Shown here piece after piece: positions 1 to 64,000 of a stretch of DNA of 64,000 bases (positions within the stretch are counted from its first letter, which is position 1; each line of letters begins with the position of its first letter). The position numbers and the translations under genes are program-made. Origin of the DNA: Phyllobacterium chamaecytisi (GTDB taxonomy: Bacteria > Pseudomonadota > Alphaproteobacteria > Rhizobiales > Rhizobiaceae); contig NZ_JAIQWW010000011.1 in NCBI RefSeq assembly GCF_020164455.1, positions 62,001 through 126,000 of the forward strand, written 5' to 3'. The notes beneath the pieces were generated by a model. That model saw only the letters and a list, made by a program, of their open reading frames with translations. It did no database searches and was not told the origin of the DNA.

Positions 1-150
1 GCTGTTCTCGACGCCAAGTGCCGCGTTCGCGGCGTTCAGGGCCTGAGGGTCGTCGATGCATCGATCATGCCCACAATCGTGGCGGCAAACACAAATATCA
101 CAACGATCGCGATTGCCGAAAAGGCAGCCGATCTCATTTTGGCCGATTGA
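1..150 (+). CDS. GMC family oxidoreductase, C-terminal end (partial)
   Basis: The window opens inside this gene; 49 codons precede a TGA. The residues [19 protein letters not shown], followed by an AEKAADLI stretch, are the conserved C-terminal signature of glucose-methanol-choline oxidoreductases such as choline dehydrogenase. Known members are FAD flavoenzymes oxidising primary alcohols to aldehydes. Only the last tenth of the usual 530-550 residue protein is present, so the substrate cannot be judged. It lies 19 bp before an aldolase gene on the same strand and is probably the upstream member of the same catabolic operon. Confidence 0.85.
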
Positions 151-169
151 AATAACAAGGAAAATCAAG

Positions 170-952
170 ATGCGTGCGAATAAAGTCAAAGATATCTGGG
201 CAGCTGGCGGTGAGGTTATAACTGGCTGGCTCGGCATCCCCTCATCGATTTCGGCCGAACTGATGGCGCAGCAGGGCTGGGATGCCCTATGCGTGGATCT
301 TCAACACGGCGCGACGGATTATGTCGATGCGGTTCCGATGCTTCAGGCAATTTCCACGACCGACACGACACCGTTCGTCCGTGTTCCCTGGAACGATCCT
401 GCCATCATCGGCAAGGTGCTCGACGCCGGTGCGTATGGCGTGATCTGCCCTATGATCAACACAGCCGAGGAAGCCGACACTTTTGTTAAGGCGTGCCGGT
501 ATTTTCCAAAGGGCGGTCGCAGCGTCGGGCCACTGCGCGCGTCGCTTTATGCTGGGGCCGATTATTTTCAGCATGCCAATGACACAATCATCACGATGGC
601 GATGATCGAGAGCGAGCAGGCGGTCAAGAATCTGGAAGGCATCCTTGAGACCCCGAATCTCGACGCGATCTTCGTCGGTCCTTCGGATCTGGCAGTTACA
701 TATGGTGAAGCGCCGGGTTTCGATCCTCGCTACCCGGTTGTCTATGAAGCAATCGAGTATATCGCCGCCAAGTGCAAGGAAGCAGGCGTGATCCCGGGTA
801 TCCACTGCGGTTCGGTTGCCTATGGCGCCGACATGCGCAAGATGGGTTATCGTTTCATGGCCTATCTTTCGGATTTTCGCATGCTGCAACAAACTGTGGC
901 TCGCGGACTACCGGCATTTCGCGCCGGAACGCCAAGCACAATGACGCCTTGA
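170..952 (+). CDS. HpcH/HpaI-type class II aldolase
   Basis: A 260-residue protein of the HpaI / 2-dehydro-3-deoxyglucarate aldolase family, a metal-dependent TIM barrel cleaving or forming 2-keto-4-hydroxy acids to pyruvate plus an aldehyde. The family residues are visible: His46 in DLQHG, Arg71 in VRVPW, Glu147 in MIES and Asp173 in GPSDLA, matching the base and metal ligands of HpaI. The ATG at 170 is chosen because AAGG at 157-160 precedes it and the 38 codons upstream in frame overlap the previous gene and do not resemble the family. It probably cleaves an intermediate made by the neighbouring oxidoreductases; the true substrate is unknown. Confidence 0.88.
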   Translation: MRANKVKDIWAAGGEVITGWLGIPSSISAELMAQQGWDALCVDLQHGATDYVDAVPMLQAISTTDTTPFVRVPWNDPAIIGKVLDAGAYGVICPMINTAEEADTFVKACRYFPKGGRSVGPLRASLYAGADYFQHANDTIITMAMIESEQAVKNLEGILETPNLDAIFVGPSDLAVTYGEAPGFDPRYPVVYEAIEYIAAKCKEAGVIPGIHCGSVAYGADMRKMGYRFMAYLSDFRMLQQTVARGLPAFRAGTPSTMTP

Positions 953-975
953 ATGGGCGAGCCTGAGTCCATGTC

Positions 976-2247
976 ATGAATTCGAAAGTATCACCGCCCG
1001 ACGCCCGACGGGTCACCGTCATCGGTGCAGGTATCATCGGCGTATGTACGGCAAATTATCTACTCAAGCAGGGCTTTGCCGTCGATTTGGTAGACCCTGC
1101 GATCCCAGGCTCAGAGGAGCAATGCTCCTTTGGGAATGCGGGGGGTATCTGTCCCGGCTCATGCATTCCCAACTCGATGCCCGGTGTTTGGAAAAATGTA
1201 CCAAAATGGCTGATGGATCCTGAAGGCCCGCTGTTCGTGCGCCTGGCTTATTTGCCCCATGCACTACCGTGGCTGCTGCGCTTTCTTGTTTCCAGCCGCA
1301 AGTCCCGCGTCGAGGAAATATCAGCGGCCATGCGCTCGCTGCATCGCTATACGTTCGAATGCTACGAACCCTTGATCAGAGAAGCCGGGTGCGAAGACCT
1401 GTTGCACAAACGTGGCCAGCTCTTCGTTCATGAAAGTGCAGATGGCCCAGGAAAAGGTGCCTATGGTCTGGGTCTGCGGCGGGAGCACGGCGTTAATGTC
1501 CAGATACTGAATGCCGACGAAATCCGTCAGCTGGAACCCGCGTTGGCCCCGATCTTCAAAAGCGCGGTCTATCTGCCCGAGCAGGGTCAATGCCCGAATC
1601 CTGGCCGGTTGGTGGCAAAACTTGCCGAAAACGCGGTGCGCCACGGCGCGCGACTGGTGCGTGCACGAGTGATCGGCTTCGAGATGGCGGGAAATGGTCC
1701 CGTTGCTTTGAAACTGGAAGACGGTTCACGAATGCCGGTCGAAACTGTTGTGCTTGCCGCAGGGGCATGGTCGGCACACCTTGCAAAAATGCTTGGGGAT
1801 CACATTCCTTTCGAATCGGAGCGCGGCTACCATGTCACCGTGAAGGATGCCGATACGGGACTTCGCATCCAGACGATTTCAGCCGATCGTAAATTCGTCG
1901 CCTCACCGATGGAAGACGGTTTGCGCATTGCGGGAAACGTCGAGTTCGCCGGTTTGAATGCCCCTGCCAACATGGCGAGGGCAGACGTGCTTCTGAACCA
2001 GGCTCGGCCAATGTTCAAAAAACTGGAGATTGGTGAAATAACGCGTTGGATGGGACATCGCCCGGGCACGCCTGACAGCATCCCGGTTATCGATAAGGCA
2101 TCGCGCGCCGATAATGTGATTTACGCCTTTGGCCATGGCCATCAAGGCTTGATTGGCGGTGCGGTTACCGGAAAAATCGTTTCCGAAATCGCGGCAGGTA
2201 TGCCGACGACCATCGATATCTCACCTTTTCGGCTCGATCGGTTCTGA
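976..2247 (+). CDS. FAD-dependent D-amino-acid dehydrogenase-like oxidoreductase
   Basis: A 423-residue DAO-fold flavoprotein resembling the DadA small subunit. Residues 13-22 (VTVIGAGIIG) form the Rossmann FAD-binding motif, followed by SFGNAGGICPGS, and the C-terminal part has the FGHGHQGLIGG stretch typical of DadA-like oxidases. Known relatives deaminate D-amino acids oxidatively, passing electrons to quinones; others in this family act on N-methyl amino acids. It follows the aldolase by 23 bp in the same direction. No strong ribosome site is visible before the ATG, so translation may be coupled. The catabolic setting suggests oxidation of an amino or hydroxy acid, which is inference. Confidence 0.87.
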   Translation: MNSKVSPPDARRVTVIGAGIIGVCTANYLLKQGFAVDLVDPAIPGSEEQCSFGNAGGICPGSCIPNSMPGVWKNVPKWLMDPEGPLFVRLAYLPHALPWLLRFLVSSRKSRVEEISAAMRSLHRYTFECYEPLIREAGCEDLLHKRGQLFVHESADGPGKGAYGLGLRREHGVNVQILNADEIRQLEPALAPIFKSAVYLPEQGQCPNPGRLVAKLAENAVRHGARLVRARVIGFEMAGNGPVALKLEDGSRMPVETVVLAAGAWSAHLAKMLGDHIPFESERGYHVTVKDADTGLRIQTISADRKFVASPMEDGLRIAGNVEFAGLNAPANMARADVLLNQARPMFKKLEIGEITRWMGHRPGTPDSIPVIDKASRADNVIYAFGHGHQGLIGGAVTGKIVSEIAAGMPTTIDISPFRLDRF

Positions 2248-2289
2248 TCACGGCAGCATTGGTGCCCAATTCCCTTGCACGAGGAAATA

Positions 2290-3735
2290 ATGACCGCGAT
2301 CACTGTCGAAAATAGGTTGGATCTGGACGATCCCAAGCGCGCATATGCGGTGTTGATATGCGACCTGCTTGGTTTGCGCTTTGGCAAAGATGGTCGGCCC
2401 GACATATCTGAAATCAGGGCCCATATCGAAGCGAAGGGTGGCGTGTTTCATGATTGTCCAATCACCGGGATTGCAGAACTCACGAAGGGGCTCATTCATT
2501 TCTTTTATCAACCTCATCTGAGTACCCGCGATGAGCTGATCGAGGCGGCAGGCAATGGGCGCTATGATGCGGTGATTGCCGCGGCGACCTTTCTGCCGGC
2601 GGAAACGGTTTTTCCACTAGGAGGCGTCCGCATCGGTGCCGGTACTGGAAATATGGGGTCTGCATCATGGGGTGGTGGCAGCGGGGAGGGCGGCGGTGCT
2701 CCCCTGATGAACACGCCCGGCATCAATAGCCGTGCTACAGCTCAAATGGTGATGAAGGCCATATTGAAAGTCTTGCCCGATTTACCCGTCGATAAATTGC
2801 ATGCGCTTGTTGCTGCGGGCGATTTCGACACCGGTAAAGATTTGCAAAATTTTCCCACCGAGAAGCTTGAAGGGAAAACCATTGCCGTCATCGGATATGG
2901 CAATATCGGTCGTGAGGTGGCTAAACTCGCCCACGCATTTGGCATGAAGGTCGTAATTTATGCGCGCTCCCGCCATAGAGTGCGAATAGAAGGCGAAGGA
3001 TTCGCCTATGCGGACACTCCTGGCGCGGCCGCTTCAGGCGCCCATGTGTTGACGGTGCATGTCGGGCTCGGCAATTTGAACTCTGATACGAAGAAATTTG
3101 CCAATGCAGGGTTGATAAACAGTGATGTGCTTGATGTGATGTGCGACGGTTCCGTGGTGATAAATTATGATCGCGGCGAGGTCCTTGACATCACGAGCCT
3201 CCGCCGAGCTTTAGCCAGTGGCAAGGTTCGCCACGCGGCCATTGATGCGGATCTTTTCAAGAACGATGAAACCAGCGAACTGTCGGGCCCCATGCTCCCT
3301 TATCTGCAGTTGGCGCGGAACTTCCCCGGGCAACTTGAACTGTTGCCGCACGCTGCGGCCGACACAGATCACGTCTCGCGTGTCGCCGGGGCCAAACAGG
3401 CGGTCGATCAGATAGTTGACGTTATCCGTCGCAAGGTGGTGGTGAACCTCAGGGGCACTTTACCCGAAGGGTATAAAAACGGTGGCGCTATCGTTCCCAC
3501 CGGCATTGGATCCATTACGCCTAGACGCGTTTTGGCGCTTTTTTCGCAGGCCGGGATGGTTGAGGAGCTTGCAGAGCTCAGCGAATTGAACGCTAGACTC
3601 TGGCTGCAGGCAATCAAGGTGCCGACAAAAGAGCGTCAGGCTTTTGTTGATCTACAAGGCAAGCAGCTCATTAGCCTCCTCAATAAGCTTTGCCTATTTG
3701 CGGAAGAGAACTCGCTTAGGGGTTACTACGAATAG
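2290..3735 (+). CDS. Atypical NAD-dependent 2-hydroxyacid dehydrogenase with C-terminal extension
   Basis: A 481-residue protein. The central GYGNIG motif (about residues 202-207) and the following region match the NAD-binding domain of D-2-hydroxyacid / phosphoglycerate dehydrogenases; NYDRGEVLD and LLPHAAADT sit where the catalytic Arg and His loops should be. It is odd in three ways: a glycine-rich insert at about residues 118-137, a DADLF segment where the usual Glu-containing loop is expected, and about 90 extra residues at the C-terminus. The ATG at 2290 has GAGG at 2281-2284; a TTG 15 nt upstream is less likely. Family members usually have 310-340 residues. Substrate unknown. Confidence 0.75.
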   Translation: MTAITVENRLDLDDPKRAYAVLICDLLGLRFGKDGRPDISEIRAHIEAKGGVFHDCPITGIAELTKGLIHFFYQPHLSTRDELIEAAGNGRYDAVIAAATFLPAETVFPLGGVRIGAGTGNMGSASWGGGSGEGGGAPLMNTPGINSRATAQMVMKAILKVLPDLPVDKLHALVAAGDFDTGKDLQNFPTEKLEGKTIAVIGYGNIGREVAKLAHAFGMKVVIYARSRHRVRIEGEGFAYADTPGAAASGAHVLTVHVGLGNLNSDTKKFANAGLINSDVLDVMCDGSVVINYDRGEVLDITSLRRALASGKVRHAAIDADLFKNDETSELSGPMLPYLQLARNFPGQLELLPHAAADTDHVSRVAGAKQAVDQIVDVIRRKVVVNLRGTLPEGYKNGGAIVPTGIGSITPRRVLALFSQAGMVEELAELSELNARLWLQAIKVPTKERQAFVDLQGKQLISLLNKLCLFAEENSLRGYYE

Positions 3736-4038
3736 CAAACCGATTTTACGAACGATCAACTCAACCAAATCTCCAATGGGATTTTTATCCCTACGCAGGC
3801 TGCTGATTGGAAACGTGGTCATGGCACTGTGACGGAGTGAAACTCTTGCTAGCACAGGGCGCCCATGGCAATCGCAATTGGATTATTGCCCCAATCGGCA
3901 TTTTCAAGGAACAGTTATCGATCCGTGCCAACGTTGCACACGCATGAAGCGGGCATGAATTTGCTTCATGCTCTTGACAGGACAGTCGGTCGCATGTCGC
4001 ATTCCCGAGGCATCATTCGGGCTTGTGATTTAGATTTT
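3736..4038. other. Intergenic stretch between convergent genes
   Basis: About 300 bp between the end of the hydroxyacid dehydrogenase gene and the end of the convergent hydrolase gene. Short open frames here lack ribosome sites and recognisable domains. No clear terminator hairpin with a T run, repeat or RNA gene was found. Confidence 0.5.
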
Positions 4039-5136
4039 CTACGCTCGTACCACTTCGATGATGGTTCTGAGAACTTTATCTCTCGAAGCAGCTTCGATCC
4101 AGCGAAGCACGACAACAAGCTCGTGTTCCGGATCTGCCAACAGGAGATTTCCACCGAGGCCGGCCGCCCAGAAGGTCCCCTTTGAAAACGCTGAAAACGT
4201 CTCGTTCGTATTGAGCCACCACAGAAAGCCGTACTCAGGTTTTAGTGGCGACGGCCGCAAGCTGATATCGACCCAACGATCGGGCAGGATCCGTTCGCCG
4301 TTCCAAATGCCGCGCCGAAGGTAGAGCTGCCCGATCAAAGCAAGGTCAATCGCGCTCACCTGCATTCCGCCACCCCAATGCGAGCCGCCAGGAACAAATT
4401 GAATTTTGCGACCGTGCCAATCGATATCGCTCTCCTGGAACCCGTTCCACGTCCATGTCTGCGAGGCCCCAAGCGGTCGCATTAAATTGCGGTCGAGGAC
4501 GACGGGCAGCGGTTCCTGGAAGAGGATCGTCAAGGCGGCGCAAAGCGCGTTAATGCGCACGTCGTTATATTCCCAGTACGAACCCGGCACTTGAATCTCT
4601 CTGAACGAGCCCTTTGGCAGGATCGCAACTGCTCCTCCCACGGCACGGTGCCAGTCGATTGAATCCGGCCGACCGAATAGCGTTCCTGTCCATTCGCTCG
4701 TCAGTTGGAGCAGCTGGTGCCACGTCACGCTTCCATTGTGGGGTCCGGAAAACCAATCAGCCTCCACCGAGGCCGAAACGGGAGCATCAAGATCAGAGAT
4801 CAACCCGTCCCGATAAGCGATACCCGCGAGCGCATTCACGAAGATTTTCGTTAGGCTGAAGGCAACATCGGCCCTGTCCGGCGTGCCCCAGCTTGCCACA
4901 AGCTTGTCACGACGAATAATCACTCCAGTCGATGGGCCGCGGTCTTTCATCGGACCCATCAACGCAGCGAGCGGACCTTCACCACCGGCGAGGTTCGCTT
5001 CATACATAAGCTGACCAGTATCCGTCGGAATTTCCGTTCCGCATGCTGCGGCAAAGGACACAACCTTTGAAAGCGCGTCTGAATCGAAGAAGGATTGATC
5101 GGCATTCACATAGGCAGGGCGTAATTGTTGGGTCAC
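4039..5136 (-). CDS. Serine hydrolase, beta-lactamase/EstB family
   Basis: A 365-residue class C beta-lactamase-fold hydrolase. The SxxK motif is SLTK at residues 94-97, where Ser94 is the expected nucleophile. A second motif of the YxN type is seen in YWEYNDVRI, and a GGG-rich segment (FVPGGSHWGGGMQ) precedes the C-terminal LWWLN region. No signal peptide is seen, which points to a cytoplasmic esterase, amidase or lactonase rather than a periplasmic beta-lactamase. It lies 15 bp downstream of an IclR regulator gene on the same strand and is probably in its operon, so it may open an ester or lactone of the substrate handled by this cluster. Confidence 0.8.
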   Translation of the reverse strand: MTQQLRPAYVNADQSFFDSDALSKVVSFAAACGTEIPTDTGQLMYEANLAGGEGPLAALMGPMKDRGPSTGVIIRRDKLVASWGTPDRADVAFSLTKIFVNALAGIAYRDGLISDLDAPVSASVEADWFSGPHNGSVTWHQLLQLTSEWTGTLFGRPDSIDWHRAVGGAVAILPKGSFREIQVPGSYWEYNDVRINALCAALTILFQEPLPVVLDRNLMRPLGASQTWTWNGFQESDIDWHGRKIQFVPGGSHWGGGMQVSAIDLALIGQLYLRRGIWNGERILPDRWVDISLRPSPLKPEYGFLWWLNTNETFSAFSKGTFWAAGLGGNLLLADPEHELVVVLRWIEAASRDKVLRTIIEVVRA

Positions 5137-5151
5137 ATCGCCACCGTTTGC

Positions 5152-5892
5152 CTAGAAAGTCGCTACACATTCTCGAATGATACGGCCAAGCTCGTGCATG
5201 CGATCGCGATCAATCCGCACTGTTGGCCCCGACAAACTGATTGCGCCAATGACCACGCCGGCCTCATCCAGGATCGGTGCAGCGGCACAACGAACACCTT
5301 CATAAAGCCGCTCGTCGTCAATGGCGTAACCGCGTTCGATAATCTCGGCGAGCTCAGCTGCTGTAGGACGAAGACTTGGAGGAATGGGAAGTGCCTGAGC
5401 CTTGTCCCCCAAAAAAGCGAGGAAGACTTTACCCAGAGCCGTATTGTGAACTGGTGCGAGAGTTCCGGTGGGTCGATCGACCATCAAGGGTACATTTGGG
5501 ACCTCCCGCTCGAGATACAAGACTCGGTCGTCGGCAAGAACCCCAAGATGGGCGGACTCACCAGTGAGCTCGACAAGCGTCTTCAGGACGGGCCGCGAGC
5601 GTTCCCGAATACCCGGCCTCGTGCCGGGCAGTCCTAGAGATTCCAGAAGCTTGGGCCCCGGAAAAAATCGTCTGCGCTCGTCCTGTCGCGCGTATCCCGA
5701 AACGACGAGCGTTTGTAGCATGCGTGATGCCAATCCCTTGTCGATGTCAAGGAGGGTGGCAACGTCCGTAGTCCTGACACCGTTCCGCTCCCTTAGACAG
5801 TCAAGCGCCCGTAGCCCCTTGGCCAGCGACTTCATTGGTCCGATGAGCGTATCCCGTCCGGGATTTCCGGTCGTTTCAACAAGTTCAAGCAT
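5152..5892 (-). CDS. IclR family transcriptional regulator
   Basis: A 246-residue IclR-type regulator. The N-terminal winged helix spans about residues 20-85 (LAKGLRALDCLRER, then VATLLDIDKGLASRMLQTL) and the C-terminal effector domain includes DERLYEGVRCAAAPI and AISLSGPTVR, both typical of the family. Family members bind small acids and usually control an adjacent catabolic operon. The gene is divergent from the second hydroxyacid dehydrogenase and transporter genes and co-directional with the serine hydrolase. A 17-bp palindrome 17 bp before its start, with a related repeat nearer the divergent gene, suggests autoregulation and control of both sides. Confidence 0.92.
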   Translation of the reverse strand: MLELVETTGNPGRDTLIGPMKSLAKGLRALDCLRERNGVRTTDVATLLDIDKGLASRMLQTLVVSGYARQDERRRFFPGPKLLESLGLPGTRPGIRERSRPVLKTLVELTGESAHLGVLADDRVLYLEREVPNVPLMVDRPTGTLAPVHNTALGKVFLAFLGDKAQALPIPPSLRPTAAELAEIIERGYAIDDERLYEGVRCAAAPILDEAGVVIGAISLSGPTVRIDRDRMHELGRIIRECVATF

Positions 5893-5909
5893 CTTTTAAC
5901 CGTCCATTC

Positions 5910-5926
5910 GTTGCATATATTGCAAC
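5910..5926. promoter_or_regulatory. Palindromic operator candidate for the IclR regulator
   Basis: GTTGCATATATTGCAAC has perfect 6-bp arms (GTTGCA/TGCAAC) around TATAT, in the AT-rich gap between the divergent IclR and dehydrogenase genes. The same TTGC/GCAA core recurs at 6083-6112. Position and symmetry suit an IclR dimer site; binding itself is inferred. Confidence 0.55.
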
Positions 5927-6082
5927 ATAAAAATTTGTTTCTTGCAATGGCTGAAATTTATCCAGGAGAGCAATGTTCGCTCAAAATGAATAAAATCAGT
6001 CATTTATACACAATTTCCCATAATGTTGGTATATTATTTCACCTCGAAGCAGGATTTTAGCATGGTATCGCTTCGATAAGAG

Positions 6083-6112
6083 TTGTTGCTTTGTTAGAAA
6101 AATCTGCAACAA
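6083..6112. promoter_or_regulatory. Second inverted repeat, candidate IclR site near the divergent operon
   Basis: TTGTTGC at 6083-6089 and GCAACAA at 6106-6112 are exact inverted 7-mers separated by 16 bp. They share the TTGC/GCAA core with the palindrome at 5910-5926 and lie about 100 bp before the hydroxyacid dehydrogenase start. The rest of the roughly 320-bp gap (5893-6210) holds no gene that I can support. Confidence 0.45.
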
Positions 6113-6210
6113 TTGGACTCAAGCAGGAGCATATATGCCTGTGATCAATATGGATGCAGAAACCGTGGAGGCGGTCGATGTGTCGCTGGCGTCTCCAGGG
6201 AGGAGAAGCA

Positions 6211-7188
6211 ATGTCTGATAGCGCTGTTCGAGCGGCTGGCAACAGCCGTCCGGTAATCGCGTGCAACCTCGACGACGACCAGGTCGAGAGATTGCGTGCA
6301 CATCCAAGCAATCCGATCGTTCTGGCTTATAGCGACAGTCGACCGGTCTGGGATGTGCCTTCCGAGGCCGATTTTCTGTTTACCTTTTTCAAGGGCTGGA
6401 GCGTAGCGCCGAAAGAACCTCCGGCAGGTTGGCCGCATCGGTTGAAGTGGGTCCAGATTGCCTCGGCCGGTATTGATGCCTTTCCGGCTTGGGTGTTCGA
6501 CGCACCGCTAGTCACCACTGGGCGCGGGATATCAGCTGAAGCAATCGCCGAATATGCGATTGCCGCGATTTTCGCGCACGAAAAGAAGTTGTTCGAGGAT
6601 TTGCTTGTTCATTCCCGCAGCGAATGGAACAAGCGGACCCTCGGTATGGTCTCTGGCAAGGGGCTGGGTATTCTTGGATTCGGTGCCATCGGTGCACGGG
6701 TTGCCGGCAAGGCGCTGGCGCTTGGCATGCATGTCAGCGCGGTGACGCGATCGTTCCAGCTCGCCAACGGAGAAGTGAAGCGATATGGTACCCTCGAAGA
6801 GATGATCGCTGATGTCGATCATCTGCTGCTTGCCGTGCCGCTTACTGAGGCGACCCGGCACATTGTCAAGCTCGACACTCTCCGCAAGGCAAAGCCAGGT
6901 CTTCACATTATCAATGTCTGCCGCGGCGACGTCATCGATGATAATGCGCTTCTCGATGCCCTTGACGAGGGTCGAATCGCTGCCGCGACACTTGATGTGA
7001 CGACGCCGGAGCCACTTCCAGACGGCCACGCCTTCTATAAACATCCCTCCATTCGTCTGACCCCGCATATATCCTGGACCTCCGAGGATAATCCCGCCCG
7101 CATCGCTGCCAAGCTTCACACCAATCTCGATCGTTTCCTTTCAGGAGATGAGCTCGAAGATATCGTTGTCGCTGGACGAGGCTATTGA
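6211..7188 (+). CDS. D-2-hydroxyacid dehydrogenase (NAD(P)-dependent)
   Basis: A 325-residue member of the D-isomer-specific 2-hydroxyacid dehydrogenase family, interconverting 2-hydroxy and 2-keto acids. LGFGAIGARVAG at about 155-166 is the dinucleotide fold. NVCRGDVIDD gives the catalytic loop, TLDVTTPEPLP the Glu-containing loop and LTPHIS the catalytic His. The ATG at 6211 follows AGGGAGGAG at 6197-6204; the longer frame from 6154 has no such site. It is the first gene of the operon that continues with the TctBAC-type transporter, so its substrate or product may be what the transporter imports. Confidence 0.9.
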   Translation: MSDSAVRAAGNSRPVIACNLDDDQVERLRAHPSNPIVLAYSDSRPVWDVPSEADFLFTFFKGWSVAPKEPPAGWPHRLKWVQIASAGIDAFPAWVFDAPLVTTGRGISAEAIAEYAIAAIFAHEKKLFEDLLVHSRSEWNKRTLGMVSGKGLGILGFGAIGARVAGKALALGMHVSAVTRSFQLANGEVKRYGTLEEMIADVDHLLLAVPLTEATRHIVKLDTLRKAKPGLHIINVCRGDVIDDNALLDALDEGRIAAATLDVTTPEPLPDGHAFYKHPSIRLTPHISWTSEDNPARIAAKLHTNLDRFLSGDELEDIVVAGRGY

Positions 7189-7196
7189 GGCAGCTG

Positions 7197-7688
7197 ATGA
7201 GTAACGCTTCACAACCTTCTTCCGATAGAACCAATCGCCCGCTCGCTGCCTTCTGCATCGTCGTCGGGCTCGGCGCCTTGTGGGTTTCCAGAAACTACGA
7301 TGCTGGAACCGTCATCAGCATGGGCCCCGGATTCTTTCCAAAGGCCGTTGCAGGATTGTTGATTTTCCTTGGGATCATTGTGTTTCTCGTCAACGGCCGC
7401 GACGTGGAGCCGTCGGAGGATCCAGAGCAACCGGGTATTGGCCTGCTTTCGCTCGGACGCATTCTCCTGTTCGTGGTTGGCTCGGTCGTCCTGTTCGGCA
7501 TGACGTTGCATCCCTTGGGCCTTCCGGTGGCAACATTTCTGATGGTGGCGCTTGCAAGTGCCGCCCGAAGCGGCGCGCGACCAGTAACCGTGATCCTGAC
7601 AGCACTGGTGCTCGCGGTTATTGCCACTCTTCTCTTTGCATTTGCTCTGCAGCTGCAGATACCGGTCTATCCGGAGCTACTCAAATGA
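7197..7688 (+). CDS. tctB: Tripartite tricarboxylate transporter small membrane subunit (TctB family)
   Basis: A 163-residue hydrophobic protein with about four membrane segments and the GPGFFPKAVAGLL motif typical of TctB. In TTT systems TctB forms the inner-membrane permease with TctA and works with a periplasmic TctC receptor, driven by an ion gradient. GAGG at 7187-7190 supports the ATG at 7197. Its last codons overlap the tctA start (ATGA), so the two are translationally coupled. The gene order B-A-C differs from the classical CBA order but is common in alphaproteobacteria. Confidence 0.85.
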   Translation: MSNASQPSSDRTNRPLAAFCIVVGLGALWVSRNYDAGTVISMGPGFFPKAVAGLLIFLGIIVFLVNGRDVEPSEDPEQPGIGLLSLGRILLFVVGSVVLFGMTLHPLGLPVATFLMVALASAARSGARPVTVILTALVLAVIATLLFAFALQLQIPVYPELLK

Positions 7689-9202
7689 TCGGTCACATGG
7701 ACATCCTAAATGGCATTGTGCTCGGGCTGCAGGTTGCGTCCGATCCGACCAATATCCTCTTTTGCCTGGTTGGCTGCCTCGTTGGGACATTGGTCGGCGT
7801 TCTCCCGGGTCTTGGCCCGACAGCGACGATTGCGATCCTGCTCCCGCTGACTTTCGGGCTTCCCCCGGTAACCGGCCTGATCACGCTAGCGGGCATTTAT
7901 TATGGGGCACAGTATGGCGGATCGACAACTTCGATCCTGTTGCGCCTGCCCGGAGAGGCTTCGTCAGTCGTTACCGTGATCGACGGTCATGCTATGACCC
8001 GAAACGGGCGTGGTGGAGCAGCTTTGACCATTGCGGCACTGGCTTCGTTTCTCGCCGGCACCATCGGCACCTTCTTCATGGCCGCTTTCGCTCCGGTTCT
8101 CGCGGTGGCGGTCCTCAAATTTGGCGCTCCGGAATACTTCATGCTGATGTTCCTTGGACTGATCACATCGGTCGTCCTGGCACAAGGATCTGTGTTGCGT
8201 GCGCTGGCGATGATCATGCTCGGACTGCTGCTTGGCCTTGCCGGCACTGACGTGAACTCAGGCCAGTACCGCTTTGATTTTGGTTTCTACGAATTGCTGA
8301 ACGGCGTGCCGTTCGTTCCGGTTGTCGTCGGCCTTTTTGGGATCGCCGACATTCTTGTTGCCCTCGAACGGGCAGTAAAGGACGAAGCGCCTCCTGTCGT
8401 CCACCGGATCAGCAGCCTGTGGCCCACCAAGGAGGAAGCGCGCCGAGCAACACCTGCGGCTTTTCGCGGAACGGTGATCGGCCTGGTGCTCGGACTACTG
8501 CCCGGTGGCGGCGCTCTTTTGAGTTCGTTCATGGCCTATACCGTAGAGAAGCGCTTCTCGAAGACGCCAGAAAAATTTGGAACCGGCATGGTAGAGGGTG
8601 TCGCAGCGCCGGAAGCAGCCAACAATTCTGGTGCCCAGACCGCGTTTCTCCCGCTGCTGACATTGGGCATTCCGTCGAATGCGATCATGGCGCTCATGGT
8701 CGGAGCGATGATGGTTCACGGCATCGTGCCTGGACCACGCATCATGACCAATCAGCCTGATCTCTTCTGGGGCCTTATCGCCAGCATGTGGATCGGCAAT
8801 CTGATGCTGCTCGTCATCAACCTGCCTCTCGTCGGGATATGGGTACAGCTCTTGAAGATCCGCTACCAGTTCCTCTTCCCGACCATTCTCGTCGTCAGCA
8901 TCATCGGTATCTATGGCGTTGAGTTCACCACCTTCGACGTTTACCTGACGGCTATCTTCGGATTGCTGGGTTACTTCCTTCACAAATGCCGATGCGAACC
9001 GGCGCCGCTGATTCTCGCCTTCGTGCTTGGACCAATGATGGAGGAGTATTTCCGACGCTCCATGCTTGTGGCGCGCGGGGATATGTCGATCTTCATCACG
9101 CATCCGATCAGTCTCGCCATGCTCGTCGTGACCATCGGGCTGCTTCTCAGCCTTCTTTTCCCGTTTATTCAATCGTTCCGGCAGAAAGCATTTGCCGAGT
9201 AA
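7685..9202 (+). CDS. tctA: Tripartite tricarboxylate transporter large permease (TctA family)
   Basis: A 505-residue protein of the expected TctA length with many hydrophobic helices. The conserved GVLPGLGPTATIAILLPLTFGL and YGAQYGGSTTSILL segments near the N-terminus and GLLPGGGALLSSF and APEAANNSGAQTAFLPLLTLGIP in the second half are the duplicated family signatures. It is the channel-forming inner-membrane part of the solute:ion symporter. The ATG at 7685 overlaps the tctB stop by 4 nt. The substrate class is carboxylates by family; the exact one is unknown. Confidence 0.95.
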   Translation: MIGHMDILNGIVLGLQVASDPTNILFCLVGCLVGTLVGVLPGLGPTATIAILLPLTFGLPPVTGLITLAGIYYGAQYGGSTTSILLRLPGEASSVVTVIDGHAMTRNGRGGAALTIAALASFLAGTIGTFFMAAFAPVLAVAVLKFGAPEYFMLMFLGLITSVVLAQGSVLRALAMIMLGLLLGLAGTDVNSGQYRFDFGFYELLNGVPFVPVVVGLFGIADILVALERAVKDEAPPVVHRISSLWPTKEEARRATPAAFRGTVIGLVLGLLPGGGALLSSFMAYTVEKRFSKTPEKFGTGMVEGVAAPEAANNSGAQTAFLPLLTLGIPSNAIMALMVGAMMVHGIVPGPRIMTNQPDLFWGLIASMWIGNLMLLVINLPLVGIWVQLLKIRYQFLFPTILVVSIIGIYGVEFTTFDVYLTAIFGLLGYFLHKCRCEPAPLILAFVLGPMMEEYFRRSMLVARGDMSIFITHPISLAMLVVTIGLLLSLLFPFIQSFRQKAFAE

Positions 9203-9221
9203 CGCTACCGGAGGACTTCGC

Positions 9222-10205
9222 ATGACGTTCCAGATTACCAGACGATTCTTTCTTGTGGCGGGCACCGCGGCTGCGGGTATGGCAATGCTTGACCGTCAGG
9301 CATTTGCCGATAAATATCCATCGAAGCAGATCGACTACATCATCCCCTACAACGCTGGCGGAATGAGCGACAACATCTCGCGTCTCATCGGTGAGAAGAT
9401 CACGGCCGCGACCGGTCAAGCTGTCATCAATGACTATAAACCAGGTGCAGGCGGAGCGATCGGAGCAAATTATTACATCCGAACGCCGGCGGATGGCTAT
9501 ACGCTGCTGCAGTCGACCAACAGCTTTTACGCGATCATCCCGTTTGTAACAAAGGTCGAATATGACCCCGCCAAGGACCTGACGCCGCTCGTTCTGATCG
9601 GCGATGCTCCGATGGTCATCGCGGTCAATCCGTCTGTGCCGGCAAATACCCTTCCGGAGCTGATTGCATACGCAAAGGCAAATCCGGGTGCCGTCTCGTT
9701 CGGCACGGCCGGGAAGGGAACTGTAGGACATTTGAGCGGCGAATGGCTGCAAAAGCGCGCCGGGATCGAGCTTCTTCATATTCCTTATAACGGCACGCCT
9801 GCTGCCTTGCAGGCTGCTCTCTCGAACGAAGCCCAGATTGTCTTCGGGCCTGAGAGCGCCGAACATATTGCCGCCGGAACGTTGAAAGGCATCGCAGTGT
9901 TGGGTGACAAGCGCTGGGCGAAACTGCCGGACCTTCCGACGACCGCAGAAGCCGGGATTGACGGTTGGGCGCCCCGCAGTTGGCACACCGTCTCCATCCA
10001 AGGCTCGGCGCCAGATGACATCAAGCAGCAACTCAACAAGCTGATCAACGGTATCCTTCAGCAGCCGGAGGTCCACGACAGGATCGTCGGGTTCGGGCTG
10101 ATCCCCGGCATTGAGACGCTTGACGAAGTTCGTAAACGCGCGTCCGACGACAATCAGCAATTTGGTCAATTGATCAAGGATGCCGGCCTGGCTGTCGGCC
10201 AGTAG
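9222..10205 (+). CDS. tctC: Tripartite tricarboxylate transporter substrate-binding protein (TctC/Bug family)
   Basis: A 327-residue periplasmic receptor. The N-terminus (MTFQITRRFFLVAG) resembles a twin-arginine signal with a hydrophobic stretch, and the mature part starts near KYPSKQIDYIIPYNAGG, the Bug-family first strand with its carboxylate-binding loop. PGAGGAIGANYYIRTPADGYTLL and FGTAGKGTVGHL are also conserved in the family. GGAGG at 9210-9214 fixes the start at 9222. Bug proteins bind diverse mono- and dicarboxylates, so the substrate needs biochemical assignment; the surrounding genes suggest a hydroxy- or keto-acid. Confidence 0.93.
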   Translation: MTFQITRRFFLVAGTAAAGMAMLDRQAFADKYPSKQIDYIIPYNAGGMSDNISRLIGEKITAATGQAVINDYKPGAGGAIGANYYIRTPADGYTLLQSTNSFYAIIPFVTKVEYDPAKDLTPLVLIGDAPMVIAVNPSVPANTLPELIAYAKANPGAVSFGTAGKGTVGHLSGEWLQKRAGIELLHIPYNGTPAALQAALSNEAQIVFGPESAEHIAAGTLKGIAVLGDKRWAKLPDLPTTAEAGIDGWAPRSWHTVSIQGSAPDDIKQQLNKLINGILQQPEVHDRIVGFGLIPGIETLDEVRKRASDDNQQFGQLIKDAGLAVGQ

Positions 10206-10229
10206 ACGCCCGTATACAGGGATGACCTC

Positions 10230-11075
10230 GTGACAAACAGAATTGAAACGGCGCGACGGGAGGGGAGATTTCCCATCTCGCTCGCCCATTTGAGCATGAT
10301 CGATGTCGATCACCTGACGCTCGTCAAAGCAGCCGAGGCCGGCGGCTTCGACGGCGTGGGACTGCGTATCGTCGCGCCACCCCATACGCCGTTGGTTCGT
10401 GAGATCCTTGGTGATAGCCAGGCGACAGCTGAGGTAAAGGCGGCGCTTCGCGACACCGGAATTGCTGTCAGCGATGTCGAGACTTTTGCGTTGCGGCCTG
10501 ACACGAATATTGCCGATTACCGGGCCGGGCTTGAACTTGCCGCCGATCTCGGTGCTGCGCATATCATGACCTCGGGCGTCGATCCTGATCCTCAACGGAC
10601 CTACGAGAATTTTCTCGAACTCTGTGATCTTGCCGGCGAATTCGACCTTTCCGTTGCTATCGAGTTTATCGCGTTTCGAGAATTGCGGACGCTGACTGAG
10701 GCTGCGGCGCTTATCGCGCGCAGTGATAAAGACAATGCCGGGATCGTTATCGACGCCTTGCACCTCAGCCGATCGGGTGGGAATCCCAGCGAGGTTGCGG
10801 CCCTGCCGGCCAGTCGAATTTCATTCGTCCAGCTTTGCGACGCTGGCGAACACGTTCCGGCCTTCGACGCCCTCGCCTATGAAGCGCGAAACGATCGCCT
10901 GCTGCCCGGCGACGGCAGCCTCTGGCTCGGCGATCTGATCAAGGCTCTTCCTGAGGGGCGCGTTCTCGGAATTGAAGCGCCAACGAGAGCACTCGCTCAT
11001 CTCGATCCCGTGGAACGTGGTCGCCGCATCGGCGCGCGGTCGCGGCAATTTCTGAAATCCGTCACTGCGATCTAA
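10230..11075 (+). CDS. Sugar phosphate isomerase/epimerase-like TIM barrel protein
   Basis: A 281-residue AP-endonuclease-2 type TIM barrel. FPISLAHLSMIDVDHL, GFDGVGLRI, VAIEFIAF and NAGIVIDALHLSRSGG are consistent with the metal-binding barrel strands of xylose-isomerase-like epimerases and inosose dehydratases. The start is a GTG with AGGGA at 10217-10221. It lies 24 bp after tctC and 15 bp before an SDR gene, in a single operon. A role in rearranging the imported compound is inferred. Confidence 0.82.
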   Translation: MTNRIETARREGRFPISLAHLSMIDVDHLTLVKAAEAGGFDGVGLRIVAPPHTPLVREILGDSQATAEVKAALRDTGIAVSDVETFALRPDTNIADYRAGLELAADLGAAHIMTSGVDPDPQRTYENFLELCDLAGEFDLSVAIEFIAFRELRTLTEAAALIARSDKDNAGIVIDALHLSRSGGNPSEVAALPASRISFVQLCDAGEHVPAFDALAYEARNDRLLPGDGSLWLGDLIKALPEGRVLGIEAPTRALAHLDPVERGRRIGARSRQFLKSVTAI

Positions 11076-11090
11076 TTCGAGGCACACATA

Positions 11091-11834
11091 ATGAACAGTA
11101 TCGATCTTCAGGGACGGGTTGCCGTCATCACCGGCGGCGCCAGCGGGATTGGACTTGAGACAGCCTTGCGGTTTCTCAGTTCCGGAGCTCGTGTTGCGCT
11201 TTGGGATCTGAATGAAGACCAGGGGCGAAAGCTCATCGGGCAAAATTCCGGCCTGTCTTTTTATCGTGTCGACGTCAACGACGATCAGTCGGTTGATGCG
11301 GCGGCTGCCGCGACCGCGAATGATTTCGGACGCATCGACATCCTGGTGAATTCAGCAGGCGTCGGCAACATCAGGCACACTGTCGCGGGATATCCCGTCG
11401 ATGGATGGCGGCGGATCATCGATATCAACCTCACCGGAACGTTTCTGTGCTGCCGCGCTGTCGTGCCTTACATGCTGCAGACGAATTATGGACGTATCAT
11501 CAATATTTCATCTGTCGCCGGCAAGGAGGGGCCGCAATTCGCTTCTGCCTACGCGGCATCAAAGGCAGGCGTGATCGGCCTGACCAAATCGTTGGCCAAG
11601 GAACTGCTCGACACCGACATCCGCGTCAACACGATTACACCGGCAGCAGTTGAGACCGCGCTCTTCCACGAGATGAGCGAGGAGTCGCAGAAGGCATCAA
11701 AGGGGCGCATTCCGCTGGGGCGCCTCGGACAACCTGCCGAAGTCGCTGCGATGATCGCATGGCTCGCTTCCGAGGAATGTTCGTTCTCCACCGGCGCGGT
11801 TTTCGATCTATCCGGCGGTAAAGCCACCTACTGA
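11091..11834 (+). CDS. SDR family NAD(P)-dependent oxidoreductase
   Basis: A 247-residue classical short-chain dehydrogenase/reductase. The cofactor motif is TGGASGIGLE near residue 15, NSAG is the structural motif, and the catalytic Ser, Tyr and Lys appear in NISSVAGKEG and YAASKAG. The end, FDLSGGKATY, is the usual SDR C-terminus. GAGG at 11079-11082 precedes the ATG. It probably oxidises a hydroxyl group of an intermediate in this operon; the substrate is not predictable from sequence. Confidence 0.9.
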   Translation: MNSIDLQGRVAVITGGASGIGLETALRFLSSGARVALWDLNEDQGRKLIGQNSGLSFYRVDVNDDQSVDAAAAATANDFGRIDILVNSAGVGNIRHTVAGYPVDGWRRIIDINLTGTFLCCRAVVPYMLQTNYGRIINISSVAGKEGPQFASAYAASKAGVIGLTKSLAKELLDTDIRVNTITPAAVETALFHEMSEESQKASKGRIPLGRLGQPAEVAAMIAWLASEECSFSTGAVFDLSGGKATY

Positions 11835-11856
11835 TTTCCATCTGAGAGGAACATCT

Positions 11857-12456
11857 ATGACCAAGACAATCGACTACTTCTTCAGCCTCGGCTCACCATG
11901 GTCTTTCATTGGACTTGACCCCTTTGTCGAGCTAGCGAAGAGGCACCAGCTGACGATACGGCCGTTTCCAACAACGTTGATCGAAGAAAATGGCGGCATC
12001 TATTCGAAGAACCGTCCGGAGCCGCGTCGCGCATACTGGACGAAGGATTTGAAACGCTGGAGCAAGTTGAGGGGCAAGACGCTTCTCCTTGAAAACCGGC
12101 CTTCACTCTTGGACCCCACACCGTCGTCCTTCATGGTGATAGCCGCCGGCATTGACGGACAGGACTGGATTGGCCTTACGCGCGCTTTGCAGGAAGCCTT
12201 CTGGCTGCGCGCGGAGAACATCGGCGATCCGGAGGTCCGCAAGACGATCGCCGACAAGGCGGGCTATGATGGCGCCGCGCTCCTGGCACGCGAATTGGCA
12301 ACGGATGTCCAGGCGCGCTGGAAGGACAACCACGAGGCCGCGCGCGTTGGCGGCATTTTTGGTTTTCCGACCTATCGATATGATGGCGAGGTTTATTGGG
12401 GTCAGGACAACCTGCCATTCCTCGATCAGCACCTCAATGGCGAACGCGTGGCATAG
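11857..12456 (+). CDS. 2-hydroxychromene-2-carboxylate isomerase / GST-kappa-like protein
   Basis: A 199-residue DsbA-fold protein. FFSLGSPWSFIGLDPF at the N-terminus carries the Ser that replaces the thioredoxin CxxC in the HCCA isomerase / glutathione transferase kappa family, and GIFGFPTYRYDGEVYWGQDNLPFL is the conserved C-terminal cis-Pro region. Family members use glutathione to isomerise aromatic pathway intermediates or act as GSTs. GAGAGGAA at 11844-11851 supports the start. No ring-cleavage dioxygenase is nearby, so a naphthalene pathway role is not supported; a glutathione-dependent step on the local substrate is more likely. Confidence 0.85.
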   Translation: MTKTIDYFFSLGSPWSFIGLDPFVELAKRHQLTIRPFPTTLIEENGGIYSKNRPEPRRAYWTKDLKRWSKLRGKTLLLENRPSLLDPTPSSFMVIAAGIDGQDWIGLTRALQEAFWLRAENIGDPEVRKTIADKAGYDGAALLARELATDVQARWKDNHEAARVGGIFGFPTYRYDGEVYWGQDNLPFLDQHLNGERVA

Positions 12457-12516
12457 CAGAGTGGAGTCTGCCTGGCGATACAGCAGTCGTAGAAGGCCCG
12501 GCGGAACAGAGAGTAA

Positions 12517-13896
12517 ATGTACATGACGAATAAGCTGGAGTTGCTGGCGAATCTTGAAGCGCAGTTTGAGGATCGTTTCTCTCGTTCGTTGGCCTTGCGC
12601 GAACAGCACGGGCGCGGGGAATCCTATCATTCCGTCAAGTCACCTGACGCCGTCGTGTTTGTCGAAACAACTGAGGAAGTCGCTGACATCGTCCGCCAAT
12701 GCGCTGATGCCAGGATGCCCGTCATCGCTTATGGTGCGGGCACCTCTCTCGAAGGGCATCTGTCCGCCGTCGAGGGCGGCATCTCCGTGGACCTTTCGCG
12801 TATGAATGCTGTTCTTCGCGTCAGCCCGGAAGATCTGGACTGCACCGTACAGGCGGGTGTAACGCGCGAAGAACTGAACAGCTATCTTCGGGATCTGGGG
12901 TTGTTCTTCCCGATCGATCCTGGTGCCAACGCATCGATTGGAGGCATGGCCGCAACGCGGGCATCCGGGACCAATGCAGTGCGCTATGGAACCATGCGTG
13001 AAAATGTCCTGTCACTAACGGTCGTTCTGCCGGACGGTCGCATCATTCGTACAGCGGGCAGGGCACGGAAGTCTTCGGCTGGGTACGACTTGACCCGGCT
13101 GTTCGTCGGTTCTGAAGGCACGCTTGGCATTATTACCGAGGTGACATTGCGACTACATGGGATACCTGAAACCATGTCAGCGGCATTGTGTTCCTTTCCC
13201 GACATCGCAAGCGCGGTGAACACCGCGATCGTCATCGTTCAGATGGGAATTCCGGTTGCCCGCATGGAATTGATGGACCGCGGTTTGATTGAAGCTGTCA
13301 ACGCGTATTCGGCACTCGAGCTCCCGCTTAGGGACACGCTTGCGTTCGAGTTTCATGGTTCACCAGCATCTGTCGAAGAGCAGGTTGCGCTCGTGCGGGA
13401 AATTGCGACCGAGAACGGCGCGGACAATTTCGAAGCGGCGACGTCGCTCGAAGAACGTAACCGCTTGTGGAAGGCGCGGCATAACGCCCTCTATGCTGTC
13501 GTGTCGCAGCGCCCTGGAGCAAAAGGTTGGTCATCCGATGTCTGCGTACCGGTTTCGGAACTGGGAAACTGCATTCTTCACGCCCGCGAGCTTTTGGCTG
13601 GTTGCAACGTTCCGGCGGCCATACTCGGCCACGTTGGGGACGGTAACTATCATGTCGTTTTTGCTGTCGATCCCGACAACGAACAAGAGATCGAGGAAGT
13701 TGCCCACATCAACAAGCTCATGGTCAAGAAAGCAATTTCCGTCAATGGAACCTGCACAGGCGAACACGGGATCGGCACTGGTAAGATAGCTTATCTCCGC
13801 GAAGAGCACGGGGCCGCAGTTGATGTAATGGCACTTCTAAAAGATGCGCTTGATCCACACGGAGTTATGAACCCAGGAAAGATTTTTCTGCGCTAA
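12517..13896 (+). CDS. FAD-linked oxidase, GlcD / D-lactate dehydrogenase type
   Basis: A 459-residue vanillyl-alcohol-oxidase-fold protein. PVIAYGAGTSLEGH is the FAD pyrophosphate-binding motif, followed by DPGANASIGGMAATRASGTNAVRYG and FVGSEGTLGIITEVTLRL. The C-terminus has LGHVGDGNYHV and NGTCTGEHGIGTGK, with conserved metal-site and active-site histidines, and ends in HGVMNPGKIF. Such enzymes oxidise D-lactate, glycolate or D-2-hydroxyglutarate to 2-keto acids. The start may be the ATG at 12517 or 12523. It closes the Tct operon, which strengthens the view that a 2-hydroxy acid is the transported or central compound. Confidence 0.92.
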   Translation: MYMTNKLELLANLEAQFEDRFSRSLALREQHGRGESYHSVKSPDAVVFVETTEEVADIVRQCADARMPVIAYGAGTSLEGHLSAVEGGISVDLSRMNAVLRVSPEDLDCTVQAGVTREELNSYLRDLGLFFPIDPGANASIGGMAATRASGTNAVRYGTMRENVLSLTVVLPDGRIIRTAGRARKSSAGYDLTRLFVGSEGTLGIITEVTLRLHGIPETMSAALCSFPDIASAVNTAIVIVQMGIPVARMELMDRGLIEAVNAYSALELPLRDTLAFEFHGSPASVEEQVALVREIATENGADNFEAATSLEERNRLWKARHNALYAVVSQRPGAKGWSSDVCVPVSELGNCILHARELLAGCNVPAAILGHVGDGNYHVVFAVDPDNEQEIEEVAHINKLMVKKAISVNGTCTGEHGIGTGKIAYLREEHGAAVDVMALLKDALDPHGVMNPGKIFLR

Positions 13897-13934
13897 CAAT
13901 CGGGGTGCAACGACGTACGGGTAGAAAGATTGGG

Positions 13935-14492
13935 ATGGAGGATACGCTGAAGTCTTCGATCTACATCTCCGGTGCATCATGTTCCGGAGTGACAACGCTC
14001 GGTCGCGGCCTCGCGTCTGCATTAGGTTTGCGTCATGTTGACTGCGACGACTTCTATTGGTTCCCGACCAATCCACCGTTCACGACGAAGCGTCCGCCTG
14101 CCGATCGAGTCCGCCTGATCCGCGAGGCGTTGGGAGAGGAGGGATGGGTACTGTCCGGATCGTTTGACGGCTGGGGAGACTCCCTCATCGAACGCGTCGA
14201 TCTGATCGTATTCGTCTACACCCCTACACCAATCCGGATGGAACGGCTCCTGGCGCGGGAACGGGAACGCTACGGCAACCGGATATTGCCTTCGGGCGAC
14301 ATGTACGAAATCCATACCAATTTCGCGGCTTGGGCCGCTCAGTACGACAAACCGGGTTTTCCCGGACGAAACCTGGCCCGCCATGAGGATTGGCTGGAGA
14401 AGCAAATCGCCCCCGTACTGCGACTTGATGGCACCCAAGATCCGCGGTCTCTGGTCTCACGGGTTCTCACTAATCTACCGGCAATCGGTTGA
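13935..14492 (+). CDS. P-loop NTPase, adenylate kinase/shikimate kinase-like
   Basis: A 185-residue protein with a small-kinase fold. Residues 13-21 (GASCSGVTT) lie where the Walker A loop belongs but carry Val where the usual Lys is found. The rest fits the family: VDCDDFYWFPTNPPFT after the second strand, GWVLSGSFDGWGD, and RLLARERERYGNRI as a lid-like segment. The ATG at 13935 is preferred because the fold begins there; an upstream GTG at 13905 adds ten basic, unconserved residues. It lies 39 bp after the oxidase gene and is not obviously part of that pathway. It could be a phosphotransferase with altered nucleotide binding. Confidence 0.7.
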   Translation: MEDTLKSSIYISGASCSGVTTLGRGLASALGLRHVDCDDFYWFPTNPPFTTKRPPADRVRLIREALGEEGWVLSGSFDGWGDSLIERVDLIVFVYTPTPIRMERLLARERERYGNRILPSGDMYEIHTNFAAWAAQYDKPGFPGRNLARHEDWLEKQIAPVLRLDGTQDPRSLVSRVLTNLPAIG

Positions 14493-14693
14493 GCTGCTGA
14501 CCTGCGAACAAAGCGCGCCAAACGAGCGCAAGGAAGAAGAAGCGATCCTTGAATTGTATAGGAATGCGCTTGGCATGGTTTGATTACTGATTTGATAGGG
14601 CTCTCTTCTCAAATCTTGGGTCATGGACCAGGTTTGAGGATTTCGCTCTGAAAATTTTGGACGTCGTCCCGTCTTCGCGGGGCGAGTACTGCT

Positions 14694-15326
14694 TTAAAGC
14701 GCCAGAAAAGGCGAAGTGCGGTCGAAGACCTCGGGCTGCAATTTTCCGGTCTTCATCAGATGTTGCGCCGTGTACGATATAGACAGGGCGTCGTCCAACG
14801 CATCATGTCCCTTCAACGGTGGATGTTCGACGCGATAGTAGTCCGCCAATTTGTTGCTGGGTGTCTTCGCTAGATCCTCGATAGGCATTCCCGCCGCGAG
14901 TAGAAGCTTGACTGCGTTATCGAACCGATGAGCCGGGATGGAAGGCTGAATCCCTGCGATATAGCAGCTGATGGCAACCATATTCAGCTCATCCTTACCC
15001 CACGACCAGAACCGAGCACCATCCGAGAAGCTGTCAAGGCTAGAAAGGGCCTCCTGCAAGGTCAGGCCCTTGGTGGCGATGTTTTCTTCAGTGATGCCGG
15101 TGAGATTGGTGAAATAGGGATCGAGCGGATATTTTTCGCCAAACCGATCAATCGGCCGAACATAAGCCTTGTATCTATCCAGGAGAGGAAACGCGCCCTC
15201 GAGGCCCAGTCTAACGGCTCCGATTTGGGCAATAACCGGATCGGGATCAGCCGCTGCGCACCAAAATCGACGTTGTGACCCCTCGATGCAAAGGAACTCG
15301 CAGTCAAATATAATAGCCGTTTTCAT
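14694..15326 (-). CDS. DnaQ-like 3'-5' exonuclease domain protein
   Basis: A 210-residue protein with the DEDDh exonuclease signatures. FDCEF near residue 8 is the DxE motif I, FWSWGKDELNM carries the motif II Asp, and GHDALDDA near the C-terminus supplies the HxxxxD motif III. Such enzymes remove nucleotides from 3' ends using two metal ions. The ATG at 15324-15326 has GGGAGG six bases upstream; the longer frame is less likely. It stands alone, 125 bp downstream of an ABC ATPase gene on the same strand, and its biological role is not indicated by context. Confidence 0.75.
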   Translation of the reverse strand: MKTAIIFDCEFLCIEGSQRRFWCAAADPDPVIAQIGAVRLGLEGAFPLLDRYKAYVRPIDRFGEKYPLDPYFTNLTGITEENIATKGLTLQEALSSLDSFSDGARFWSWGKDELNMVAISCYIAGIQPSIPAHRFDNAVKLLLAAGMPIEDLAKTPSNKLADYYRVEHPPLKGHDALDDALSISYTAQHLMKTGKLQPEVFDRTSPFLAL

Positions 15327-15451
15327 AGTCGACCTCCCGCAACAGCATACGATACGAATGTCGTTGGCAGCCCGGCTCAGATGCACTGCGATTGCCAGTC
15401 AAGCGCAAGCCGTCCGTTAAAAACTAGTGCGGTCGGCAACATAAAGATATT

Positions 15452-16534
15452 TCAATTGATCCGCTGGCCTTTATCGGTCTCGAAGAGGTGAGTGTTGGCA
15501 ATATCACCCTTTACCGAGAGCCGCTCGCCGACCCGGATTTCAGCTGATCTTGGGAACTCGATGGTAACAAGTTTTTCGGTGCCGGCATCGAGATAACCGA
15601 AGGTCTGACTGCCAAGCCGTTCGACCACCGCCAGTTCGCCGCTGAACCACCCCTGGGTGGCGTCGCAGACGGTCAGGTCTTCCGGACGGATGCCCAAGGT
15701 AACCGCCTTTGCTGCCACGTCTGGGCCGTCCCCAGCACTTATAGCGACGTTGCCTGCCGGCAATTGCAGAACGAAATTGTTCCGGGTGGATTCAACGACA
15801 TTCACCTGCAAGGTATTCATGGTCGGACTGCCGATGAAGCGTGCCACGAAAAGACTTGCCGGCTTGCGGTAAAGGTCAAGCGGATGCCCGATCTGTTCGA
15901 CGTTGCCAGCGTTCATAACGACGATCCGATCAGCGAGCGTCATAGCCTCCACTTGATCATGCGTGACGTAGACGGTCGTCGCCTGCATGCGGCGATGCAG
16001 TTTGGCAATTTCAAGCCGCATCTCGACGCGAAGTGCGGCATCGAGATTCGACAGCGGTTCGTCGAACAGGAATGCCTTCGGTCGGCGAACGATGGCGCGG
16101 CCCATCGCAACCCGCTGGCGCTGGCCGCCCGAAAGTTGTGCCGGCCGACGCTCAAGATAATCCTGAAGCTTGAGGATATCGGCTGCGCCTGTCACGCGCG
16201 CGTCAATTTCATTGGTGGTCTCGCCGCGCATTTTCAGGCCAAACGCCATGTTTTCTTCAACGCTCATATGGGGGTAGAGCGCATAATCCTGAAAGACCAT
16301 GGCAATGTCGCGGTCGGAGGGCGGCAGCGCATTGACGACCTTGTCACCAATCCTGAGTTCACCTGCGCTGATTTCCTCCAGCCCGGCGATCATTCGGAGC
16401 AGGGTGGATTTCCCGCAACCGGACGGACCAACAAGAACGAGAAACTCGCCGCTCGCGACATCGATATTTACCCCGTGGATCACGGGAACTGTCCCGTAAA
16501 GCTTTCTGATCTGCTTCAGACTGATCGCTGTCAT
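15452..16534 (-). CDS. Sugar ABC transporter ATP-binding protein (UgpC/MalK type)
   Basis: A 360-residue ATPase with Walker [10 protein letters not shown], signature LSGGQRQRVAMGRA, Walker B AFLFDEP and switch His in YVTHDQVEAM, followed by the C-terminal TOBE/regulatory domain of CUT1 sugar ATPases. It energises import and stays at the cytoplasmic face of the permease. It is divergent from the GntR regulator and from the operon with the matching binding protein and two permeases (18.3-21.3 kb), which has no ATPase of its own, so it is almost certainly their partner. Confidence 0.93.
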   Translation of the reverse strand: MTAISLKQIRKLYGTVPVIHGVNIDVASGEFLVLVGPSGCGKSTLLRMIAGLEEISAGELRIGDKVVNALPPSDRDIAMVFQDYALYPHMSVEENMAFGLKMRGETTNEIDARVTGAADILKLQDYLERRPAQLSGGQRQRVAMGRAIVRRPKAFLFDEPLSNLDAALRVEMRLEIAKLHRRMQATTVYVTHDQVEAMTLADRIVVMNAGNVEQIGHPLDLYRKPASLFVARFIGSPTMNTLQVNVVESTRNNFVLQLPAGNVAISAGDGPDVAAKAVTLGIRPEDLTVCDATQGWFSGELAVVERLGSQTFGYLDAGTEKLVTIEFPRSAEIRVGERLSVKGDIANTHLFETDKGQRIN

Positions 16535-16569
16535 TCGATTGTTCCTCCGCCCGATACGTTATTGACTTT

Positions 16570-16595
16570 CATTATCGATATCAATATCAATAATG
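16570..16595. promoter_or_regulatory. 26-bp palindromic operator between divergent ATPase and GntR genes
   Basis: CATTATCGATAT and ATATCAATAATG form inverted 12-bp arms (11 of 12 match) separated by CA. The site is 35 bp from the ATPase start and 38 bp from the regulator start, inside the only AT-rich stretch here. It is a good candidate for binding by the adjacent GntR/FCD regulator, controlling both transcription units. Confidence 0.65.
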
Positions 16596-16633
16596 ATAAT
16601 TAGCGTCATCTGCAATCAAGAGGAGAGCTTGCA

Positions 16634-17329
16634 GTGCCCGACGACTCCATCACCCGCAGATCAAATCGCCCATCCTATAGTCCGCTTCCAGCAAAGGCGG
16701 CCGTGGCGTTCGATCAATTGAAGCGGGATATCATGCTGGGAGAGTTGCGCGCCGGCGAGCCGTTGACGGAGCTTGATCTGGCGGCGCGGTTCCAGTGCAG
16801 TCAGGGTACCATTCGCGAGGCTTTGCTGCAGTTGCAGGAAGAAGGGTTGGTGCGACGCCAGGGGCACCGGGGCACCCAGGTATCTGCCTGCACGGTCGAT
16901 GAAGCCGTTGAAATGTTCCGCGTGCGCCAGCAGATCGAATGCAATGGCATCGTTCGCACGCTGCGCCACAAGAGCCGGACTCTCGTTTCCGATCTTCAGG
17001 AACTTGCCGACGATATGGCAGAGTCTGCAAACAGCGGCGACGAGCTCCAGCTCGCGGCGCTCGATCGGGATTTCCATCGTCGGATTTTTCGCGATGCCGA
17101 CCTGCCGGCGCTCGATCCGATCTTGCACCGGTGTCTCGTTCACAACCATCGCTTCAAGATATCGAGAAGTATTGGAACGCGCGATCTGATGGCGACAGCA
17201 CTACGGCACCGCGTCATAATTGAAGCTATAGAGCAGAGCGATGTGGCCGCTGCAACGCAAGCCTTGCATCACCATATCGCGACGATTGTCGACTTCGGGC
17301 CAACTGTGTTTCCGGACGCTGATCAATGA
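16634..17329 (+). CDS. GntR family transcriptional regulator, FCD domain
   Basis: A 231-residue regulator. The N-terminal winged helix runs from about residue 20 to 85 (LGELRAGEPLTELDLAARFQC, then TIREALLQLQEEGLV) and the C-terminal all-helical FCD domain contains the spaced Asp/His residues of the metal or ligand site (DRDFHRRIF, HRVIIEAI, ALHHHIA). FCD regulators respond to sugar acids or carboxylates. The start is a GTG at 16634 after AGGAGAG at 16621-16627. Its TGA overlaps the ATG of the following esterase by 4 nt, so it is the first gene of the sugar operon. Confidence 0.93.
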   Translation: MPDDSITRRSNRPSYSPLPAKAAVAFDQLKRDIMLGELRAGEPLTELDLAARFQCSQGTIREALLQLQEEGLVRRQGHRGTQVSACTVDEAVEMFRVRQQIECNGIVRTLRHKSRTLVSDLQELADDMAESANSGDELQLAALDRDFHRRIFRDADLPALDPILHRCLVHNHRFKISRSIGTRDLMATALRHRVIIEAIEQSDVAAATQALHHHIATIVDFGPTVFPDADQ

Positions 17330-18306
17330 ACGGCGCTGGTTTTTCCAATGAACTTTCAGCGGAGATGCGCGCTTTGTTGCTGCGCGTCGAAGAGGAGTTG
17401 GGCCCCCTACCTGATCCCACATTGCTGCCGCCGGAAGAGGGCAGGGCGCAATCCGAACGCTCAAACCAGCGGAACAATGTAAACCTGCCGCCGCTTGCTC
17501 GGACGCGAGACATCGTTGTTGCCGCCAACACAGAACTTGGTTCTCAAGATTGCCGCATGCGCGTGCTTGTGCCGCATGATGCGGGCGCCGGCGCTGTCCT
17601 GTTCGTTCATGGCGGAGGGTTCGCGTTCTGCAGTCCTGAAACGCATGAGCGTTGCGCCCGGGTTCTCGCCAACGAGATAAGATTGCCCGTGCTCGTTCCC
17701 GATTACCGGCTTGCCCCGGAACATCCATTTCCAGCGGGTCTGCACGACGTTGTCGCCTGCTTGCGGGCCGCATTCGCGGCGACTGCAGAAGCAGGCGTAT
17801 CTGCGGGACCGCTTATCATCGCAGGAGATTCGGCGGGGGCCAATCTCGCGCTTGCGGCCGTCATGCATGACGAGAGAGCTGGACGTTCACTGCCGTCAGG
17901 CATGCTTCTGTTCTACGGCGCGTTTGGTGCCGACTTCACCACGGAGTCGTATGGCCAGTTTGCCGAAGGCCCCGGTCTGACGCGTGGCAAGATGCAACGA
18001 TACTGGAACTGGTATTGCGCGGATGAGGATGCCCGCCGCAATCCGCTGGTGGCGCCGTTACACGCCGATGACGATGTGTTGCGCGCATTGCCACCGCTCT
18101 ATCTCCTGGCCGCTGGCATCGATCCTCTCTTGTCCGACACGCTTCTCTTCGCTGATCGGCTGAAGGCCGTCGGCCGCAACGATCCCCGCACTGTTGTGCC
18201 GGGGGTAACGCATGGATTTCTGCAAAACACGAATGAACTGGCTGCTGCGCGGGAGGCGCTTGTGGCGGCCGGGGAGGCTGCTCGAGGAATGATCCGCGGC
18301 AGTTGA
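17326..18306 (+). CDS. Alpha/beta hydrolase, hormone-sensitive-lipase-like esterase
   Basis: A 326-residue esterase. HGGGFAFCS is the oxyanion-hole motif of the HSL family, GDSAGAN holds the nucleophilic Ser, the Asp lies in AAGIDPLLSD and the His in VTHGFLQ. No signal peptide is present, so it acts in the cytoplasm after import. It is translationally coupled to the GntR regulator and lies 27 bp before the binding-protein gene. Having an esterase inside a sugar ABC operon suggests that the imported compound is an acyl or aryl ester of a sugar or polyol. Confidence 0.9.
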   Translation: MNGAGFSNELSAEMRALLLRVEEELGPLPDPTLLPPEEGRAQSERSNQRNNVNLPPLARTRDIVVAANTELGSQDCRMRVLVPHDAGAGAVLFVHGGGFAFCSPETHERCARVLANEIRLPVLVPDYRLAPEHPFPAGLHDVVACLRAAFAATAEAGVSAGPLIIAGDSAGANLALAAVMHDERAGRSLPSGMLLFYGAFGADFTTESYGQFAEGPGLTRGKMQRYWNWYCADEDARRNPLVAPLHADDDVLRALPPLYLLAAGIDPLLSDTLLFADRLKAVGRNDPRTVVPGVTHGFLQNTNELAAAREALVAAGEAARGMIRGS

Positions 18307-18333
18307 TGACCCATAACAAAGGTGGAGGAAACA

Positions 18334-19536
18334 ATGAGCATTCTCAAGAAACTGGGTATCAGTTGCGCATTCATGGCCGGCCTGGCGGTGAGCGCCGCCA
18401 ATGCGGCCGAAACGGTGCGGTTCTGGTATCATTTCGACAATCCGGAAAATCCGATGTCGGATCTCGTGGCGAAGTTCGAGGCGAAAAATCCCGATATCAA
18501 AATTGAAGCGGAAAATGTTCCGTGGAACAGTTACTACGACAATCTGTATACCTCTCTGGTTGGCGGCAATGCGCCGGACGCCGGGATGGTCAAGCTTTTT
18601 GCGCAGCCGCGACTGGCGGAAATGGGTGCGCTGGAGCCGATTGGCGACCGCATCAACGCCTGGCCGGCCAAAGCGGATCTTCTCGATAATCTGCTGGAAT
18701 TGAACAAGGGGCCGGATGGGCAGCAATATTACCTGCCGATCCAGTACGTCGTGCTGTACCTCTATTACCGCGCCGATCTCTTCAAGGAGGCGGGCCTCAA
18801 TCCACCGGTGACATGCGAAGACTTCCGCACGGCAGCGCAGAAATTGACCAAAGCGCCCGACACCTATGGTTTTGGCCTGCGCGGCGGCAAGGGCGGCTGG
18901 GACCAGTGGGGGACATTCGTCTTCTCGCAAGGCGCGGAACTCAAGCCGGGCGGCCTGACCAACCCTGAAGCTGTCGCGGCTAATCAGTGGGTGATCGATC
19001 TGTTCCAAAAAGACAAGGTTATCCCGCCATCGGCTCCGAATGACGGCTTCCAGGAAATTGTCGCAGCATTCAAGGCTGGCAAGACGGCCATGACCATTCA
19101 TCATATTGGCTCATCCAATGATTTGGTCAAAGCGTTGGGGGATAAGGTCTCCGCCGTTCCAGCCCCCAAATGCGGCGGCAAGCAATGGACCTCCTATGGC
19201 GATGAATCCCTGGCGATTTTCTCGTCGTCACAGGTGAAGGATGCTGCCTGGAAGTGGATATCCTTTCTCGCCGAGGGTGAAAACAACGTAGCCTTCAACA
19301 AGGCGACGGGCCAGATGACTGTAACCAAGAGCGGTTCCGAGCATTGGACCCTGCATGAACGCCGTTTCGTTGACGCCACGGTCCAGTCTCTGCCGTTTGC
19401 TCACGTGCTGCCGCAAAGCACCGCGACAGCGGAGTTCGTCAATACCGCGTGGCAAACGTCGATGCAGCAAGCGCTCACCGGCCAGATCACCTCGCAACAG
19501 ATGATGCAACAGCTTGAAAGCCTCTTCGCGCAGTAG
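18334..19536 (+). CDS. Sugar ABC transporter substrate-binding protein (CUT1)
   Basis: A 400-residue periplasmic binding protein. The N-terminus has a Sec signal (MSILKKLGISCAFMAGLAVS, cleavage likely after ANA) and the mature part ETVRFWYHFDNPENP is the family-1 sugar-binding opening. WDQWGTFVFSQGAEL and FKAGKTAMTIHHIG are also typical. GGAGGA at 18324-18329 supports the ATG at 18334; the longer frame begins with a GTG. It should deliver ligand to the two permeases immediately downstream. Confidence 0.92.
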   Translation: MSILKKLGISCAFMAGLAVSAANAAETVRFWYHFDNPENPMSDLVAKFEAKNPDIKIEAENVPWNSYYDNLYTSLVGGNAPDAGMVKLFAQPRLAEMGALEPIGDRINAWPAKADLLDNLLELNKGPDGQQYYLPIQYVVLYLYYRADLFKEAGLNPPVTCEDFRTAAQKLTKAPDTYGFGLRGGKGGWDQWGTFVFSQGAELKPGGLTNPEAVAANQWVIDLFQKDKVIPPSAPNDGFQEIVAAFKAGKTAMTIHHIGSSNDLVKALGDKVSAVPAPKCGGKQWTSYGDESLAIFSSSQVKDAAWKWISFLAEGENNVAFNKATGQMTVTKSGSEHWTLHERRFVDATVQSLPFAHVLPQSTATAEFVNTAWQTSMQQALTGQITSQQMMQQLESLFAQ

Positions 19537-19587
19537 CGCGGAGGGGTTTCGCAATACTGGTCGACGTCCGCCGAAAGTAGATTGTCC

Positions 19588-20511
19588 ATGTCAACGCTTG
19601 CACCATCAGCACCTCACGATCTCACGCAGGTCCGCCCGCTTCGCAGCCGGCTGATGCCGTATGCCCTGCTGGCGCCGGCAGTGCTCGTGACATTGTTCAT
19701 TGTTTTCTTCCCGATGGTTCAGGCGGTCGTCACCAGCTTTTACGACCTGGTCCTGTGGAAGCCCAATGCCAGCCGGTTCGTGGGGTTCGGCAACTACATC
19801 AAGCTCTTGCATGACCCGGTATTCTGGACTTCGCTCGGCCATACGGCCATATGGATCGGCTTGACGGTGCCCTTGCAGATGGGTCTTGGCCTGGTCGCCG
19901 CGCTCCTGCTCAATCGCGAGTTCCCATGGCGCGGTCTGGCGCGTGCTCTTGTCATAATTCCGTGGGCCTTGCCGAGCGTTGTCATCGCGCTGATGTGGCG
20001 CTGGATTTATGATCCTACCACCGGGGTGCTCAACGACATCCTGCTTTACCTGTCGATTATCCATTCAACCGTGCCTTGGCTCGCCGATCCGCATCTCGCG
20101 CTCTATGCGGTGATTGCAACCTTGACCTGGCAGGGCTTTCCGTTTTTCGCGGTGATGATCCTTGCCGGTTTGCAGGGGATACCCCAAAGCCAGTATGAAG
20201 CCGCCTCTATCGACGGGGCCAGCACGTGGCGTCAGTTCGTCCATATTACACTTCCGGGAATCGCACCGGTGCTGGCGACGGCGGGCCTGCTGCGTATTAT
20301 CTGGGTCGCAAATTCCATGGATGTCATCTTCGTCATGACAGGTGGCGGCCCGGGTTATGCCACGCACACATTGCCGCTTTATGCGTTTATCAAGGCCCGG
20401 CAAAATCTCGATTTCGGCTATGGCACCGCCATTGCCGTTACGTTCACGATCCTTCTTGGAGCCATCGTGGCGGTCTATATCGTCCGGACCATGCGCGAGG
20501 TGGAACGATGA
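19588..20511 (+). CDS. Sugar ABC transporter permease, MalF/UgpA type
   Basis: A 307-residue inner-membrane protein with six predicted helices. The EAA loop, YEAASIDGASTWRQFVHITLPGIAP, contacts the ATPase. MPYALLAPAVLVTLFIVFFP is a typical first helix of the UgpA-like subunit. The ATG at 19588 is preferred to a TTG six bases earlier. It shares a 4-nt ATGA overlap with the second permease gene. Confidence 0.93.
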   Translation: MSTLAPSAPHDLTQVRPLRSRLMPYALLAPAVLVTLFIVFFPMVQAVVTSFYDLVLWKPNASRFVGFGNYIKLLHDPVFWTSLGHTAIWIGLTVPLQMGLGLVAALLLNREFPWRGLARALVIIPWALPSVVIALMWRWIYDPTTGVLNDILLYLSIIHSTVPWLADPHLALYAVIATLTWQGFPFFAVMILAGLQGIPQSQYEAASIDGASTWRQFVHITLPGIAPVLATAGLLRIIWVANSMDVIFVMTGGGPGYATHTLPLYAFIKARQNLDFGYGTAIAVTFTILLGAIVAVYIVRTMREVER

Positions 20512-21341
20512 ACAAACCCTCGACGCTCCGCCGAATTCTCACGACGGATATTCCTGTTATCTTCATCATAATGCTCGCCATGGGGCCATTCGTCTGGATG
20601 ATCCTGACGTCCCTGACACCGACCGCGCAGTTATCTGCGTCCGGCGTATCCCTGTCGCCGGCGGGGTGGAGCATGGACAATTATATCCGCCTGCTGGAAC
20701 AGACCTCGTTTCTCGGCAATATGCTGGACAGTCTGATTATTGCTGCCGGTACTGTCGTCTTGGGCCTCGCAGTTTCAGTCACTGCGGCATACGCACTGTC
20801 GCGTTTCCGCTTTCCGGGCCGCAAGCTGGTCATGCTGCAGTTTCTGCTGGTCAACATGTTTCCGATCGTGCTCCTGATCTTGCCGCTCTTTATCCTGATG
20901 CGGAAGATTGGCCTTCTCGATACGCATCTTGCGCTGATCCTCGCCAACTCAACTGTCGCCATTCCGTTCGCGGTCTGGATGCTGAGGAGTTACATCGGTG
21001 CTATTCCCCGCAGTCTCGACGAAGCGGCGATGATCGATGGCTGTTCCCGGCTGCAGGCGCTGCGTCGCGTCGTTCTGCCACTGGCTATGCCTGGCATCAT
21101 TTCAACAGGCATCTATATCTTCATTACCGCCTGGAACGAATATCTGTACGCCCTGACGCTTGGCGGCCGGAACGTTCGCCCCGTTACCGTCGCCATCCAG
21201 ACGCTGATAGGTGAATACCAGATCGAATGGGGTCTGCTCGCCGCCGGCGGTGTCGTCGGTGCGCTTCCCGCCACTCTGCTTTTCCTTCTCGTTCAACGCC
21301 GGCTTATCGGTGGCCTCACCCAAGGCGCAGTGAAGGGATGA
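20508..21341 (+). CDS. Sugar ABC transporter permease, MalG/UgpE type
   Basis: A 277-residue inner-membrane protein with six predicted helices. The first helix (DIPVIFIIMLAMGPFVWMI) is followed by LTPTAQL, and the EAA loop is SLDEAAMIDGCSRLQALRRV. It pairs with the previous gene to form the CUT1 channel. Both ends overlap neighbours: ATGA with the first permease, and ATGA with a possible upstream start of the epimerase gene. Confidence 0.93.
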   Translation: MNKPSTLRRILTTDIPVIFIIMLAMGPFVWMILTSLTPTAQLSASGVSLSPAGWSMDNYIRLLEQTSFLGNMLDSLIIAAGTVVLGLAVSVTAAYALSRFRFPGRKLVMLQFLLVNMFPIVLLILPLFILMRKIGLLDTHLALILANSTVAIPFAVWMLRSYIGAIPRSLDEAAMIDGCSRLQALRRVVLPLAMPGIISTGIYIFITAWNEYLYALTLGGRNVRPVTVAIQTLIGEYQIEWGLLAAGGVVGALPATLLFLLVQRRLIGGLTQGAVKG

Positions 21342-21367
21342 CTCTTATTAATATCAAAGAAGGACCC

Positions 21368-22252
21368 ATGATGAATCCCATCGGATTGATCTCCATGCAA
21401 TATGCAAGGCCATTCACTGCCGAGCATTTCCATCTCTTCAAGAAAATGCGCGAGCTTGGCTTTGACTTCGTCGAACTGCTGGTGCCCGAGCCCGGCGAAA
21501 TCGACCTTGCCGAAGCCCGGCGCGCTTTGGACGATGCCGGACTGGGCGTTGTCCTTGCCGCGCGCGTCAATATGCAACGCAACCTTTCATCGCACGAGAA
21601 AGATGCCCACCGCGCCGGCATCGACTACCTGCGTTATACGGGGGACTGCGCGGCGGAACTCGGGGCGACCGTTGTTGGCGGCCCTCTGACCGGCAATCCA
21701 CTGGTGTTTGCCGGGCGTGCGCCAGTACCAGTCACCGAGGAGGAGCGGCTGGCGCGTAAGGACCGCTGCGTCGCGGGACTGAAGGAGGCGGGCGATCACG
21801 CTGCAAAAGCCGGTATTCTGCTCGCCGTCGAACCGCTCAACCGCTTCGAAAGCGATGTGTTGTGCACGACACAACAAGCCATCGAGCTGCTCGATGCAGT
21901 GGACCATCCGGCGGTCAAGTTGATGCTGGACACATTTCACATGCACATGGAGGAGGCGTCGATCCCCGAAGCCATCCGGCTTGGCGGCGATCATCTCGTG
22001 CATTTCCAGGCCAACGAAAATCATCGCGGCTTTCCCGGTACCGGTTCGACCGACTGGGTTGCAGTTTGTCGTGCGCTGCACGAGGTGAACTACAAAGGCC
22101 CGGTATCGCTTGAGCCGTTTCGGCGCAACGATGACCGCTTCGGCGTTCCCTTTGCGCAGTGGCGCCCACCCCACGAGGACGAAAGCGAACGTCTCGCGGC
22201 AAGCGCGGCGTTTATCAAATCCCATCTCACACTGACGGAATATCGGCGATGA
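21368..22252 (+). CDS. Sugar phosphate isomerase/epimerase (ketose 3-epimerase-like)
   Basis: A 294-residue TIM barrel similar to D-tagatose/D-psicose 3-epimerases. The metal-binding pattern is visible: Glu in LAVEPLNRFE, Asp/His in LMLDTFHMHMEE, His in VHFQANENHRG and Glu in GPVSLEPF. FELG-like GFDFVELLVPEPGE opens the barrel. The start at 21368 follows AGAAGGA; another ATG at 21338 would overlap the permease stop and add ten residues. It probably epimerises the imported sugar or its keto form, alongside the downstream dehydrogenase. Confidence 0.88.
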   Translation: MMNPIGLISMQYARPFTAEHFHLFKKMRELGFDFVELLVPEPGEIDLAEARRALDDAGLGVVLAARVNMQRNLSSHEKDAHRAGIDYLRYTGDCAAELGATVVGGPLTGNPLVFAGRAPVPVTEEERLARKDRCVAGLKEAGDHAAKAGILLAVEPLNRFESDVLCTTQQAIELLDAVDHPAVKLMLDTFHMHMEEASIPEAIRLGGDHLVHFQANENHRGFPGTGSTDWVAVCRALHEVNYKGPVSLEPFRRNDDRFGVPFAQWRPPHEDESERLAASAAFIKSHLTLTEYRR

Positions 22253-23244
22253 CATTGAAAATCGGCTGGATCGGTTGCGGCATTCACGCAACCCAGATGC
22301 TACTTCCCCAATTGGTCCGCCATGACGTCGAAATCGTCGCGCTCTGCGACATCGATGGCAAGCGTCTTGGCGATGCCGGCCGGCAGTTTGGCGTTGCGCG
22401 CCTGACCAGCGACGCCGAGGAGTTGATCCGTATGCCCGGCATCGACGCCATCGGCATGGCCGTGGGACCGGATCAGCATCTGCATTTCGGCAAGCTTGCG
22501 CTCGATCGGGGTCTGCCTGTGTTCATGGAAAAGCCGCCGTCGGGAACAGCGGCGGGCGCGCGCGAACTGCGCGCTGCGTCGGAGCGCGCCGGTAAACCGT
22601 TGCTCGTCGGTTTCATGAAACGCTATTCAGTCGGCAACAAGATTGCCCATAACATCATCAAGTCCGGGCGGTTCGGTCCTGTGCTTGGACTTACCGGATA
22701 CTATATGACGGCGCCGGGCTATTTCACCGGTAATGTCGATTACACCGGCTTCTTCCTGCATCACTGCGTGCACTATATGGATCTGGTGTCATTCTTTGTC
22801 TCGCCGGTGCGAACCATTTCGGCGCGAAAGGTGGAAAAAACACCGGGCAGGGTACTTTTCCACGTCGGGTTCGAGTTCGAGTGCGGCGCCATTGGAAATA
22901 TCGCGATGGGTACGATCCAGTCGAGGGGCACGCCGGTCGAGCGCATCGAGTTGATGAGTGATCACCAGCGTCTCGAGGTGGATGACGTGATTGAAGTGCG
23001 TTGGAACCGCAATCCGCCTTTCAAGGTAGACGATCCCGAAGCAACACTCGCCGACGATGTCGACACTCTGACATGGAAGCCAAATTTCACGGCAGCGGCA
23101 AATGAAGATCCGAAGGGTTACTATTCACTCTTGGCCGATGTGGTTCCGGCTCTCGGCGGTGCGTCGACTGCTGCCCCGACAATTTATGATGGGGTGATAG
23201 CCATGGAACGGCTGGAGACTTTGCGACGGAAGCTCGACTTGTAG
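22249..23244 (+). CDS. GFO/IDH/MocA family oxidoreductase
   Basis: A 331-residue NAD(P)-dependent dehydrogenase. The Rossmann motif is GWIGCGIHA at the N-terminus, and EKPPSGTAAGARELRAA matches the EKP motif around the catalytic Lys. HHCVHYMDL carries the conserved His of the C-terminal domain. Relatives oxidise myo-inositol, glucose or other sugars. It overlaps the epimerase gene by 4 nt and is the last gene of the sugar operon, so oxidation followed by epimerisation of a sugar or cyclitol is the likely sequence of steps. Confidence 0.9.
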   Translation: MTLKIGWIGCGIHATQMLLPQLVRHDVEIVALCDIDGKRLGDAGRQFGVARLTSDAEELIRMPGIDAIGMAVGPDQHLHFGKLALDRGLPVFMEKPPSGTAAGARELRAASERAGKPLLVGFMKRYSVGNKIAHNIIKSGRFGPVLGLTGYYMTAPGYFTGNVDYTGFFLHHCVHYMDLVSFFVSPVRTISARKVEKTPGRVLFHVGFEFECGAIGNIAMGTIQSRGTPVERIELMSDHQRLEVDDVIEVRWNRNPPFKVDDPEATLADDVDTLTWKPNFTAAANEDPKGYYSLLADVVPALGGASTAAPTIYDGVIAMERLETLRRKLDL

Positions 23245-23263
23245 TTTCCGTGGGCTGCCGCGC

Positions 23264-23677
23264 TCACTCGACGTTGGAGTCCATGCAGCGATATGTAAAT
23301 TTGTATTCTCCTTCGGGCTTTCCCGGGTTCCTGTCGTCTCTTGGATTATGATAACAGGCACCCCACCTGATCCCGGCACGCCCAGCAACACTCAAAAGCT
23401 GTAGTCCCCCTTTTGCAGCGATCACCGTGGCCGGATATAATTGGTCACCTTGGTGTTGTACCACGCTGGCACAATTCAATGGTTCTTCGGATGCCTCCTC
23501 AAAGCAGATTTCGATGACCACGTCGCGATCACAATTGTTGACAAAAAGCCAACCTTTTTCGTTTTCAGTCCGGATGACACAGCTCTTGGCATCGTCGCTA
23601 AAAGAGGGAGTAACCTGGCCGGAAAACAGGATTAAGGCGATCACGGCAAGCGTCTTGCATTTCTTCAAAAGCCTCAT
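23264..23677 (-). CDS. Secreted hypothetical protein with four or more cysteines
   Basis: A 137-residue protein that I do not recognise. The N-terminus (MRLLKKCKTLAVIALILFSG) is a clear Sec signal, with cleavage likely after SFS. The mature part has cysteines in SCVIRTENEKG, NNCDRDVVIEICFEE, LNCASVVQ, WGACYHN and YRCMD, which suggests a small disulfide-stabilised periplasmic domain. The frame extends to a TTG at 23710, but the signal peptide begins at the ATG chosen. It lies downstream of the LacI gene on the same strand with a 177-bp gap, so it may be independently expressed. Confidence 0.65.
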   Translation of the reverse strand: MRLLKKCKTLAVIALILFSGQVTPSFSDDAKSCVIRTENEKGWLFVNNCDRDVVIEICFEEASEEPLNCASVVQHQGDQLYPATVIAAKGGLQLLSVAGRAGIRWGACYHNPRDDRNPGKPEGEYKFTYRCMDSNVE

Positions 23678-23854
23678 GTGATTCAAGCTGATGCGTCCCC
23701 GATTCGTCAAACTTGATTTTGAAGCAGCCTACGACGACTATTTCATCTTGGCCACTGTCAGCCAGGTACAAACTCTCGTCTATGAAGCCAGGTGGGGCGC
23801 GCTTGACCCGCAACGCCATGAGGTGGGGTGGCCGGTCGACGCAACCAAACGATT

Positions 23855-24865
23855 CTATAGTTTGTTCCGGATTGTTTTTCTCCAGATCAGCGGTGCGTGC
23901 AGGTTGGCAGACCGCACCCGACCGGCGGTCGCATCGCTTTGGAGCCAGGCGACACTGCTCTTTACGATTTCATCCACTGGCTGCGAAAACGTCGTCAAGT
24001 TATAGGACGTCCATGAGGACTGCTCGATATCGTCGAAGCCGACGATGCAGAGATCTTCCGGAATGTTCAGCCCAAAGTCGTACCGTGCACCGTCCATCAG
24101 CCCGAATGCCATCAGATCGTTGACACAGAAGACTGCGTCCGGCCACACGGCCTCGGTGAACAATGTCTGCGCAATCTTGCGGCCGCTTTCATAGACGGTG
24201 TTACCGTGGCGCACGACCCTGACTTCAAGTCCGAATTCGGCGGCCGCTGCGATGAAGCCGCGTTCGCGCGCCATCAGACTTGGTGTTCCAACGTCGGAGT
24301 TGGCGAATGCGAGGTGCCGGCAGCCTGCACGCAGGAATGCACTCACGGCCACTCGTGCCGCTTGACCATCGTCAAGATTGATACGGAACGGGCCCTCGAT
24401 ATCATCATCGCGATTGATCAGCACGATGCGCTGGCCGCTGTTGAGGCAAAGCCTGGTAATCGCCTTGTCCGGAAGCCCGGACAACAGGATGGACGCGTCG
24501 GCGCGGTAGTGCAGGGTTTGCCGGAGCGCCGTGTCCACACTGCCATCCGAGCGATCGGTATTGATGAGCATGGCAATCTTGCCGGCGGTTTGCAATTCGT
24601 GGGTGAGAGCGCGTACCAGACGGGCTCGGTAGGGCGTATCCATCTCGGATACGACCAGGCAGACGATACCGCTTTCGCTACGCATCAGGCCGCGTGCAAG
24701 CTGGTTGACGTGATAGCCAAGCGCTTGTGCGGCCTCCATGACGCGCTGGCGTGTTTCCTCCGAAACACTAGCGCCGGGCGTGAACGTACGGGACACAGCC
24801 GAGCGCGAAACGCCTGCCCGCTTTGCTACGTCATCAGCGCTGACGAATGATTTGTTCAACTGCAT
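23855..24865 (-). CDS. LacI family transcriptional regulator
   Basis: A 336-residue LacI/GalR regulator. The DNA-binding head is VSADDVAKRAGVSRSAVSRTFTP followed by the hinge helix VNQLARGLMRSES, and the periplasmic-binding-like sensor domain follows (GIVCLVVSEMDTPYRARLV, then FCVNDLMAFGLMDGARYDFG). The ATG at 24863-24865 starts just before the helix-turn-helix; the frame runs further upstream without family similarity. It is divergent from the ABC transporter operon and two matching operator-like sites lie between them. Confidence 0.93.
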   Translation of the reverse strand: MQLNKSFVSADDVAKRAGVSRSAVSRTFTPGASVSEETRQRVMEAAQALGYHVNQLARGLMRSESGIVCLVVSEMDTPYRARLVRALTHELQTAGKIAMLINTDRSDGSVDTALRQTLHYRADASILLSGLPDKAITRLCLNSGQRIVLINRDDDIEGPFRINLDDGQAARVAVSAFLRAGCRHLAFANSDVGTPSLMARERGFIAAAAEFGLEVRVVRHGNTVYESGRKIAQTLFTEAVWPDAVFCVNDLMAFGLMDGARYDFGLNIPEDLCIVGFDDIEQSSWTSYNLTTFSQPVDEIVKSSVAWLQSDATAGRVRSANLHAPLIWRKTIRNKL

Positions 24866-24889
24866 GAATCCATAGTTGTTCGCGGTATC

Positions 24890-24903
24890 TTGCACGCGCT
24901 TGC
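24890..24903. promoter_or_regulatory. LacI operator candidate, site 2
   Basis: TTGCACGCGCTTGC differs by one base from the core of the site at 24987-25000 (TTGCACACGCTTGC). It lies 25 bp upstream of the LacI start codon. Two near-identical cores 97 bp apart would suit repression by looping. Confidence 0.55.
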
Positions 24904-24984
24904 GTGCTACCGCAACCACCAGACCGCTAATTTTATTGAAGGAACGCAATAGTCCGCTTGACAGGGAGACATGTCGTGTGAAAC

Positions 24985-25004
24985 TTTTGCACACGCTTGC
25001 AAAA
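24985..25004. promoter_or_regulatory. LacI operator candidate, site 1
   Basis: TTTTGCACACGCTTGCAAAA is a 20-bp imperfect palindrome centred on CG, with 8 of 10 arm positions matched. A central CG is characteristic of LacI-family operators. It overlaps a second small hairpin (CACGCTT/AAGCGTG) and lies just after a CTTGACA element at about 24957-24963, so a bound repressor could block transporter transcription. Confidence 0.65.
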
Positions 25005-25047
25005 AAGCGTGCGGCATGGAGGTGCCGCTTTGTCAGGGAGGAAAATC

Positions 25048-26076
25048 ATGCGTTCTGTATTCGCAATTGCCGCCGCTTTTGCTGTTGGTCTTCAAATGAT
25101 GCCAACCGAGGCGCGCGCTGCGGACAATCTCAATCTGATCTGTTCGGCCGATGTCGTTATCTGTGAGCTGATGAAGGGCATGTTCGAGAAGGAGACCGGT
25201 ATCCAGGTCAATATGGTCCGCCTTTCGTCAGGAGAGACCTACGCGAAGATCCGCGCCGAGGCACGCAATCCGAAGACTGATATCTGGTGGGCGGGTACTG
25301 GTGATCCGCATTTGCAGGCTGCTTCCGAAGGGCTGACCCAGGAATATAAGTCGCCAATGCTTGACCAGTTGCAGGATTGGGCGAAGAAGCAGGCAGAGAG
25401 CGCAGGATATAAGACCGTCGGCGTTTATGCGGGTGCTCTTGGCTGGGGTTATAACACCGAGATCGTCAAGAAAAAGGGCCTCAAGGAGGCCAAGTGCTGG
25501 GCTGATCTCGTCGATCCATCCTTCAAGGGCGAAATCCAGATCGCCAACCCGAACTCGTCGGGCACTGCCTATACAGCGCTGGCTTCCCTGGTTCAGATCA
25601 TGGGTGAGGACAAGGCTTTCGACTACCTGAAACAGCTGAACGCGAATGTGTCGCAATATACAAAATCAGGTTCCGCACCCGTGAAGGCCGCGGCCCGGGG
25701 TGAAACGGCGCTAGGCATCGTCTTCATGCATGATGCTGTCGCCCAGATTGCTGAAGGCTTCCCTGTCAAGGCCGTTGCTCCTTGTGAAGGCACCGGCTAC
25801 GAAATCGGCTCGATGTCAATCATCAAGGGTGCGCGCAATCTCGATGCGGCCAAGAAATGGTATGACTGGGCTCTCTCCGCCGAAGTGCAGTCGCATATGA
25901 AGGATGCAAAGTCCTTTCAGCTGCCATCGAACAAATCTGCCACCGTTCCGCCTGAAGCCCCGAAATTCGAGGATATCAAGCTCATCGATTATGATTTCAA
26001 GACCTATGGCGATCCTGCCAAACGCAAGGAACTGCTTGATCGCTGGGACAAGGAGATTGGTGCAAGCGCCAACTGA
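25048..26076 (+). CDS. ABC transporter substrate-binding protein, AfuA/FbpA family
   Basis: A 342-residue periplasmic protein. The signal peptide (MRSVFAIAAAFAVGLQMM) is likely cleaved after ARA, and the mature protein begins ADNLNLICSADVVICELMKG. This SADVVICE segment and MVRLSSGETYAKIRAEA resemble AfuA-type proteins. FbpA iron binders usually carry paired tyrosines near the C-terminus; here that region reads KLIDYDFKTYGD. Automatic labels often say iron(III); the phosphatase and LacI neighbours favour an organophosphate ligand. AGGGAGGAA at 25035-25043 sets the start. Confidence 0.88.
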   Translation: MRSVFAIAAAFAVGLQMMPTEARAADNLNLICSADVVICELMKGMFEKETGIQVNMVRLSSGETYAKIRAEARNPKTDIWWAGTGDPHLQAASEGLTQEYKSPMLDQLQDWAKKQAESAGYKTVGVYAGALGWGYNTEIVKKKGLKEAKCWADLVDPSFKGEIQIANPNSSGTAYTALASLVQIMGEDKAFDYLKQLNANVSQYTKSGSAPVKAAARGETALGIVFMHDAVAQIAEGFPVKAVAPCEGTGYEIGSMSIIKGARNLDAAKKWYDWALSAEVQSHMKDAKSFQLPSNKSATVPPEAPKFEDIKLIDYDFKTYGDPAKRKELLDRWDKEIGASAN

Positions 26077-26099
26077 ACTTGCTTTTGCCTGATGCGATG

Positions 26100-26119
26100 T
26101 GTCCGGATCGTTCCGGACA
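26100..26119 (+). other. Intercistronic stem-loop after the binding-protein gene
   Basis: TGTCCGGA at 26100-26107 and TCCGGACA at 26112-26119 form a perfect 8-bp stem with a 4-nt loop, in the 92-bp gap between the binding-protein and permease genes. No T run follows, so it is more likely to stabilise the upstream message or attenuate than to terminate fully. This is a common way of making binding protein in excess. Confidence 0.6.
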
Positions 26120-26168
26120 TATCGGCAGCGCTAGTAACTTTCTATGATGAGCGAAGGCGGGTGGCGTT

Positions 26169-28397
26169 ATGGAACGTAGCGACCGGAGATTGAATATTGC
26201 GCTCGGCATCGGGCTCGCCGGGTTGAGCCTCGTGCCGTGGTACCGGATCGAAAGCGGTTTTTTCGGCTTCGATTGGCTCGGCAACTTTCCGAACGGTTCC
26301 AACGAAGCGCCTGCTCTTCTGCAGATATTCGCACACGGCCGCTGGACACTTGCCATCATCGCGCTGCTCTTCGCTGTGGGCTTATGCGCGCGGGCTTTCA
26401 AAGTCTCATCGCTTCGTTCAAATCTGCTGATCGCGGCCGGCGCCGCTGGAATTGTCTTCCTCGTGTTGCAGGGGCTCGCTGTCGGGTTTACCGGCTGGAC
26501 CTGGACGATAACGGAAGCGTTGTTTGGGCCGCTTGCCGATGGCCAGCCTTCGATGGGTGCAGGCGCCGGGCTCGTGGCGCTTTCCTTCGTCCTGATGTTT
26601 TCCTTCGGACTTGCCGAGCGTGGTGTGCTCCGGGGCGATGCCTTCGTGGTCGCTTCAATCGCGCTGCTCGTCTTCCTTGTCAGCATCTTTGTATTTTACC
26701 CTGTGGGCAGCATTTTCATCGGTGCCTTCCAGAGTTTCGACGGCTCGTTCGATCCTTCCGGATTTGTCCGCAATATTCAGGATCCGTCTATCTGGAGCCT
26801 GGATTGTCTTGTTGGGGGTAATCGTTGTGGCGTTGCCTGGCGCACGTTACTGCTGGCTATCCTTTCGGCGTTCGGCTCCACATTGCTCGGGCTCTGCTTC
26901 GCGCTGGTTGCCACTCGCACGCGCTTTCCATTCAAGAAGGGACTGCGGCTGCTGACGATCCTGCCGATCATCACGCCTCCCTTCGTCATAGGCCTTGCGC
27001 TTATCCTTCTTTTTGGCCGCGCCGGTGTCGTAACCCATCAGCTTTCCAACCTCTTCGGGATTGAGCCGGGCCGTTGGCTTTATGGCCTGACCGGCATCTG
27101 GATTGCACAGGTCCTGTCTTTCACGCCCATCTCGTTTCTCGTGCTCATCGGCGTTGTCGAGGGTGTCAGCCCGTCGATGGAGGAAGCATCGCAAACCCTG
27201 CGGGCGGATCGCTGGCGTACGTTCTGGAAAGTTTCGTTGCCTTTGATGAAGCCCGGTCTCGCGAACGCTTTTCTGATTGGCTTCATCGAGAGCATGGCGG
27301 ATTTCGGTAACCCTCTGGTGCTCGGCGGTAGCCATGGGGTGCTCTCGACGGAAATCTTCTTTGCCGTTGTCGGCTCGCAGAACGATCCTTCGCGTGCCGC
27401 GGTGCTGGCGATCATCCTGTTGTTCTTCACGCTCTCGGCCTTCCTTGCGCAGCGACTATGGCTGGCAGGCAAGAGCTTCGCGACAGTAACGGGCAAGGGC
27501 GATTCCGGTGCGCATATCGCCTTGCCGCGATCACTGTCCATTGGCGTCCATGCCATCGTCATTCCCTGGATACTGTTCACTCTGGTCATCTACGGCATGA
27601 TCCTGTTCGGTGGTTTTGTCCGCACGTGGGGCCTCGACAACACGCTGACCTTCGAGCACTACCAGCGCGCTTTCTCTTTCAGCTTCGAGAACGGCGCTAT
27701 CGCCTGGACAGGTGTCGCGTGGAACTCATTCTGGACAACGATCAAGATCGCACTGATTTCGGCACCGCTTACAGCGGCGGTCGGGTTGCTGACGGCTTAC
27801 CTGATCGTCAGGCAACGGTTTGTCGGGCGCAACGTATTTGAGTTCGCGCTGATGATGAGTTTTGCCATCCCAGGCACTGTCATCGGTATCAGTTACATCA
27901 TGGCCTTTAATCTCCCGCCGCTGGAAATGACCGGCACGGCGCTGATCCTCATAGCCTGCTTTGTCTTCCGCAACATGCCGGTCGGCGTGCGCGGCGGCGT
28001 GGCGGCGATGAGCCAGCTCGACAAGAGTCTGGATGAGGCATCGCTGACCTTGCGGGCAACGAGCTTCCGGACAATCCGCAAGGTCATCCTGCCCCTGCTT
28101 CGTCCGGCGATCGTTGCTGCGCTGGTCTATTCGTTCGTCCGCGCCATCACATCGATCAGCGCTGTCATATTCCTGGTCAGTGCCGAATATAACATGGCAA
28201 CTTCCTACATTGTCGGGCTCGTCGAGAACGGCGAATACGGCGTTGCCGTGGCCTACTCATCAATGCTCATCGTTGTCATGATTGTTATCATTACCTGTTT
28301 CCAGCTGCTGGTGGGTGAACGGAGATTGCGCCGCGAGAATCGCGTTGCAACGGCCTTTATTCCGTCTGCCGCACCACAAGAGAAGGCCGCATCATGA
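26169..28397 (+). CDS. ABC transporter permease, fused two-domain (AfuB/FbpB type)
   Basis: A 742-residue membrane protein, essentially two permease units in one chain. Two EAA-type loops are present: MEEASQTLRADRWRTFWKV in the first half and LDEASLTLRATSFRTIRKV in the second. About 150 extra hydrophobic residues at the N-terminus, starting after MERSDRRLN, add further membrane segments, as in the larger members of this family. It forms the whole channel for the upstream binding protein. Its stop overlaps the ATPase start (ATGA). Confidence 0.92.
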   Translation: MERSDRRLNIALGIGLAGLSLVPWYRIESGFFGFDWLGNFPNGSNEAPALLQIFAHGRWTLAIIALLFAVGLCARAFKVSSLRSNLLIAAGAAGIVFLVLQGLAVGFTGWTWTITEALFGPLADGQPSMGAGAGLVALSFVLMFSFGLAERGVLRGDAFVVASIALLVFLVSIFVFYPVGSIFIGAFQSFDGSFDPSGFVRNIQDPSIWSLDCLVGGNRCGVAWRTLLLAILSAFGSTLLGLCFALVATRTRFPFKKGLRLLTILPIITPPFVIGLALILLFGRAGVVTHQLSNLFGIEPGRWLYGLTGIWIAQVLSFTPISFLVLIGVVEGVSPSMEEASQTLRADRWRTFWKVSLPLMKPGLANAFLIGFIESMADFGNPLVLGGSHGVLSTEIFFAVVGSQNDPSRAAVLAIILLFFTLSAFLAQRLWLAGKSFATVTGKGDSGAHIALPRSLSIGVHAIVIPWILFTLVIYGMILFGGFVRTWGLDNTLTFEHYQRAFSFSFENGAIAWTGVAWNSFWTTIKIALISAPLTAAVGLLTAYLIVRQRFVGRNVFEFALMMSFAIPGTVIGISYIMAFNLPPLEMTGTALILIACFVFRNMPVGVRGGVAAMSQLDKSLDEASLTLRATSFRTIRKVILPLLRPAIVAALVYSFVRAITSISAVIFLVSAEYNMATSYIVGLVENGEYGVAVAYSSMLIVVMIVIITCFQLLVGERRLRRENRVATAFIPSAAPQEKAAS

Positions 28398-29455
28398 CCA
28401 CTCATCACACCGGCTCTGTCGTTTTCACCAATGTCAAAAAGCAGTTCGGCACGTTTACGGCCATCCACGATCTGTCTCTGGACATCGAACCTGGCACACT
28501 TGTAACGCTGCTGGGCCCATCAGGCTGTGGCAAGACGACGACCCTGCGCATGCTCGCCGGGCTCGAGCATCCAACTGCAGGACGCATTCTCATCGGCGGC
28601 AAGGATGTCACCATGCTTCCCGCCAACGAACGCGACGTCTCGATGGTGTTCCAGTCCTACGCGCTGTTCCCGCATATGTCAGTGCTGGAAAACGTCGCTT
28701 ATGGACTTGAATCATCGAAGATGAAAAAGAATGAAGCGCGGGAACGGGCGGAAGAGGGGCTGAAGCAGGTCGGTCTTGCCGGGTACGGTCAGAGGCTGCC
28801 TGCTGAACTCTCCGGCGGACAGCAACAGCGCGTTGCCGTTGCGAGGGCTCTGGTGCTCGAGCCGCAGGTTCTCTTGCTGGATGAACCCCTTTCCAATCTC
28901 GATGCGCGCCTGCGGCGCCGTGTGCGCACGGAAATCCGCGAACTACAGCAGCGTCTAGGGTTTACCGCAGTCTATGTCACCCATGACCAAGAAGAGGCGC
29001 TTGCAGTCTCGGACAGAATTATCGTCATGCAGGATGGTCTGATCGCCCAGCAGGGTTCGCCGCGCGATCTTTACGAAGCCCCAGCCTCGTCTTTCATCGC
29101 CGACTTCATCGGCGAGGCGAACGTGCTGCCTTGCGAGGTCCTGCGTAGCGATGGGGGGCAGGCGATCATTCGAGTCGGAAAGCTGGAACATTCTGTGCCA
29201 GGCCGGAGCGCCCGCCCGGGACCGGCAAGGATCGCCGTCAGGCCTAATGCGATCACGCTCGAGGCGGCAGAGAGCGGGGCGTTTCCCGGCAGCATACGGC
29301 ATGCGGCCTATCTCGGGGATCATGTGGAATATGAAGTCGAGACGGAGGCGGGCACATTATTCGTCGTAGATCCGGCCATCGACAGAACGCTTCCACCGGC
29401 GACCAATGTCAGCATCGGCTTTCACCATCGCGGCATCGCCATCATCAACAATTGA
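28394..29455 (+). CDS. ABC transporter ATP-binding protein (AfuC/FbpC/PotA type)
   Basis: A 353-residue ATPase with Walker A GPSGCGKTT, Q-loop MVFQSYALFPHMSV, signature [15 protein letters not shown], Walker B LLLDEPLSNLDA and switch His in YVTHDQEEA. A TOBE-like C-terminal domain follows (GPARIAVRPNAITL). Translationally coupled to the fused permease; it energises that importer. Confidence 0.93.
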   Translation: MTTHHTGSVVFTNVKKQFGTFTAIHDLSLDIEPGTLVTLLGPSGCGKTTTLRMLAGLEHPTAGRILIGGKDVTMLPANERDVSMVFQSYALFPHMSVLENVAYGLESSKMKKNEARERAEEGLKQVGLAGYGQRLPAELSGGQQQRVAVARALVLEPQVLLLDEPLSNLDARLRRRVRTEIRELQQRLGFTAVYVTHDQEEALAVSDRIIVMQDGLIAQQGSPRDLYEAPASSFIADFIGEANVLPCEVLRSDGGQAIIRVGKLEHSVPGRSARPGPARIAVRPNAITLEAAESGAFPGSIRHAAYLGDHVEYEVETEAGTLFVVDPAIDRTLPPATNVSIGFHHRGIAIINN

Positions 29456-29483
29456 AATCTGCATTCATATCTAAGGAAAGAAC

Positions 29484-30284
29484 ATGACATCCGACGTCAC
29501 CGTTGATCTTCAGGATCGCTTTGCTTTGGCCCAGAAGATGGCGATTGAGGCGGGGGCCGTGGCTCTTGCGCATTTCAACGCGCGCGAAAGGCTGGTTATT
29601 GAAACCAAGGCGGATCCACACGACGTCGTTTCGATTGCCGACCGCGAAGTTGAAGACCTTATTCGGACCCGGATTGCCGCAGCTTTTCCGGCCGATGCGA
29701 TCCTTGGTGAGGAGTACGGTGTTAGCTCGGGTACATCGGATTACACCTGGGTCGTCGATCCGATCGATGGCACGAGCCCATTCGTCAATGGCATGCCGAC
29801 GTGGTGCATTTCCATTGCTGCCCTGCATGGGGAGGAAATAGCCATCGGTGTCATCTACGTGCCGTGCAATGACGAGCTCTACGCCGCTGCCGATGGCATG
29901 GGCGCCACATTAAATGGCAAAACTTTACGGCTCGATGCAAGCCGGACGATCCGCAATGCCGTGACCGGCATCGGTGCCAACAATCACGTGGCACCGGCGA
30001 CTGTCGCGTCGATCGTTGAAAAACTGCTTGATGCAGGTGGCAACTTCATTCGCAACGGCTCGGGCGCCCTGATGCTTGCCTACGTCGCGGCGGGTCGCCT
30101 TGTTGGCTATTACGAGCCTTATATGCATGCCTGGGACTGTATGGCGGGCTATTGTCTTGTCAAGGAAGCCGGTGGGTGGCATCTTCCATTTCCGGTCGAA
30201 GGCGATGGCCTCACAAAAGGCTCACCTGTGCTTGCAGCCGCCGCAGGTGCCGTTGACGACCTGCGGACAATCGCAGGGCTTTAG
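29484..30284 (+). CDS. Inositol monophosphatase family sugar/polyol phosphatase
   Basis: A 266-residue magnesium-dependent phosphatase. Metal-site motifs are GEEYG (about residue 74), WVVDPIDGTSPFVNG (about 87-101) and WDCMAGY near the C-terminus, in the order seen in inositol monophosphatases and HisN-type phosphatases. It is cytoplasmic and follows the ABC ATPase gene by 28 bp with AAGGAAAG before the ATG. Placement behind an AfuABC-like importer suggests that it removes phosphate from the imported sugar phosphate; histidinol phosphate is a less likely substrate here. Confidence 0.9.
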   Translation: MTSDVTVDLQDRFALAQKMAIEAGAVALAHFNARERLVIETKADPHDVVSIADREVEDLIRTRIAAAFPADAILGEEYGVSSGTSDYTWVVDPIDGTSPFVNGMPTWCISIAALHGEEIAIGVIYVPCNDELYAAADGMGATLNGKTLRLDASRTIRNAVTGIGANNHVAPATVASIVEKLLDAGGNFIRNGSGALMLAYVAAGRLVGYYEPYMHAWDCMAGYCLVKEAGGWHLPFPVEGDGLTKGSPVLAAAAGAVDDLRTIAGL

Positions 30285-30469
30285 TTTCGCATCGCCTGGG
30301 TGTGAAATAGCGTTGACGCAGGATGCCAATGCGGGTTCTCGCCTGATCGGGAGTCTGCGGTCAAAACGCAACTTCAAATTTGGTTCATGGAGTTATGGCA
30401 TAAGTGCCCGCAGAATTGCATGATACGCGCCGTGGCGGCGCGGCGCGAACGAATATCAGAGGGGCTGAA

Positions 30470-31390
30470 ATGAACGATCCAAAGCATGAGGCGGCAAACC
30501 AGGATTGGCTTGAAGCCGAACTCGCCGATACTCTCGATGAGGACTACGAACTCGAACTTTCCGAGCCGGCACTGTCCGACGAGATTCGCAAAATCTACCG
30601 CAAGACTCATCCACCAACCATCCCGCGTATCGAGTATTTTCGGGCCTTGCTTTCGCTGCAGGCAGAGTTGATCAAACTGCAGGACTGGGTCGCCTATCAC
30701 AAGGAAAAGGTCGTCGTCGTATTTGAGGGACGCGACTCTGCCGGCAAGGGGGGTGTCATCAAGCGCATTACCCAGCGGCTCAACCCGCGTACGGCGCGCG
30801 TAGTAGCGCTGCCAGCTCCTTCAGACAGAGAAAAATCCCAGTGGTACTTCCAGCGTTACGTGCCGCATTTGCCCGCCGGCGGTGAAATCGTACTGTTCGA
30901 TCGATCCTGGTACAATCGTTCCGGCGTCGAACGCGTGATGGGATTCGCAAATGAAGACCAGGTTCAGCAATTCTTCCACGATGTGCCGGAATTCGAACGC
31001 ATGCTTGTCCGATCCGGCATCAGGGTTATCAAGTACTGGTTCTCCATAACTGACGAGGAGCAACAGTTGCGCTTCCTCATGCGCATTCATGACCCGCTGA
31101 AGCAGTGGAAACTGTCTCCCATGGATCTGCAATCGCGCGTGCGCTGGGAAGGCTACACCAAAGCCAAAGAAGAAACCTTCGCCCGGACGAACATACCCGA
31201 GGCACCCTGGTATATTGTCGAGGGCAATGACAAGAAACGCGCTCGTCTCAACTGCATTGCGCACCTTCTTTCACAGGTTCCCTATGAGCATGTGCCACAC
31301 GAAGAGATCACCTTGCCCGATCGCGTGTTCAACCCCGACTACGAGCGCAAGGTGTTGCCGCCGGAACTCTACGTTCCGTCAAAATACTAA
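30470..31390 (+). CDS. ppk2: Polyphosphate kinase 2 family protein
   Basis: A 306-residue PPK2. Walker A is FEGRDSAGKGG (about 86-95) and Walker B is VLFDRSWYNRSGVERVMGF (about 141-159), both hallmark PPK2 sequences, with the lid region RLNPRTARVVALPAPSDREKSQWYFQRY between them. These enzymes transfer phosphate between polyphosphate and nucleoside diphosphates or monophosphates. The one-domain length fits class I. The ATG at 30470 follows AGAGGGG. The gene stands alone with its own terminator. It may link to the phosphate regulon at 47-53 kb functionally, but no Pho box was found here. Confidence 0.95.
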   Translation: MNDPKHEAANQDWLEAELADTLDEDYELELSEPALSDEIRKIYRKTHPPTIPRIEYFRALLSLQAELIKLQDWVAYHKEKVVVVFEGRDSAGKGGVIKRITQRLNPRTARVVALPAPSDREKSQWYFQRYVPHLPAGGEIVLFDRSWYNRSGVERVMGFANEDQVQQFFHDVPEFERMLVRSGIRVIKYWFSITDEEQQLRFLMRIHDPLKQWKLSPMDLQSRVRWEGYTKAKEETFARTNIPEAPWYIVEGNDKKRARLNCIAHLLSQVPYEHVPHEEITLPDRVFNPDYERKVLPPELYVPSKY

Positions 31391-31437
31391 ATTGATGTAA
31401 TCCCGGCTGCGCGTTGGTCTGTGATATCTTCTCCGTT

Positions 31438-31474
31438 GCCTTCCCAGAGCGATCATCGGGAAGGCGATCGTTTT
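31438..31474 (+). terminator. Rho-independent terminator after ppk2
   Basis: GCCTTCCC (31438-31445) and GGGAAGGC (31458-31465) form an 8-bp GC-rich stem; a TTTT run follows at 31471-31474. It lies 48 bp after the ppk2 stop. Confidence 0.7.
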
Positions 31475-31505
31475 GATCATCTTTAAACGCTGGGGGATAG
31501 CGACA

Positions 31506-32393
31506 ATGGATGAACACGAGATCGATGCGGTCAGGGCCCTGCTGCAGTCCCATCCGCGACCAACGAGCCTCGCCGAGCGTCGCCAGCGCCTCGATCTCGT
31601 GGCGGCCGACGATCCAATCGCGCCCGATATCCGGTTCGAGCATCAAATGGTTGGTACGATCGAGGCGGAATGGTCGCTCGCACCCGGAAGCGACACCACC
31701 AAGACGCTGCTGTTCTTCCATGGCGGCGGCTATTGCTCCGGATCGATCCAAAGCCATCGCAGGATGGTGGCCGAGACGGGTCGCGCGGCGCGCGTACGCA
31801 CGCTTGCACTCGGTTACCGGCTCGCACCCGAGAATCCCTTTCCGGCTGCGCTGGACGACGCACTTGCCGCGTTCGAGTTTCTGCTCGCGCAAGGCGTTCC
31901 CGCGGCGTCGATTGCGATCGGCGGCGACAGTGCTGGCGGCGGGCTGACGCTGGCGACCATGATACGTCTGCGTGACGCTGGCAAACTGCTGCCCAGTTGC
32001 GCCTGGTTGGTATCGCCATGGGTCGATCTCGAAATGAGCGGCGCGAGCATGGACGAGAAGGCCGCTGTCGATCCGCTGATTCACCGCGACTACCTCGAAG
32101 AGCTCGCGGGCGCATATCTTGGTGGGACCAGCGCTCGCGAACCGCTCGTTTCGCCGCTCCATGCCGGTCTTGCAGGGCTCCCGCCGATGCTCATCCAGGT
32201 TGGTTCAGCGGAGACACTCCTCGACGATGCAGCGCGGATCGCCCGCAGGCTTGGGGCTGCCGACGTTGCGACGAACCTCGAGATCTGGCCGCACATGATT
32301 CACGCCTGGCCTCTGTGGGCGGCGCGGCTGACTTCGGGACGGGAGGCGATCGCCTCAGCGGGTGCGTTCATCAACGGACACCTCGCGGCGTGA
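31506..32393 (+). CDS. Alpha/beta hydrolase, hormone-sensitive-lipase-like
   Basis: A 295-residue cytoplasmic esterase. HGGGYCSGS is the oxyanion-hole motif, GDSAGGGL holds the nucleophilic Ser, the Asp is in QVGSAETLLDDA and the His in WPHMIHAW. A GGGGGAT stretch precedes the ATG at 31506. It is similar in type to the esterase at 17.3 kb but only moderately alike. It sits between ppk2 and a DMT exporter without obvious operon partners; substrate unknown. Confidence 0.88.
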   Translation: MDEHEIDAVRALLQSHPRPTSLAERRQRLDLVAADDPIAPDIRFEHQMVGTIEAEWSLAPGSDTTKTLLFFHGGGYCSGSIQSHRRMVAETGRAARVRTLALGYRLAPENPFPAALDDALAAFEFLLAQGVPAASIAIGGDSAGGGLTLATMIRLRDAGKLLPSCAWLVSPWVDLEMSGASMDEKAAVDPLIHRDYLEELAGAYLGGTSAREPLVSPLHAGLAGLPPMLIQVGSAETLLDDAARIARRLGAADVATNLEIWPHMIHAWPLWAARLTSGREAIASAGAFINGHLAA

Positions 32394-32463
32394 GCGGCGA
32401 AACCGCCAGTCGAGGTGCGCCCGCCACCTGTGCAGGTCTACGAAATTGTGGCATAGATGAGCG

Positions 32464-33438
32464 ATGGCGATAAGTCTCTTGGCAGTTCACGATAGCGGCG
32501 GCGAGACGGAGCAGGCGGCGAGCAATTCGCTTGCCGTTGGCTACTCCGTAGCTGTGCTGTGCTGGCTGCTGTCGGCGGGTGTCTATATCTCCGCAAAATG
32601 GGTCTCTCCCGAAATGCCGCCATGGGCGTTGTGCTTTTGGCGCGTCCTCATTGCGTGGGCGATCCTGCTCCCGATCGTGCGCAATCACTTTGGGTCGATG
32701 GCTGCGCTGGTGCGAGCGCGCCCGCTGGAGCTCATCCTCGTCGGCGGCATCGGGCTCGCGATCTGTCAGGGCATGGTCTTTATGGGGCTCGAGAAAGCTG
32801 ACGCCACCACGGCCGGTATCATCATGGCGCTGATCCCGATCATCACCATGATCCTCGCCCGTTTGATCCTGGGTGAGCCGATGGGGAGGTGGCAGGTGAT
32901 CGGATCGATCATTGCCTTCCTCGGGATCGTGGTCATCATCGTCAAAGGCAGCCCGGCGGCGCTGCTGCGTCTCGAAGTGAATCCCGGCGAACTTTGGCTT
33001 ATCGCCGGCGCCTTCTGCTTCGGCCTCTATGCGGTTCTGCTCCGCCGCGCGAAATTCGACTCAGAGCGTCTTCCGCTTCTGGTACTGCTGCTAGGAGCGG
33101 CAGCGCTGACAGCGCTCCCCTTCTACCTTTGGGAGCTTGCTTCCGACGAACGCTCGGCCCTCGACAGCAATGGCCTTTTAGCCTTGGCCTATGTGGCGGT
33201 CCCCGGCGGAGCGCTGATGTATTACCTCTTCAACTGGAGTGTCGAAGCGTTGGGGGCAGGTCGGGCGGGCGTGCTTCTCTACATCCAAACGATATTTGTT
33301 GCCATACTCGCCTATTTTATCCTTGGCGAGCGCCTGCAAACCTATCATCTCGAAGGCGCGGCACTCATAGTCGTCGGCGTGCTTTTTGTCATCCTGTTCA
33401 AGCCTCGGACCAAGCCTGTGGCAACCAAATCCCTCTAA
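32464..33438 (+). CDS. EamA/DMT family transporter
   Basis: A 324-residue inner-membrane protein with ten predicted helices formed by two EamA repeats. The first repeat includes WLLSAGVYISAKWVSPEMPPWALCFWR and ends in LGEPMGRWQVIGSIIAFLGIVVII; the second ends in LGERLQTYHLEGAALIVVGVLFVIL. Family members usually export metabolites. It lies 70 bp after the esterase and could export its product, but that is only a positional guess. Confidence 0.9.
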   Translation: MAISLLAVHDSGGETEQAASNSLAVGYSVAVLCWLLSAGVYISAKWVSPEMPPWALCFWRVLIAWAILLPIVRNHFGSMAALVRARPLELILVGGIGLAICQGMVFMGLEKADATTAGIIMALIPIITMILARLILGEPMGRWQVIGSIIAFLGIVVIIVKGSPAALLRLEVNPGELWLIAGAFCFGLYAVLLRRAKFDSERLPLLVLLLGAAALTALPFYLWELASDERSALDSNGLLALAYVAVPGGALMYYLFNWSVEALGAGRAGVLLYIQTIFVAILAYFILGERLQTYHLEGAALIVVGVLFVILFKPRTKPVATKSL

Positions 33439-33524
33439 GTTGAACTGATTGTGAATGGGCTCAATCCATTTGGCGTCTATGCTGAAGTTGCGATTCCAAA
33501 TGAAATGGGGCGGAGCCCTGTGTG

Positions 33525-34199
33525 ATGAATCTCATTGTTCGGACTGCAAGAAGTGCCATTCTGGGCCTGCTTGCTCTCGGCGCCATCATCTTCGGGTCGG
33601 CCGGGACGCTGGACTACTGGCAGGGCTGGGCCTTCATTGTCGTCTTTACCCTCTCGACAAACCTCATTGGTGTCTATCTTGCAATCAAGGATCCAGCACT
33701 GCTGGAGCGCCGTCTGAAAGCCGGGCCTGGTGCTGAAACACGTCCACTGCAAAAGGCACTGATAACAGTTGCCTTTGCCGGTGCCATTGCTTTGCCGGCT
33801 GTCTCTGCACTTGACTATCGTTTCGGCTGGTCACACGTGCCGACGTCAGTCTCGGTACTGGGAAACGTCCTGGTGGCTCTGGGTCTGATGATCGATCTTC
33901 GGGTCTTCCGTGAGAACAGCTACGGCGCTTCGACGATCGAAAAGATGGAGGATCAAAAGGTCATCTCCAGCGGACCCTATGCGTGGGTCAGGCACCCGAT
34001 GTATGTCGGGGTGCTCGTCATGGTCATCGGGGTGCCGCTCGCATTGGGCTCCTACTGGGGCCTATTGTTCTTGCTGCTCAATGTGCCGATCCTGATATTG
34101 CGCATCCTGGACGAGGAAAACATGCTGCAACAGGAGCTGGAAGGCTATTCGGACTATATGCAAAAAGTACGATACAGGCTTGTACCGGGTCTGTGGTGA
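33525..34199 (+). CDS. Isoprenylcysteine carboxyl methyltransferase family membrane protein
   Basis: A 224-residue protein with five or six predicted helices. The C-terminal SAM-binding signature of the ICMT/PEMT-like family is clear: SSGPYAWVRHPMYVGVLVM followed by LDEENMLQQELEGYSDYMQKVRYRLVPGLW. Bacterial members are methyltransferases of mostly unknown substrates. The ATG at 33525 follows a GGGGCGGAG stretch; a GTG three bases upstream is equally in frame. It is the last gene before a convergent SDR operon. Confidence 0.88.
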   Translation: MNLIVRTARSAILGLLALGAIIFGSAGTLDYWQGWAFIVVFTLSTNLIGVYLAIKDPALLERRLKAGPGAETRPLQKALITVAFAGAIALPAVSALDYRFGWSHVPTSVSVLGNVLVALGLMIDLRVFRENSYGASTIEKMEDQKVISSGPYAWVRHPMYVGVLVMVIGVPLALGSYWGLLFLLLNVPILILRILDEENMLQQELEGYSDYMQKVRYRLVPGLW

Positions 34200-34226
34200 G
34201 CGAGCCTGTCGTCGTGCCGTCTGACT

Positions 34227-34997
34227 CTAGATCGATTTGACCTCGCCGCCGTCCATGCGGAGTGTCGAACCGGTCATCCACCGGGCGCCAGGCGAGACAA
34301 GAAAAGCCATCAGCTCGGCGATCTCTTCCGGTTCGCCATAACGAGCGATGCCTGCATCCTGCGGGAATTTTGTGGTTGCCGCTTCCACACTCATGTCGTG
34401 GATGGATGCCCAATGTTCGAGATAGGATCGCCGTCGGCCCGTCATCACCGGGCCCGGAAGAACGCTGTTAACCTGAACGCCGTCTGTGATCCCGCGGTCT
34501 GAAAATGCCTTTGCCAGTGCCACGATCGCAGCGTTGATCGTGCCGACTGCGGCATAGGGTGCTTTTGGAAAAAGCGCGGAATTGCCTGACATCAGCACCA
34601 CCGAACCTTTGGCCTCTTTCAAAGCCGGCCAAGCGGCGATTGTCAGCCGGCGTGCGCCGTGGAGCTTGAGGGCGAGGCCGCCCTCCCATTGTTCGTCGGT
34701 CATTTCAAAGAGATCGATCTGTGGCACCGCGCCGGCGATATTCAGCAAGGCATCGATACGGCCATACGTCGAGAGCGTCTGATCAACGACCACCCTTGCT
34801 GCGTCAGGACTTGCCACGTCGAGGTCAAGCACGAGAGCGTCGGCACCAGCCGCTCTCACCATTTCCGCAGTGGCCTCGAGCTTGGCCCGATTGCGCGACA
34901 CCAGCACGATCGAGGAGAAATCGCGGGCGAGCCGGATCGCCGTGGAGTGACCGATCCCCTGGCTCGCGCCGGTAACGATTGCAACAGACTTTTGCAT
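34227..34997 (-). CDS. SDR family protein with altered YxxxK motif
   Basis: A 256-residue short-chain dehydrogenase fold. TGASQGIGHS near residue 8 is the cofactor motif and NIAG the structural one. The catalytic Ser is in LMSGNSALF, but the active-site Tyr is followed by Ala-Ala-Val-Gly (PYAAVGTINAA), so the position of the catalytic Lys is Gly or the Lys is displaced. GGAG eight bases upstream supports the ATG at 34995-34997. It lies 17 bp after a hydrolase gene and is likely its operon partner. Confidence 0.83.
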   Translation of the reverse strand: MQKSVAIVTGASQGIGHSTAIRLARDFSSIVLVSRNRAKLEATAEMVRAAGADALVLDLDVASPDAARVVVDQTLSTYGRIDALLNIAGAVPQIDLFEMTDEQWEGGLALKLHGARRLTIAAWPALKEAKGSVVLMSGNSALFPKAPYAAVGTINAAIVALAKAFSDRGITDGVQVNSVLPGPVMTGRRRSYLEHWASIHDMSVEAATTKFPQDAGIARYGEPEEIAELMAFLVSPGARWMTGSTLRMDGGEVKSI

Positions 34998-35014
34998 GCC
35001 AAATCTCCAACGAT

Positions 35015-35869
35015 TCAAGAGCGAGAAAGGAATTCGCGAATGGCTGCGGCGATTTCCCCGGCATGCGTTTCGAGCGCGAAATGTCCGGTGTCAAAGAACC
35101 TTACATCGGCATCGGGGATATCGCGTTTGAATGCCTCGGCGCCCGGCGGCAGGAAGAACGGATCGTTCTTGCCCCACACCGCGAGGAACGCTGGCTTGTG
35201 CGTGTGGAAATAGCTCTGGAAGGCTGGATAGAGGGCAACGTTGCTTTTGTAATCGCCGAAGAGGTCGAGCTGTATGTCGGCAGCACCCGGACGGGCGAGA
35301 TAGAAATTATCGAGCGACTGACCGTCCGGCGACACCATCGCTACATCGCTGACGCCGTGGGTATATTGCCAACGGGTCGTTTCGGGGGTGAGCATAGCGC
35401 GCAACGCGTCGCGATTTTCCTTTGAAGAGTCTTGCCAATAAACGCGGATCGGATTCCACCCGTCGCTCAAGCCCTCTTCATAGGCGTTGCCGTTTTGCGA
35501 GATGATCGCGGTGATGCGCTCGGGATGCCGCATCGCCAGTCGAAAGCCGGTTGGCGCACCGTAGTCGAAAACATAGACGGCGAAGCGCTCGAGATGAAGG
35601 ATCTCGGTGAAGCGTTCGATGACGCCGGCAATATTGTCGAAGGTGTACGTGAATTTATCGCGAGAAGGCATGTCCGATTGACCGAAGCCCGGAAGATCCG
35701 GAGCGATGACCCGATACCTATCGCTGAGAAGCAGGATCAGATCGCGAAACATATGCCCTGCGCTCGGGAAGCCATGCAGCAGCAGCAGAATTGGTGCGTC
35801 CGCAGGGCCAGCTTCTCGATAGAAGACGTTGAAGCCGTCGACATTGGCGGTGAGATATTTGGTGGTCAT
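35015..35869 (-). CDS. Alpha/beta hydrolase with Asp nucleophile (epoxide hydrolase/dehalogenase-like)
   Basis: A 284-residue alpha/beta hydrolase. HGFPSAGHMFRD is the oxyanion region. The nucleophile elbow reads VFDYGAPTGFRLA with Asp instead of Ser, as in haloalkane dehalogenases and epoxide hydrolases. The C-terminal VWGKNDPFFLP and FDTGHFALETH supply the acid and the His. AGGAG in front of the ATG at 35867-35869 fixes the start. First gene of an operon with the SDR; upstream lies a 9-bp inverted repeat also found, in shorter form, before the next operon. Confidence 0.88.
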   Translation of the reverse strand: MTTKYLTANVDGFNVFYREAGPADAPILLLLHGFPSAGHMFRDLILLLSDRYRVIAPDLPGFGQSDMPSRDKFTYTFDNIAGVIERFTEILHLERFAVYVFDYGAPTGFRLAMRHPERITAIISQNGNAYEEGLSDGWNPIRVYWQDSSKENRDALRAMLTPETTRWQYTHGVSDVAMVSPDGQSLDNFYLARPGAADIQLDLFGDYKSNVALYPAFQSYFHTHKPAFLAVWGKNDPFFLPPGAEAFKRDIPDADVRFFDTGHFALETHAGEIAAAIREFLSRS

Positions 35870-35935
35870 TGGAGTTCTCCTGTCTCTGTGCCGTAACCGT
35901 TTTGCCACTTGCACGACGGTTATGGCTCATTGGAT

Positions 35936-35968
35936 AGTAACCTGTCAAGATGATATTAGCAGGTTACT
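35936..35968. promoter_or_regulatory. Inverted repeat AGTAACCTG/CAGGTTACT upstream of hydrolase-SDR operon
   Basis: Perfect 9-bp arms at 35936-35944 and 35960-35968 with a 15-bp spacer, 66 bp upstream of the hydrolase start. A weaker repeat (TAACCG/CGGTTA, within 35893-35922) lies closer to the gene. The same AGTAACC/GGTTACT arms recur at 37362-37394. It looks like a shared regulator site. Confidence 0.6.
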
Positions 35969-36027
35969 GCGTATTCGCGACCATCCCCCTTTTGACTAAT
36001 CGACAGGGATGTCGTTAAACTAGGATT

Positions 36028-36615
36028 TCAGGCAACCCGTCCACTGATAGCCTCCGGTCTTACGTAGAGAACCAAAGCGGTGCAGATCAGCCCAAAACCC
36101 AGTAAGGGAACGAACGGCGATACCAGGGCTGCCAGCGCAAAGATTCCGAGCGCAGCAAAAGTCCGGCGGCGAGCGAGCCGGCGCGCCTGGTCAGGCATTA
36201 TGGTCGAATCCGCCTGTGCCAATACTTCCCGTTCGAAGGCCAGATAGGCCAGTTCAACCAGGACAAAAATGGCTGCGTAGATGGTCATTGGTGCCGCCGC
36301 CAGATGCGAACGCGCCATCCATGCAGTCGCAAACGGGAGCAGTGATACGACAAAGAGATGCGCGAAGTTGAGCCAGATCAGTCGGGGTGTTGCATGCCGC
36401 ACAAAGCGCAGGAGGTGATGGTGGTTTACCCAGATGATCGCGATGAAAAGGTAACTTACGGCGTACCCTATGGCCGTGGGCCAAAGCGGCAGCAAAGATT
36501 CAAAGCTTGAATCTTCTGGAGCTTCCAACTCCAGAACCATAATTGTGATGATAACCGCGATCACCGCATCCGAGAAAGCTGCTAACCGATCCGCTGTTGT
36601 CCGTTGTTCATCCAT
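36028..36615 (-). CDS. TMEM175-family (DUF1211) membrane protein
   Basis: A 195-residue protein with about six helices. RLAAFSDAVIAVIITIMVLEL at the N-terminus holds the RxxxFSD motif of the TMEM175 family, whose studied bacterial members form potassium-permeable channels. YLFIAIIWVNHHHLLRFVRHA is the conserved third-helix region. GGGGGAG lies before the ATG at 36613-36615. It lies 29 bp downstream of an alpha/beta hydrolase gene on the same strand. Confidence 0.9.
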   Translation of the reverse strand: MDEQRTTADRLAAFSDAVIAVIITIMVLELEAPEDSSFESLLPLWPTAIGYAVSYLFIAIIWVNHHHLLRFVRHATPRLIWLNFAHLFVVSLLPFATAWMARSHLAAAPMTIYAAIFVLVELAYLAFEREVLAQADSTIMPDQARRLARRRTFAALGIFALAALVSPFVPLLGFGLICTALVLYVRPEAISGRVA

Positions 36616-36644
36616 CTTTCGATCTCCCCCGATAAAAACTAACA

Positions 36645-37334
36645 TCAGGCCGCGGCGCGGATTGCTTCTTCAACGATGTCCACGACTACGGAAGGCGCTG
36701 TGACACTTGGCGTATGATCCACGGAGTGCACCCTCACGTGGGCCTTCATGCGCTCTGCCATGAAGCGCTGCGTGCCAGCGACGATCATATGATCATTTTC
36801 AGCCAGCAGATACCAGCTTGGCAGGCTGCGCCATGCAGGAACGCCGACAGGCACAGTGATGCAGGCAATGGCAATCGGACGCTGAACAGCGGCCAGCATG
36901 CCCTGCATTTCCGGATCGGCGTTCGGTGCGAAAGCCTTTGCGAAGGCGTCATCCGGAAGCCAGATCAGGGAGTTCTCATCCGGTGCAAGCTTTGGCGCCT
37001 GCGGATGCGGCTCGGTGCGGTAAAAAACGTCGGCCACCGTTTCTCCTTCATCGGGAGCAAGTGCCGCCACATAGACCAATGACTTGACTTTTTCGGAGTG
37101 CGTCTCGCCAACCACCGCACCGGCATAGGCATGACCGACGAGCACCACGGGGCCGTCAATCCGCGCGAGGGTTCGGCTAACTGCCGCTACGTCGTCAGCC
37201 AGAGAGGTCAAGGGCAATGGCGCAGCCACCACCTTGACACCATGCGACTTGAGAGAAGCAATCACGCTTGCCCAGCTCAATCCATCAGCCCATGCACCGT
37301 GTACAAGCACGACTGTCATGTCTTTGAAATCCAT
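36645..37334 (-). CDS. Alpha/beta hydrolase-fold protein lacking the nucleophilic Ser
   Basis: A 229-residue protein of the small alpha/beta hydrolase group. HGAWADGLSW is the usual opening (HGAW...), but the nucleophile elbow reads VLVGHAYAGAVV: Ala stands where the family has Ser (GHSYGG). The Asp/Glu and His positions remain (LLAENDHMI, SVDHTPSV). It may be a non-hydrolytic member, a binding protein, or use another residue. First gene of the operon with the TMEM175 protein, divergent from a CGNR regulator. Confidence 0.85.
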   Translation of the reverse strand: MDFKDMTVVLVHGAWADGLSWASVIASLKSHGVKVVAAPLPLTSLADDVAAVSRTLARIDGPVVLVGHAYAGAVVGETHSEKVKSLVYVAALAPDEGETVADVFYRTEPHPQAPKLAPDENSLIWLPDDAFAKAFAPNADPEMQGMLAAVQRPIAIACITVPVGVPAWRSLPSWYLLAENDHMIVAGTQRFMAERMKAHVRVHSVDHTPSVTAPSVVVDIVEEAIRAAA

Positions 37335-37361
37335 CGTCTCACTCCTTTGACGTTTGCGTTA

Positions 37362-37394
37362 AGTAACCGTATTATTGCTTGTTTGGAGGTTACT
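37362..37394. promoter_or_regulatory. Inverted repeat AGTAACC/GGTTACT between hydrolase and CGNR genes
   Basis: Perfect 7-bp arms at 37362-37368 and 37388-37394 with a 19-bp spacer, 27 bp upstream of the hydrolase start in the divergent region with the CGNR regulator. A further GGTTAC half-site lies near 37431. The arms match those at 35936-35968. Confidence 0.6.
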
Positions 37395-37480
37395 CAAGAA
37401 AAACATAACTTGTCAACGTGCCTCAGAGTGGTTACATCACTCAAAGCCAAGTCACGCATCGGGGAGAAGGAACAATATAT

Positions 37481-38104
37481 ATGGGGCACGCATACCCGCC
37501 TGCAATTTTCATTGCCGATAGTCCTGGACTTGATTTTTTGAATTCTGTTGCAACGCCCGTGGATTCGGTCGTGGACTGGATCGATGGCGGTGACGGCCTT
37601 GTTGATTGGCTGTCACAAGCCAACCTCGTGCCCGAGGCGGTGCTTGCCGAAATCAAGGCCGGCGCGATGCCAGGTGAATTGGACAAGGTTGCCGATCAGG
37701 CACGAAGCCTTCGCGAATGGTTTCGAGGCTTTGTCCGTAAGCATAAGGGCACCGCTTTGTCGGCTAACCACCTGAAGGAGCTGGAGCCGCTCAACAAGCT
37801 CCTTCAGAGAGACGAGGCTTTTACCGAGATTGTGGCAGCGGAGGAAGGAGGGATCAAGACAACGATGTCGCGCCGTTGGCGCTCACCTGAGTCGCTGCTT
37901 TTGCCAATCGGGGAGTCGTTGGCCAAGTTTGTCTGTGAGGAAGATTTTTCAGATGTGAAGGCCTGCGAAGGCCAGGCATGCACTCTCATGTTCGTTGATC
38001 ACACACGACGCAAATCGCGTCGGTGGTGCAGTATGGCACTCTGCGGAAACAGGGCAAAACAGGCGGCGCATCGGACACGTTCAAAAAACATAGGGCTGCA
38101 GTGA
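37481..38104 (+). CDS. CGNR zinc-finger domain regulator (ABATE N-terminal domain)
   Basis: A 207-residue protein. The C-terminal treble-clef-like CGNR zinc finger is complete: CEGQACTLMFVD, then RRWCSMALCGNRAKQAAHR, with the four Cys and the CGNR box. The N-terminal half (LDFLNSVATP, then ADQARSLREWFRG) matches the ABATE stress-response domain. Members are thought to bind DNA. GGGAGAAGGA at 37462-37471 precedes the ATG at 37481. It is the best local candidate for binding the AGTAACC repeats nearby. Confidence 0.88.
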   Translation: MGHAYPPAIFIADSPGLDFLNSVATPVDSVVDWIDGGDGLVDWLSQANLVPEAVLAEIKAGAMPGELDKVADQARSLREWFRGFVRKHKGTALSANHLKELEPLNKLLQRDEAFTEIVAAEEGGIKTTMSRRWRSPESLLLPIGESLAKFVCEEDFSDVKACEGQACTLMFVDHTRRKSRRWCSMALCGNRAKQAAHRTRSKNIGLQ

Positions 38105-38128
38105 AAGTCCCATAAGACGGGTCATCCG

Positions 38129-39118
38129 CTAGGGGCGTGCTTCCGGTTCCTGCGCTGCTATCTGCAGCCAATTGACGAAGAGGCTTGCAGCTTCATTGTT
38201 ATGTTGCCTTGTCGGGACCACGACAAAATAAGCCCCTCTGGGTTTGATCGCGGCGTCAGTCAGGCGAACCAGTCGTCCCTGCTGCAACAGGTCTTCCACG
38301 AGATGTGTCCAGCCCAGCGCGATCCCCTGACCGTTGAGTGCGGCATAGATCGCTTCGGTGTAAAAGCTGCAACGCAATCCCAGAGTTTTCTTCGGAACCA
38401 CGATGGAAAATGACGAAAGCCACTCATTCCAGCCTGTCCACGTTGGATCGTCGGTTTCGTTGGAAATGAGGGAATATGAGGTCAAGTCCGCCGGAGTTTT
38501 GATGCGCCCGTCTGCCCCGGTATATCCCGGGCTGCAGACCGGGAAGACTTCGTCCTCGAACAGCAATTCGGCATGACCATCCGGCCACATGCCATTGCCG
38601 AATCTGATCGCAACGTCCACCTCGCCCAGTCGGAGGTTCGGCATGTTGTCCTGAGAGAGGATGCGGAGGTTGATGTAGGGATAATGGCGCGAGAACTCTG
38701 AAATTCTGGGCATCAACCAGAAATGCGAGAATGCAACTGTCGCAGAGATCGTCAGCTCGTCGCCGGAAGCGTCCTTGCGAAGGCCGGTAACAGCTTCCGC
38801 GATGAGATTGAAGGCGTCGCTGGTGGCCGTCGAAAGCGCTTTGCCCTTGTCCGTCAAAACCACCTTGCGGTGCAGCCGCGTAAAAAGGGGAAAGCCAAAG
38901 TCCTTCTCGAGAAGATGTATCTGGCGGCTGACCGCAGCCTGGGTGACGCCGAGTTCCTCGGCGGCCCGCGTAAAGCTCGACAGCCTCGACGCCGCTTCGA
39001 ATACGGTAAGTGCCGTCAATGGTGGCAGCTGTTTCCTCAAGCTTTCACTCTTCACTCCGATTTCGCTGAGCGGCGGGCCAGAGTCCCCATTACTTCTGGT
39101 AATGTCAATGGCGCACAT
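38129..39118 (-). CDS. LysR family transcriptional regulator (GcvA-like)
   Basis: A LysR regulator; LPPLTALTVFEAASRLSSFTRAAEELGVTQAAVSRQIHLLE is the winged helix (abbreviated here by its ends LPPLTAL and QIHLLE), and the substrate-binding domain contains VDVAIRFGNGMWPDGHAEL. The start is uncertain: the ATG at 39116-39118 gives 329 residues, while a GTG at 39053-39055 gives 308, closer to the family norm. It is divergent from the Rieske oxygenase gene, 64 bp away, and probably activates it. Confidence 0.88.
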   Translation of the reverse strand: MCAIDITRSNGDSGPPLSEIGVKSESLRKQLPPLTALTVFEAASRLSSFTRAAEELGVTQAAVSRQIHLLEKDFGFPLFTRLHRKVVLTDKGKALSTATSDAFNLIAEAVTGLRKDASGDELTISATVAFSHFWLMPRISEFSRHYPYINLRILSQDNMPNLRLGEVDVAIRFGNGMWPDGHAELLFEDEVFPVCSPGYTGADGRIKTPADLTSYSLISNETDDPTWTGWNEWLSSFSIVVPKKTLGLRCSFYTEAIYAALNGQGIALGWTHLVEDLLQQGRLVRLTDAAIKPRGAYFVVVPTRQHNNEAASLFVNWLQIAAQEPEARP

Positions 39119-39182
39119 TTGTGCAGTTGAAATATCCCAATTTGCTGCGATTCTAGACACGATTGATCCATAAGGAAACATT

Positions 39183-40436
39183 ATGCTCAATACGTTCCCA
39201 TCGCCGATCTCCTCCTTGCTCGATGCGCGTATCGACGGGCACTCTTTGCCCGCTGGGCTGTACACCCGCGAAGATGTCTTCCAGGCGGACCTGGACGTGT
39301 TCTTTTCCAAGCACTGGATTCACGTTGGTCTCGAGTGCGATGTTCCGGAAGCTGGCGACGCCGTGGTCATCGACATCGGATCGACGAGCCTGATTTTGCT
39401 GAGGGACGACGACAACGACATCCGGGTGGTCCGCAACGTTTGCCGTCATCGTGGCGCGCGACTGCTGGACGCCGGATCAACAGTCATTTCCAAGCTGGTG
39501 TGCCCCTACCACCAATGGACCTACGAGCTTTCGGGTGAGCTCAGCTATGCCCCGCATATGGGGAAGAATTTCGACAAGAGTTGCAGGCACCTTAAGGCGG
39601 TCAACTTCAAGTCGATTGGTGGCCTGATCTATGTCTGTCTTTCCGACAATCCCCCGCAGGACATCAAGCGGCTGGAGGAAGTCATGGATGGGCGACTAGA
39701 GCCTTATGATATCCGGAACGCCAAGGTCGCACACCAGCTGGATGTCATCGAGAAGGGCAACTGGAAGCTCACCATGGAGAACAACCGGGAGTGCTATCAC
39801 TGCTCGGCCAACCACCCGGAGCTGTGTGTTTCGTTCGTCGATCTTGACTTTGGATATGATCCCGACAGCCTCAGCCCGGAGGACCGGGAAGAGGCGGAAG
39901 CGCATTTCGCCATATACGGCGAGCGCACGAAAGGTTGGGAGGCAGACGGATTTCCATCATCAACGGTCGAACAGGTGCGGAACTGTGAAACCAATTTTCG
40001 TACCCAGCGCCTGATTATCGCCGGGGCGGGCGAATCCCAGACGGAAGATTCGACCGCCGCCTCGTCGAAGCTTCTTGGGACGATGACCCGCAAGGATCTC
40101 GGCGACACGCATCTTTGGGGACATAGCAGCTGGTGTCACTTCATGGGCGACCATGCCGTGATCTCCATCGCAATCCCGCTTTCTGCCGATACAACGTTAA
40201 TCCGAACGAAATGGCTTGTTCACAAGGATGCGATCGAGGGCGTCGACTACGATCTTGCTAAACTTACCCACGTATGGACCGAGACGACCAACCAAGACGC
40301 CGAGCTCGTTGCCCGCGCCCAGGCGGGCGTCCAGGACCCGGGCTATGAGCCTGGCCCTTATTCCAGGTTCACCGAAGTCGCTCTTGATGACTTCGCGAGC
40401 TGGTACATTGAACGAATGCGCGCTCATGGCTACTGA
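39183..40436 (+). CDS. Rieske non-heme iron oxygenase alpha subunit, GbcA/Stc2 type
   Basis: A 417-residue oxygenase. The Rieske cluster ligands are Cys87 and His89 (NVCRHRGARL) and Cys107 and His110 (LVCPYHQWTYEL). The mononuclear iron site has His206 and His211 in NNRECYHCSANHPEL. The end, VDYDLAKLTHVWTETTNQDAEL and EPGPYSRF, closely resembles glycine betaine and proline betaine (stachydrine) demethylating oxygenases. The likely reaction is oxidative N-demethylation of a quaternary ammonium compound. The gene overlaps its reductase gene by 11 nt. Confidence 0.9.
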   Translation: MLNTFPSPISSLLDARIDGHSLPAGLYTREDVFQADLDVFFSKHWIHVGLECDVPEAGDAVVIDIGSTSLILLRDDDNDIRVVRNVCRHRGARLLDAGSTVISKLVCPYHQWTYELSGELSYAPHMGKNFDKSCRHLKAVNFKSIGGLIYVCLSDNPPQDIKRLEEVMDGRLEPYDIRNAKVAHQLDVIEKGNWKLTMENNRECYHCSANHPELCVSFVDLDFGYDPDSLSPEDREEAEAHFAIYGERTKGWEADGFPSSTVEQVRNCETNFRTQRLIIAGAGESQTEDSTAASSKLLGTMTRKDLGDTHLWGHSSWCHFMGDHAVISIAIPLSADTTLIRTKWLVHKDAIEGVDYDLAKLTHVWTETTNQDAELVARAQAGVQDPGYEPGPYSRFTEVALDDFASWYIERMRAHGY

Positions 40437-41508
40437 GCTCCTTCTCAAGGCCGTGAACCAAACAAGCGGTGCGTATTGGGACCCGGAGACCGACGACGAA
40501 CTCGTTTGCATCGATGTCCATGACGAAACGCATGATGTGAAAAGTTTCACGTTCGTGTCGCCCGAGCGGAAACAATTCGAATTCAGTGCCGGGCAATATT
40601 TCAAGTTCGAGCTTGGTCTCGATAATGAAGACGACGGGCGCTGCTACAGCGTCTCGTCTTCTCCACTCCGCAAGATCGCCATTACAGTCACGGTGAAGCG
40701 TGTACCGGGTGGAAAGGTATCGAACTGGCTGCACGACAATCTGATCCCGAACACGGCCGTCCGCGTGTCAGGGCCACTCGGCCGTTTCGTCCGGCCAGCT
40801 GCGAAGAAGTACCTTTTCCTGTCGGGTGGCTCCGGGATCACGCCACTCATGTCGATGGCAAGGGAGCTTGCTGACACGGCGGAGACGACCGATGTCATCT
40901 TTTTGCACGCGGGTAGAACTCCAAAAGATCTTATCTTCCGCGAAGAGATTGCAAACATCGCGCGACGCGTCAAAGGGTTCAGAATTCTGCTGCTTCCCGA
41001 AGACATCGGAACCGAACGAGGTTGGCCGGGCATTTCAGGCCGGATATCCAAGGAATTCCTTTCTCTCGCAGCGCCCGATATCGCCGACCGCGTCGTCATG
41101 TGCTGCGGACCCGCACCATTCATGGCAGCCGCAAGAAAGATCAGCGCCGAACTGGGTGTTCCCGAAACCAACTACCTTGAAGAAAGCTTCGACGCCGTTG
41201 TCATCGAAGAAGCTCCAGCGTCAGCTTCCGAGGTCGTCGAAACGAAATCGTTCAATGTGCAGTTTTCGAAACAGGGCAAGTCTGTCGAAGTCCGCGCCGA
41301 TCAGACGGTTCTCTCCTGTGCCAAAAAATCCGGTGTCAGGATTCCATCATCCTGTGCCAGCGGTATCTGCGGGACCTGCAAGTCCAAGCTCGTGAGCGGT
41401 GCCGTCGACATGAAACATGACGGAGGGATAAGGCAAAGGGAGATCGATGCCGGTTTCTTCCTGCCGTGCTGTTCCAGACCGCTTAGCGATCTCGTCATCG
41501 AACGCTAG
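40426..41508 (+). CDS. Oxygenase reductase with flavin, NAD and C-terminal 2Fe-2S domains (GbcB type)
   Basis: A 360-residue electron-transfer protein. The flavin-binding region has CYSVSSSP, the NAD-binding domain has FLSGGSGITPLMSM and VMCCGPAPFM, and the C-terminal plant-type ferredoxin has CASGICGTCKSKL followed by FFLPCCSRP, supplying four Cys. The order flavin-NAD-ferredoxin matches GbcB and carnitine monooxygenase reductases. The ATG at 40426 lies within the end of the oxygenase gene, so the pair is translationally coupled and forms one two-component system. Confidence 0.92.
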   Translation: MATELLLKAVNQTSGAYWDPETDDELVCIDVHDETHDVKSFTFVSPERKQFEFSAGQYFKFELGLDNEDDGRCYSVSSSPLRKIAITVTVKRVPGGKVSNWLHDNLIPNTAVRVSGPLGRFVRPAAKKYLFLSGGSGITPLMSMARELADTAETTDVIFLHAGRTPKDLIFREEIANIARRVKGFRILLLPEDIGTERGWPGISGRISKEFLSLAAPDIADRVVMCCGPAPFMAAARKISAELGVPETNYLEESFDAVVIEEAPASASEVVETKSFNVQFSKQGKSVEVRADQTVLSCAKKSGVRIPSSCASGICGTCKSKLVSGAVDMKHDGGIRQREIDAGFFLPCCSRPLSDLVIER

Positions 41509-41527
41509 ATCGCCCGATCAGGCATAA

Positions 41528-41551
41528 CCGGCGCGCTCTGCAGGGCGCCGG
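41528..41551 (+). terminator. Stem-loop after the oxygenase-reductase operon
   Basis: CCGGCGC (41528-41534) and GCGCCGG (41545-41551) form a 7-bp GC-rich stem, 19 bp after the reductase stop and 20 bp before the end of a convergent SDR gene. The T run is weak, so termination is probable but not certain. Confidence 0.5.
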
Positions 41552-41570
41552 CTATTTGCTCGTGACCCTG

Positions 41571-42422
41571 CTACACGGATACTGCGTCTTCCTTGGGGAA
41601 ATCGGTGGACACCGCAAGATCGCGCCATGCGGCGAGTTCCCTTTCGACGCTCGCATTCTTGGCTTCGATCGCTGCCACAGCGTCCGAGCCGAACGGTATG
41701 CGAAGCGGGGGATTGGGTTCGTTGACTATCTTCACCATTGCCTTGGCAAGCCGGGCCGGATCGCCGGGCTGCGCGTGGTTGGCACCGGCGGCGGTGGTCC
41801 GCATGGCGCCGGCGGGCGTCTCGTCATAGTCGCCTATAAGGCCATGGCTGACGTTCAGTGAACTTTCATCGAGAAAGTCCGTGCGGAAGTATCCGGGTTC
41901 GACAATTGTGACTTTAATGCCAAGGGGCTGCAGTTCGGCTGATAAGGCCTCTGAAAGGCCCTCGACCGCAAATTTCGTCGAGCAGTAGACGCCCCAGCCA
42001 CCATGGCTCACATAGCCGCCGATGGATGAAATGTTGATGATGTGCCCCGACCGCTGCCGGCGCATGTGCGGAAGGACCGCCCGGGTCACCTTGAGCAGGC
42101 CGAAGACATTCGTTGCGTAGAGTTTTTCGATTTCTACAGCCGTCGCTTCCTCGACAGCCCCGAGGAGGCCGAACCCGGCATTGTTCAACAGGACATCGAT
42201 CTTGCCGAAGCGCTTGACGGCCTGTTCGGCCGCCGCGTTGGCTTCCGCCTCGTCGGTGACGTCGAGAGCCACTGCCAACAGATTGGGATGATGGCCTAAC
42301 CTGTCGGTCACGGTCTGCGGATTGCGTGCGGTTGCAACAACCGCGTCTCCCGCGTTCAGGGCCTGCTCTGTGATCAGCGCGCCAAAGCCGCGCGAAGCAC
42401 CTGTGATAAACCATACACGCAT
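41571..42422 (-). CDS. SDR family oxidoreductase
   Basis: A 283-residue SDR. TGASRGFGALI near residue 7 is the cofactor motif, NNAGFG the structural one, and the catalytic residues are intact in INISSIGGY and YCSTKFAVEG. It has the longer C-terminus common in the RhlG/DltE-like group. It is divergent from a LysR gene 103 bp away, which is likely its regulator. Confidence 0.9.
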   Translation of the reverse strand: MRVWFITGASRGFGALITEQALNAGDAVVATARNPQTVTDRLGHHPNLLAVALDVTDEAEANAAAEQAVKRFGKIDVLLNNAGFGLLGAVEEATAVEIEKLYATNVFGLLKVTRAVLPHMRRQRSGHIINISSIGGYVSHGGWGVYCSTKFAVEGLSEALSAELQPLGIKVTIVEPGYFRTDFLDESSLNVSHGLIGDYDETPAGAMRTTAAGANHAQPGDPARLAKAMVKIVNEPNPPLRIPFGSDAVAAIEAKNASVERELAAWRDLAVSTDFPKEDAVSV

Positions 42423-42525
42423 GACGTTTTCCTTTCCTTGTTGAATTGCTGGCTGAAAGCTAGCGCATCGACTAAGTTGAAATAATCGCCTTTATTCTCC
42501 ATGAGGTAGTGAGGAGAACTCAACA

Positions 42526-43419
42526 ATGCGGAAGATCGGTCCGTCAGATCTTGCCAGCTTTCTGGCTATCGGTCACAACCGTAGCTTCAAGAAGGCTGCC
42601 GTGGAGCTAGGGGTAACACCATCAGCCCTCAGTCACGCGTTAAGGTCGATCGAGGAACGATTGGATATCCGTCTGGTCAACCGGACCACGCGAAGTGTAG
42701 CGCTGACCGAGGCAGGCGAACAGCTTTTCGCCCGCATCAAGCCCGCTTTCCACGATATCGAGGATGCGCTTGAGGATCTGAACGCCTTTCGTGGCCAACC
42801 CTCCGGCAAAGTTCGCATCAATGCGGCGCGCGCTGCGTCAAAGCTGGTGCTTTTACCGATCATCGCGCGGTTTCTGAAGGTCCATCCTGCAGTTGAGGTC
42901 GAACTGGTGGTCGACGATGCACTGGTCGATATGGTATCCGCCGGGTTCGATGCCGGGGTTCGCTTCGGCGAAATGATCGCGGCTGATATGATTGCAGTTC
43001 CAATCGGACCGCGGCACAGGTTCGCCGTGGTGGGGTCACGTGGGCACTTCGAGCACTACCCACAGCCGGTTTTGCCGCAGGATCTGAACCACCATCCCTG
43101 CATTCGCTATCGCTTCGCGAGCGGGGCCCTCTATCGATGGGAGTTCGAAAAAGGCGGTATCGAACTCGAGATCGAGGTTCAAGGATCGCTTACCGTCGGC
43201 GACCAGGACCTGATGCTCGAAGCTGCCCTCAATGGTGCTGGTCTTGCCTATCTTTTTGAGGATCAAGTTCAAGCGCATCTATCGGAAGGGCGTCTACAGC
43301 GGGTTCTGGACGACTGGTGTCCTTACTATCCTGGCTTCTTCCTTTATTATACGAGCCGCCGGCAACTTCCGACCGCCATGCGTGCATTCGTCGATTTTGT
43401 GAAAAGCGAGAACCGATGA
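42526..43419 (+). CDS. LysR family transcriptional regulator
   Basis: A 297-residue LysR protein of normal length. The winged helix is LASFLAIGHNRSFKKAAVEL followed by VTPSALSHALRSIEERL, and the effector domain begins near GKVRINAARAASKLVL. It is divergent from the SDR gene, the usual LysR target arrangement. Such CrgA/PecT-like proteins often act on a single neighbouring oxidoreductase. Confidence 0.93.
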   Translation: MRKIGPSDLASFLAIGHNRSFKKAAVELGVTPSALSHALRSIEERLDIRLVNRTTRSVALTEAGEQLFARIKPAFHDIEDALEDLNAFRGQPSGKVRINAARAASKLVLLPIIARFLKVHPAVEVELVVDDALVDMVSAGFDAGVRFGEMIAADMIAVPIGPRHRFAVVGSRGHFEHYPQPVLPQDLNHHPCIRYRFASGALYRWEFEKGGIELEIEVQGSLTVGDQDLMLEAALNGAGLAYLFEDQVQAHLSEGRLQRVLDDWCPYYPGFFLYYTSRRQLPTAMRAFVDFVKSENR

Positions 43420-43475
43420 TCATTGTGCGCTTTCATCAGTTTTCCGCCGAATTTTCAGCGGGCGAAAATCTTCAT

Positions 43476-43500
43476 GGAACAACTGTCATATTGAAACGTT
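43476..43500 (+). promoter_or_regulatory. EcfG-type promoter before the first DUF982 gene
   Basis: GGAAC at 43476-43480, 16 bp, then CGTT at 43497-43500: an exact match to the alphaproteobacterial general stress sigma EcfG consensus. The gene start at 43511 is only 10 bp further, so the leader would be just a few nucleotides long. Confidence 0.7.
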
Positions 43501-43510
43501 AGGTTGCGCT

Positions 43511-43768
43511 ATGACCACACCGTTTCCCTCTGTGACCATCGAAATCCAGCCGGCCGGGAAGTCCCGGAACATCGCATCTGTCCCAGAAGCGGCCGAAGTC
43601 CTGTTGATGGACTGGCCAATCCATGACGGCGTCAAACTGAAGGCGGCAAGGCAGAAATGTCTTGATGCGCTCGATGGTAAGGTAACGATTACGGAGTGCC
43701 GCTCGGCGTTCATCGAAGCGGCCAAAGAGGCTCGCATATTTGTAGATTATCCGGTGAAGAGACTTTAG
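43511..43768 (+). CDS. DUF982 domain protein
   Basis: An 85-residue protein of the DUF982 family, small cytoplasmic proteins almost restricted to rhizobia and relatives. The core AAEVLLMDWPIHDGVKLKAAR, CLDALDGK and AFIEAAKEARIF is typical. Function is unknown. The exact EcfG promoter immediately upstream suggests stress induction. A second member is encoded at 46.7 kb, also with an EcfG-like site upstream. Confidence 0.85.
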   Translation: MTTPFPSVTIEIQPAGKSRNIASVPEAAEVLLMDWPIHDGVKLKAARQKCLDALDGKVTITECRSAFIEAAKEARIFVDYPVKRL

Positions 43769-43769
43769 G

Positions 43770-44399
43770 TCACTCATCAAAGTTGCGCTTGAGAACGCCT
43801 GAGAACATCGGGTTACTGGCTATGTTGTCGGCGATTTCGGTCAGCTTCGGAAAAGATTGCGTGAATTCTTTCCTTCCCGGGCGCCAGTTGCGCATGACTG
43901 CAATATAGAGGTCGATCGCACAGAAGTCATTGCCGAGGAAACAAGGCGTATCGGCGACATCCTCCACATGACCCCACAATGTCTTGCGATATTGATCGAC
44001 AGTCCGCTTGTAATCTCCCTGCGTATTTTTCGGCAATTGCCAGCGAGCCGGATCATCGCTGAAGTTCGACGTCGGGTAGATTTCGCTGACGATGTAAAGG
44101 AGCCATCGCAGGAAGGCCGGCCGTTGTCGGTCGCTGGTTGCAGGCGCGAGTTGTGCATCAGGAAATGCATCGGCCAGATGAAGAATAATCGCTGCGCTTT
44201 CGGTCATGACATCGCCGCCCGGCATGATCAGCGTGGGAACCTGCCCGAGTGGGTTCAATTCCAGCAAACGGTCGCGATCGGGGCCCGGCTCGAGATAGGG
44301 GATCTCCTCGAGTTCGAATTCAGCGCCTGCCTTGAGCAATGCCAATTCGACGATAACCGACCCGCAACCTTCCGATCCGATGAGAACATACTTGCTCAT
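43770..44399 (-). CDS. Glutathione S-transferase family protein
   Basis: A 209-residue GST. The thioredoxin-like N-domain opens with YVLIGSEGCGSVIVELALLKAGAEF and contains NPLGQVPTLIMPGGDVMTESAAI, where the Glu-Ser pair binds glutathione. The C-terminal helical domain has FLGNDFCAIDLYIAVM with the family N-capping Asp. It probably conjugates or reduces electrophiles. It ends 2 bp from the convergent DUF982 gene. Confidence 0.92.
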   Translation of the reverse strand: MSKYVLIGSEGCGSVIVELALLKAGAEFELEEIPYLEPGPDRDRLLELNPLGQVPTLIMPGGDVMTESAAIILHLADAFPDAQLAPATSDRQRPAFLRWLLYIVSEIYPTSNFSDDPARWQLPKNTQGDYKRTVDQYRKTLWGHVEDVADTPCFLGNDFCAIDLYIAVMRNWRPGRKEFTQSFPKLTEIADNIASNPMFSGVLKRNFDE

Positions 44400-44417
44400 T
44401 GCCGCTTCCTAGCTCCA

Positions 44418-44666
44418 TCAGGTCTTGGCGTCATCCTCGACATCGACTTCAGGCCGGTCACTTCCCCTGACCGATTCCTGATGCCATGTGCCATCTGAAG
44501 TCTCATAGCTGATCTGCGCATCCTCGCCGCCAATCTGCTGGCGTTTGGCTGCCTCCCTGGCAGCTCTCAATGCGGCGTCATGGGAGGGAAACTTCTCAGA
44601 CCAGACGTCTCCGAGCTTGTAGGCCCAACCGCCGTCATGGGCATGGACATGATAGGTGAGATGCAT
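44418..44666 (-). CDS. DUF2188 domain protein
   Basis: An 82-residue protein. YHVHAHDGGWAYKLGDVWSEKF with the following ALRAAREAAKRQQ fits the DUF2188 family of small stress-associated proteins. GGGAG eight bases before the ATG at 44664-44666 sets the start; the longer frame to 44714 is less likely. It lies 18 bp upstream of the GST gene on the same strand, so the two may be co-transcribed. Confidence 0.8.
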   Translation of the reverse strand: MHLTYHVHAHDGGWAYKLGDVWSEKFPSHDAALRAAREAAKRQQIGGEDAQISYETSDGTWHQESVRGSDRPEVDVEDDAKT

Positions 44667-44827
44667 GAAAGTTCTCCCATTTGGACCGGCCGATTTGATC
44701 GCACGGTGCAGCATATCAGACGAAAAGAAAATGAACCGCCGAAGATTTTGTTCCAGTCAAAATCCCGATCGATGGCCAAGGTAAATCTTCAGTGATTTGT
44801 CGAACGAGTGGCCGCAGAGTTTAATAC

Positions 44828-44989
44828 AGGTCGTGAACTCATAAATCTGATGGAAATGGCGCCCGAAACGGCTGTAAGCTGCCATGTCGAACCACTCGGC
44901 CAAGGGAAAGAACCCGCCCCTCACGCTTCTCCTCGCATCTTTTTGCCGTTTCAGGCGCCATTTCCATCAGATTTATGAGTTTACGACCT
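44828..44989. repeat. 162-bp element with 45-nt inverted arms
   Basis: Positions 44828-44872 and 44945-44989 are inverted repeats matching at 43 of 45 bases, around a 72-bp centre. The arms contain AACTCATAAATCTGATGG and its complement. The element fills much of the 370-bp gap (44667-45034) before the aldo/keto reductase gene. No coding potential that I trust and no clear target-site duplication were seen. It may be a MITE-like or rhizobial intergenic palindromic element, or act as a large RNA hairpin. Confidence 0.85.
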
Positions 44990-45034
44990 CGCACACTTAT
45001 CTCACGATAAACCAACCAAGCGAAAGGATGGGAC

Positions 45035-45910
45035 ATGTCCAAATCCAATGCAGCGCTTTCGGGCACATTCAGAATTGGCGGAGACATCGAGATCAATCGC
45101 CTCGGCTTCGGCGCCATGCGAATTACTGGTCCAGGGATATGGGGTGAACCGGCCGATCGTGCGGAAGCGATACGCACGTTGAAACGGCTTCCCGAACTTG
45201 GCGTCAATTTCATCGATACCGCCGATTCCTACGGTCCCAATGTCTCCGAAGAGTTGATCAGGGAAGCTTTGCATCCCTATCGCGGTATGTTGATCGCAAC
45301 GAAAGCCGGGCTTGCGCGTACCGGCCCGAACCTGTGGACCCCGCTCGGGCGACCGGAATATTTGATCCAGCAGGCGTATGCGAGCTGCCGCCGGCTGGGT
45401 GTGGAACAGATCGGTCTCTGGCAATTGCACCGGATCGATCCGAAGGTGCCAGGAGACGAGCAGTTTTCGGCGGTAAGGAAGCTCCTTGATGATGGTGTCA
45501 TCCGTCATGCCGGCCTTAGCGAGGTATCGGTTGCCGCCATCAAGGCGGCATCGAAGCATTTCAAAGTGGCGACGGTCCAGAACCGCTATAATCTTGTCGA
45601 TCGAGCCAGCGAGGACGTGCTCGACTATTGCAGCGAAAACAATATCGGTTTCATTCCGTGGTCCCCGCTTGCCGCGGGCGGTCTGGCCAAGCCGGGATCT
45701 CTCCTCGACAAGATGGCTTCGGCGCACGGCGCCGGTCCAAGCCAGATCGCGCTGGCCTGGGTCCTGAAGCGCAGTCCGGTGATACTGCCGATCCCGGGTA
45801 CATCCAGGGCGGCGCATCTGGAGCAAAACATCGCTGCCGCGGCAATCGAACTTTCCAACGAGGAATTCGCCGCGCTCGATGCGGAAGGGAAGGCGTGGAA
45901 GGCCGGCTAA
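45035..45910 (+). CDS. Aldo/keto reductase
   Basis: A 291-residue NADPH-dependent TIM barrel. The catalytic tetrad is visible: Asp and Tyr in [11 protein letters not shown], Lys in LIATKAGL and His in [27 protein letters not shown] is the cofactor-binding end. It reduces aldehydes or ketones; substrate unknown. The 3' end overlaps the convergent Nudix gene by 4 nt. Confidence 0.93.
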
Positions 45911-46377
45911 TCAATCCGGGGCGCAAGCATTTCCTGAAGGCGATCAAGGAGCGGGCGCTGGCCCGCGATGATTTTCCGGTGCGCCTCATCGAATGAAAAC
46001 CACTGAGCGCGATCGACTTCCGGAAAGATTTCCTTGCGTCCGCTCCGAGGCGGCCATTCGATTTCAAAGGTATTGCTGACGAGTCCGGTCACGTCGAAAT
46101 CGCCTTCGAGCGCAAATCCGGTCACAACCTTGCCGCCTGCTTGGCGGATGGAACCCAGAGACTGGAGTCCTCCATCAAGAACCATGCCTGTTTCCTCGGC
46201 AAATTCGCGTCGCGCCGTCAGTTCCGGATCATCGCCTTCGCTATACTCGCCTTTCGGAATAGACCAGACCGAAAGATCCTTGTTACGCCAGAAGGGGCCG
46301 CCGGGATGCACCAGCAATACCTCACGATCGTTGCCGGTCTGGCGGTACATGAGAATGCCGGCGCTCTGTTTTGCCAT
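45907..46377 (-). CDS. Nudix hydrolase
   Basis: A 156-residue Nudix protein. The Nudix box is [22 protein letters not shown], described by its ends GEYSEG and REFAEETG; the metal-binding REFAEE is intact, while the first conserved Glu is replaced by Asp. Members hydrolyse nucleoside diphosphates linked to other groups, such as diadenosine polyphosphates or oxidised nucleotides. GAGGAG before the ATG at 46375-46377 fixes the start. Confidence 0.9.
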
Positions 46378-46563
46378 GGGGCTCTCCTCGGGTCACCTGA
46401 TCTGAACCGCTTTGGCAAGCGGGAACAAGAACAAGGCCAGAACCAATAATCCGGCGGGACTATGGAACGATTGAAATAGGTGTATCGTCCGAATTGAGGT
46501 ATTGCGGGGTAAATGCAAATCTGAGATCATCGCTCATCCTAGAAGTCCAAATAAAAAGACCAG

Positions 46564-46588
46564 GGAACAGGAGGAAACATAGTTCGTA
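46564..46588 (+). promoter_or_regulatory. EcfG-like promoter before the second DUF982 gene
   Basis: GGAAC at 46564-46568, 16 bp, then CGTA at 46585-46588 (one mismatch from CGTT), 82 bp before the ATG at 46671. A second near match, GGAAC-N17-CGTC, lies at 46464-46489. Both would drive the DUF982 gene. The rest of the 46378-46670 gap shows nothing else. Confidence 0.45.
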
Positions 46589-46670
46589 ATTCTCGATGGA
46601 GTACAACTATGATTTCGAATTCAAGCTACGCAAATATCGCTGTTTCGTACAAAACGGGGGGCAGCGGGTC

Positions 46671-46928
46671 ATGAACGACAAGTCTTTTTCATCTCCAGTA
46701 CTGATCAGTCTCGGTGCCATGGGGCTTCGCCTCGTCTCTTCGGCGTGGGAGGCATTGGAGTGTCTGAAGAACCAATGGCCGCAGCAGGATGGGGTCGAAT
46801 ACCGGCGTGCCACGCGAATGTGCCGGGATGCCCTCGAAGGCTGGATGCCGCCGGCAAAGGCAAGGCAAGCATTCGTCATTGCCGCGCAGCGCGCGGGTGT
46901 GTTGATAGGCAAGCCCACGTTGAAATGA
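46671..46928 (+). CDS. DUF982 domain protein
   Basis: An 85-residue DUF982 protein, the same length as the one at 43.5 kb. SAWEALECLKNQWPQQDGVEYRRA, CRDALEGWMPP and AFVIAAQRAGVLI follow the family pattern. The ATG at 46671 is preferred because it matches the family start; the frame is open from an ATG at 46596, which would add 25 residues unlike the family. Function unknown. Confidence 0.8.
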   Translation: MNDKSFSSPVLISLGAMGLRLVSSAWEALECLKNQWPQQDGVEYRRATRMCRDALEGWMPPAKARQAFVIAAQRAGVLIGKPTLK

Positions 46929-46967
46929 GCTGAAGTGGCGTGGGGTTGCTGCAGCGCATACTCCTGT

Positions 46968-46994
46968 CTCGCGCCGTCCGCATGGGCGCGAGAA
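46968..46994. terminator. GC-rich stem-loop upstream of pstS
   Basis: TCTCGCGCC (46968-46976) and GGCGCGAGA (46986-46994) form a perfect 9-bp stem with a 9-nt loop, 40 bp after the DUF982 stop. No T run follows, so rho-independent termination is uncertain. Apart from this and the Pho boxes, the 390-bp gap (46929-47318) shows no gene. Confidence 0.45.
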
Positions 46995-47223
46995 TTAGAG
47001 TTCTGACCGTCTTTTTGCACTAGCGCAGAGATGACGCAGCTGTGCAAAGCGGCTTTTGTCGCTTGCGGTTGCAAAAGCTGTCGCAATTCTCCCGAAGGAT
47101 GTTATTGAAATCGTTGAATCTTTGACGGTCACCTATCTTGGGGTTGATGCGAACAGCCGGCTTACAATTCATTTAATTGAACAATTTCAATTTGTTAGGG
47201 CGCGTGTTTCCGCGACCCTCTCG

Positions 47224-47263
47224 TTGTGACCAAACTGTAATATATCTGTCACAAGACTGTTAT
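47224..47263 (+). promoter_or_regulatory. Pho box, four 11-bp-phased half-sites, upstream of pstS
   Basis: TTGTGAC (47224-47230), CTGTAAT (47235-47241), CTGTCAC (47246-47252) and CTGTTAT (47257-47263) are spaced exactly 11 bp apart. CTGTAATATATCTGTCAC fits the PhoB consensus closely. It lies 55 bp before the pstS start. Four half-sites allow two PhoB dimers to bind in tandem and activate the pst operon under phosphate limitation. Confidence 0.88.
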
Positions 47264-47318
47264 AAACCTTCTGTAGACAGCGCTTACTTCAACAGTTTTT
47301 TCTAACGGGAGTAAAACG

Positions 47319-48359
47319 ATGAACAAGCTTCTAACTACAGCCGCAGTGCTTGCGATCGCCGTAGGCGCGTCCACGGTTGCAGCGTCTGCACGCGACCAGG
47401 TCCAGGTGTCGGGCTCTTCGACGGTCCTGCCATACGCCAAGATCGTTGCCGAAACCTTCGGTGAAACATATCCTAATTTCAAGACGCCAGTCGTTGAATC
47501 CGGTGGTTCCGGCGCAGGCATCAAGGAATTCTGCAAAGGCGTTGGCGAAGACACTGTCGACGTTGCCAATTCATCCCGCCCAATCAAGGAAAGTGAATTG
47601 AAGTCTTGCGCCGATGCAGGCGTCAAGGACGTCCAGGAAATCCGTATCGGCTACGATGGCATCGTTTTCGCCACCGACATCAAGGGTCCGGATTGGGCTT
47701 TGGCGCCAAAGGACATCTACACAGCGCTTGCCGCCCAGATCGTTGTTGACGGCAAACTTGTCGCCAATCCAAACACCAAGTGGAACCAGGTGAACCCGGC
47801 TCTCCCGGACTGGGATATTGCCGCTTACATTCCTGGCGAAAAGCACGGCACACGCGAAGTTTTCGAAGAGAAGCTGATGACCGGTGGCTGTAAAGCTACT
47901 GGGGCTGCCGATGCGATCAAGAAACTCGGCCTCGACGAAAAGGCCGCTGCTGCTGCCTGCGTCAAGATCCGTAAGGATGGCAAGGCAATCGATATCGATG
48001 GCGATTATCCGGAAACGCTGGCTCGTATCGATGCCAACAAGACCGGCGTTGGCGTATTCGGCCTCGCTTTTTACGAAAACAATGCCGACAAGCTGAAGGT
48101 TGCTACGGTTGAAGGTGTTGTTCCGAGCACGGAAACCATTTCTTCCGGCAAATATCCGGTTTCGCGCCCGCTGTTCTTCTACGTCAAGAAGGCCCATCTC
48201 GGTGTCATTCCTGGTCTGAAGGAGTATGTCGACTTCTTCCTCAACGATCAGATGATCGGCCCAGACAGCCCGCTCGTCGAGTACGGCCTGGTTGCTGCCC
48301 CGGATGCAGAACGCAAAGCCCAGCGCGATGCATTTGCTGCCGGCACAACAATGAAGTAA
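47319..48359 (+). CDS. pstS: Phosphate ABC transporter substrate-binding protein PstS
   Basis: A 346-residue periplasmic phosphate receptor. The signal peptide (MNKLLTTAAVLAIAVGAS) is cleaved near ASA. Phosphate-contacting segments VSGSSTVLPYAK, GSGAGIKEFCKG and DVANSSRP are present. It has an unusual but family-consistent insertion near KLMTGGCKATGAAD. GGGAG at 47310-47314 region precedes the ATG. It is followed by a hairpin with a T run before pstC, so it can be made in excess. Confidence 0.96.
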   Translation: MNKLLTTAAVLAIAVGASTVAASARDQVQVSGSSTVLPYAKIVAETFGETYPNFKTPVVESGGSGAGIKEFCKGVGEDTVDVANSSRPIKESELKSCADAGVKDVQEIRIGYDGIVFATDIKGPDWALAPKDIYTALAAQIVVDGKLVANPNTKWNQVNPALPDWDIAAYIPGEKHGTREVFEEKLMTGGCKATGAADAIKKLGLDEKAAAAACVKIRKDGKAIDIDGDYPETLARIDANKTGVGVFGLAFYENNADKLKVATVEGVVPSTETISSGKYPVSRPLFFYVKKAHLGVIPGLKEYVDFFLNDQMIGPDSPLVEYGLVAAPDAERKAQRDAFAAGTTMK

Positions 48360-48373
48360 GCTTCGGCTTACGT

Positions 48374-48407
48374 AAACGGGCGGCTTCGGCTGCCCGTTTA
48401 TCTTTTT
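48374..48407 (+). terminator. Terminator-like hairpin between pstS and pstC
   Basis: AAACGGGC (48374-48381) and GCCCGTTT (48392-48399) form an 8-bp stem with a 10-nt loop, followed by ATCTTTTT. It lies 14 bp after the pstS stop and 37 bp before pstC, which suggests partial termination so that receptor exceeds permease. Confidence 0.8.
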
Positions 48408-48444
48408 AATTGACGTGAATTTTGCGGGACGGGGAAGATCCTAG

Positions 48445-49911
48445 ATGTCCACTTTAATGGTGCTTGTGATTGTCATAGCGATTGCCGCGGCAGGATATTT
48501 CATCGGCCGCCAGCGCGCTGTCAGCAAAGAGGGCGGAAACGTCAAGCCGCATTCCCTGCCGCATTATCATGGATGGTGGGTTTTCCTTGCTTCTGCGCTG
48601 CCAGCTATCCTTTTTATCGCGGTGTGGGCCGCCGCGACAGGGGTTTACCTCGAGCGTTCAGCCATTGCCGAACTGCCAACGCGCACAGCCGACACCGTCA
48701 TTGCCAGTCAAAGCCTTGAGCTCGGCATGGTCAGCGGGATTGCTCGCGGCCTGGACAAGCTCAGCGATGCAGAACGGGCCAATCTTCCGCAAACCTTTGC
48801 AGAGTTGCAGCCGCTTCTCGCCAGCAAGGGTGTGGCGCTTGCGACTGAGGGTCAGGACTATATGATCCCCATCGCCACCGAGTGGAACAGGAACACCGCC
48901 TGGGCGAGCAGTATAGGCGGAATTGTCGCGATAGTGCTGGCACTCGCCGGCGCGGTCTTCGGCCTCTCCGGCGTCCATGTCCGGGCGCGGGCCCGCAACA
49001 ATGTGGAACGTGTTATCCTTGGCGCGCTCATGGCGGCGTCGGGTATCGCCATTCTGACTACCATCGGCATCATCCTGTCGATGCTGTTCCAGACAATAAC
49101 CTTCTTCCAATCGGTGTCGCCTTCGACGTTCTTTTTCGGCACGGTCTGGGATCCGCGCTTTGCAGCGGCGGGTTCCGGCGGTTCGCAAGGGCAGTTCGGG
49201 CTGATCCCATTGCTCGCCGGCACGCTTTATATCGCGTTCGTGGCCATGCTGTTCGCCGTCCCGGTCGGCCTGTTTGCGGCAATCTACATGGCGGAATATG
49301 CCAGCCGCAGCGTACGTTCCGTCGTCAAGCCGCTGCTTGAGGTGCTGGCCGGTATCCCGACGATCGTCTATGGCTTCTTCGCGCTCGTCACAGTCGGTCC
49401 ATTCCTGCGCGATCTCAGCGCAGCACTTTCCGGTGGTTATGCCTTTATCCAGGCGCAGAGCGTGCTGACTGCAGGCATCGTCATGGGTGTCATGCTGATC
49501 CCGTTCGTCTCGTCGCTTTCCGATGACATCATCACCGCGGTTCCTGGTTCGCTGCGCGATGGATCGCTGGGTCTCGGTTCAACCAAGTCCGAAACAATCC
49601 GCCGTGTTGTTCTTCCGGCAGCCTTGCCGGGCATCGTTGGTGCGCTGCTTTTGACCGCGTCGCGTGCCATCGGCGAAACCATGATCGTTGTGCTGGCGGC
49701 CGGTGTTGCCGCCAACCTCAACATCAACCCTTTCGAAGCGATGACGACGATAACCGTCAAGATCGTCAACCAGCTGACGGGCGATCTCGAATTCAACTCA
49801 CCGCAAACGCTGGTGGCGTTCGCCTTGGGCCTCACCCTCTTTTTCATCACTCTGGCGATGAACATCTTTGCGCTCTACATCGTGCGTAAATATCGGGAGC
49901 AGTACGAATGA
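48445..49911 (+). CDS. pstC: Phosphate ABC transporter permease PstC
   Basis: A 488-residue inner-membrane protein, longer than enterobacterial PstC because of an extended N-terminal region of about 170 residues, as is usual in rhizobia. The core has LEVLAGIPTIVYGFFALVTVGPFLRD and the EAA-type loop SLGLGSTKSETIRRVVLPAALPGIVG. It forms the phosphate channel with PstA and shares a 4-nt ATGA overlap with its gene. Confidence 0.95.
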   Translation: MSTLMVLVIVIAIAAAGYFIGRQRAVSKEGGNVKPHSLPHYHGWWVFLASALPAILFIAVWAAATGVYLERSAIAELPTRTADTVIASQSLELGMVSGIARGLDKLSDAERANLPQTFAELQPLLASKGVALATEGQDYMIPIATEWNRNTAWASSIGGIVAIVLALAGAVFGLSGVHVRARARNNVERVILGALMAASGIAILTTIGIILSMLFQTITFFQSVSPSTFFFGTVWDPRFAAAGSGGSQGQFGLIPLLAGTLYIAFVAMLFAVPVGLFAAIYMAEYASRSVRSVVKPLLEVLAGIPTIVYGFFALVTVGPFLRDLSAALSGGYAFIQAQSVLTAGIVMGVMLIPFVSSLSDDIITAVPGSLRDGSLGLGSTKSETIRRVVLPAALPGIVGALLLTASRAIGETMIVVLAAGVAANLNINPFEAMTTITVKIVNQLTGDLEFNSPQTLVAFALGLTLFFITLAMNIFALYIVRKYREQYE

Positions 49912-51227
49912 CCGACATAGCCCTCAATCCCGCTGCACCAGCATCTGCACGTCCGGCGCGCCGTGACATCGGGCTCAAGCGCCGTTATGCCGCCGAACGC
50001 CGTTTCAAGCTCTACGGTATCGCCGCGATTGCCATCGGTCTCTTCTTCCTGGTCGCCTTGATGTATTCGGTGTTTTCCAACGGTTACACGGCCTTCTGGC
50101 AGACCGAGGTCAATCTTGCGATCAATCTCGACCCGAAGATCATCGATCCCGACAACAAGCGTGCGACTGATCCGAACGTTTTGCTGACAGCCAATTATCC
50201 GATCCTGGCGCGCAATGCACTGGCGGAAAAACTGGGCGTGCCGGCGACGAACAAACCCGCGATGCGTGAACTCGGCAAGCTGTTCTCGGAAGGCGTGCGC
50301 GGACAATTGCGCGACCTCGTCGTCGCCAATCCTTCGCTGATCGGCACGACGCAGAGCGTCTGGGTGCTGACTGGTGCGGATATCGATTCCGCCTTCAAGG
50401 GCCAGATCGATCTGACCGTCGATCAGACCCGTCGCAAGGTTTCAGACCAGCAGGTCGAGTGGATGAACAAGCTGAAGGGTGAGGGCGCGATGTCCCAACG
50501 CTTCAATACCGGCCTCTTCACCTATGGCGCGTCGAGCCGCCCCGAGACATCCGGTCTTGGCGTTGCGCTCATCGGCTCGCTCTACATGATGCTGATTGTC
50601 CTGTGTCTCGCTCTGCCAATTGGCGTCGCTGCATCCATCTATCTTGAGGAATACGCCAAGAAGAGCCGGCTGACGGACATCATCGAGGTCAACATCAATA
50701 ATCTTGCGGCTGTTCCGTCGATCGTGTTCGGCCTTCTCGGATTGGCCGTCTTCATCAACTTCTTCCACATGCCGCGCTCGGCCTCGCTGGTCGGCGGTAT
50801 GGTGCTGACGCTGATGACATTGCCGACGATCATCATCGCGACACGCGCAGCGTTGCGAGCCGTTCCGCCATCGATCCGCGCGGCGGCTCTGGGCGTCGGA
50901 GCGTCGAAGACCCAGATGGTTTTCCACCACGTCCTGCCGCTGGCCGCCCCCGGCATCCTGACCGGCACGATCATCGGTCTTGCACATGCTCTCGGTGAAA
51001 CAGCGCCGCTGCTTCTGATCGGCATGGTCGCTTTCGTCGCCAACAGTCCGGTGACGCCGCTCGATCCTTCCACGGCGCTGCCAGTGCAGATCTACATGTG
51101 GGCCAACGAGGCGGAGCGCGCCTTTGTCGAGCGTACGTCTGGCGCTATCATCGTGTTGTTGATTTTCCTCGCGGTCATGAACATCACAGCTATCATTCTG
51201 CGTCGCCGCTTCGAGCGGCGGTGGTAA
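49908..51227 (+). CDS. pstA: Phosphate ABC transporter permease PstA
   Basis: A 439-residue inner-membrane protein with a long N-terminal extension ahead of the usual six-helix core. [23 protein letters not shown] and [27 protein letters not shown] are the conserved core segments. It is the second half of the phosphate channel. The start overlaps the pstC stop. Confidence 0.95.
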
Positions 51228-51249
51228 CGGGTCGGGAAAGGCTCTAATT

Positions 51250-52071
<822 letters not shown>

Positions 52072-52093
52072 TCACGGGAAAGAGGTTGATATC

Positions 52094-52825
52094 ATGACCG
52101 AACAGACAGCACAGCACACCGTCCGTTCCTACGACGACGAACTGAAATTCCTGACGCACAAGATCGCCGAGATGGGCGGGCATGCGGAACGCATGGTCGA
52201 GCAGGCCGTCGCTGCCATGGTCAATTCCGACAACGCCCTGGCACAGCGGGTGATCTCGGACGATTTGATCCTTGATGCCGGTCAACGCGAGATCGACGAA
52301 AAGGCGATTACCATCATCGGCAAGCGTCAGCCCATGGCTGTCGACCTGCGCGAAGTCATCGGCACGATCCGCATTTCATCGGATCTGGAACGCATCGGCG
52401 ATCTCGGCAAGAACATTGCCAAGCGGGTGGTTGCGGTTACCGATACGAGGCAGACGCTCTCCGTCTATCGTGGGTTGCAGACCATTGCCGAACTGGCCTT
52501 GACGCAGCTCAAGGACGTGCTCGACGCCTACGCCACACGTTCGGTCGCGCAGGTCAATATCGTGCGCGAGCGCGACGACGAGATCGATGCGCTCTATACC
52601 TCATTGTTCCGCGAACTTCTGACCTACATGATGGAAGATCCGCGCAATATCTCTGCCTGCACGCATCTACTTTTCTGTGCAAAGAATATCGAACGCATCG
52701 GCGATCATGCGACGAATATAGCAGAGACAGTTTATTATATTGTGACGGGAACGCAGCTTCCTGCAGAGCGCCCGAAGGAAGACCAATCCCACACCATCGT
52801 GGTGGACGAACCTCTCGCATCCTAG
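52094..52825 (+). CDS. phoU: Phosphate signalling protein PhoU
   Basis: A 243-residue helical protein with two PhoU repeats: GHAERMVEQAVAAMVNSD with DAGQREIDEKA, and LLFCAKNIERIGDHATNIAE. The acidic metal-binding motifs ExxxD are conserved. It restrains the Pho response when phosphate is plentiful and acts with the Pst transporter and the histidine kinase PhoR. It follows pstB by 22 bp, with GAGG before the start. Confidence 0.96.
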   Translation: MTEQTAQHTVRSYDDELKFLTHKIAEMGGHAERMVEQAVAAMVNSDNALAQRVISDDLILDAGQREIDEKAITIIGKRQPMAVDLREVIGTIRISSDLERIGDLGKNIAKRVVAVTDTRQTLSVYRGLQTIAELALTQLKDVLDAYATRSVAQVNIVRERDDEIDALYTSLFRELLTYMMEDPRNISACTHLLFCAKNIERIGDHATNIAETVYYIVTGTQLPAERPKEDQSHTIVVDEPLAS

Positions 52826-52841
52826 TTTTCAAAGGTAGAAA

Positions 52842-53528
52842 ATGGCTATAGCTCCCAAAATCACCGTTGTGGAAGACGAGGAAGCCTTGAGCGTCCTCCT
52901 CAGGTACAATCTTGAAGCTGAAGGCTATGCAGTCGAGACGATCGCACGCGGCGATGAAGCGGAAATAGCCTTGCGGGAGAAAGTGCCGGATCTGTTGATC
53001 CTGGACTGGATGCTGCCGGGCCTTTCCGGAATCGAACTCTGCCGACGGCTGAGAGCCCGCCGCGAAACGGAAATCCTGCCGATCATCATGCTGACGGCAC
53101 GCGGCGAGGAAAGCGAGCGGGTGCGCGGCCTCGCGACTGGCGCGGACGATTACATGGTCAAACCGTTCTCTACACCGGAGCTGCTTGCACGCATCAAATC
53201 CATGCTGCGCAGGGTCAATCCAAGCCTTCTGTCGCATGTGCTGAGCTTTGGCGACCTCAAGCTCGACCGCGAGCAACATCGCGTCTACCGCAAGGAACGC
53301 GAACTCAAACTCGGTCCGACGGAATTCCGCCTTCTGGAATTCCTGATGCAATCTCCCGGCCGTGTCTTCTCGCGCGGTCAGCTGCTCGACAATGTTTGGG
53401 GCGCCGACATCTATGTGGATGACCGCACCGTCGATGTGCATGTCGGACGCTTGCGCAAGGCCATCAATATTGGCCGCTCAATCGATCCTATCCGCACAGT
53501 GCGCGGCGCGGGATATTCATTCGGCTAA
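52842..53528 (+). CDS. phoB: Phosphate regulon response regulator PhoB
   Basis: A 228-residue OmpR/PhoB-type regulator. The receiver domain has the acidic pair in VVEDEEA, phospho-acceptor Asp55 in LLILDWMLP, and Lys in YMVKPFS. The winged helix ends in DDRTVDVHVGRLRKAIN and VRGAGYSFG. It should bind the Pho boxes upstream of pstS, giving positive feedback. No phoR lies beside it in this window. Confidence 0.96.
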   Translation: MAIAPKITVVEDEEALSVLLRYNLEAEGYAVETIARGDEAEIALREKVPDLLILDWMLPGLSGIELCRRLRARRETEILPIIMLTARGEESERVRGLATGADDYMVKPFSTPELLARIKSMLRRVNPSLLSHVLSFGDLKLDREQHRVYRKERELKLGPTEFRLLEFLMQSPGRVFSRGQLLDNVWGADIYVDDRTVDVHVGRLRKAINIGRSIDPIRTVRGAGYSFG

Positions 53529-53568
53529 TTTATTGCAGGCAACAGGGTTATCTTTCCAGTCAGACCAA

Positions 53569-53593
53569 GGAACCATTGTCCAGCACCTTCGTT
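53569..53593 (+). promoter_or_regulatory. EcfG-type promoter before the DUF892 gene
   Basis: GGAAC at 53569-53573, 16 bp, CGTT at 53590-53593: exact consensus, 76 bp upstream of the gene start. It lies downstream of phoB, so the stress gene has its own promoter. Confidence 0.75.
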
Positions 53594-53669
53594 ACTCCCG
53601 CGGTCGATTACTTGCGCAGCCTCAGATTGCGTTTAATCGCGAAACCGCCAAACGAATGGGAGTCTTACA

Positions 53670-54161
53670 ATGGCCGAGAAGACACTGGACAAACTGTTTC
53701 ATGAAACCCTCAAGGATATTTACTACGCCGAGCGCAAGATTTTAAAAGCCCTGCCGAAAATGGCCAAGGGCGCGGCGTCCCCACAGCTGAAGGCTGCTTT
53801 CGAGAAGCATCGGGACGAGACGGAAGTTCATGTCGAGCGGCTGCAGCAGGTTTTCGAAATTTTCGGCAAGCGTGCACAGGGCAAGACTTGCGAGGCCATA
53901 GAAGGTATTATCGCCGAGGGCGAGGAAATTCTGGACGAATTCAAGGATCAACCTGCTCTGGATGCCGGACTGGCATCCGCAGCTCAAGCCGTTGAACATT
54001 ATGAGATCGCGCGATACGGAACCTTGGCGCGCTGGGCGGGGGATTTGAATATGCCCGACGCCAAGAAACTGCTAGGAGCAACCTTGCAGGAGGAAATCGC
54101 CACCGACGCGGCGCTATCGAAACTGGCTGAAGGCTCGCTCAACCGGGCGGCTGCTGCCTGA
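53670..54161 (+). CDS. DUF892 ferritin-like protein (YciE/YciF family)
   Basis: A 163-residue four-helix protein. LHETLKDIYYAERKILKALPKM-like N-terminus (LFHETLKDIYYAERKIL), KHRDETEVHVERLQQVF and EHYEIARYGTLARWA contain the spaced Glu/His residues of a ferritin-like di-metal site. Relatives are general-stress proteins that may protect against oxidation or desiccation. It has an exact EcfG promoter and a terminator of its own. Confidence 0.93.
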   Translation: MAEKTLDKLFHETLKDIYYAERKILKALPKMAKGAASPQLKAAFEKHRDETEVHVERLQQVFEIFGKRAQGKTCEAIEGIIAEGEEILDEFKDQPALDAGLASAAQAVEHYEIARYGTLARWAGDLNMPDAKKLLGATLQEEIATDAALSKLAEGSLNRAAAA

Positions 54162-54200
54162 CTGTCTGCAAAACGCTCCGTCCAAAAGAAAATGATCCAG

Positions 54201-54227
54201 AAAGCCCGTCATCTAGTGGCGGGCTTT
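54201..54227. terminator. Bidirectional terminator between DUF892 and GGCT genes
   Basis: AAAGCCCG (54201-54208) and CGGGCTTT (54220-54227), followed by T on both strands, form an 8-bp stem between two convergent genes. Confidence 0.8.
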
Positions 54228-54230
54228 TCT

Positions 54231-54641
54231 CTATTTCTGCCGTTCCCATGGAGGGATGAACCTTCCATCCAGATATTCATCCAGGTAGCCGGAATGAACC
54301 GGGATGGCGAGATCTGGCGATTTGAGGAACGCGAACGCCCAGCCTGCGAGGTTGCCGTCTTCATCGCAGATTTTGATCGACTTGCGAAAATTGCCGGGCA
54401 AGCCAACGGATTCGAGTGCGTCGAGCAGAGGTAATTGGCTTTCGGCAATGTCGTAGAGTTCGCCTTTTACCCGAAGCCCGGTGCCCGGCAAATCCAGCAT
54501 CATCGGAGTGAACCAGGATCCGGCAATGAGCATGGGAAACCGCTCGACAGTGCGGTAATTTCCCAGAAACGCGGCATCATTCAGACCGTGGGCATGGAGC
54601 GGGAAACCTTTCTTTAAAGTGCCGAAGGCGAATATTCTCAT
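54231..54641 (-). CDS. Gamma-glutamylcyclotransferase family protein
   Basis: A 136-residue GGCT-like (AIG2) protein. FAFGTLKKGFPLHAHGL holds the YGSLK-like substrate loop, GELYDIAESQLPLLDALESVG includes the expected catalytic Glu, and the C-terminal AWAFAFLKS strand is typical. It may cleave gamma-glutamyl compounds to pyroglutamate. Its ATG overlaps the stop of the upstream ABM gene (ATGA), so both share the EcfG promoter at 55.0 kb. Confidence 0.87.
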   Translation of the reverse strand: MRIFAFGTLKKGFPLHAHGLNDAAFLGNYRTVERFPMLIAGSWFTPMMLDLPGTGLRVKGELYDIAESQLPLLDALESVGLPGNFRKSIKICDEDGNLAGWAFAFLKSPDLAIPVHSGYLDEYLDGRFIPPWERQK

Positions 54642-54991
54642 CGGAAGTCCGCGACGAACTTGCCAAATCCCGTCAGGCCGTGAGCCGAGCGGATTTTGAG
54701 AACCTGTACATTGGCCGGCAACTCGATCAGGAATTCACTATCCCGGGCGAGATGATGGATGCTGTTGGGGTCGCCTCCGGTGAAGTGCGCCATCGAACCC
54801 ACGTCCTCCCAATAAGAGATCGTCATGAATTCGGTCTCGTCCTCCCGGTCCTCCCGCAAGGCCTGCACCCCGAGCGCCTTTTCGATCAGCGGCTTGATGC
54901 CAGCTTCGTAATTATACGCCTCATATTCATCCGCGTGTTCCGGCCGGGTTCGGCCACGCCAAATGCGGGCAATCGTCGGTTGTTTGGCCAT
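54638..54991 (-). CDS. Antibiotic biosynthesis monooxygenase (ABM) domain protein
   Basis: A 117-residue dimeric ferredoxin-like fold protein. IARIWRGRTRPEHADEYEAYN, LREDREDETEFMTISYWEDVGSM-type segments and the following GDPNSIHHLARDSEFLIELP fit ABM-domain proteins, which act on quinone-like or haem-like substrates or simply bind small molecules. The ATG at 54989-54991 is chosen because an EcfG promoter lies 32 bp upstream; the longer open frame would start beyond that promoter. Confidence 0.82.
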   Translation of the reverse strand: MAKQPTIARIWRGRTRPEHADEYEAYNYEAGIKPLIEKALGVQALREDREDETEFMTISYWEDVGSMAHFTGGDPNSIHHLARDSEFLIELPANVQVLKIRSAHGLTGFGKFVADFR

Positions 54992-55022
54992 CTTGTTTTC
55001 CCTGGTTGTGCTGTTGGTCGAA

Positions 55023-55048
55023 AACGCCAGATCGAAGCAGATAGTTCC
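55023..55048 (-). promoter_or_regulatory. EcfG-type promoter for the ABM-GGCT operon
   Basis: On the minus strand GGAAC (55048-55044), 17 bp, CGTT (55026-55023): exact consensus with the longer allowed spacer. It is back to back with the plus-strand promoter at 55061-55085. Confidence 0.7.
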
Positions 55049-55060
55049 TCCATTACGGCA

Positions 55061-55085
55061 GGAACAATTCGGATGCTTGGGGGTT
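55061..55085 (+). promoter_or_regulatory. EcfG-like promoter for the small gene at 55114
   Basis: GGAAC at 55061-55065, 16 bp, GGTT at 55082-55085, one base from CGTT. It lies 28 bp upstream of the ATG and is divergent from the ABM promoter. Confidence 0.6.
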
Positions 55086-55113
55086 AGCATCAGATGGGAC
55101 GAAGGAGATTCAG

Positions 55114-55293
55114 ATGACACAGGCAAATCTTTCACGGCATGAAACGGCAGGGGACAAGACTGCGAAACGGCACCGTGAAATTCAAGCCAAGATTGATAAG
55201 ACCGATAAACGTGAGGCAGTTCTACGAGGAAGAGTGCGCCGCAAACTGGTGCCCGTGCCTACCCGGTTCCGCCATTTCCGAAACAGCATCTAA
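55114..55293 (+). CDS. Small basic hypothetical protein
   Basis: A 59-residue reading frame with a strong ribosome site (AAGGAGAT at 55103-55110) and an EcfG-like promoter. The first 35 residues (MTQANLSRHETAGDKTAKRH, then REIQAKIDKTDKREA) are charged and look like a real small stress protein. The last part (RGRVRRKLVPVPTRFRHFRNSI) is odd and may read across a deletion junction into the damaged SDR gene that follows. I cannot assign a function. Confidence 0.5.
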   Translation: MTQANLSRHETAGDKTAKRHREIQAKIDKTDKREAVLRGRVRRKLVPVPTRFRHFRNSI

Positions 55294-55295
55294 GG

Positions 55296-55480
55296 AAGCC
55301 CGGACGCCGCTCAACCCGGCCGACAAGGAGGCAAGGGACGTCTCGAAGTTCGGTTCAAATATGCCGATGAAGCGACCCGCTCAGCCTGAGGAGCTGGCAC
55401 CCGCCTATGTATTCCTGGCGTCGTCCCATTGCTCAAGCTACATCACTGCCGAGATTCTGCCCGTGGTTGGCGGCTATTGA
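55296..55480 (+). pseudogene. Remnant of an SDR gene, C-terminal end only
   Basis: This frame encodes TPLNPADKEARDVSKFGSNM, then MKRPAQPEELAPAYVFLASS and ITAEILPVVGGY, ending in TGA. This is the C-terminal 60 residues of the YghA-type (general stress) SDR group, where the segment normally follows PGPFW. The N-terminal 220 residues, with the cofactor and Ser-Tyr-Lys motifs, are missing. The simplest explanation is an internal deletion joining the start of a stress operon to the end of an SDR gene. Confidence 0.7.
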
Positions 55481-55505
55481 GGAGGGCGGCGAAACTCAAG
55501 GCGCT

Positions 55506-55793
55506 CTAGCCTACCTCATCGGGTTTCAGAGGCTTGGGTGCGTTTTCGTTGGCTGCACCGTGAAAAATTTGCCCGGGCTGATCAAGCCGGGTAATCATAC
55601 CTTTTTCCATGCGGAAAACACCGTGTTGCCCACCTTGGCGGGCAAAATCGGTCTCTAGATCGCCCCATGAGCCAAGAAAATTGCCGCAGGAACTACAGTG
55701 TATCGGCGAGTTTGAATCTACGTCTGCCGGTATGTCCAGATAGATTGTACCACAGTTTGCGCATTCCAATTTGTGGTCCAGCCTTTGGCCCAT
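55506..55793 (-). CDS. Small zinc-ribbon protein
   Basis: A 95-residue protein. LECANCGTIYLDIP and HCSSCGNFLGSW supply two CxxC knuckles that can bind one zinc. The remainder (DFARQGGQHGVFRMEKGMIT) has no recognised domain. Similar small proteins exist in rhizobia but I know of no function. Its start has only a weak ribosome site. Confidence 0.7.
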   Translation of the reverse strand: MGQRLDHKLECANCGTIYLDIPADVDSNSPIHCSSCGNFLGSWGDLETDFARQGGQHGVFRMEKGMITRLDQPGQIFHGAANENAPKPLKPDEVG

Positions 55794-55904
55794 CCGAGTA
55801 CCCTTCTACACTATTCATGCAAGAACAGTACGCCGTTTGCGGACAAGCGCAATTGTATGTCCGCCAGTAGACATAGAAGCAATAAAGTCTCCCGACGGGC
55901 ACCT

Positions 55905-56189
55905 TCAGGTGCGGCCGAATTCCTTCCTTAGTTCGTCCTTGGCACGCTCCAATACATTCTTTTGTTTGTCGGGCAAATTGTGGCCCGCACGGTTGATATA
56001 GAACGTCAACATCGACATCGCGGACCGGTAAGGACTTGATTTTCGCCGGTCCGACGCTTCTGCGGACCGCTTCAGCGAGACGGCAATCTTGTGGGGGTCA
56101 TGCTGTTCGAAAACATGGGCCTCAAGGTCCAGCGCGTCACTATTCTCGGTGACATCCTGGGACCATTTCTCTTTTGGCTTCCCGGCCAT
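55905..56189 (-). CDS. DUF3175 domain protein
   Basis: A 94-residue protein. KWSQDVTENSDALDLEAHVF, IAVSLKRSAEASDRRKSSPYRSAMSM-type residues and FYINRAGHNLPDKQKNVLE closely match DUF3175, a small basic family in proteobacteria with unknown function. It lies 21 bp downstream of the DUF427 gene on the same strand, so the two are probably one operon. Confidence 0.88.
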   Translation of the reverse strand: MAGKPKEKWSQDVTENSDALDLEAHVFEQHDPHKIAVSLKRSAEASDRRKSSPYRSAMSMLTFYINRAGHNLPDKQKNVLERAKDELRKEFGRT

Positions 56190-56210
56190 TTTGAAACCTC
56201 CAATAATCGT

Positions 56211-56546
56211 TCACTCGAATGTTACTTTCTTTGGATCGAATGCTGCATGATCCCGGATTGCAGCGACGTCCGGTATAGGGTCTTCATAAGCCCACATGGC
56301 ATCGCTGGCCGACTCGCCCTGACCTGTGACCCGCCAGTAGGAGGCGTTGCCCTTCCAAGGGCATTTCGTGCTGGTTTCGGTCTTTTCCAGATGAGCGAAA
56401 TAGATATCGTCGAAGGGGATATAGAGAACGGGATTGTGCCCGGGCTCCAATAGTTCCAGCGCCCGTTCCGTCGAAGCTATTACGACATTGTGAAATCGTA
56501 CGGTCACGGGGTGAGAATATGGTTTGATCGTGATGCCGCTATCCAT
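56211..56546 (-). CDS. DUF427 domain protein
   Basis: A 111-residue protein. VTVRFHNVVIASTERALELLE, PVLYIPFDDI and CPWKGNASYWRV are the DUF427 hallmarks (the KCPWKG motif). The family forms small beta-tent domains and is common in stress gene sets. First gene of a pair with DUF3175. A GGAAC element lies upstream on the minus strand near 56619, but the partner element does not match the EcfG consensus. Confidence 0.9.
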   Translation of the reverse strand: MDSGITIKPYSHPVTVRFHNVVIASTERALELLEPGHNPVLYIPFDDIYFAHLEKTETSTKCPWKGNASYWRVTGQGESASDAMWAYEDPIPDVAAIRDHAAFDPKKVTFE

Positions 56547-56665
56547 GGTCTATTCCTTTTTCGCAATTGACTGAACGGAGCTTCGTTGAGTTTTAAGCCG
56601 CAAGGAAGCAAAATGTTCCCGGCGAATGAAAAAGTGAACGAACCGTACCGGGTCTATTCTTCACG

Positions 56666-56690
56666 GGAACCCCGGTACTTTTGACGCGTT
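56666..56690 (+). promoter_or_regulatory. EcfG-type promoter for the gene at 56715
   Basis: GGAAC at 56666-56670, 16 bp, CGTT at 56687-56690: exact consensus, 24 bp upstream of the ATG. Confidence 0.75.
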
Positions 56691-56714
56691 AAAAAAGCAT
56701 AGGAGAAATACCCC

Positions 56715-57029
56715 ATGACGGAGACCAGATTGCTTACGGACCATCAGGAGATACGAGACTGGGCGGCGGCGCGATCCGGCATACCTGCCATTCGCGATGC
56801 AGAAGAACTGATTGGAAGCGATGAGCCTGTAATCTCCATCCAGTTCGGTCAACATGCCTATGAGGATGATGATCACCAGGGCGCGGATCGTCCTGATGAT
56901 TTCGGTAAGCCGCGTCTGGTGGAGTGGGATGAGTGGTTCGCCCTGTTCGATCAGGAAGGCCTCGGTCTCGTGGTTGCAGAGGATGTGCCAGGCCAACGCG
57001 ACGAGTTTCACGAAATCATTCGCAGATAG
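56715..57029 (+). CDS. Acidic hypothetical stress protein
   Basis: A 104-residue acidic protein. LTDHQEIRDWAAARSGIPAI, FGQHAYEDDDHQGAD and LVEWDEWFALFDQEGLGLVV are conserved-looking. Similar rhizobial proteins are sometimes labelled 1,4-alpha-glucan branching enzyme, but this protein is far too short and has no glycosidase motif. The exact EcfG promoter upstream and the GAGAAAT-type ribosome site support expression. Function unknown. Confidence 0.75.
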   Translation: MTETRLLTDHQEIRDWAAARSGIPAIRDAEELIGSDEPVISIQFGQHAYEDDDHQGADRPDDFGKPRLVEWDEWFALFDQEGLGLVVAEDVPGQRDEFHEIIRR

Positions 57030-57116
57030 GCGCTGGATGTATCGCTATGGACAAGCTTTTGGAGGGCGAACGCTTCACCGCAAATTCCTTGAGCGAACTC
57101 AGATCCGAGGCAGCTG

Positions 57117-57269
57117 CTACTGGTCTTCGCGATAGATGCGGTCAGTGGCCCGATCGCGAGCTTCTCGTTCATAACGGCTCAGCCGGCGCTGTCTCATTCC
57201 GAGTGCCAGCAACAGGCCCAATATGAAGGGCCCACCGATCAGTATCAGAAGCCATGAATACTCAGCCAT
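57117..57269 (-). CDS. Small single-span membrane protein
   Basis: A 50-residue protein. MAEYSWLLILIGGPFILGLL and the next LALGM form one long membrane helix, followed by a charged tail (RQRRLSRYEREARDRATDRI). GGGAG seven bases before the ATG at 57267-57269 and an EcfG-like promoter at 57293-57317 support it. It is easily missed by gene callers because of its length. Similar small proteins are known in rhizobia without function. Confidence 0.75.
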   Translation of the reverse strand: MAEYSWLLILIGGPFILGLLLALGMRQRRLSRYEREARDRATDRIYREDQ

Positions 57270-57292
57270 GATTGCACTCCCGTTTCGGCTCT

Positions 57293-57317
57293 AACCGACG
57301 AGTGTACAATAGGTTCC
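57293..57317 (-). promoter_or_regulatory. EcfG-like promoter for the small membrane protein gene
   Basis: On the minus strand GGAAC (57317-57313), 16 bp, GGTT (57296-57293), the same variant as at 55061-55085. It lies 23 bp upstream of the ATG and just after the sugar dehydrogenase stop. Confidence 0.55.
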
Positions 57318-57320
57318 GAT

Positions 57321-58655
57321 TCACTGTGCGGAGGGTGTAACCCGCCATACGGTGTTGCCAACATCATCCGCCACCAGAAGAGCGCCGGCCTTGTCGACCG
57401 CAACGCCTACTGGACGGCCGAGAGCCTTATCGCCATCGACAAACCCCGTCAGTACATCTTGCGGGGGCCCAACCGGCTTGCCATTGCTGAACGGAACGAA
57501 GATGACCTTGTATCCGCTGCGGGGCTGGCGGTTCCACGAGCCATGCTGGCCGACAAACGCGCCGTTCTTGTATTCAGGGCCAAACAGTGAACCGGTATAG
57601 AAGGTCAAACCCAGGGAAGCCGTATGTGGTCCAAGTGCATAATCCGGCTTTATCGCTGAGGCGACAAGCTCCGGGTTTTGCGGGCTGACCCGCACATCGA
57701 CGTTCTGGCCGTAGTAGCTGTATGGCCAGCCATAAAACCCGCCATCCTTGACCGATGTCATATAGTCGGGAACAAGATCGCTGCCGATCTCGTCGCGCTC
57801 ATTGACCGCGACCCAGAGTGCGCCACTGTCGGGGTTCCAGGATAGTCCATTCGGGTTTCGCAGACCCCAGGCAAACAGCCTGGTTTTCTTTGTGTTCAGA
57901 TCGATCTCGAGGACGGCAGCCCGGTTGGCTTCCGCGTCGATGCCGTTCTCGCCGACATTGCTGTTCGATCCGACCGTCGCATAGAGCTTTGTCCCATCGG
58001 CGCTGGCGATCACATCTTTCGTCCAGTGGTGATTGATCGGGCCACCTGGCAGGTTCGCGATCTTTTCGGGAGCCGCCGCGATCTTCGTTTCGCTATCGTT
58101 ATAGGGGTAGGCGACGATCGCATCGGTATTGGCGATGTAGAGCTTGCCGCCGGAAAGGGTCATTCCAAAGGGCGAGTTCAGGTTCTCAAGAAACGGTTCC
58201 TTTATCTCGGCCACGCCGTCATTGTCGGCATCGCGCAGTAGCGTGATGCGGTTCGGGCTTGTCACCCCCGCACCGGCCCTGCCCATGACGAGGCCTTCGA
58301 CCCAACTGCGGATGCTGAAGGATTGGTTCTGCCGGGCGGGCGCATTGGTTTCGGCTACAAGCACATCGCCATTGGGCAGGACATGCAGCCAGCGCGGATG
58401 ATCGAGGCCCTTGGCAAAGACGTTGATTTTCATCCCTGCAGCAACTGTTGGCGTTTTGCCTTCCGGCCAAGGGGAAGCCTCGGCGATGTTGACCGTGGTG
58501 ATAGGTTTGGGATTGGGCGGAGGCAAGGTCGGGTCGGGGCCGTATCCCTGTTCAACGGGAATTGTCGCGGACTCCCGCGAATAGAAGTAGACGCCGGCCG
58601 CTGCGAGCAGTGCGAGCACCAGCAATGCCCCGATAATGAGAAGTGCGGTTTTCAT
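57321..58655 (-). CDS. PQQ-dependent sugar (sorbosone) dehydrogenase family protein
   Basis: A 444-residue beta-propeller protein. The N-terminal membrane anchor or signal is MKTALLIIGALLVLALLAAA; the propeller includes GLDHPRWLHVLPNGDVLVAETN, HHWTKDVIASADGTKLYATVG, GLRNPNGLSWNPDSGALWVAVNERDE and HGSWNRQPRSGYKVIFVPF, all typical of L-sorbosone/soluble glucose dehydrogenase-like proteins. It should face the periplasm. Whether it binds PQQ cannot be told from sequence alone. The ATG at 58653-58655 starts the signal; the longer frame is not needed. Confidence 0.88.
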   Translation of the reverse strand: MKTALLIIGALLVLALLAAAGVYFYSRESATIPVEQGYGPDPTLPPPNPKPITTVNIAEASPWPEGKTPTVAAGMKINVFAKGLDHPRWLHVLPNGDVLVAETNAPARQNQSFSIRSWVEGLVMGRAGAGVTSPNRITLLRDADNDGVAEIKEPFLENLNSPFGMTLSGGKLYIANTDAIVAYPYNDSETKIAAAPEKIANLPGGPINHHWTKDVIASADGTKLYATVGSNSNVGENGIDAEANRAAVLEIDLNTKKTRLFAWGLRNPNGLSWNPDSGALWVAVNERDEIGSDLVPDYMTSVKDGGFYGWPYSYYGQNVDVRVSPQNPELVASAIKPDYALGPHTASLGLTFYTGSLFGPEYKNGAFVGQHGSWNRQPRSGYKVIFVPFSNGKPVGPPQDVLTGFVDGDKALGRPVGVAVDKAGALLVADDVGNTVWRVTPSAQ

Positions 58656-58689
58656 GGCTGACCCTTGAATGAAGACCCTGGAGTCGTGC

Positions 58690-58714
58690 AACGCACGAAA
58701 ATAAACAAAGTTGC
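58690..58714 (-). promoter_or_regulatory. EcfG-like promoter candidate for the sugar dehydrogenase gene
   Basis: On the minus strand GCAAC (58714-58710), 16 bp, CGTT (58693-58690). The -35-like part differs from GGAAC by one base. It lies 34 bp upstream of the start. Confidence 0.4.
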
Positions 58715-58883
58715 CACGAGCGATGCGGCAAACTTGCGCGATCAGAGTGTCGTGCTCTCACCACGCCGTTTTTATATCTTTGCCCTTGCGGTCCAATCGA
58801 AAAAATATTCGTCCCCTTCTATCCTCACACCGTGGGTTTGTTTGTCCGAGCATCAAACCTCGCCAACAAGAAGGATGAATACG

Positions 58884-59087
58884 ATGCTTCCGCGTTCAGG
58901 AATCTATTATGCAGCTCAGCATATGCACCATGCACAGCGGGTCACATTGCCCCCGCATAAAATCAACGACTCTGAAATCACCTCCGCGGGTTATCGGGAG
59001 GAACTGGGTGTTTTCCTGCGCCTTTGGTTGGTCATCCTTGCGGGCGTAGCCGTCATCCTGCTGAGCAGCTGGCTGGTGACAAGCTGA
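58884..59087 (+). CDS. Small membrane protein
   Basis: A 67-residue protein with one C-terminal membrane helix (LRLWLVILAGVAVILLSSWL) after a polar N-terminus rich in His (AAQHMHHAQRV). AGAAGGA eight bases before the ATG at 58884 favours this start over an ATG at 58875. Its TGA overlaps the ATG of the next small gene by one base. I do not recognise it; probably part of the local stress gene set. Confidence 0.6.
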   Translation: MLPRSGIYYAAQHMHHAQRVTLPPHKINDSEITSAGYREELGVFLRLWLVILAGVAVILLSSWLVTS

Positions 59088-59254
59088 TGCGCGAACTGTC
59101 ACGAAACTCGGCTTCAGAGCGGTCTGAAGCCGAGGTTAAAAAACCGAACGGTCTGGCAGGAGATATCAAATCCATCAGATCGCTCATTCCGCTTGCGCTG
59201 GGGACGCTTGTCTTTATGGCAGCTCTTGCCTCCTTGATGAAACTCGTGCCCTGA
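59087..59254 (+). CDS. Small membrane protein
   Basis: A 55-residue protein with a charged N-terminal half (RNSASERSEAEVKKPNG) and one C-terminal helix (LIPLALGTLVFMAALASLM). The start overlaps the stop of the previous small gene (TGATG), so the two are translationally coupled. Function unknown. Confidence 0.55.
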   Translation: MRELSRNSASERSEAEVKKPNGLAGDIKSIRSLIPLALGTLVFMAALASLMKLVP

Positions 59255-59306
59255 TTGATCCAAAGGCCGCAGAAGCCATCCTTCCCGGCCTAATAGATTT
59301 TCAAAT

Positions 59307-59326
59307 CCTTATAGTTTTTTTATTTC
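59307..59326 (+). promoter_or_regulatory. KdpE-box-like T-rich element upstream of the kdp operon
   Basis: CCTTATAGTTTTTTTATTTC resembles the T-rich KdpE-binding site before E. coli kdpF (a TTATA block followed by a run of seven T). It lies 131 bp before the first small kdp ORF. KdpD and KdpE are not in the window, so the assignment is by similarity only. Confidence 0.4.
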
Positions 59327-59456
59327 TTCTCCCTGTGTCCCGTCTCGAACTTTTATGGTGTTTCGAGCCATATTCCGCCGCGATCAGCGAGCTTGGCAGT
59401 GTTGCCACTGCCCCATCTGATTGGACCATCTATGCAATCAATAAGGAGTTCTATCG

Positions 59457-59537
59457 ATGGACATTGTTGTTCTCGCGATAGGTATTTTGTTCTTCGTCCT
59501 CTCGCTGGCTTACACCAAAGCCTGCGATAATCTGTGA
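59457..59537 (+). CDS. 26-residue hydrophobic peptide ahead of kdpF
   Basis: MDIVVLAIGILFFVLSLAYT plus KACDNL is a single membrane helix with a short polar end. AAGGAG at 59443-59448 lies well placed before the ATG. It precedes kdpF by 16 bp on the same strand. Comparable peptides are found before kdpF in other proteobacteria; it may be an accessory Kdp peptide. Confidence 0.7.
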   Translation: MDIVVLAIGILFFVLSLAYTKACDNL

Positions 59538-59553
59538 CTGGAAGGAACGGCAA

Positions 59554-59643
59554 ATGACTATCGACTATATTCTCGGCGGCGCTGTGACCTTGTTCCTCCT
59601 CGTCTACCTCACCTACGCCCTCGTTCGTCCGGAGCGCTTCTAA
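59554..59643 (+). CDS. kdpF: Potassium-transporting ATPase small subunit KdpF
   Basis: MTIDYILGGAVTLFLLVYLT plus YALVRPERF, 29 residues, matches KdpF (single helix ending in ALxRPExF). KdpF stabilises the KdpABC complex in the inner membrane. GAAGGAA at 59541-59547 precedes the ATG. Its stop codon lies at the first base pair of the large hairpin before kdpA. Confidence 0.9.
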   Translation: MTIDYILGGAVTLFLLVYLTYALVRPERF

Positions 59644-59785
59644 GAACCCTTTGCCAATCCATCCCGATGGACGTCTGCAGTGGTTTTCTGCGCTTCCGGT
59701 GCTCATGGACGAGAAAGTCCACTGCGCTCCGGTTCTCGAAAACCGCAGCAGCTGTCGCATCGGGCTGAATTCTCAAAAGGGTTCT
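59643..59785 (+). ncRNA. Nested 143-nt hairpin between kdpF and kdpA (cis-RNA or palindromic repeat)
   Basis: Four stems nest in order. P1: AGAACCCTTT (59643-59652) with AAAGGGTTCT (59776-59785). P2: CCCGATG (59663-59669) plus GAC with GTC plus CATCGGG (59758-59764) and one bulged G. P3: CTGCAGTGGTTTTC (59675-59688) with GAAAACCGCAGCAG (59738-59751), 13 of 14 paired including one G-U. P4: CCGG/CCGG and TGGAC/GTCCA closing a GAGAAA loop at 59711-59716. It fills most of the 175-bp gap before kdpA. It could be a cis-regulatory RNA, a processing site or a dispersed intergenic palindrome. Confidence 0.75.
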
Positions 59786-59818
59786 ACAGCACTCGGCTAA
59801 GGCTCGGAAAGCTACACC

Positions 59819-61522
59819 ATGACTCTCAACGGTTGGATACAGATCCTCGTCTTCTGCGGGATCATCATTTTGCTCGTGAAACCGCTCGGCGGTTACATGA
59901 CGCGCGTCTTCAACGGCGATCGCACATTCCTTTCGCCCATCTTCGTTCCTGTGGAGCGAGGCCTCTATCGCATAGCCGGCACCAGCGAACGGGAAGAACA
60001 GCATTGGACCACCTACACGGCGGCGCTGCTGTTCTTCAGCTTGGCCGGCTTTGTGGTTCTCTATTTCTTGCAGCGGTTCCAGGGCGTCCTTCCCTATAAT
60101 CCCGCCGGAATGGGCGCAACCGAACCAAACCTTGCATTCAATACGGCTGTCAGCTTCGTGACCAACACCAACTGGCAAAATTATGGCGGCGAGAGCACGA
60201 TGTCTTATCTCGTGCAGATGGCCGGTTTCACGGTGCAGAACTTTGTTTCGGCAGCGACCGGTATCGCCATTGCGATCGCGCTCATTCGCGGTTTTGCACG
60301 AGCGTCCGGCAAGTCCATCGGTAACTTCTGGGTCGATCTGACCCGGTGCACGCTCTATATCCTGCTGCCGATCTGCATCGTCCTGACAGTCGTTTACGTC
60401 TATCTCGGCGTTCCGCAAACGCTCGGAACCTATGTGGATGCTACGACGCTGGAAGGCGCCAAGCAGACGATCGCTGTCGGTCCGGTTGCTTCGCAGCTCG
60501 CGATCAAGATGCTCGGCACCAATGGGGGCGGCTTCTTCAACGTCAATTCCGCGCATCCGTTCGAAAATCCCGATGCCATCTCGAATCTCATCCAGATGGT
60601 TACGATCTTTGCAATCGGTGCGGCATTGACCAATGTGTTCGGTCGCATGGTCGGCAATCAGCGTCAAGGGTGGGCGATCTTCGCTGCCATGGGCGTCCTG
60701 TTCCTGGCGGGTGTGATCGTCTGTTACTGGGGTGAGGCTGCCGGCAATCCACTGGTCCATGCTCTTGGGCTCGACGGCGGTAACATGGAGGGCAAGGAAA
60801 CACGCTTCGGCATAACCTTATCCGCGCTCTTCGCTGTGATCACCACTGCTGCATCCTGCGGTGCAGTCAATGCAATGCATGACAGCTTCATGGCGATCAG
60901 CGGCATGATCCCCCTCATTAACATGATGCTGGGTGAAGTGATCATCGGCGGCGTTGGTGCCGGTCTCTATGGCATCCTGCTCTACGTCATCATCGCAGTC
61001 TTCGTGGCTGGTCTGATGGTCGGTCGCACGCCAGAATATCTTGGCAAGAAGATCGAGGCCAAGGAAGTCAAGATGGCCATGCTGGCTGTTCTGGTTCTGC
61101 CTTTGGCAATGCTCGGCTTTACGGCGATAGCCACAGTGCTGCCGTCCGCGGTCGCTTCTATAGCGAACGCCGGTCCGCATGGCTTCTCGGAGATCCTGTA
61201 CGCCTATACTTCTGCAGCGGCGAACAATGGTTCGGCCTTCGGTGGTCTGTCGGGCAATACGGCCTGGTACAACATTACGCTCGGTATCGGGATGTGGATG
61301 GGCAGGTTCTTTGTCATCATTCCAGCCCTGGCGATTGCCGGTTCGCTGGTTGCCAAGAAAACCGTTCCGGAATCCGCGGGCACCTTTCCGACCCACGGCG
61401 GCCTGTTCGTTGGTCTGCTCGTCGGTGTCATCCTGATCGTCGGCGGTCTCACCTTCTTCCCGGCGCTGGCCGTCGGTCCGATCGTCGAGCACCTCGCCAT
61501 CGGCCTCGGGCAGACATTCTGA
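59819..61522 (+). CDS. kdpA: Potassium-transporting ATPase subunit KdpA
   Basis: A 567-residue membrane protein, the potassium-selective pore of the KdpFABC pump, with ten predicted helices. Selectivity-filter regions are visible: [47 protein letters not shown] and [16 protein letters not shown]. The length is standard. The ATG at 59819 follows the hairpin and GGCTCGGAAAG. The TGA overlaps the ATG of a small ORF by one base. Confidence 0.97.
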
Positions 61523-61707
61523 TGGGTCCCGTCATGCGTCACAGTTACCTGCAATTCAATCTCAAGCCCCGCGCCGGAAATTTGGCGCGGGGAGCAGAAA
61601 AGCGTGTGCGCGCTTCCGACATCATTCTCGGCATGACGCTGATAATGTTGTTCGTCTGGCTCGCCGCATACGGGTTTATTCACATTCACAACTGGAGTCT
61701 CAAATGA
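61522..61707 (+). CDS. Small membrane protein encoded between kdpA and kdpB
   Basis: A 61-residue protein: a basic N-terminal half ([20 protein letters not shown], then EKRVRASD) and one membrane helix ([20 protein letters not shown]). It is coupled at both ends: its ATG overlaps the kdpA stop (TGATG) and its TGA overlaps the kdpB start (ATGA). The classical kdpFABC operon has no gene here. An internal ATG at 61534 is an alternative start. It may be an extra subunit or assembly factor of the pump. Confidence 0.7.
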
Positions 61708-63797
61708 GCCAGTCCAAATCAGCGAGTCTTATAGACTCATCCATCTTGATACCTGCTATCGGGGGCGCTTTCAAAAAGCTCAACCCGCGTAGCCTCATCC
61801 GAAACCCTGTGATGTTCGTCGTCGCCGTGGTTTCAGCCCTGACGACCGTGCTTTTCCTCAAGGACATTGCTACTGGCGGACAAAGCCTCGGTTTCTCCTT
61901 CCAGATCATCATCTGGTTGTGGTTCACCGTGCTCTTTGCCAACTTCGCCGAAGCCGTGGCCGAGGGACGCGGCAAGGCGCAGGCAGATTCGTTGCGCAAG
62001 GCCCGGACTGAAACCCAGGCGAAACTTCTTTCCGGCGATGACCGCACCAATTTCAAAATGGTACCCGGTGCAAGCCTGAAGGTTGGTGACATCGTTCTTG
62101 TCGATGCCGGTGACATCATCCCGTCGGACGGCGAGGTTGTCGAAGGTATCGCTTCGGTCAACGAATCGGCAATCACTGGCGAGTCCGCTCCTGTCATTCG
62201 GGAGTCCGGCGGTGACCGTTCTGCGGTGACCGGCGGAACGCAGGTTCTGTCCGACTGGCTGCGCGTTCGGATCACCGCGGCCGCCGGTTCGACCTTCATT
62301 GACCGGATGATTGCGCTCGTAGAAGGTGCCGAGCGCCAGAAGACGCCAAATGAAATCGCGCTCAACATCCTCCTCGCAGGCATGACGCTGATCTTCGTTC
62401 TTGCCACGGCGACAATTCCGAGTTTTGCCTCCTATGCGGGCGGCGCAATCCCGGTCGTCGTGCTTGTTGCCCTGTTCGTGACGCTGATCCCCACGACAAT
62501 CGGCGCATTGCTGTCGGCGATCGGTATCGCGGGCATGGACCGGCTCATCCAGTTCAATGTGCTGGCAATGTCCGGGCGTGCCGTCGAAGCTGCGGGCGAC
62601 GTCGATACGCTGCTCCTCGACAAGACCGGCACGATCACCTTCGGTAACCGTCAGGCTACCGAGTTCCTCCCGGTCAAGGGTGTATCGGAACAGGAACTTG
62701 CCGATGCCGCACAGCTTGCTTCGCTGGCGGATGAAACCCCGGAAGGCCGCTCGATCGTTGTTCTCGCCAAGGAAAAATACGGCATACGGGCCCGGGACAT
62801 GCAGACGCTGCACGCGACGTTTGTGCCCTTCACCGCACAGAGCCGCATGAGCGGTGTCGATATCGATGGTTCATCGATCCGCAAGGGTGCTGTCGACGCT
62901 GTTCTCGCCTATGCCAATCAGGTGTCGCTTGCGGCGCCTGGAGCTGGTGGAACGGCTGTTGCGACACGCGCCACGGCAGAAACCATTCGCGATCTGCAGG
63001 CTATCGCAGACCAGATCGCCAAGGGTGGCGGCACACCGCTTGCAGTCGTCCGCGATGGCAAGCTGCTCGGCATCATATACCTGAAGGATATCGTCAAGGG
63101 TGGCATTCGCGAACGTTTCGCCGAGTTGCGCCGCATGGGCATCCGCACCGTGATGATCACCGGCGACAACCCGCTCACCGCCGCCGCCATTGCAGCGGAA
63201 GCCGGCGTCGACGATTTTCTCGCGCAGGCGACGCCGGAAAACAAGCTCACGCTGATCCGCGAAGAGCAGTCGAAGGGCAAGCTTGTCGCCATGTGCGGCG
63301 ATGGTACCAACGATGCTCCGGCACTTGCCCAGGCAGATGTGGGCGTTGCCATGAACACCGGTACTGTCGCAGCCCGCGAAGCTGGCAACATGGTCGATCT
63401 GGACAGCGATCCTACCAAGCTGATCGAGATCGTCGGTATCGGCAAGCAGTTGCTGATGACCCGCGGTGCGTTGACGACCTTCTCGATCGCCAATGATATC
63501 GCCAAATACTTTGCCATTATCCCGGCAATGTTCCTGGCGTTCTACCCGCAGCTCGGCGCTCTCAACATCATGGGGCTGCAGACACCCCAGAGCGCCATCC
63601 TGTCGGCGATCATCTTCAACGCGCTCATCATCGTGGCGCTCATCCCGTTGTCGCTGAAAGGCGTCAAATACCGGGCTATCGGTGCTGGCGCGCTGCTGAG
63701 GCGCAACCTTCTGATTTATGGCCTCGGCGGTGTCATTGTCCCCTTCGTCGGCATCAAAGCTATCGACGTGGTCATCACAAGCCTCGGCTTGGCGTAA
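61704..63797 (+). CDS. kdpB: Potassium-transporting ATPase ATP-binding subunit KdpB
   Basis: A 697-residue P-type ATPase. The phosphorylated Asp306 lies in [15 protein letters not shown] (158-161) is the actuator motif, [23 protein letters not shown] the hinge motif, and [18 protein letters not shown] the KdpB membrane signature. It hydrolyses ATP to drive potassium uptake through KdpA under potassium limitation. The ATG overlaps the stop of the preceding small ORF. Confidence 0.98.
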
Positions 63798-63809
63798 AGG
63801 ATTATTTCA

Positions 63810-64000
63810 ATGTTAAAACAACTCAAACCCGCGATTATCATGATCATTGCCTTCACGGTCATAACCGGCCTTATCTATCCTTTGGGCATGACCGGCATCG
63901 CTCAGGTCCTGTTCCCGCGGCAGGCCAATGGCAGCCTCATCGAGAAGAACGGTACCGTCATCGGTTCCGAACTGATCGGTCAGGCCTTCGCCGCCGACAA
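63810..64000 (+). CDS. kdpC: Potassium-transporting ATPase subunit KdpC (partial, cut by window end)
   Basis: The first 63 codons of KdpC. The N-terminal helix [20 protein letters not shown] and [20 protein letters not shown] plus [20 protein letters not shown] are diagnostic. KdpC stabilises the pump and may assist nucleotide binding. It follows kdpB by 12 bp with AAAGGA before the ATG. Confidence 0.95.

Follow-up and report, generated by a model that had tools for sequence, protein, structure and literature searches.

The gap between kdpF and kdpA in Phyllobacterium chamaecytisi is occupied by one long nested hairpin, which raises the question of whether the operon carries an RNA element of its own or has received one copy of a repeat dispersed over the genome. 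The hairpin covers positions 59643-59785 of the window, i.e., the whole 64-kb stretch of DNA analyzed here, and was first noticed in a sequence-only reading that placed its onset at the kdpF stop codon and deemed chance folding unlikely. Both statements are borne out: the minimum free energy is -71.8 kcal/mol (z = -8.0), and none of 200 dinucleotide shuffles (mean -41.95, sd 3.73) reached the native stability. The hairpin indeed begins at the stop codon of kdpF and ends 33 nt before the start of kdpA at 59819, between two co-directional genes of the operon. A covariance model of the repeat family described below matches positions 59643-59786 with 157 bits, the sole copy inside the window, and the script used to define termini sets the element at 59644-59784. 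The features of the locus are listed here.

59554..59643, plus strand: kdpF, 29 aa (ORF list; C-terminal RPERF as in element-free relatives)
59641-59643, plus strand: TAA of kdpF, insertion site and left flanking trinucleotide (ORF list)
59644..59784, plus strand: palindromic repeat element, 141 bp (covariance-model hit, end script)
59696..59737, plus strand: conserved 42-nt core, CCGGTGCTCA(N3)AC(N6)GT(N3)CTnCGCTCCGGTTCTC (alignment A1; recurs in other alphaproteobacteria)
59785..59787, plus strand: TAC, possibly a degenerate right copy of a 3-bp target duplication whose left copy is TAA (flank comparison of copies)
59819..61522, plus strand: kdpA, 567 aa, downstream gene (ORF list, kdpA locus search)

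The termini of the kdp copy read GAACCC...GGGTTC, the consensus of the repeat family being GAGACC...GGTCTC, and the 42-nt core is the part that sets the orientation of the element. Positions 59000-60500 contained no Rfam family at gathering score, the sole match at E <= 10 being to an unrelated lncRNA family (E = 3), and a consensus scan of 59300-60000 returned neither a terminator-like nor a promoter-like site. Just 5' of kdpF, at 59457-59537 on the plus strand, lies a 26-aa ORF, MDIVVLAIGILFFVLSLAYTKACDNL. All 20 kdp loci compared, those of a divergent lineage included, have a comparable short hydrophobic ORF ahead of kdpF, apparently a second conserved microprotein of the operon.

Filled and empty kdp loci in the genus

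Twenty kdpA loci were recovered from 19 of 20 genomes of the genus, the host genome being designated G000. The element is present in the kdpF-kdpA gap at seven of these loci (G000, G002, G009, G013-C5, G018, G003, and G001), the last two of which belong to a divergent kdp lineage. Twelve loci are devoid of it, with a gap of 19-39 nt and the order of kdpF and kdpA intact, and one (G006:C9, L042) retains a core-less remnant, a 98-nt gap with outer-arm sequence that is probably a deletion product. Both states are found in G013, where the kdpA locus on C5 (L034) is filled and that on C3 (L050) is empty. The sequence-only reading had considered a cis-regulatory RNA, a riboswitch or a control of pump subunit ratio, and had named absence from close relatives with unaffected gene order, along with a lack of covariation, as speaking against these ideas; 12 of the 20 loci are of precisely this kind, and the remnant in G006 and the poor pairing in G009 count against them as well.

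The filled loci differ from each other. Among the intact copies of group 1 (G000, G002, G013-C5, and G018), arm sequences vary and the gaps still fold with -71 to -79 kcal/mol, so that some covariation does exist at kdp. This is the best sign at the kdp level of a structure that has been kept, but the same is to be expected of every copy of a palindromic repeat. Compensatory changes are found among copies at unrelated genes as well. The element of G009:C10 (L033) is chimeric, with a 5' half like that of G000 and a 3' half like that of G018; its weak pairing is due to the different source of the two halves and to small deletions, and it reflects either a recombination within the palindrome or an assembly fault. 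In the divergent lineage, the copy has other outer arms and the sister loci G012 and G016 are empty, from which we infer an independent hit on the same stop codon. A single insertion at the kdpF stop codon, which left kdpF complete, probably took place in an ancestor shared by some members of the genus, and a separate one at the same codon probably in the divergent lineage.

Dispersed copies and their insertion sites

BLAST searches with the kdpF-kdpA gap gave matches in 22 of 59 genomes (the host and 58 relatives), including 17 of the 20 genomes of the genus. A covariance model was then built from 14 copies of the host genome (alignment A1), and the copy counts obtained with it are lower bounds, 150 of about 2,500 first-look candidates having been scored per genome. 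The host genome harbors at least 98 matches, corresponding to at least 79 distinct places on 16 contigs once reverse-strand readings of the same palindrome are removed. Similarly, at least 108 matches (at least 90 distinct, of which at least 87 lie on the 3.87-Mb chromosome contig) were found in G013 and at least 28 (at least 20 distinct) in G007. Another suggestion of the sequence-only reading, a dispersed palindromic repeat that a genome search would reveal by many unrelated intergenic copies, is thereby upheld, the same site being filled or empty across species.

Gene context and flanks were analyzed for the best 30 of 79 copies in G000, the best 30 of 90 in G013 and 17 of 20 in G007, i.e., 77 copies at 59 unique sites. 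According to codon-usage gene calls, 68 of the 77 are intergenic, and the best 30 of the at least 79 host copies are located at many different genes. The ends GAG...CTC were assigned to 46 of 77 copies by a script that gave GAG/CTC a bonus. Beyond the genus, the exact 42-nt core pattern occurs in 43 of 297 genomes of the host's family (21 of 109 genera). It was retrieved in at least 117 stretches, the matches listed including Mesorhizobium, Brucella/Ochrobactrum, Devosia, Pleomorphomonas, Inquilinus, and Sphingosinicella, and palindromes surround it in the records of Brucella/Ochrobactrum and Mesorhizobium. A 35-nt arm query against plasmids retrieved three weak records.

Empty sites were searched in 10 relatives with the flanks of 12 host copies from which the element had been removed. 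A match spanning the junction was obtained for at least 8 of the 12, all 8 of which were aligned; the junction is readable nearly to the base at L186, L194, L202, and L207 and has diverged at L181, L185, L189, and L190. The alignments point to insertions, two of them with a duplicated TGA stop codon. At L202, the empty agcTGAcaagg corresponds to the filled agcTAA[element]TGAcaagg, and at L207 the natural TGA is retained on the left with TGA again on the right; the closest empty-site match, L186 (96%), is without TNA duplication. At L181, L189, L190, L202, L207, and kdpF, comparison with the empty relative puts the end of the upstream gene at the stop found there or about one codon away at most, indicating that these genes were not truncated by the insertion.

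The two trinucleotides flanking the element are identical at 9 of the 59 unique sites, 8 of them being TNA (shuffle mean 2.1, p ~1e-4), and are not identical at the other 50. TNA is found in the right flank at 19 sites (32%, vs. 5.5% of nearby positions), in the left flank at 21 and in both at 10. When orthologs are included (77 copies), identical 3-nt flanks number 12 vs. 2.9 expected, with no 4-nt identity. TNA targeting with a 3-bp duplication is therefore an enrichment, which is not seen at every site. The family has many dispersed and mostly intergenic copies, terminal inverted repeats, target duplications and empty sites, all of which are features of a bacterial MITE or non-autonomous palindromic repeat.

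Orientation relative to genes and replication

The left end of the element is preferentially located at stop codons. For 43 of the 77 copies, the stop of a co-directional ORF with 90 codons or more falls -1 to +4 nt from the left end, against 3 of 77 in a mirror test that considered the right end and genes of the opposite strand; for unique sites, the figures are 32 and 2 of 59. Upstream genes are co-directional at 58 of the 68 intergenic copies. Likewise, 90 of 120 exact-core hits (not de-duplicated) have the end of a co-directional ORF with 150 codons or more nearby, and for 51 of these 90 it lies 50-56 nt before the core, a stop-to-core spacing that recurs in other alphaproteobacterial genera. 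The mirror side of these hits presents no comparable peak, with 9 in the interval -54 to -48, 12 in the best outer 7-nt interval and 7 at one position within the core. Anchored stops show no significant excess of TAG (18/53 vs. 78/311, p = 0.18), and TNA targeting alone does not explain why the left end only is tied to stop codons.

An orientation that depends on replication, by way of the sliding clamp, is described for transposons in PMC5371812, where Gomez (2014) is cited. On the chromosome of G013, 20-kb samples have a positive GC skew between 1.2 and 3.0 Mb and, for the most part, a negative one in the remainder, and the copies are distributed as 42 plus and 3 minus in the 1.1-3.1 Mb arc and 12 plus and 30 minus outside. 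The orientation is that of the leading strand in 72 of the 87 chromosomal copies of this lower-bound set (Fisher 3e-10; 12 runs vs. 42 expected). This also exceeds the 55.8% of coding bases that are leading in the first 20 samples of G013 (p = 2e-7). Exceptions to the rule (15 copies) cluster, perhaps owing to inversions that the repeats reveal. A block of eight plus copies against the rule lies at 3.40-3.63 Mb of G013:C5, a segment with weak skew in the samples, and the two plus copies located at 24 and 131 kb are beside a sample at 100 kb with positive skew (+0.0225).

The host genome and another genus gave comparable pictures. In G000, 59 of 63 neighboring copy pairs have the same orientation, the maximum in 20,000 permutations being 46; no second copy was found on the host contig that carries the kdp copy, and this neighbor-based polarity covers the other contigs. 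In G206, a member of another genus, 12 of the 13 copies in the sampled range follow the rule: all 8 copies are plus in the sampled 0.10-3.12 Mb arc, with positive skew in 8 of 11 samples, and 4 of 5 are minus in the sampled 3.40-4.62 Mb arc, with negative skew in 5 of 5. For the remaining 5 of its 18 copies, located beyond the sampled stretches, the rule would hold too with a switch between 3.26 and 3.36 Mb. Among the best 29 chromosomal copies of G013, 19 of the 20 anchored at stops and 7 of the 9 away from them obey the replication rule, and both non-anchored exceptions fall in the 3.40-3.63 Mb block. Since copies away from stops also follow replication, the two rules look separable on these small numbers.

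Origin of the element and alternative explanations

In our view, the kdp hairpin probably belongs to a family of dispersed, non-autonomous and MITE-like palindromes that would be moved in trans by an IS5-family (IS1031-like) DDE transposase. Insertion sequences of the IS1031 group have ends that begin with GAG, and the combination of GAG...CTC ends with a 3-bp TNA duplication as in this group is best read as that of a MITE-like palindromic repeat. According to the available part of a description of the IS1031 group of the IS5 family, its members share the TNA target and the 3-bp repeat, and in ISLrh, given as an example, the terminal repeat opens with GAACC (PMC12016507); the present element differs by being without an internal transposase gene, and no parent IS was found among the searched families PF13340/PF13586. 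The transposase would act in trans on the terminal repeats and cut at TNA, TGA and TAA stop codons being such sites. Insertion orientation would depend on replication, as for transposases that touch the sliding clamp, an orientation bias described in the accessible portion of PMC5371812. The element is ordinary in kind and unusual in its two placement rules.

DUF4096 transposases were detected in 5 of 9 genomes, with none in G000, G002, G013, and G006, and DDE_Tnp_1_2 matches in 4 of 6, with none in G000 and G002. The models PF13340 and PF13586, which we take to cover IS1031-group transposases, had no match in G000 or G002. A simple script found no element-like ends at 13 DUF4096 loci from relatives, nor at any of the 17 transposase loci of relatives taken together, which represent the two families searched (PF13340 and PF13586), and an IS1031-type parent among these loci was accordingly rejected. 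The parent IS is either gone, of another transposase type, or overlooked by the simple end search.

A palindrome of the IS200/IS605 or RAYT type, whose hairpin is the substrate of single-strand transposition and is inserted in the lagging-strand template, would be in line with the large hairpin and with the replication polarity seen in G013, G000, and G206. An orientation bias is indeed described for IS200/IS605 (PMC5371812, available part), and in GTAG REPs the TAG stop of an adjacent ORF is often contributed by the repeat terminus, as stated in the available part of PMC3733652. Such an origin is nonetheless quite improbable: Y1_Tnp (PF01797) was found in 0 of 14 same-genus genomes vs. 5 of 14 control genomes with the same search, which led to the rejection of IS200/RAYT as the mover, and 3-bp TNA duplications are present. 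To our knowledge, target duplications are not expected of an IS200/IS605- or RAYT-type mechanism. Selection rather than targeting might also be responsible for the placement, the copies being kept for the action of the hairpin at the 3' ends of leading-strand mRNAs or as a polar mark of the chromosome. The anchoring of the left end only, the constancy of the stop-to-core spacing across genera and the presence of the element after kdpF in two kdp lineages argue for this proposal, as do Escherichia coli REPs located <=15 nt from a stop codon, which are reported to cause ribosome stalling and trans-translation (PMC5082802, accessible part). Against it, the copies off stop codons mostly follow replication too, empty sites are common among species and mismatches between the arms are more often A-C than G-U (see below), so that we hold it to be unlikely. 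The broader idea that alphaproteobacteria at large harbor mobile palindromes whose insertion is coupled to replication direction and gene ends, with an integration complex that would recognize the stop codons of leading-strand genes and set the left end there, is put forward as a speculation that is rather unlikely to hold. If true, every copy would provide a co-directional mRNA with a fixed hairpin at its 3' end and would at the same time mark the polarity of the replichore. Intergenic palindromes of this sort are common, and they are generally regarded as passive debris or RNA elements; the stop rule, the strand rule and the target duplications together offer a handle on what chooses the site, the candidates being selection at the 3' ends of mRNAs, the replication fork and the transposase.

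Bru-RS1 and Bru-RS2 of Brucella were reportedly described by Halling and Bricker in 1994, and RIME, the Rhizobium-specific intergenic mosaic elements, are said to go back to Osteras in 1995. Membership of the present element in one of the named alphaproteobacterial families (Bru-RS, RIME or CIR) is possible, albeit doubtful. Bru-RS are palindromic, intergenic in the described cases and from the same bacterial order, and the 42-nt core lies within palindromes in Brucella/Ochrobactrum and Mesorhizobium records; however, the available parts of their descriptions give 103-106 nt, or 118 as model, vs. about 141 nt here, and contain neither stop anchoring nor replication polarity (PMC2267715, PMC3163539, PMC10800456, PMC2266754). 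RIME resemble the element, by description alone, as intergenic repeats of rhizobia (PMC2245857, available part). CIR of Caulobacter and Brucella are likewise intergenic repeats of alphaproteobacteria, of about 110 bp, but are described in the accessible part of PMC2229807 with two hairpin arms and a conserved GANTC, whereas the element forms one hairpin and GANTC is not enriched in it (33 of 82 copies vs. 34.7 expected). The same partial source presents ERIC, RUP, and Correia elements as non-autonomous, 100-200 bp long and endowed with stable stem-loops and target duplications, like the present repeat, from which they differ by TA at their termini and by their occurrence in other bacterial groups (PMC2229807).

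GTAG/CGTC REPs are also palindromes near the 3' end of the upstream gene, but they measure 20-40 bp and are proposed to be moved by RAYT, no Y1 transposase being found in the 14 same-genus genomes; TNA duplications and replication polarity are unmentioned in the available part of their description (PMC3733652). As REPs are known near gene 3' ends and supply TAG stops, the stop rule sharpens a tendency already on record. Within the accessible parts of the open-licence PMC literature, no earlier account was found of repeats of this kind that obey the replication rule, nor of the two rules combined.

The initial question of a cis-acting RNA of the kdp operon, such as a processing element, an attenuator or a riboswitch, can be considered in the light of these data. 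The very stable fold, its site between co-directional operon genes and the four intact group-1 copies that vary and still fold are compatible with an RNA, as are compensatory changes at 14 of 45 pairs among the 14 dispersed host copies (A1), a count inflated by relatedness among copies. We judge this explanation very improbable, given the absence of the element from 12 of 20 kdp loci with one further loss of the core and one case of poor pairing, the at least 79 host copies, the best 30 of which lie at many different genes, and a locus with no Rfam family and no terminator-like site. In addition, A-C mismatches exceed G-U ones among 82 distinct forward rows (132 vs. 89, p = 0.005), the opposite of what plus-strand RNA predicts, so that selection on such an RNA is not favored; a strand mutation bias could add to this excess. 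The transcribed hairpin may affect the kdp mRNA as a by-product of the element, and its retention for that role is without support. A strong fold between operon genes can represent a mobile repeat instead of a riboswitch. In alignment A2 (82 copies), mispaired intermediates are nearly absent at the apical pairs of columns 89/107 and 91/105, which alternate between C-G and T-A or among G-C, T-A, and A-T, as if both arms had changed together.
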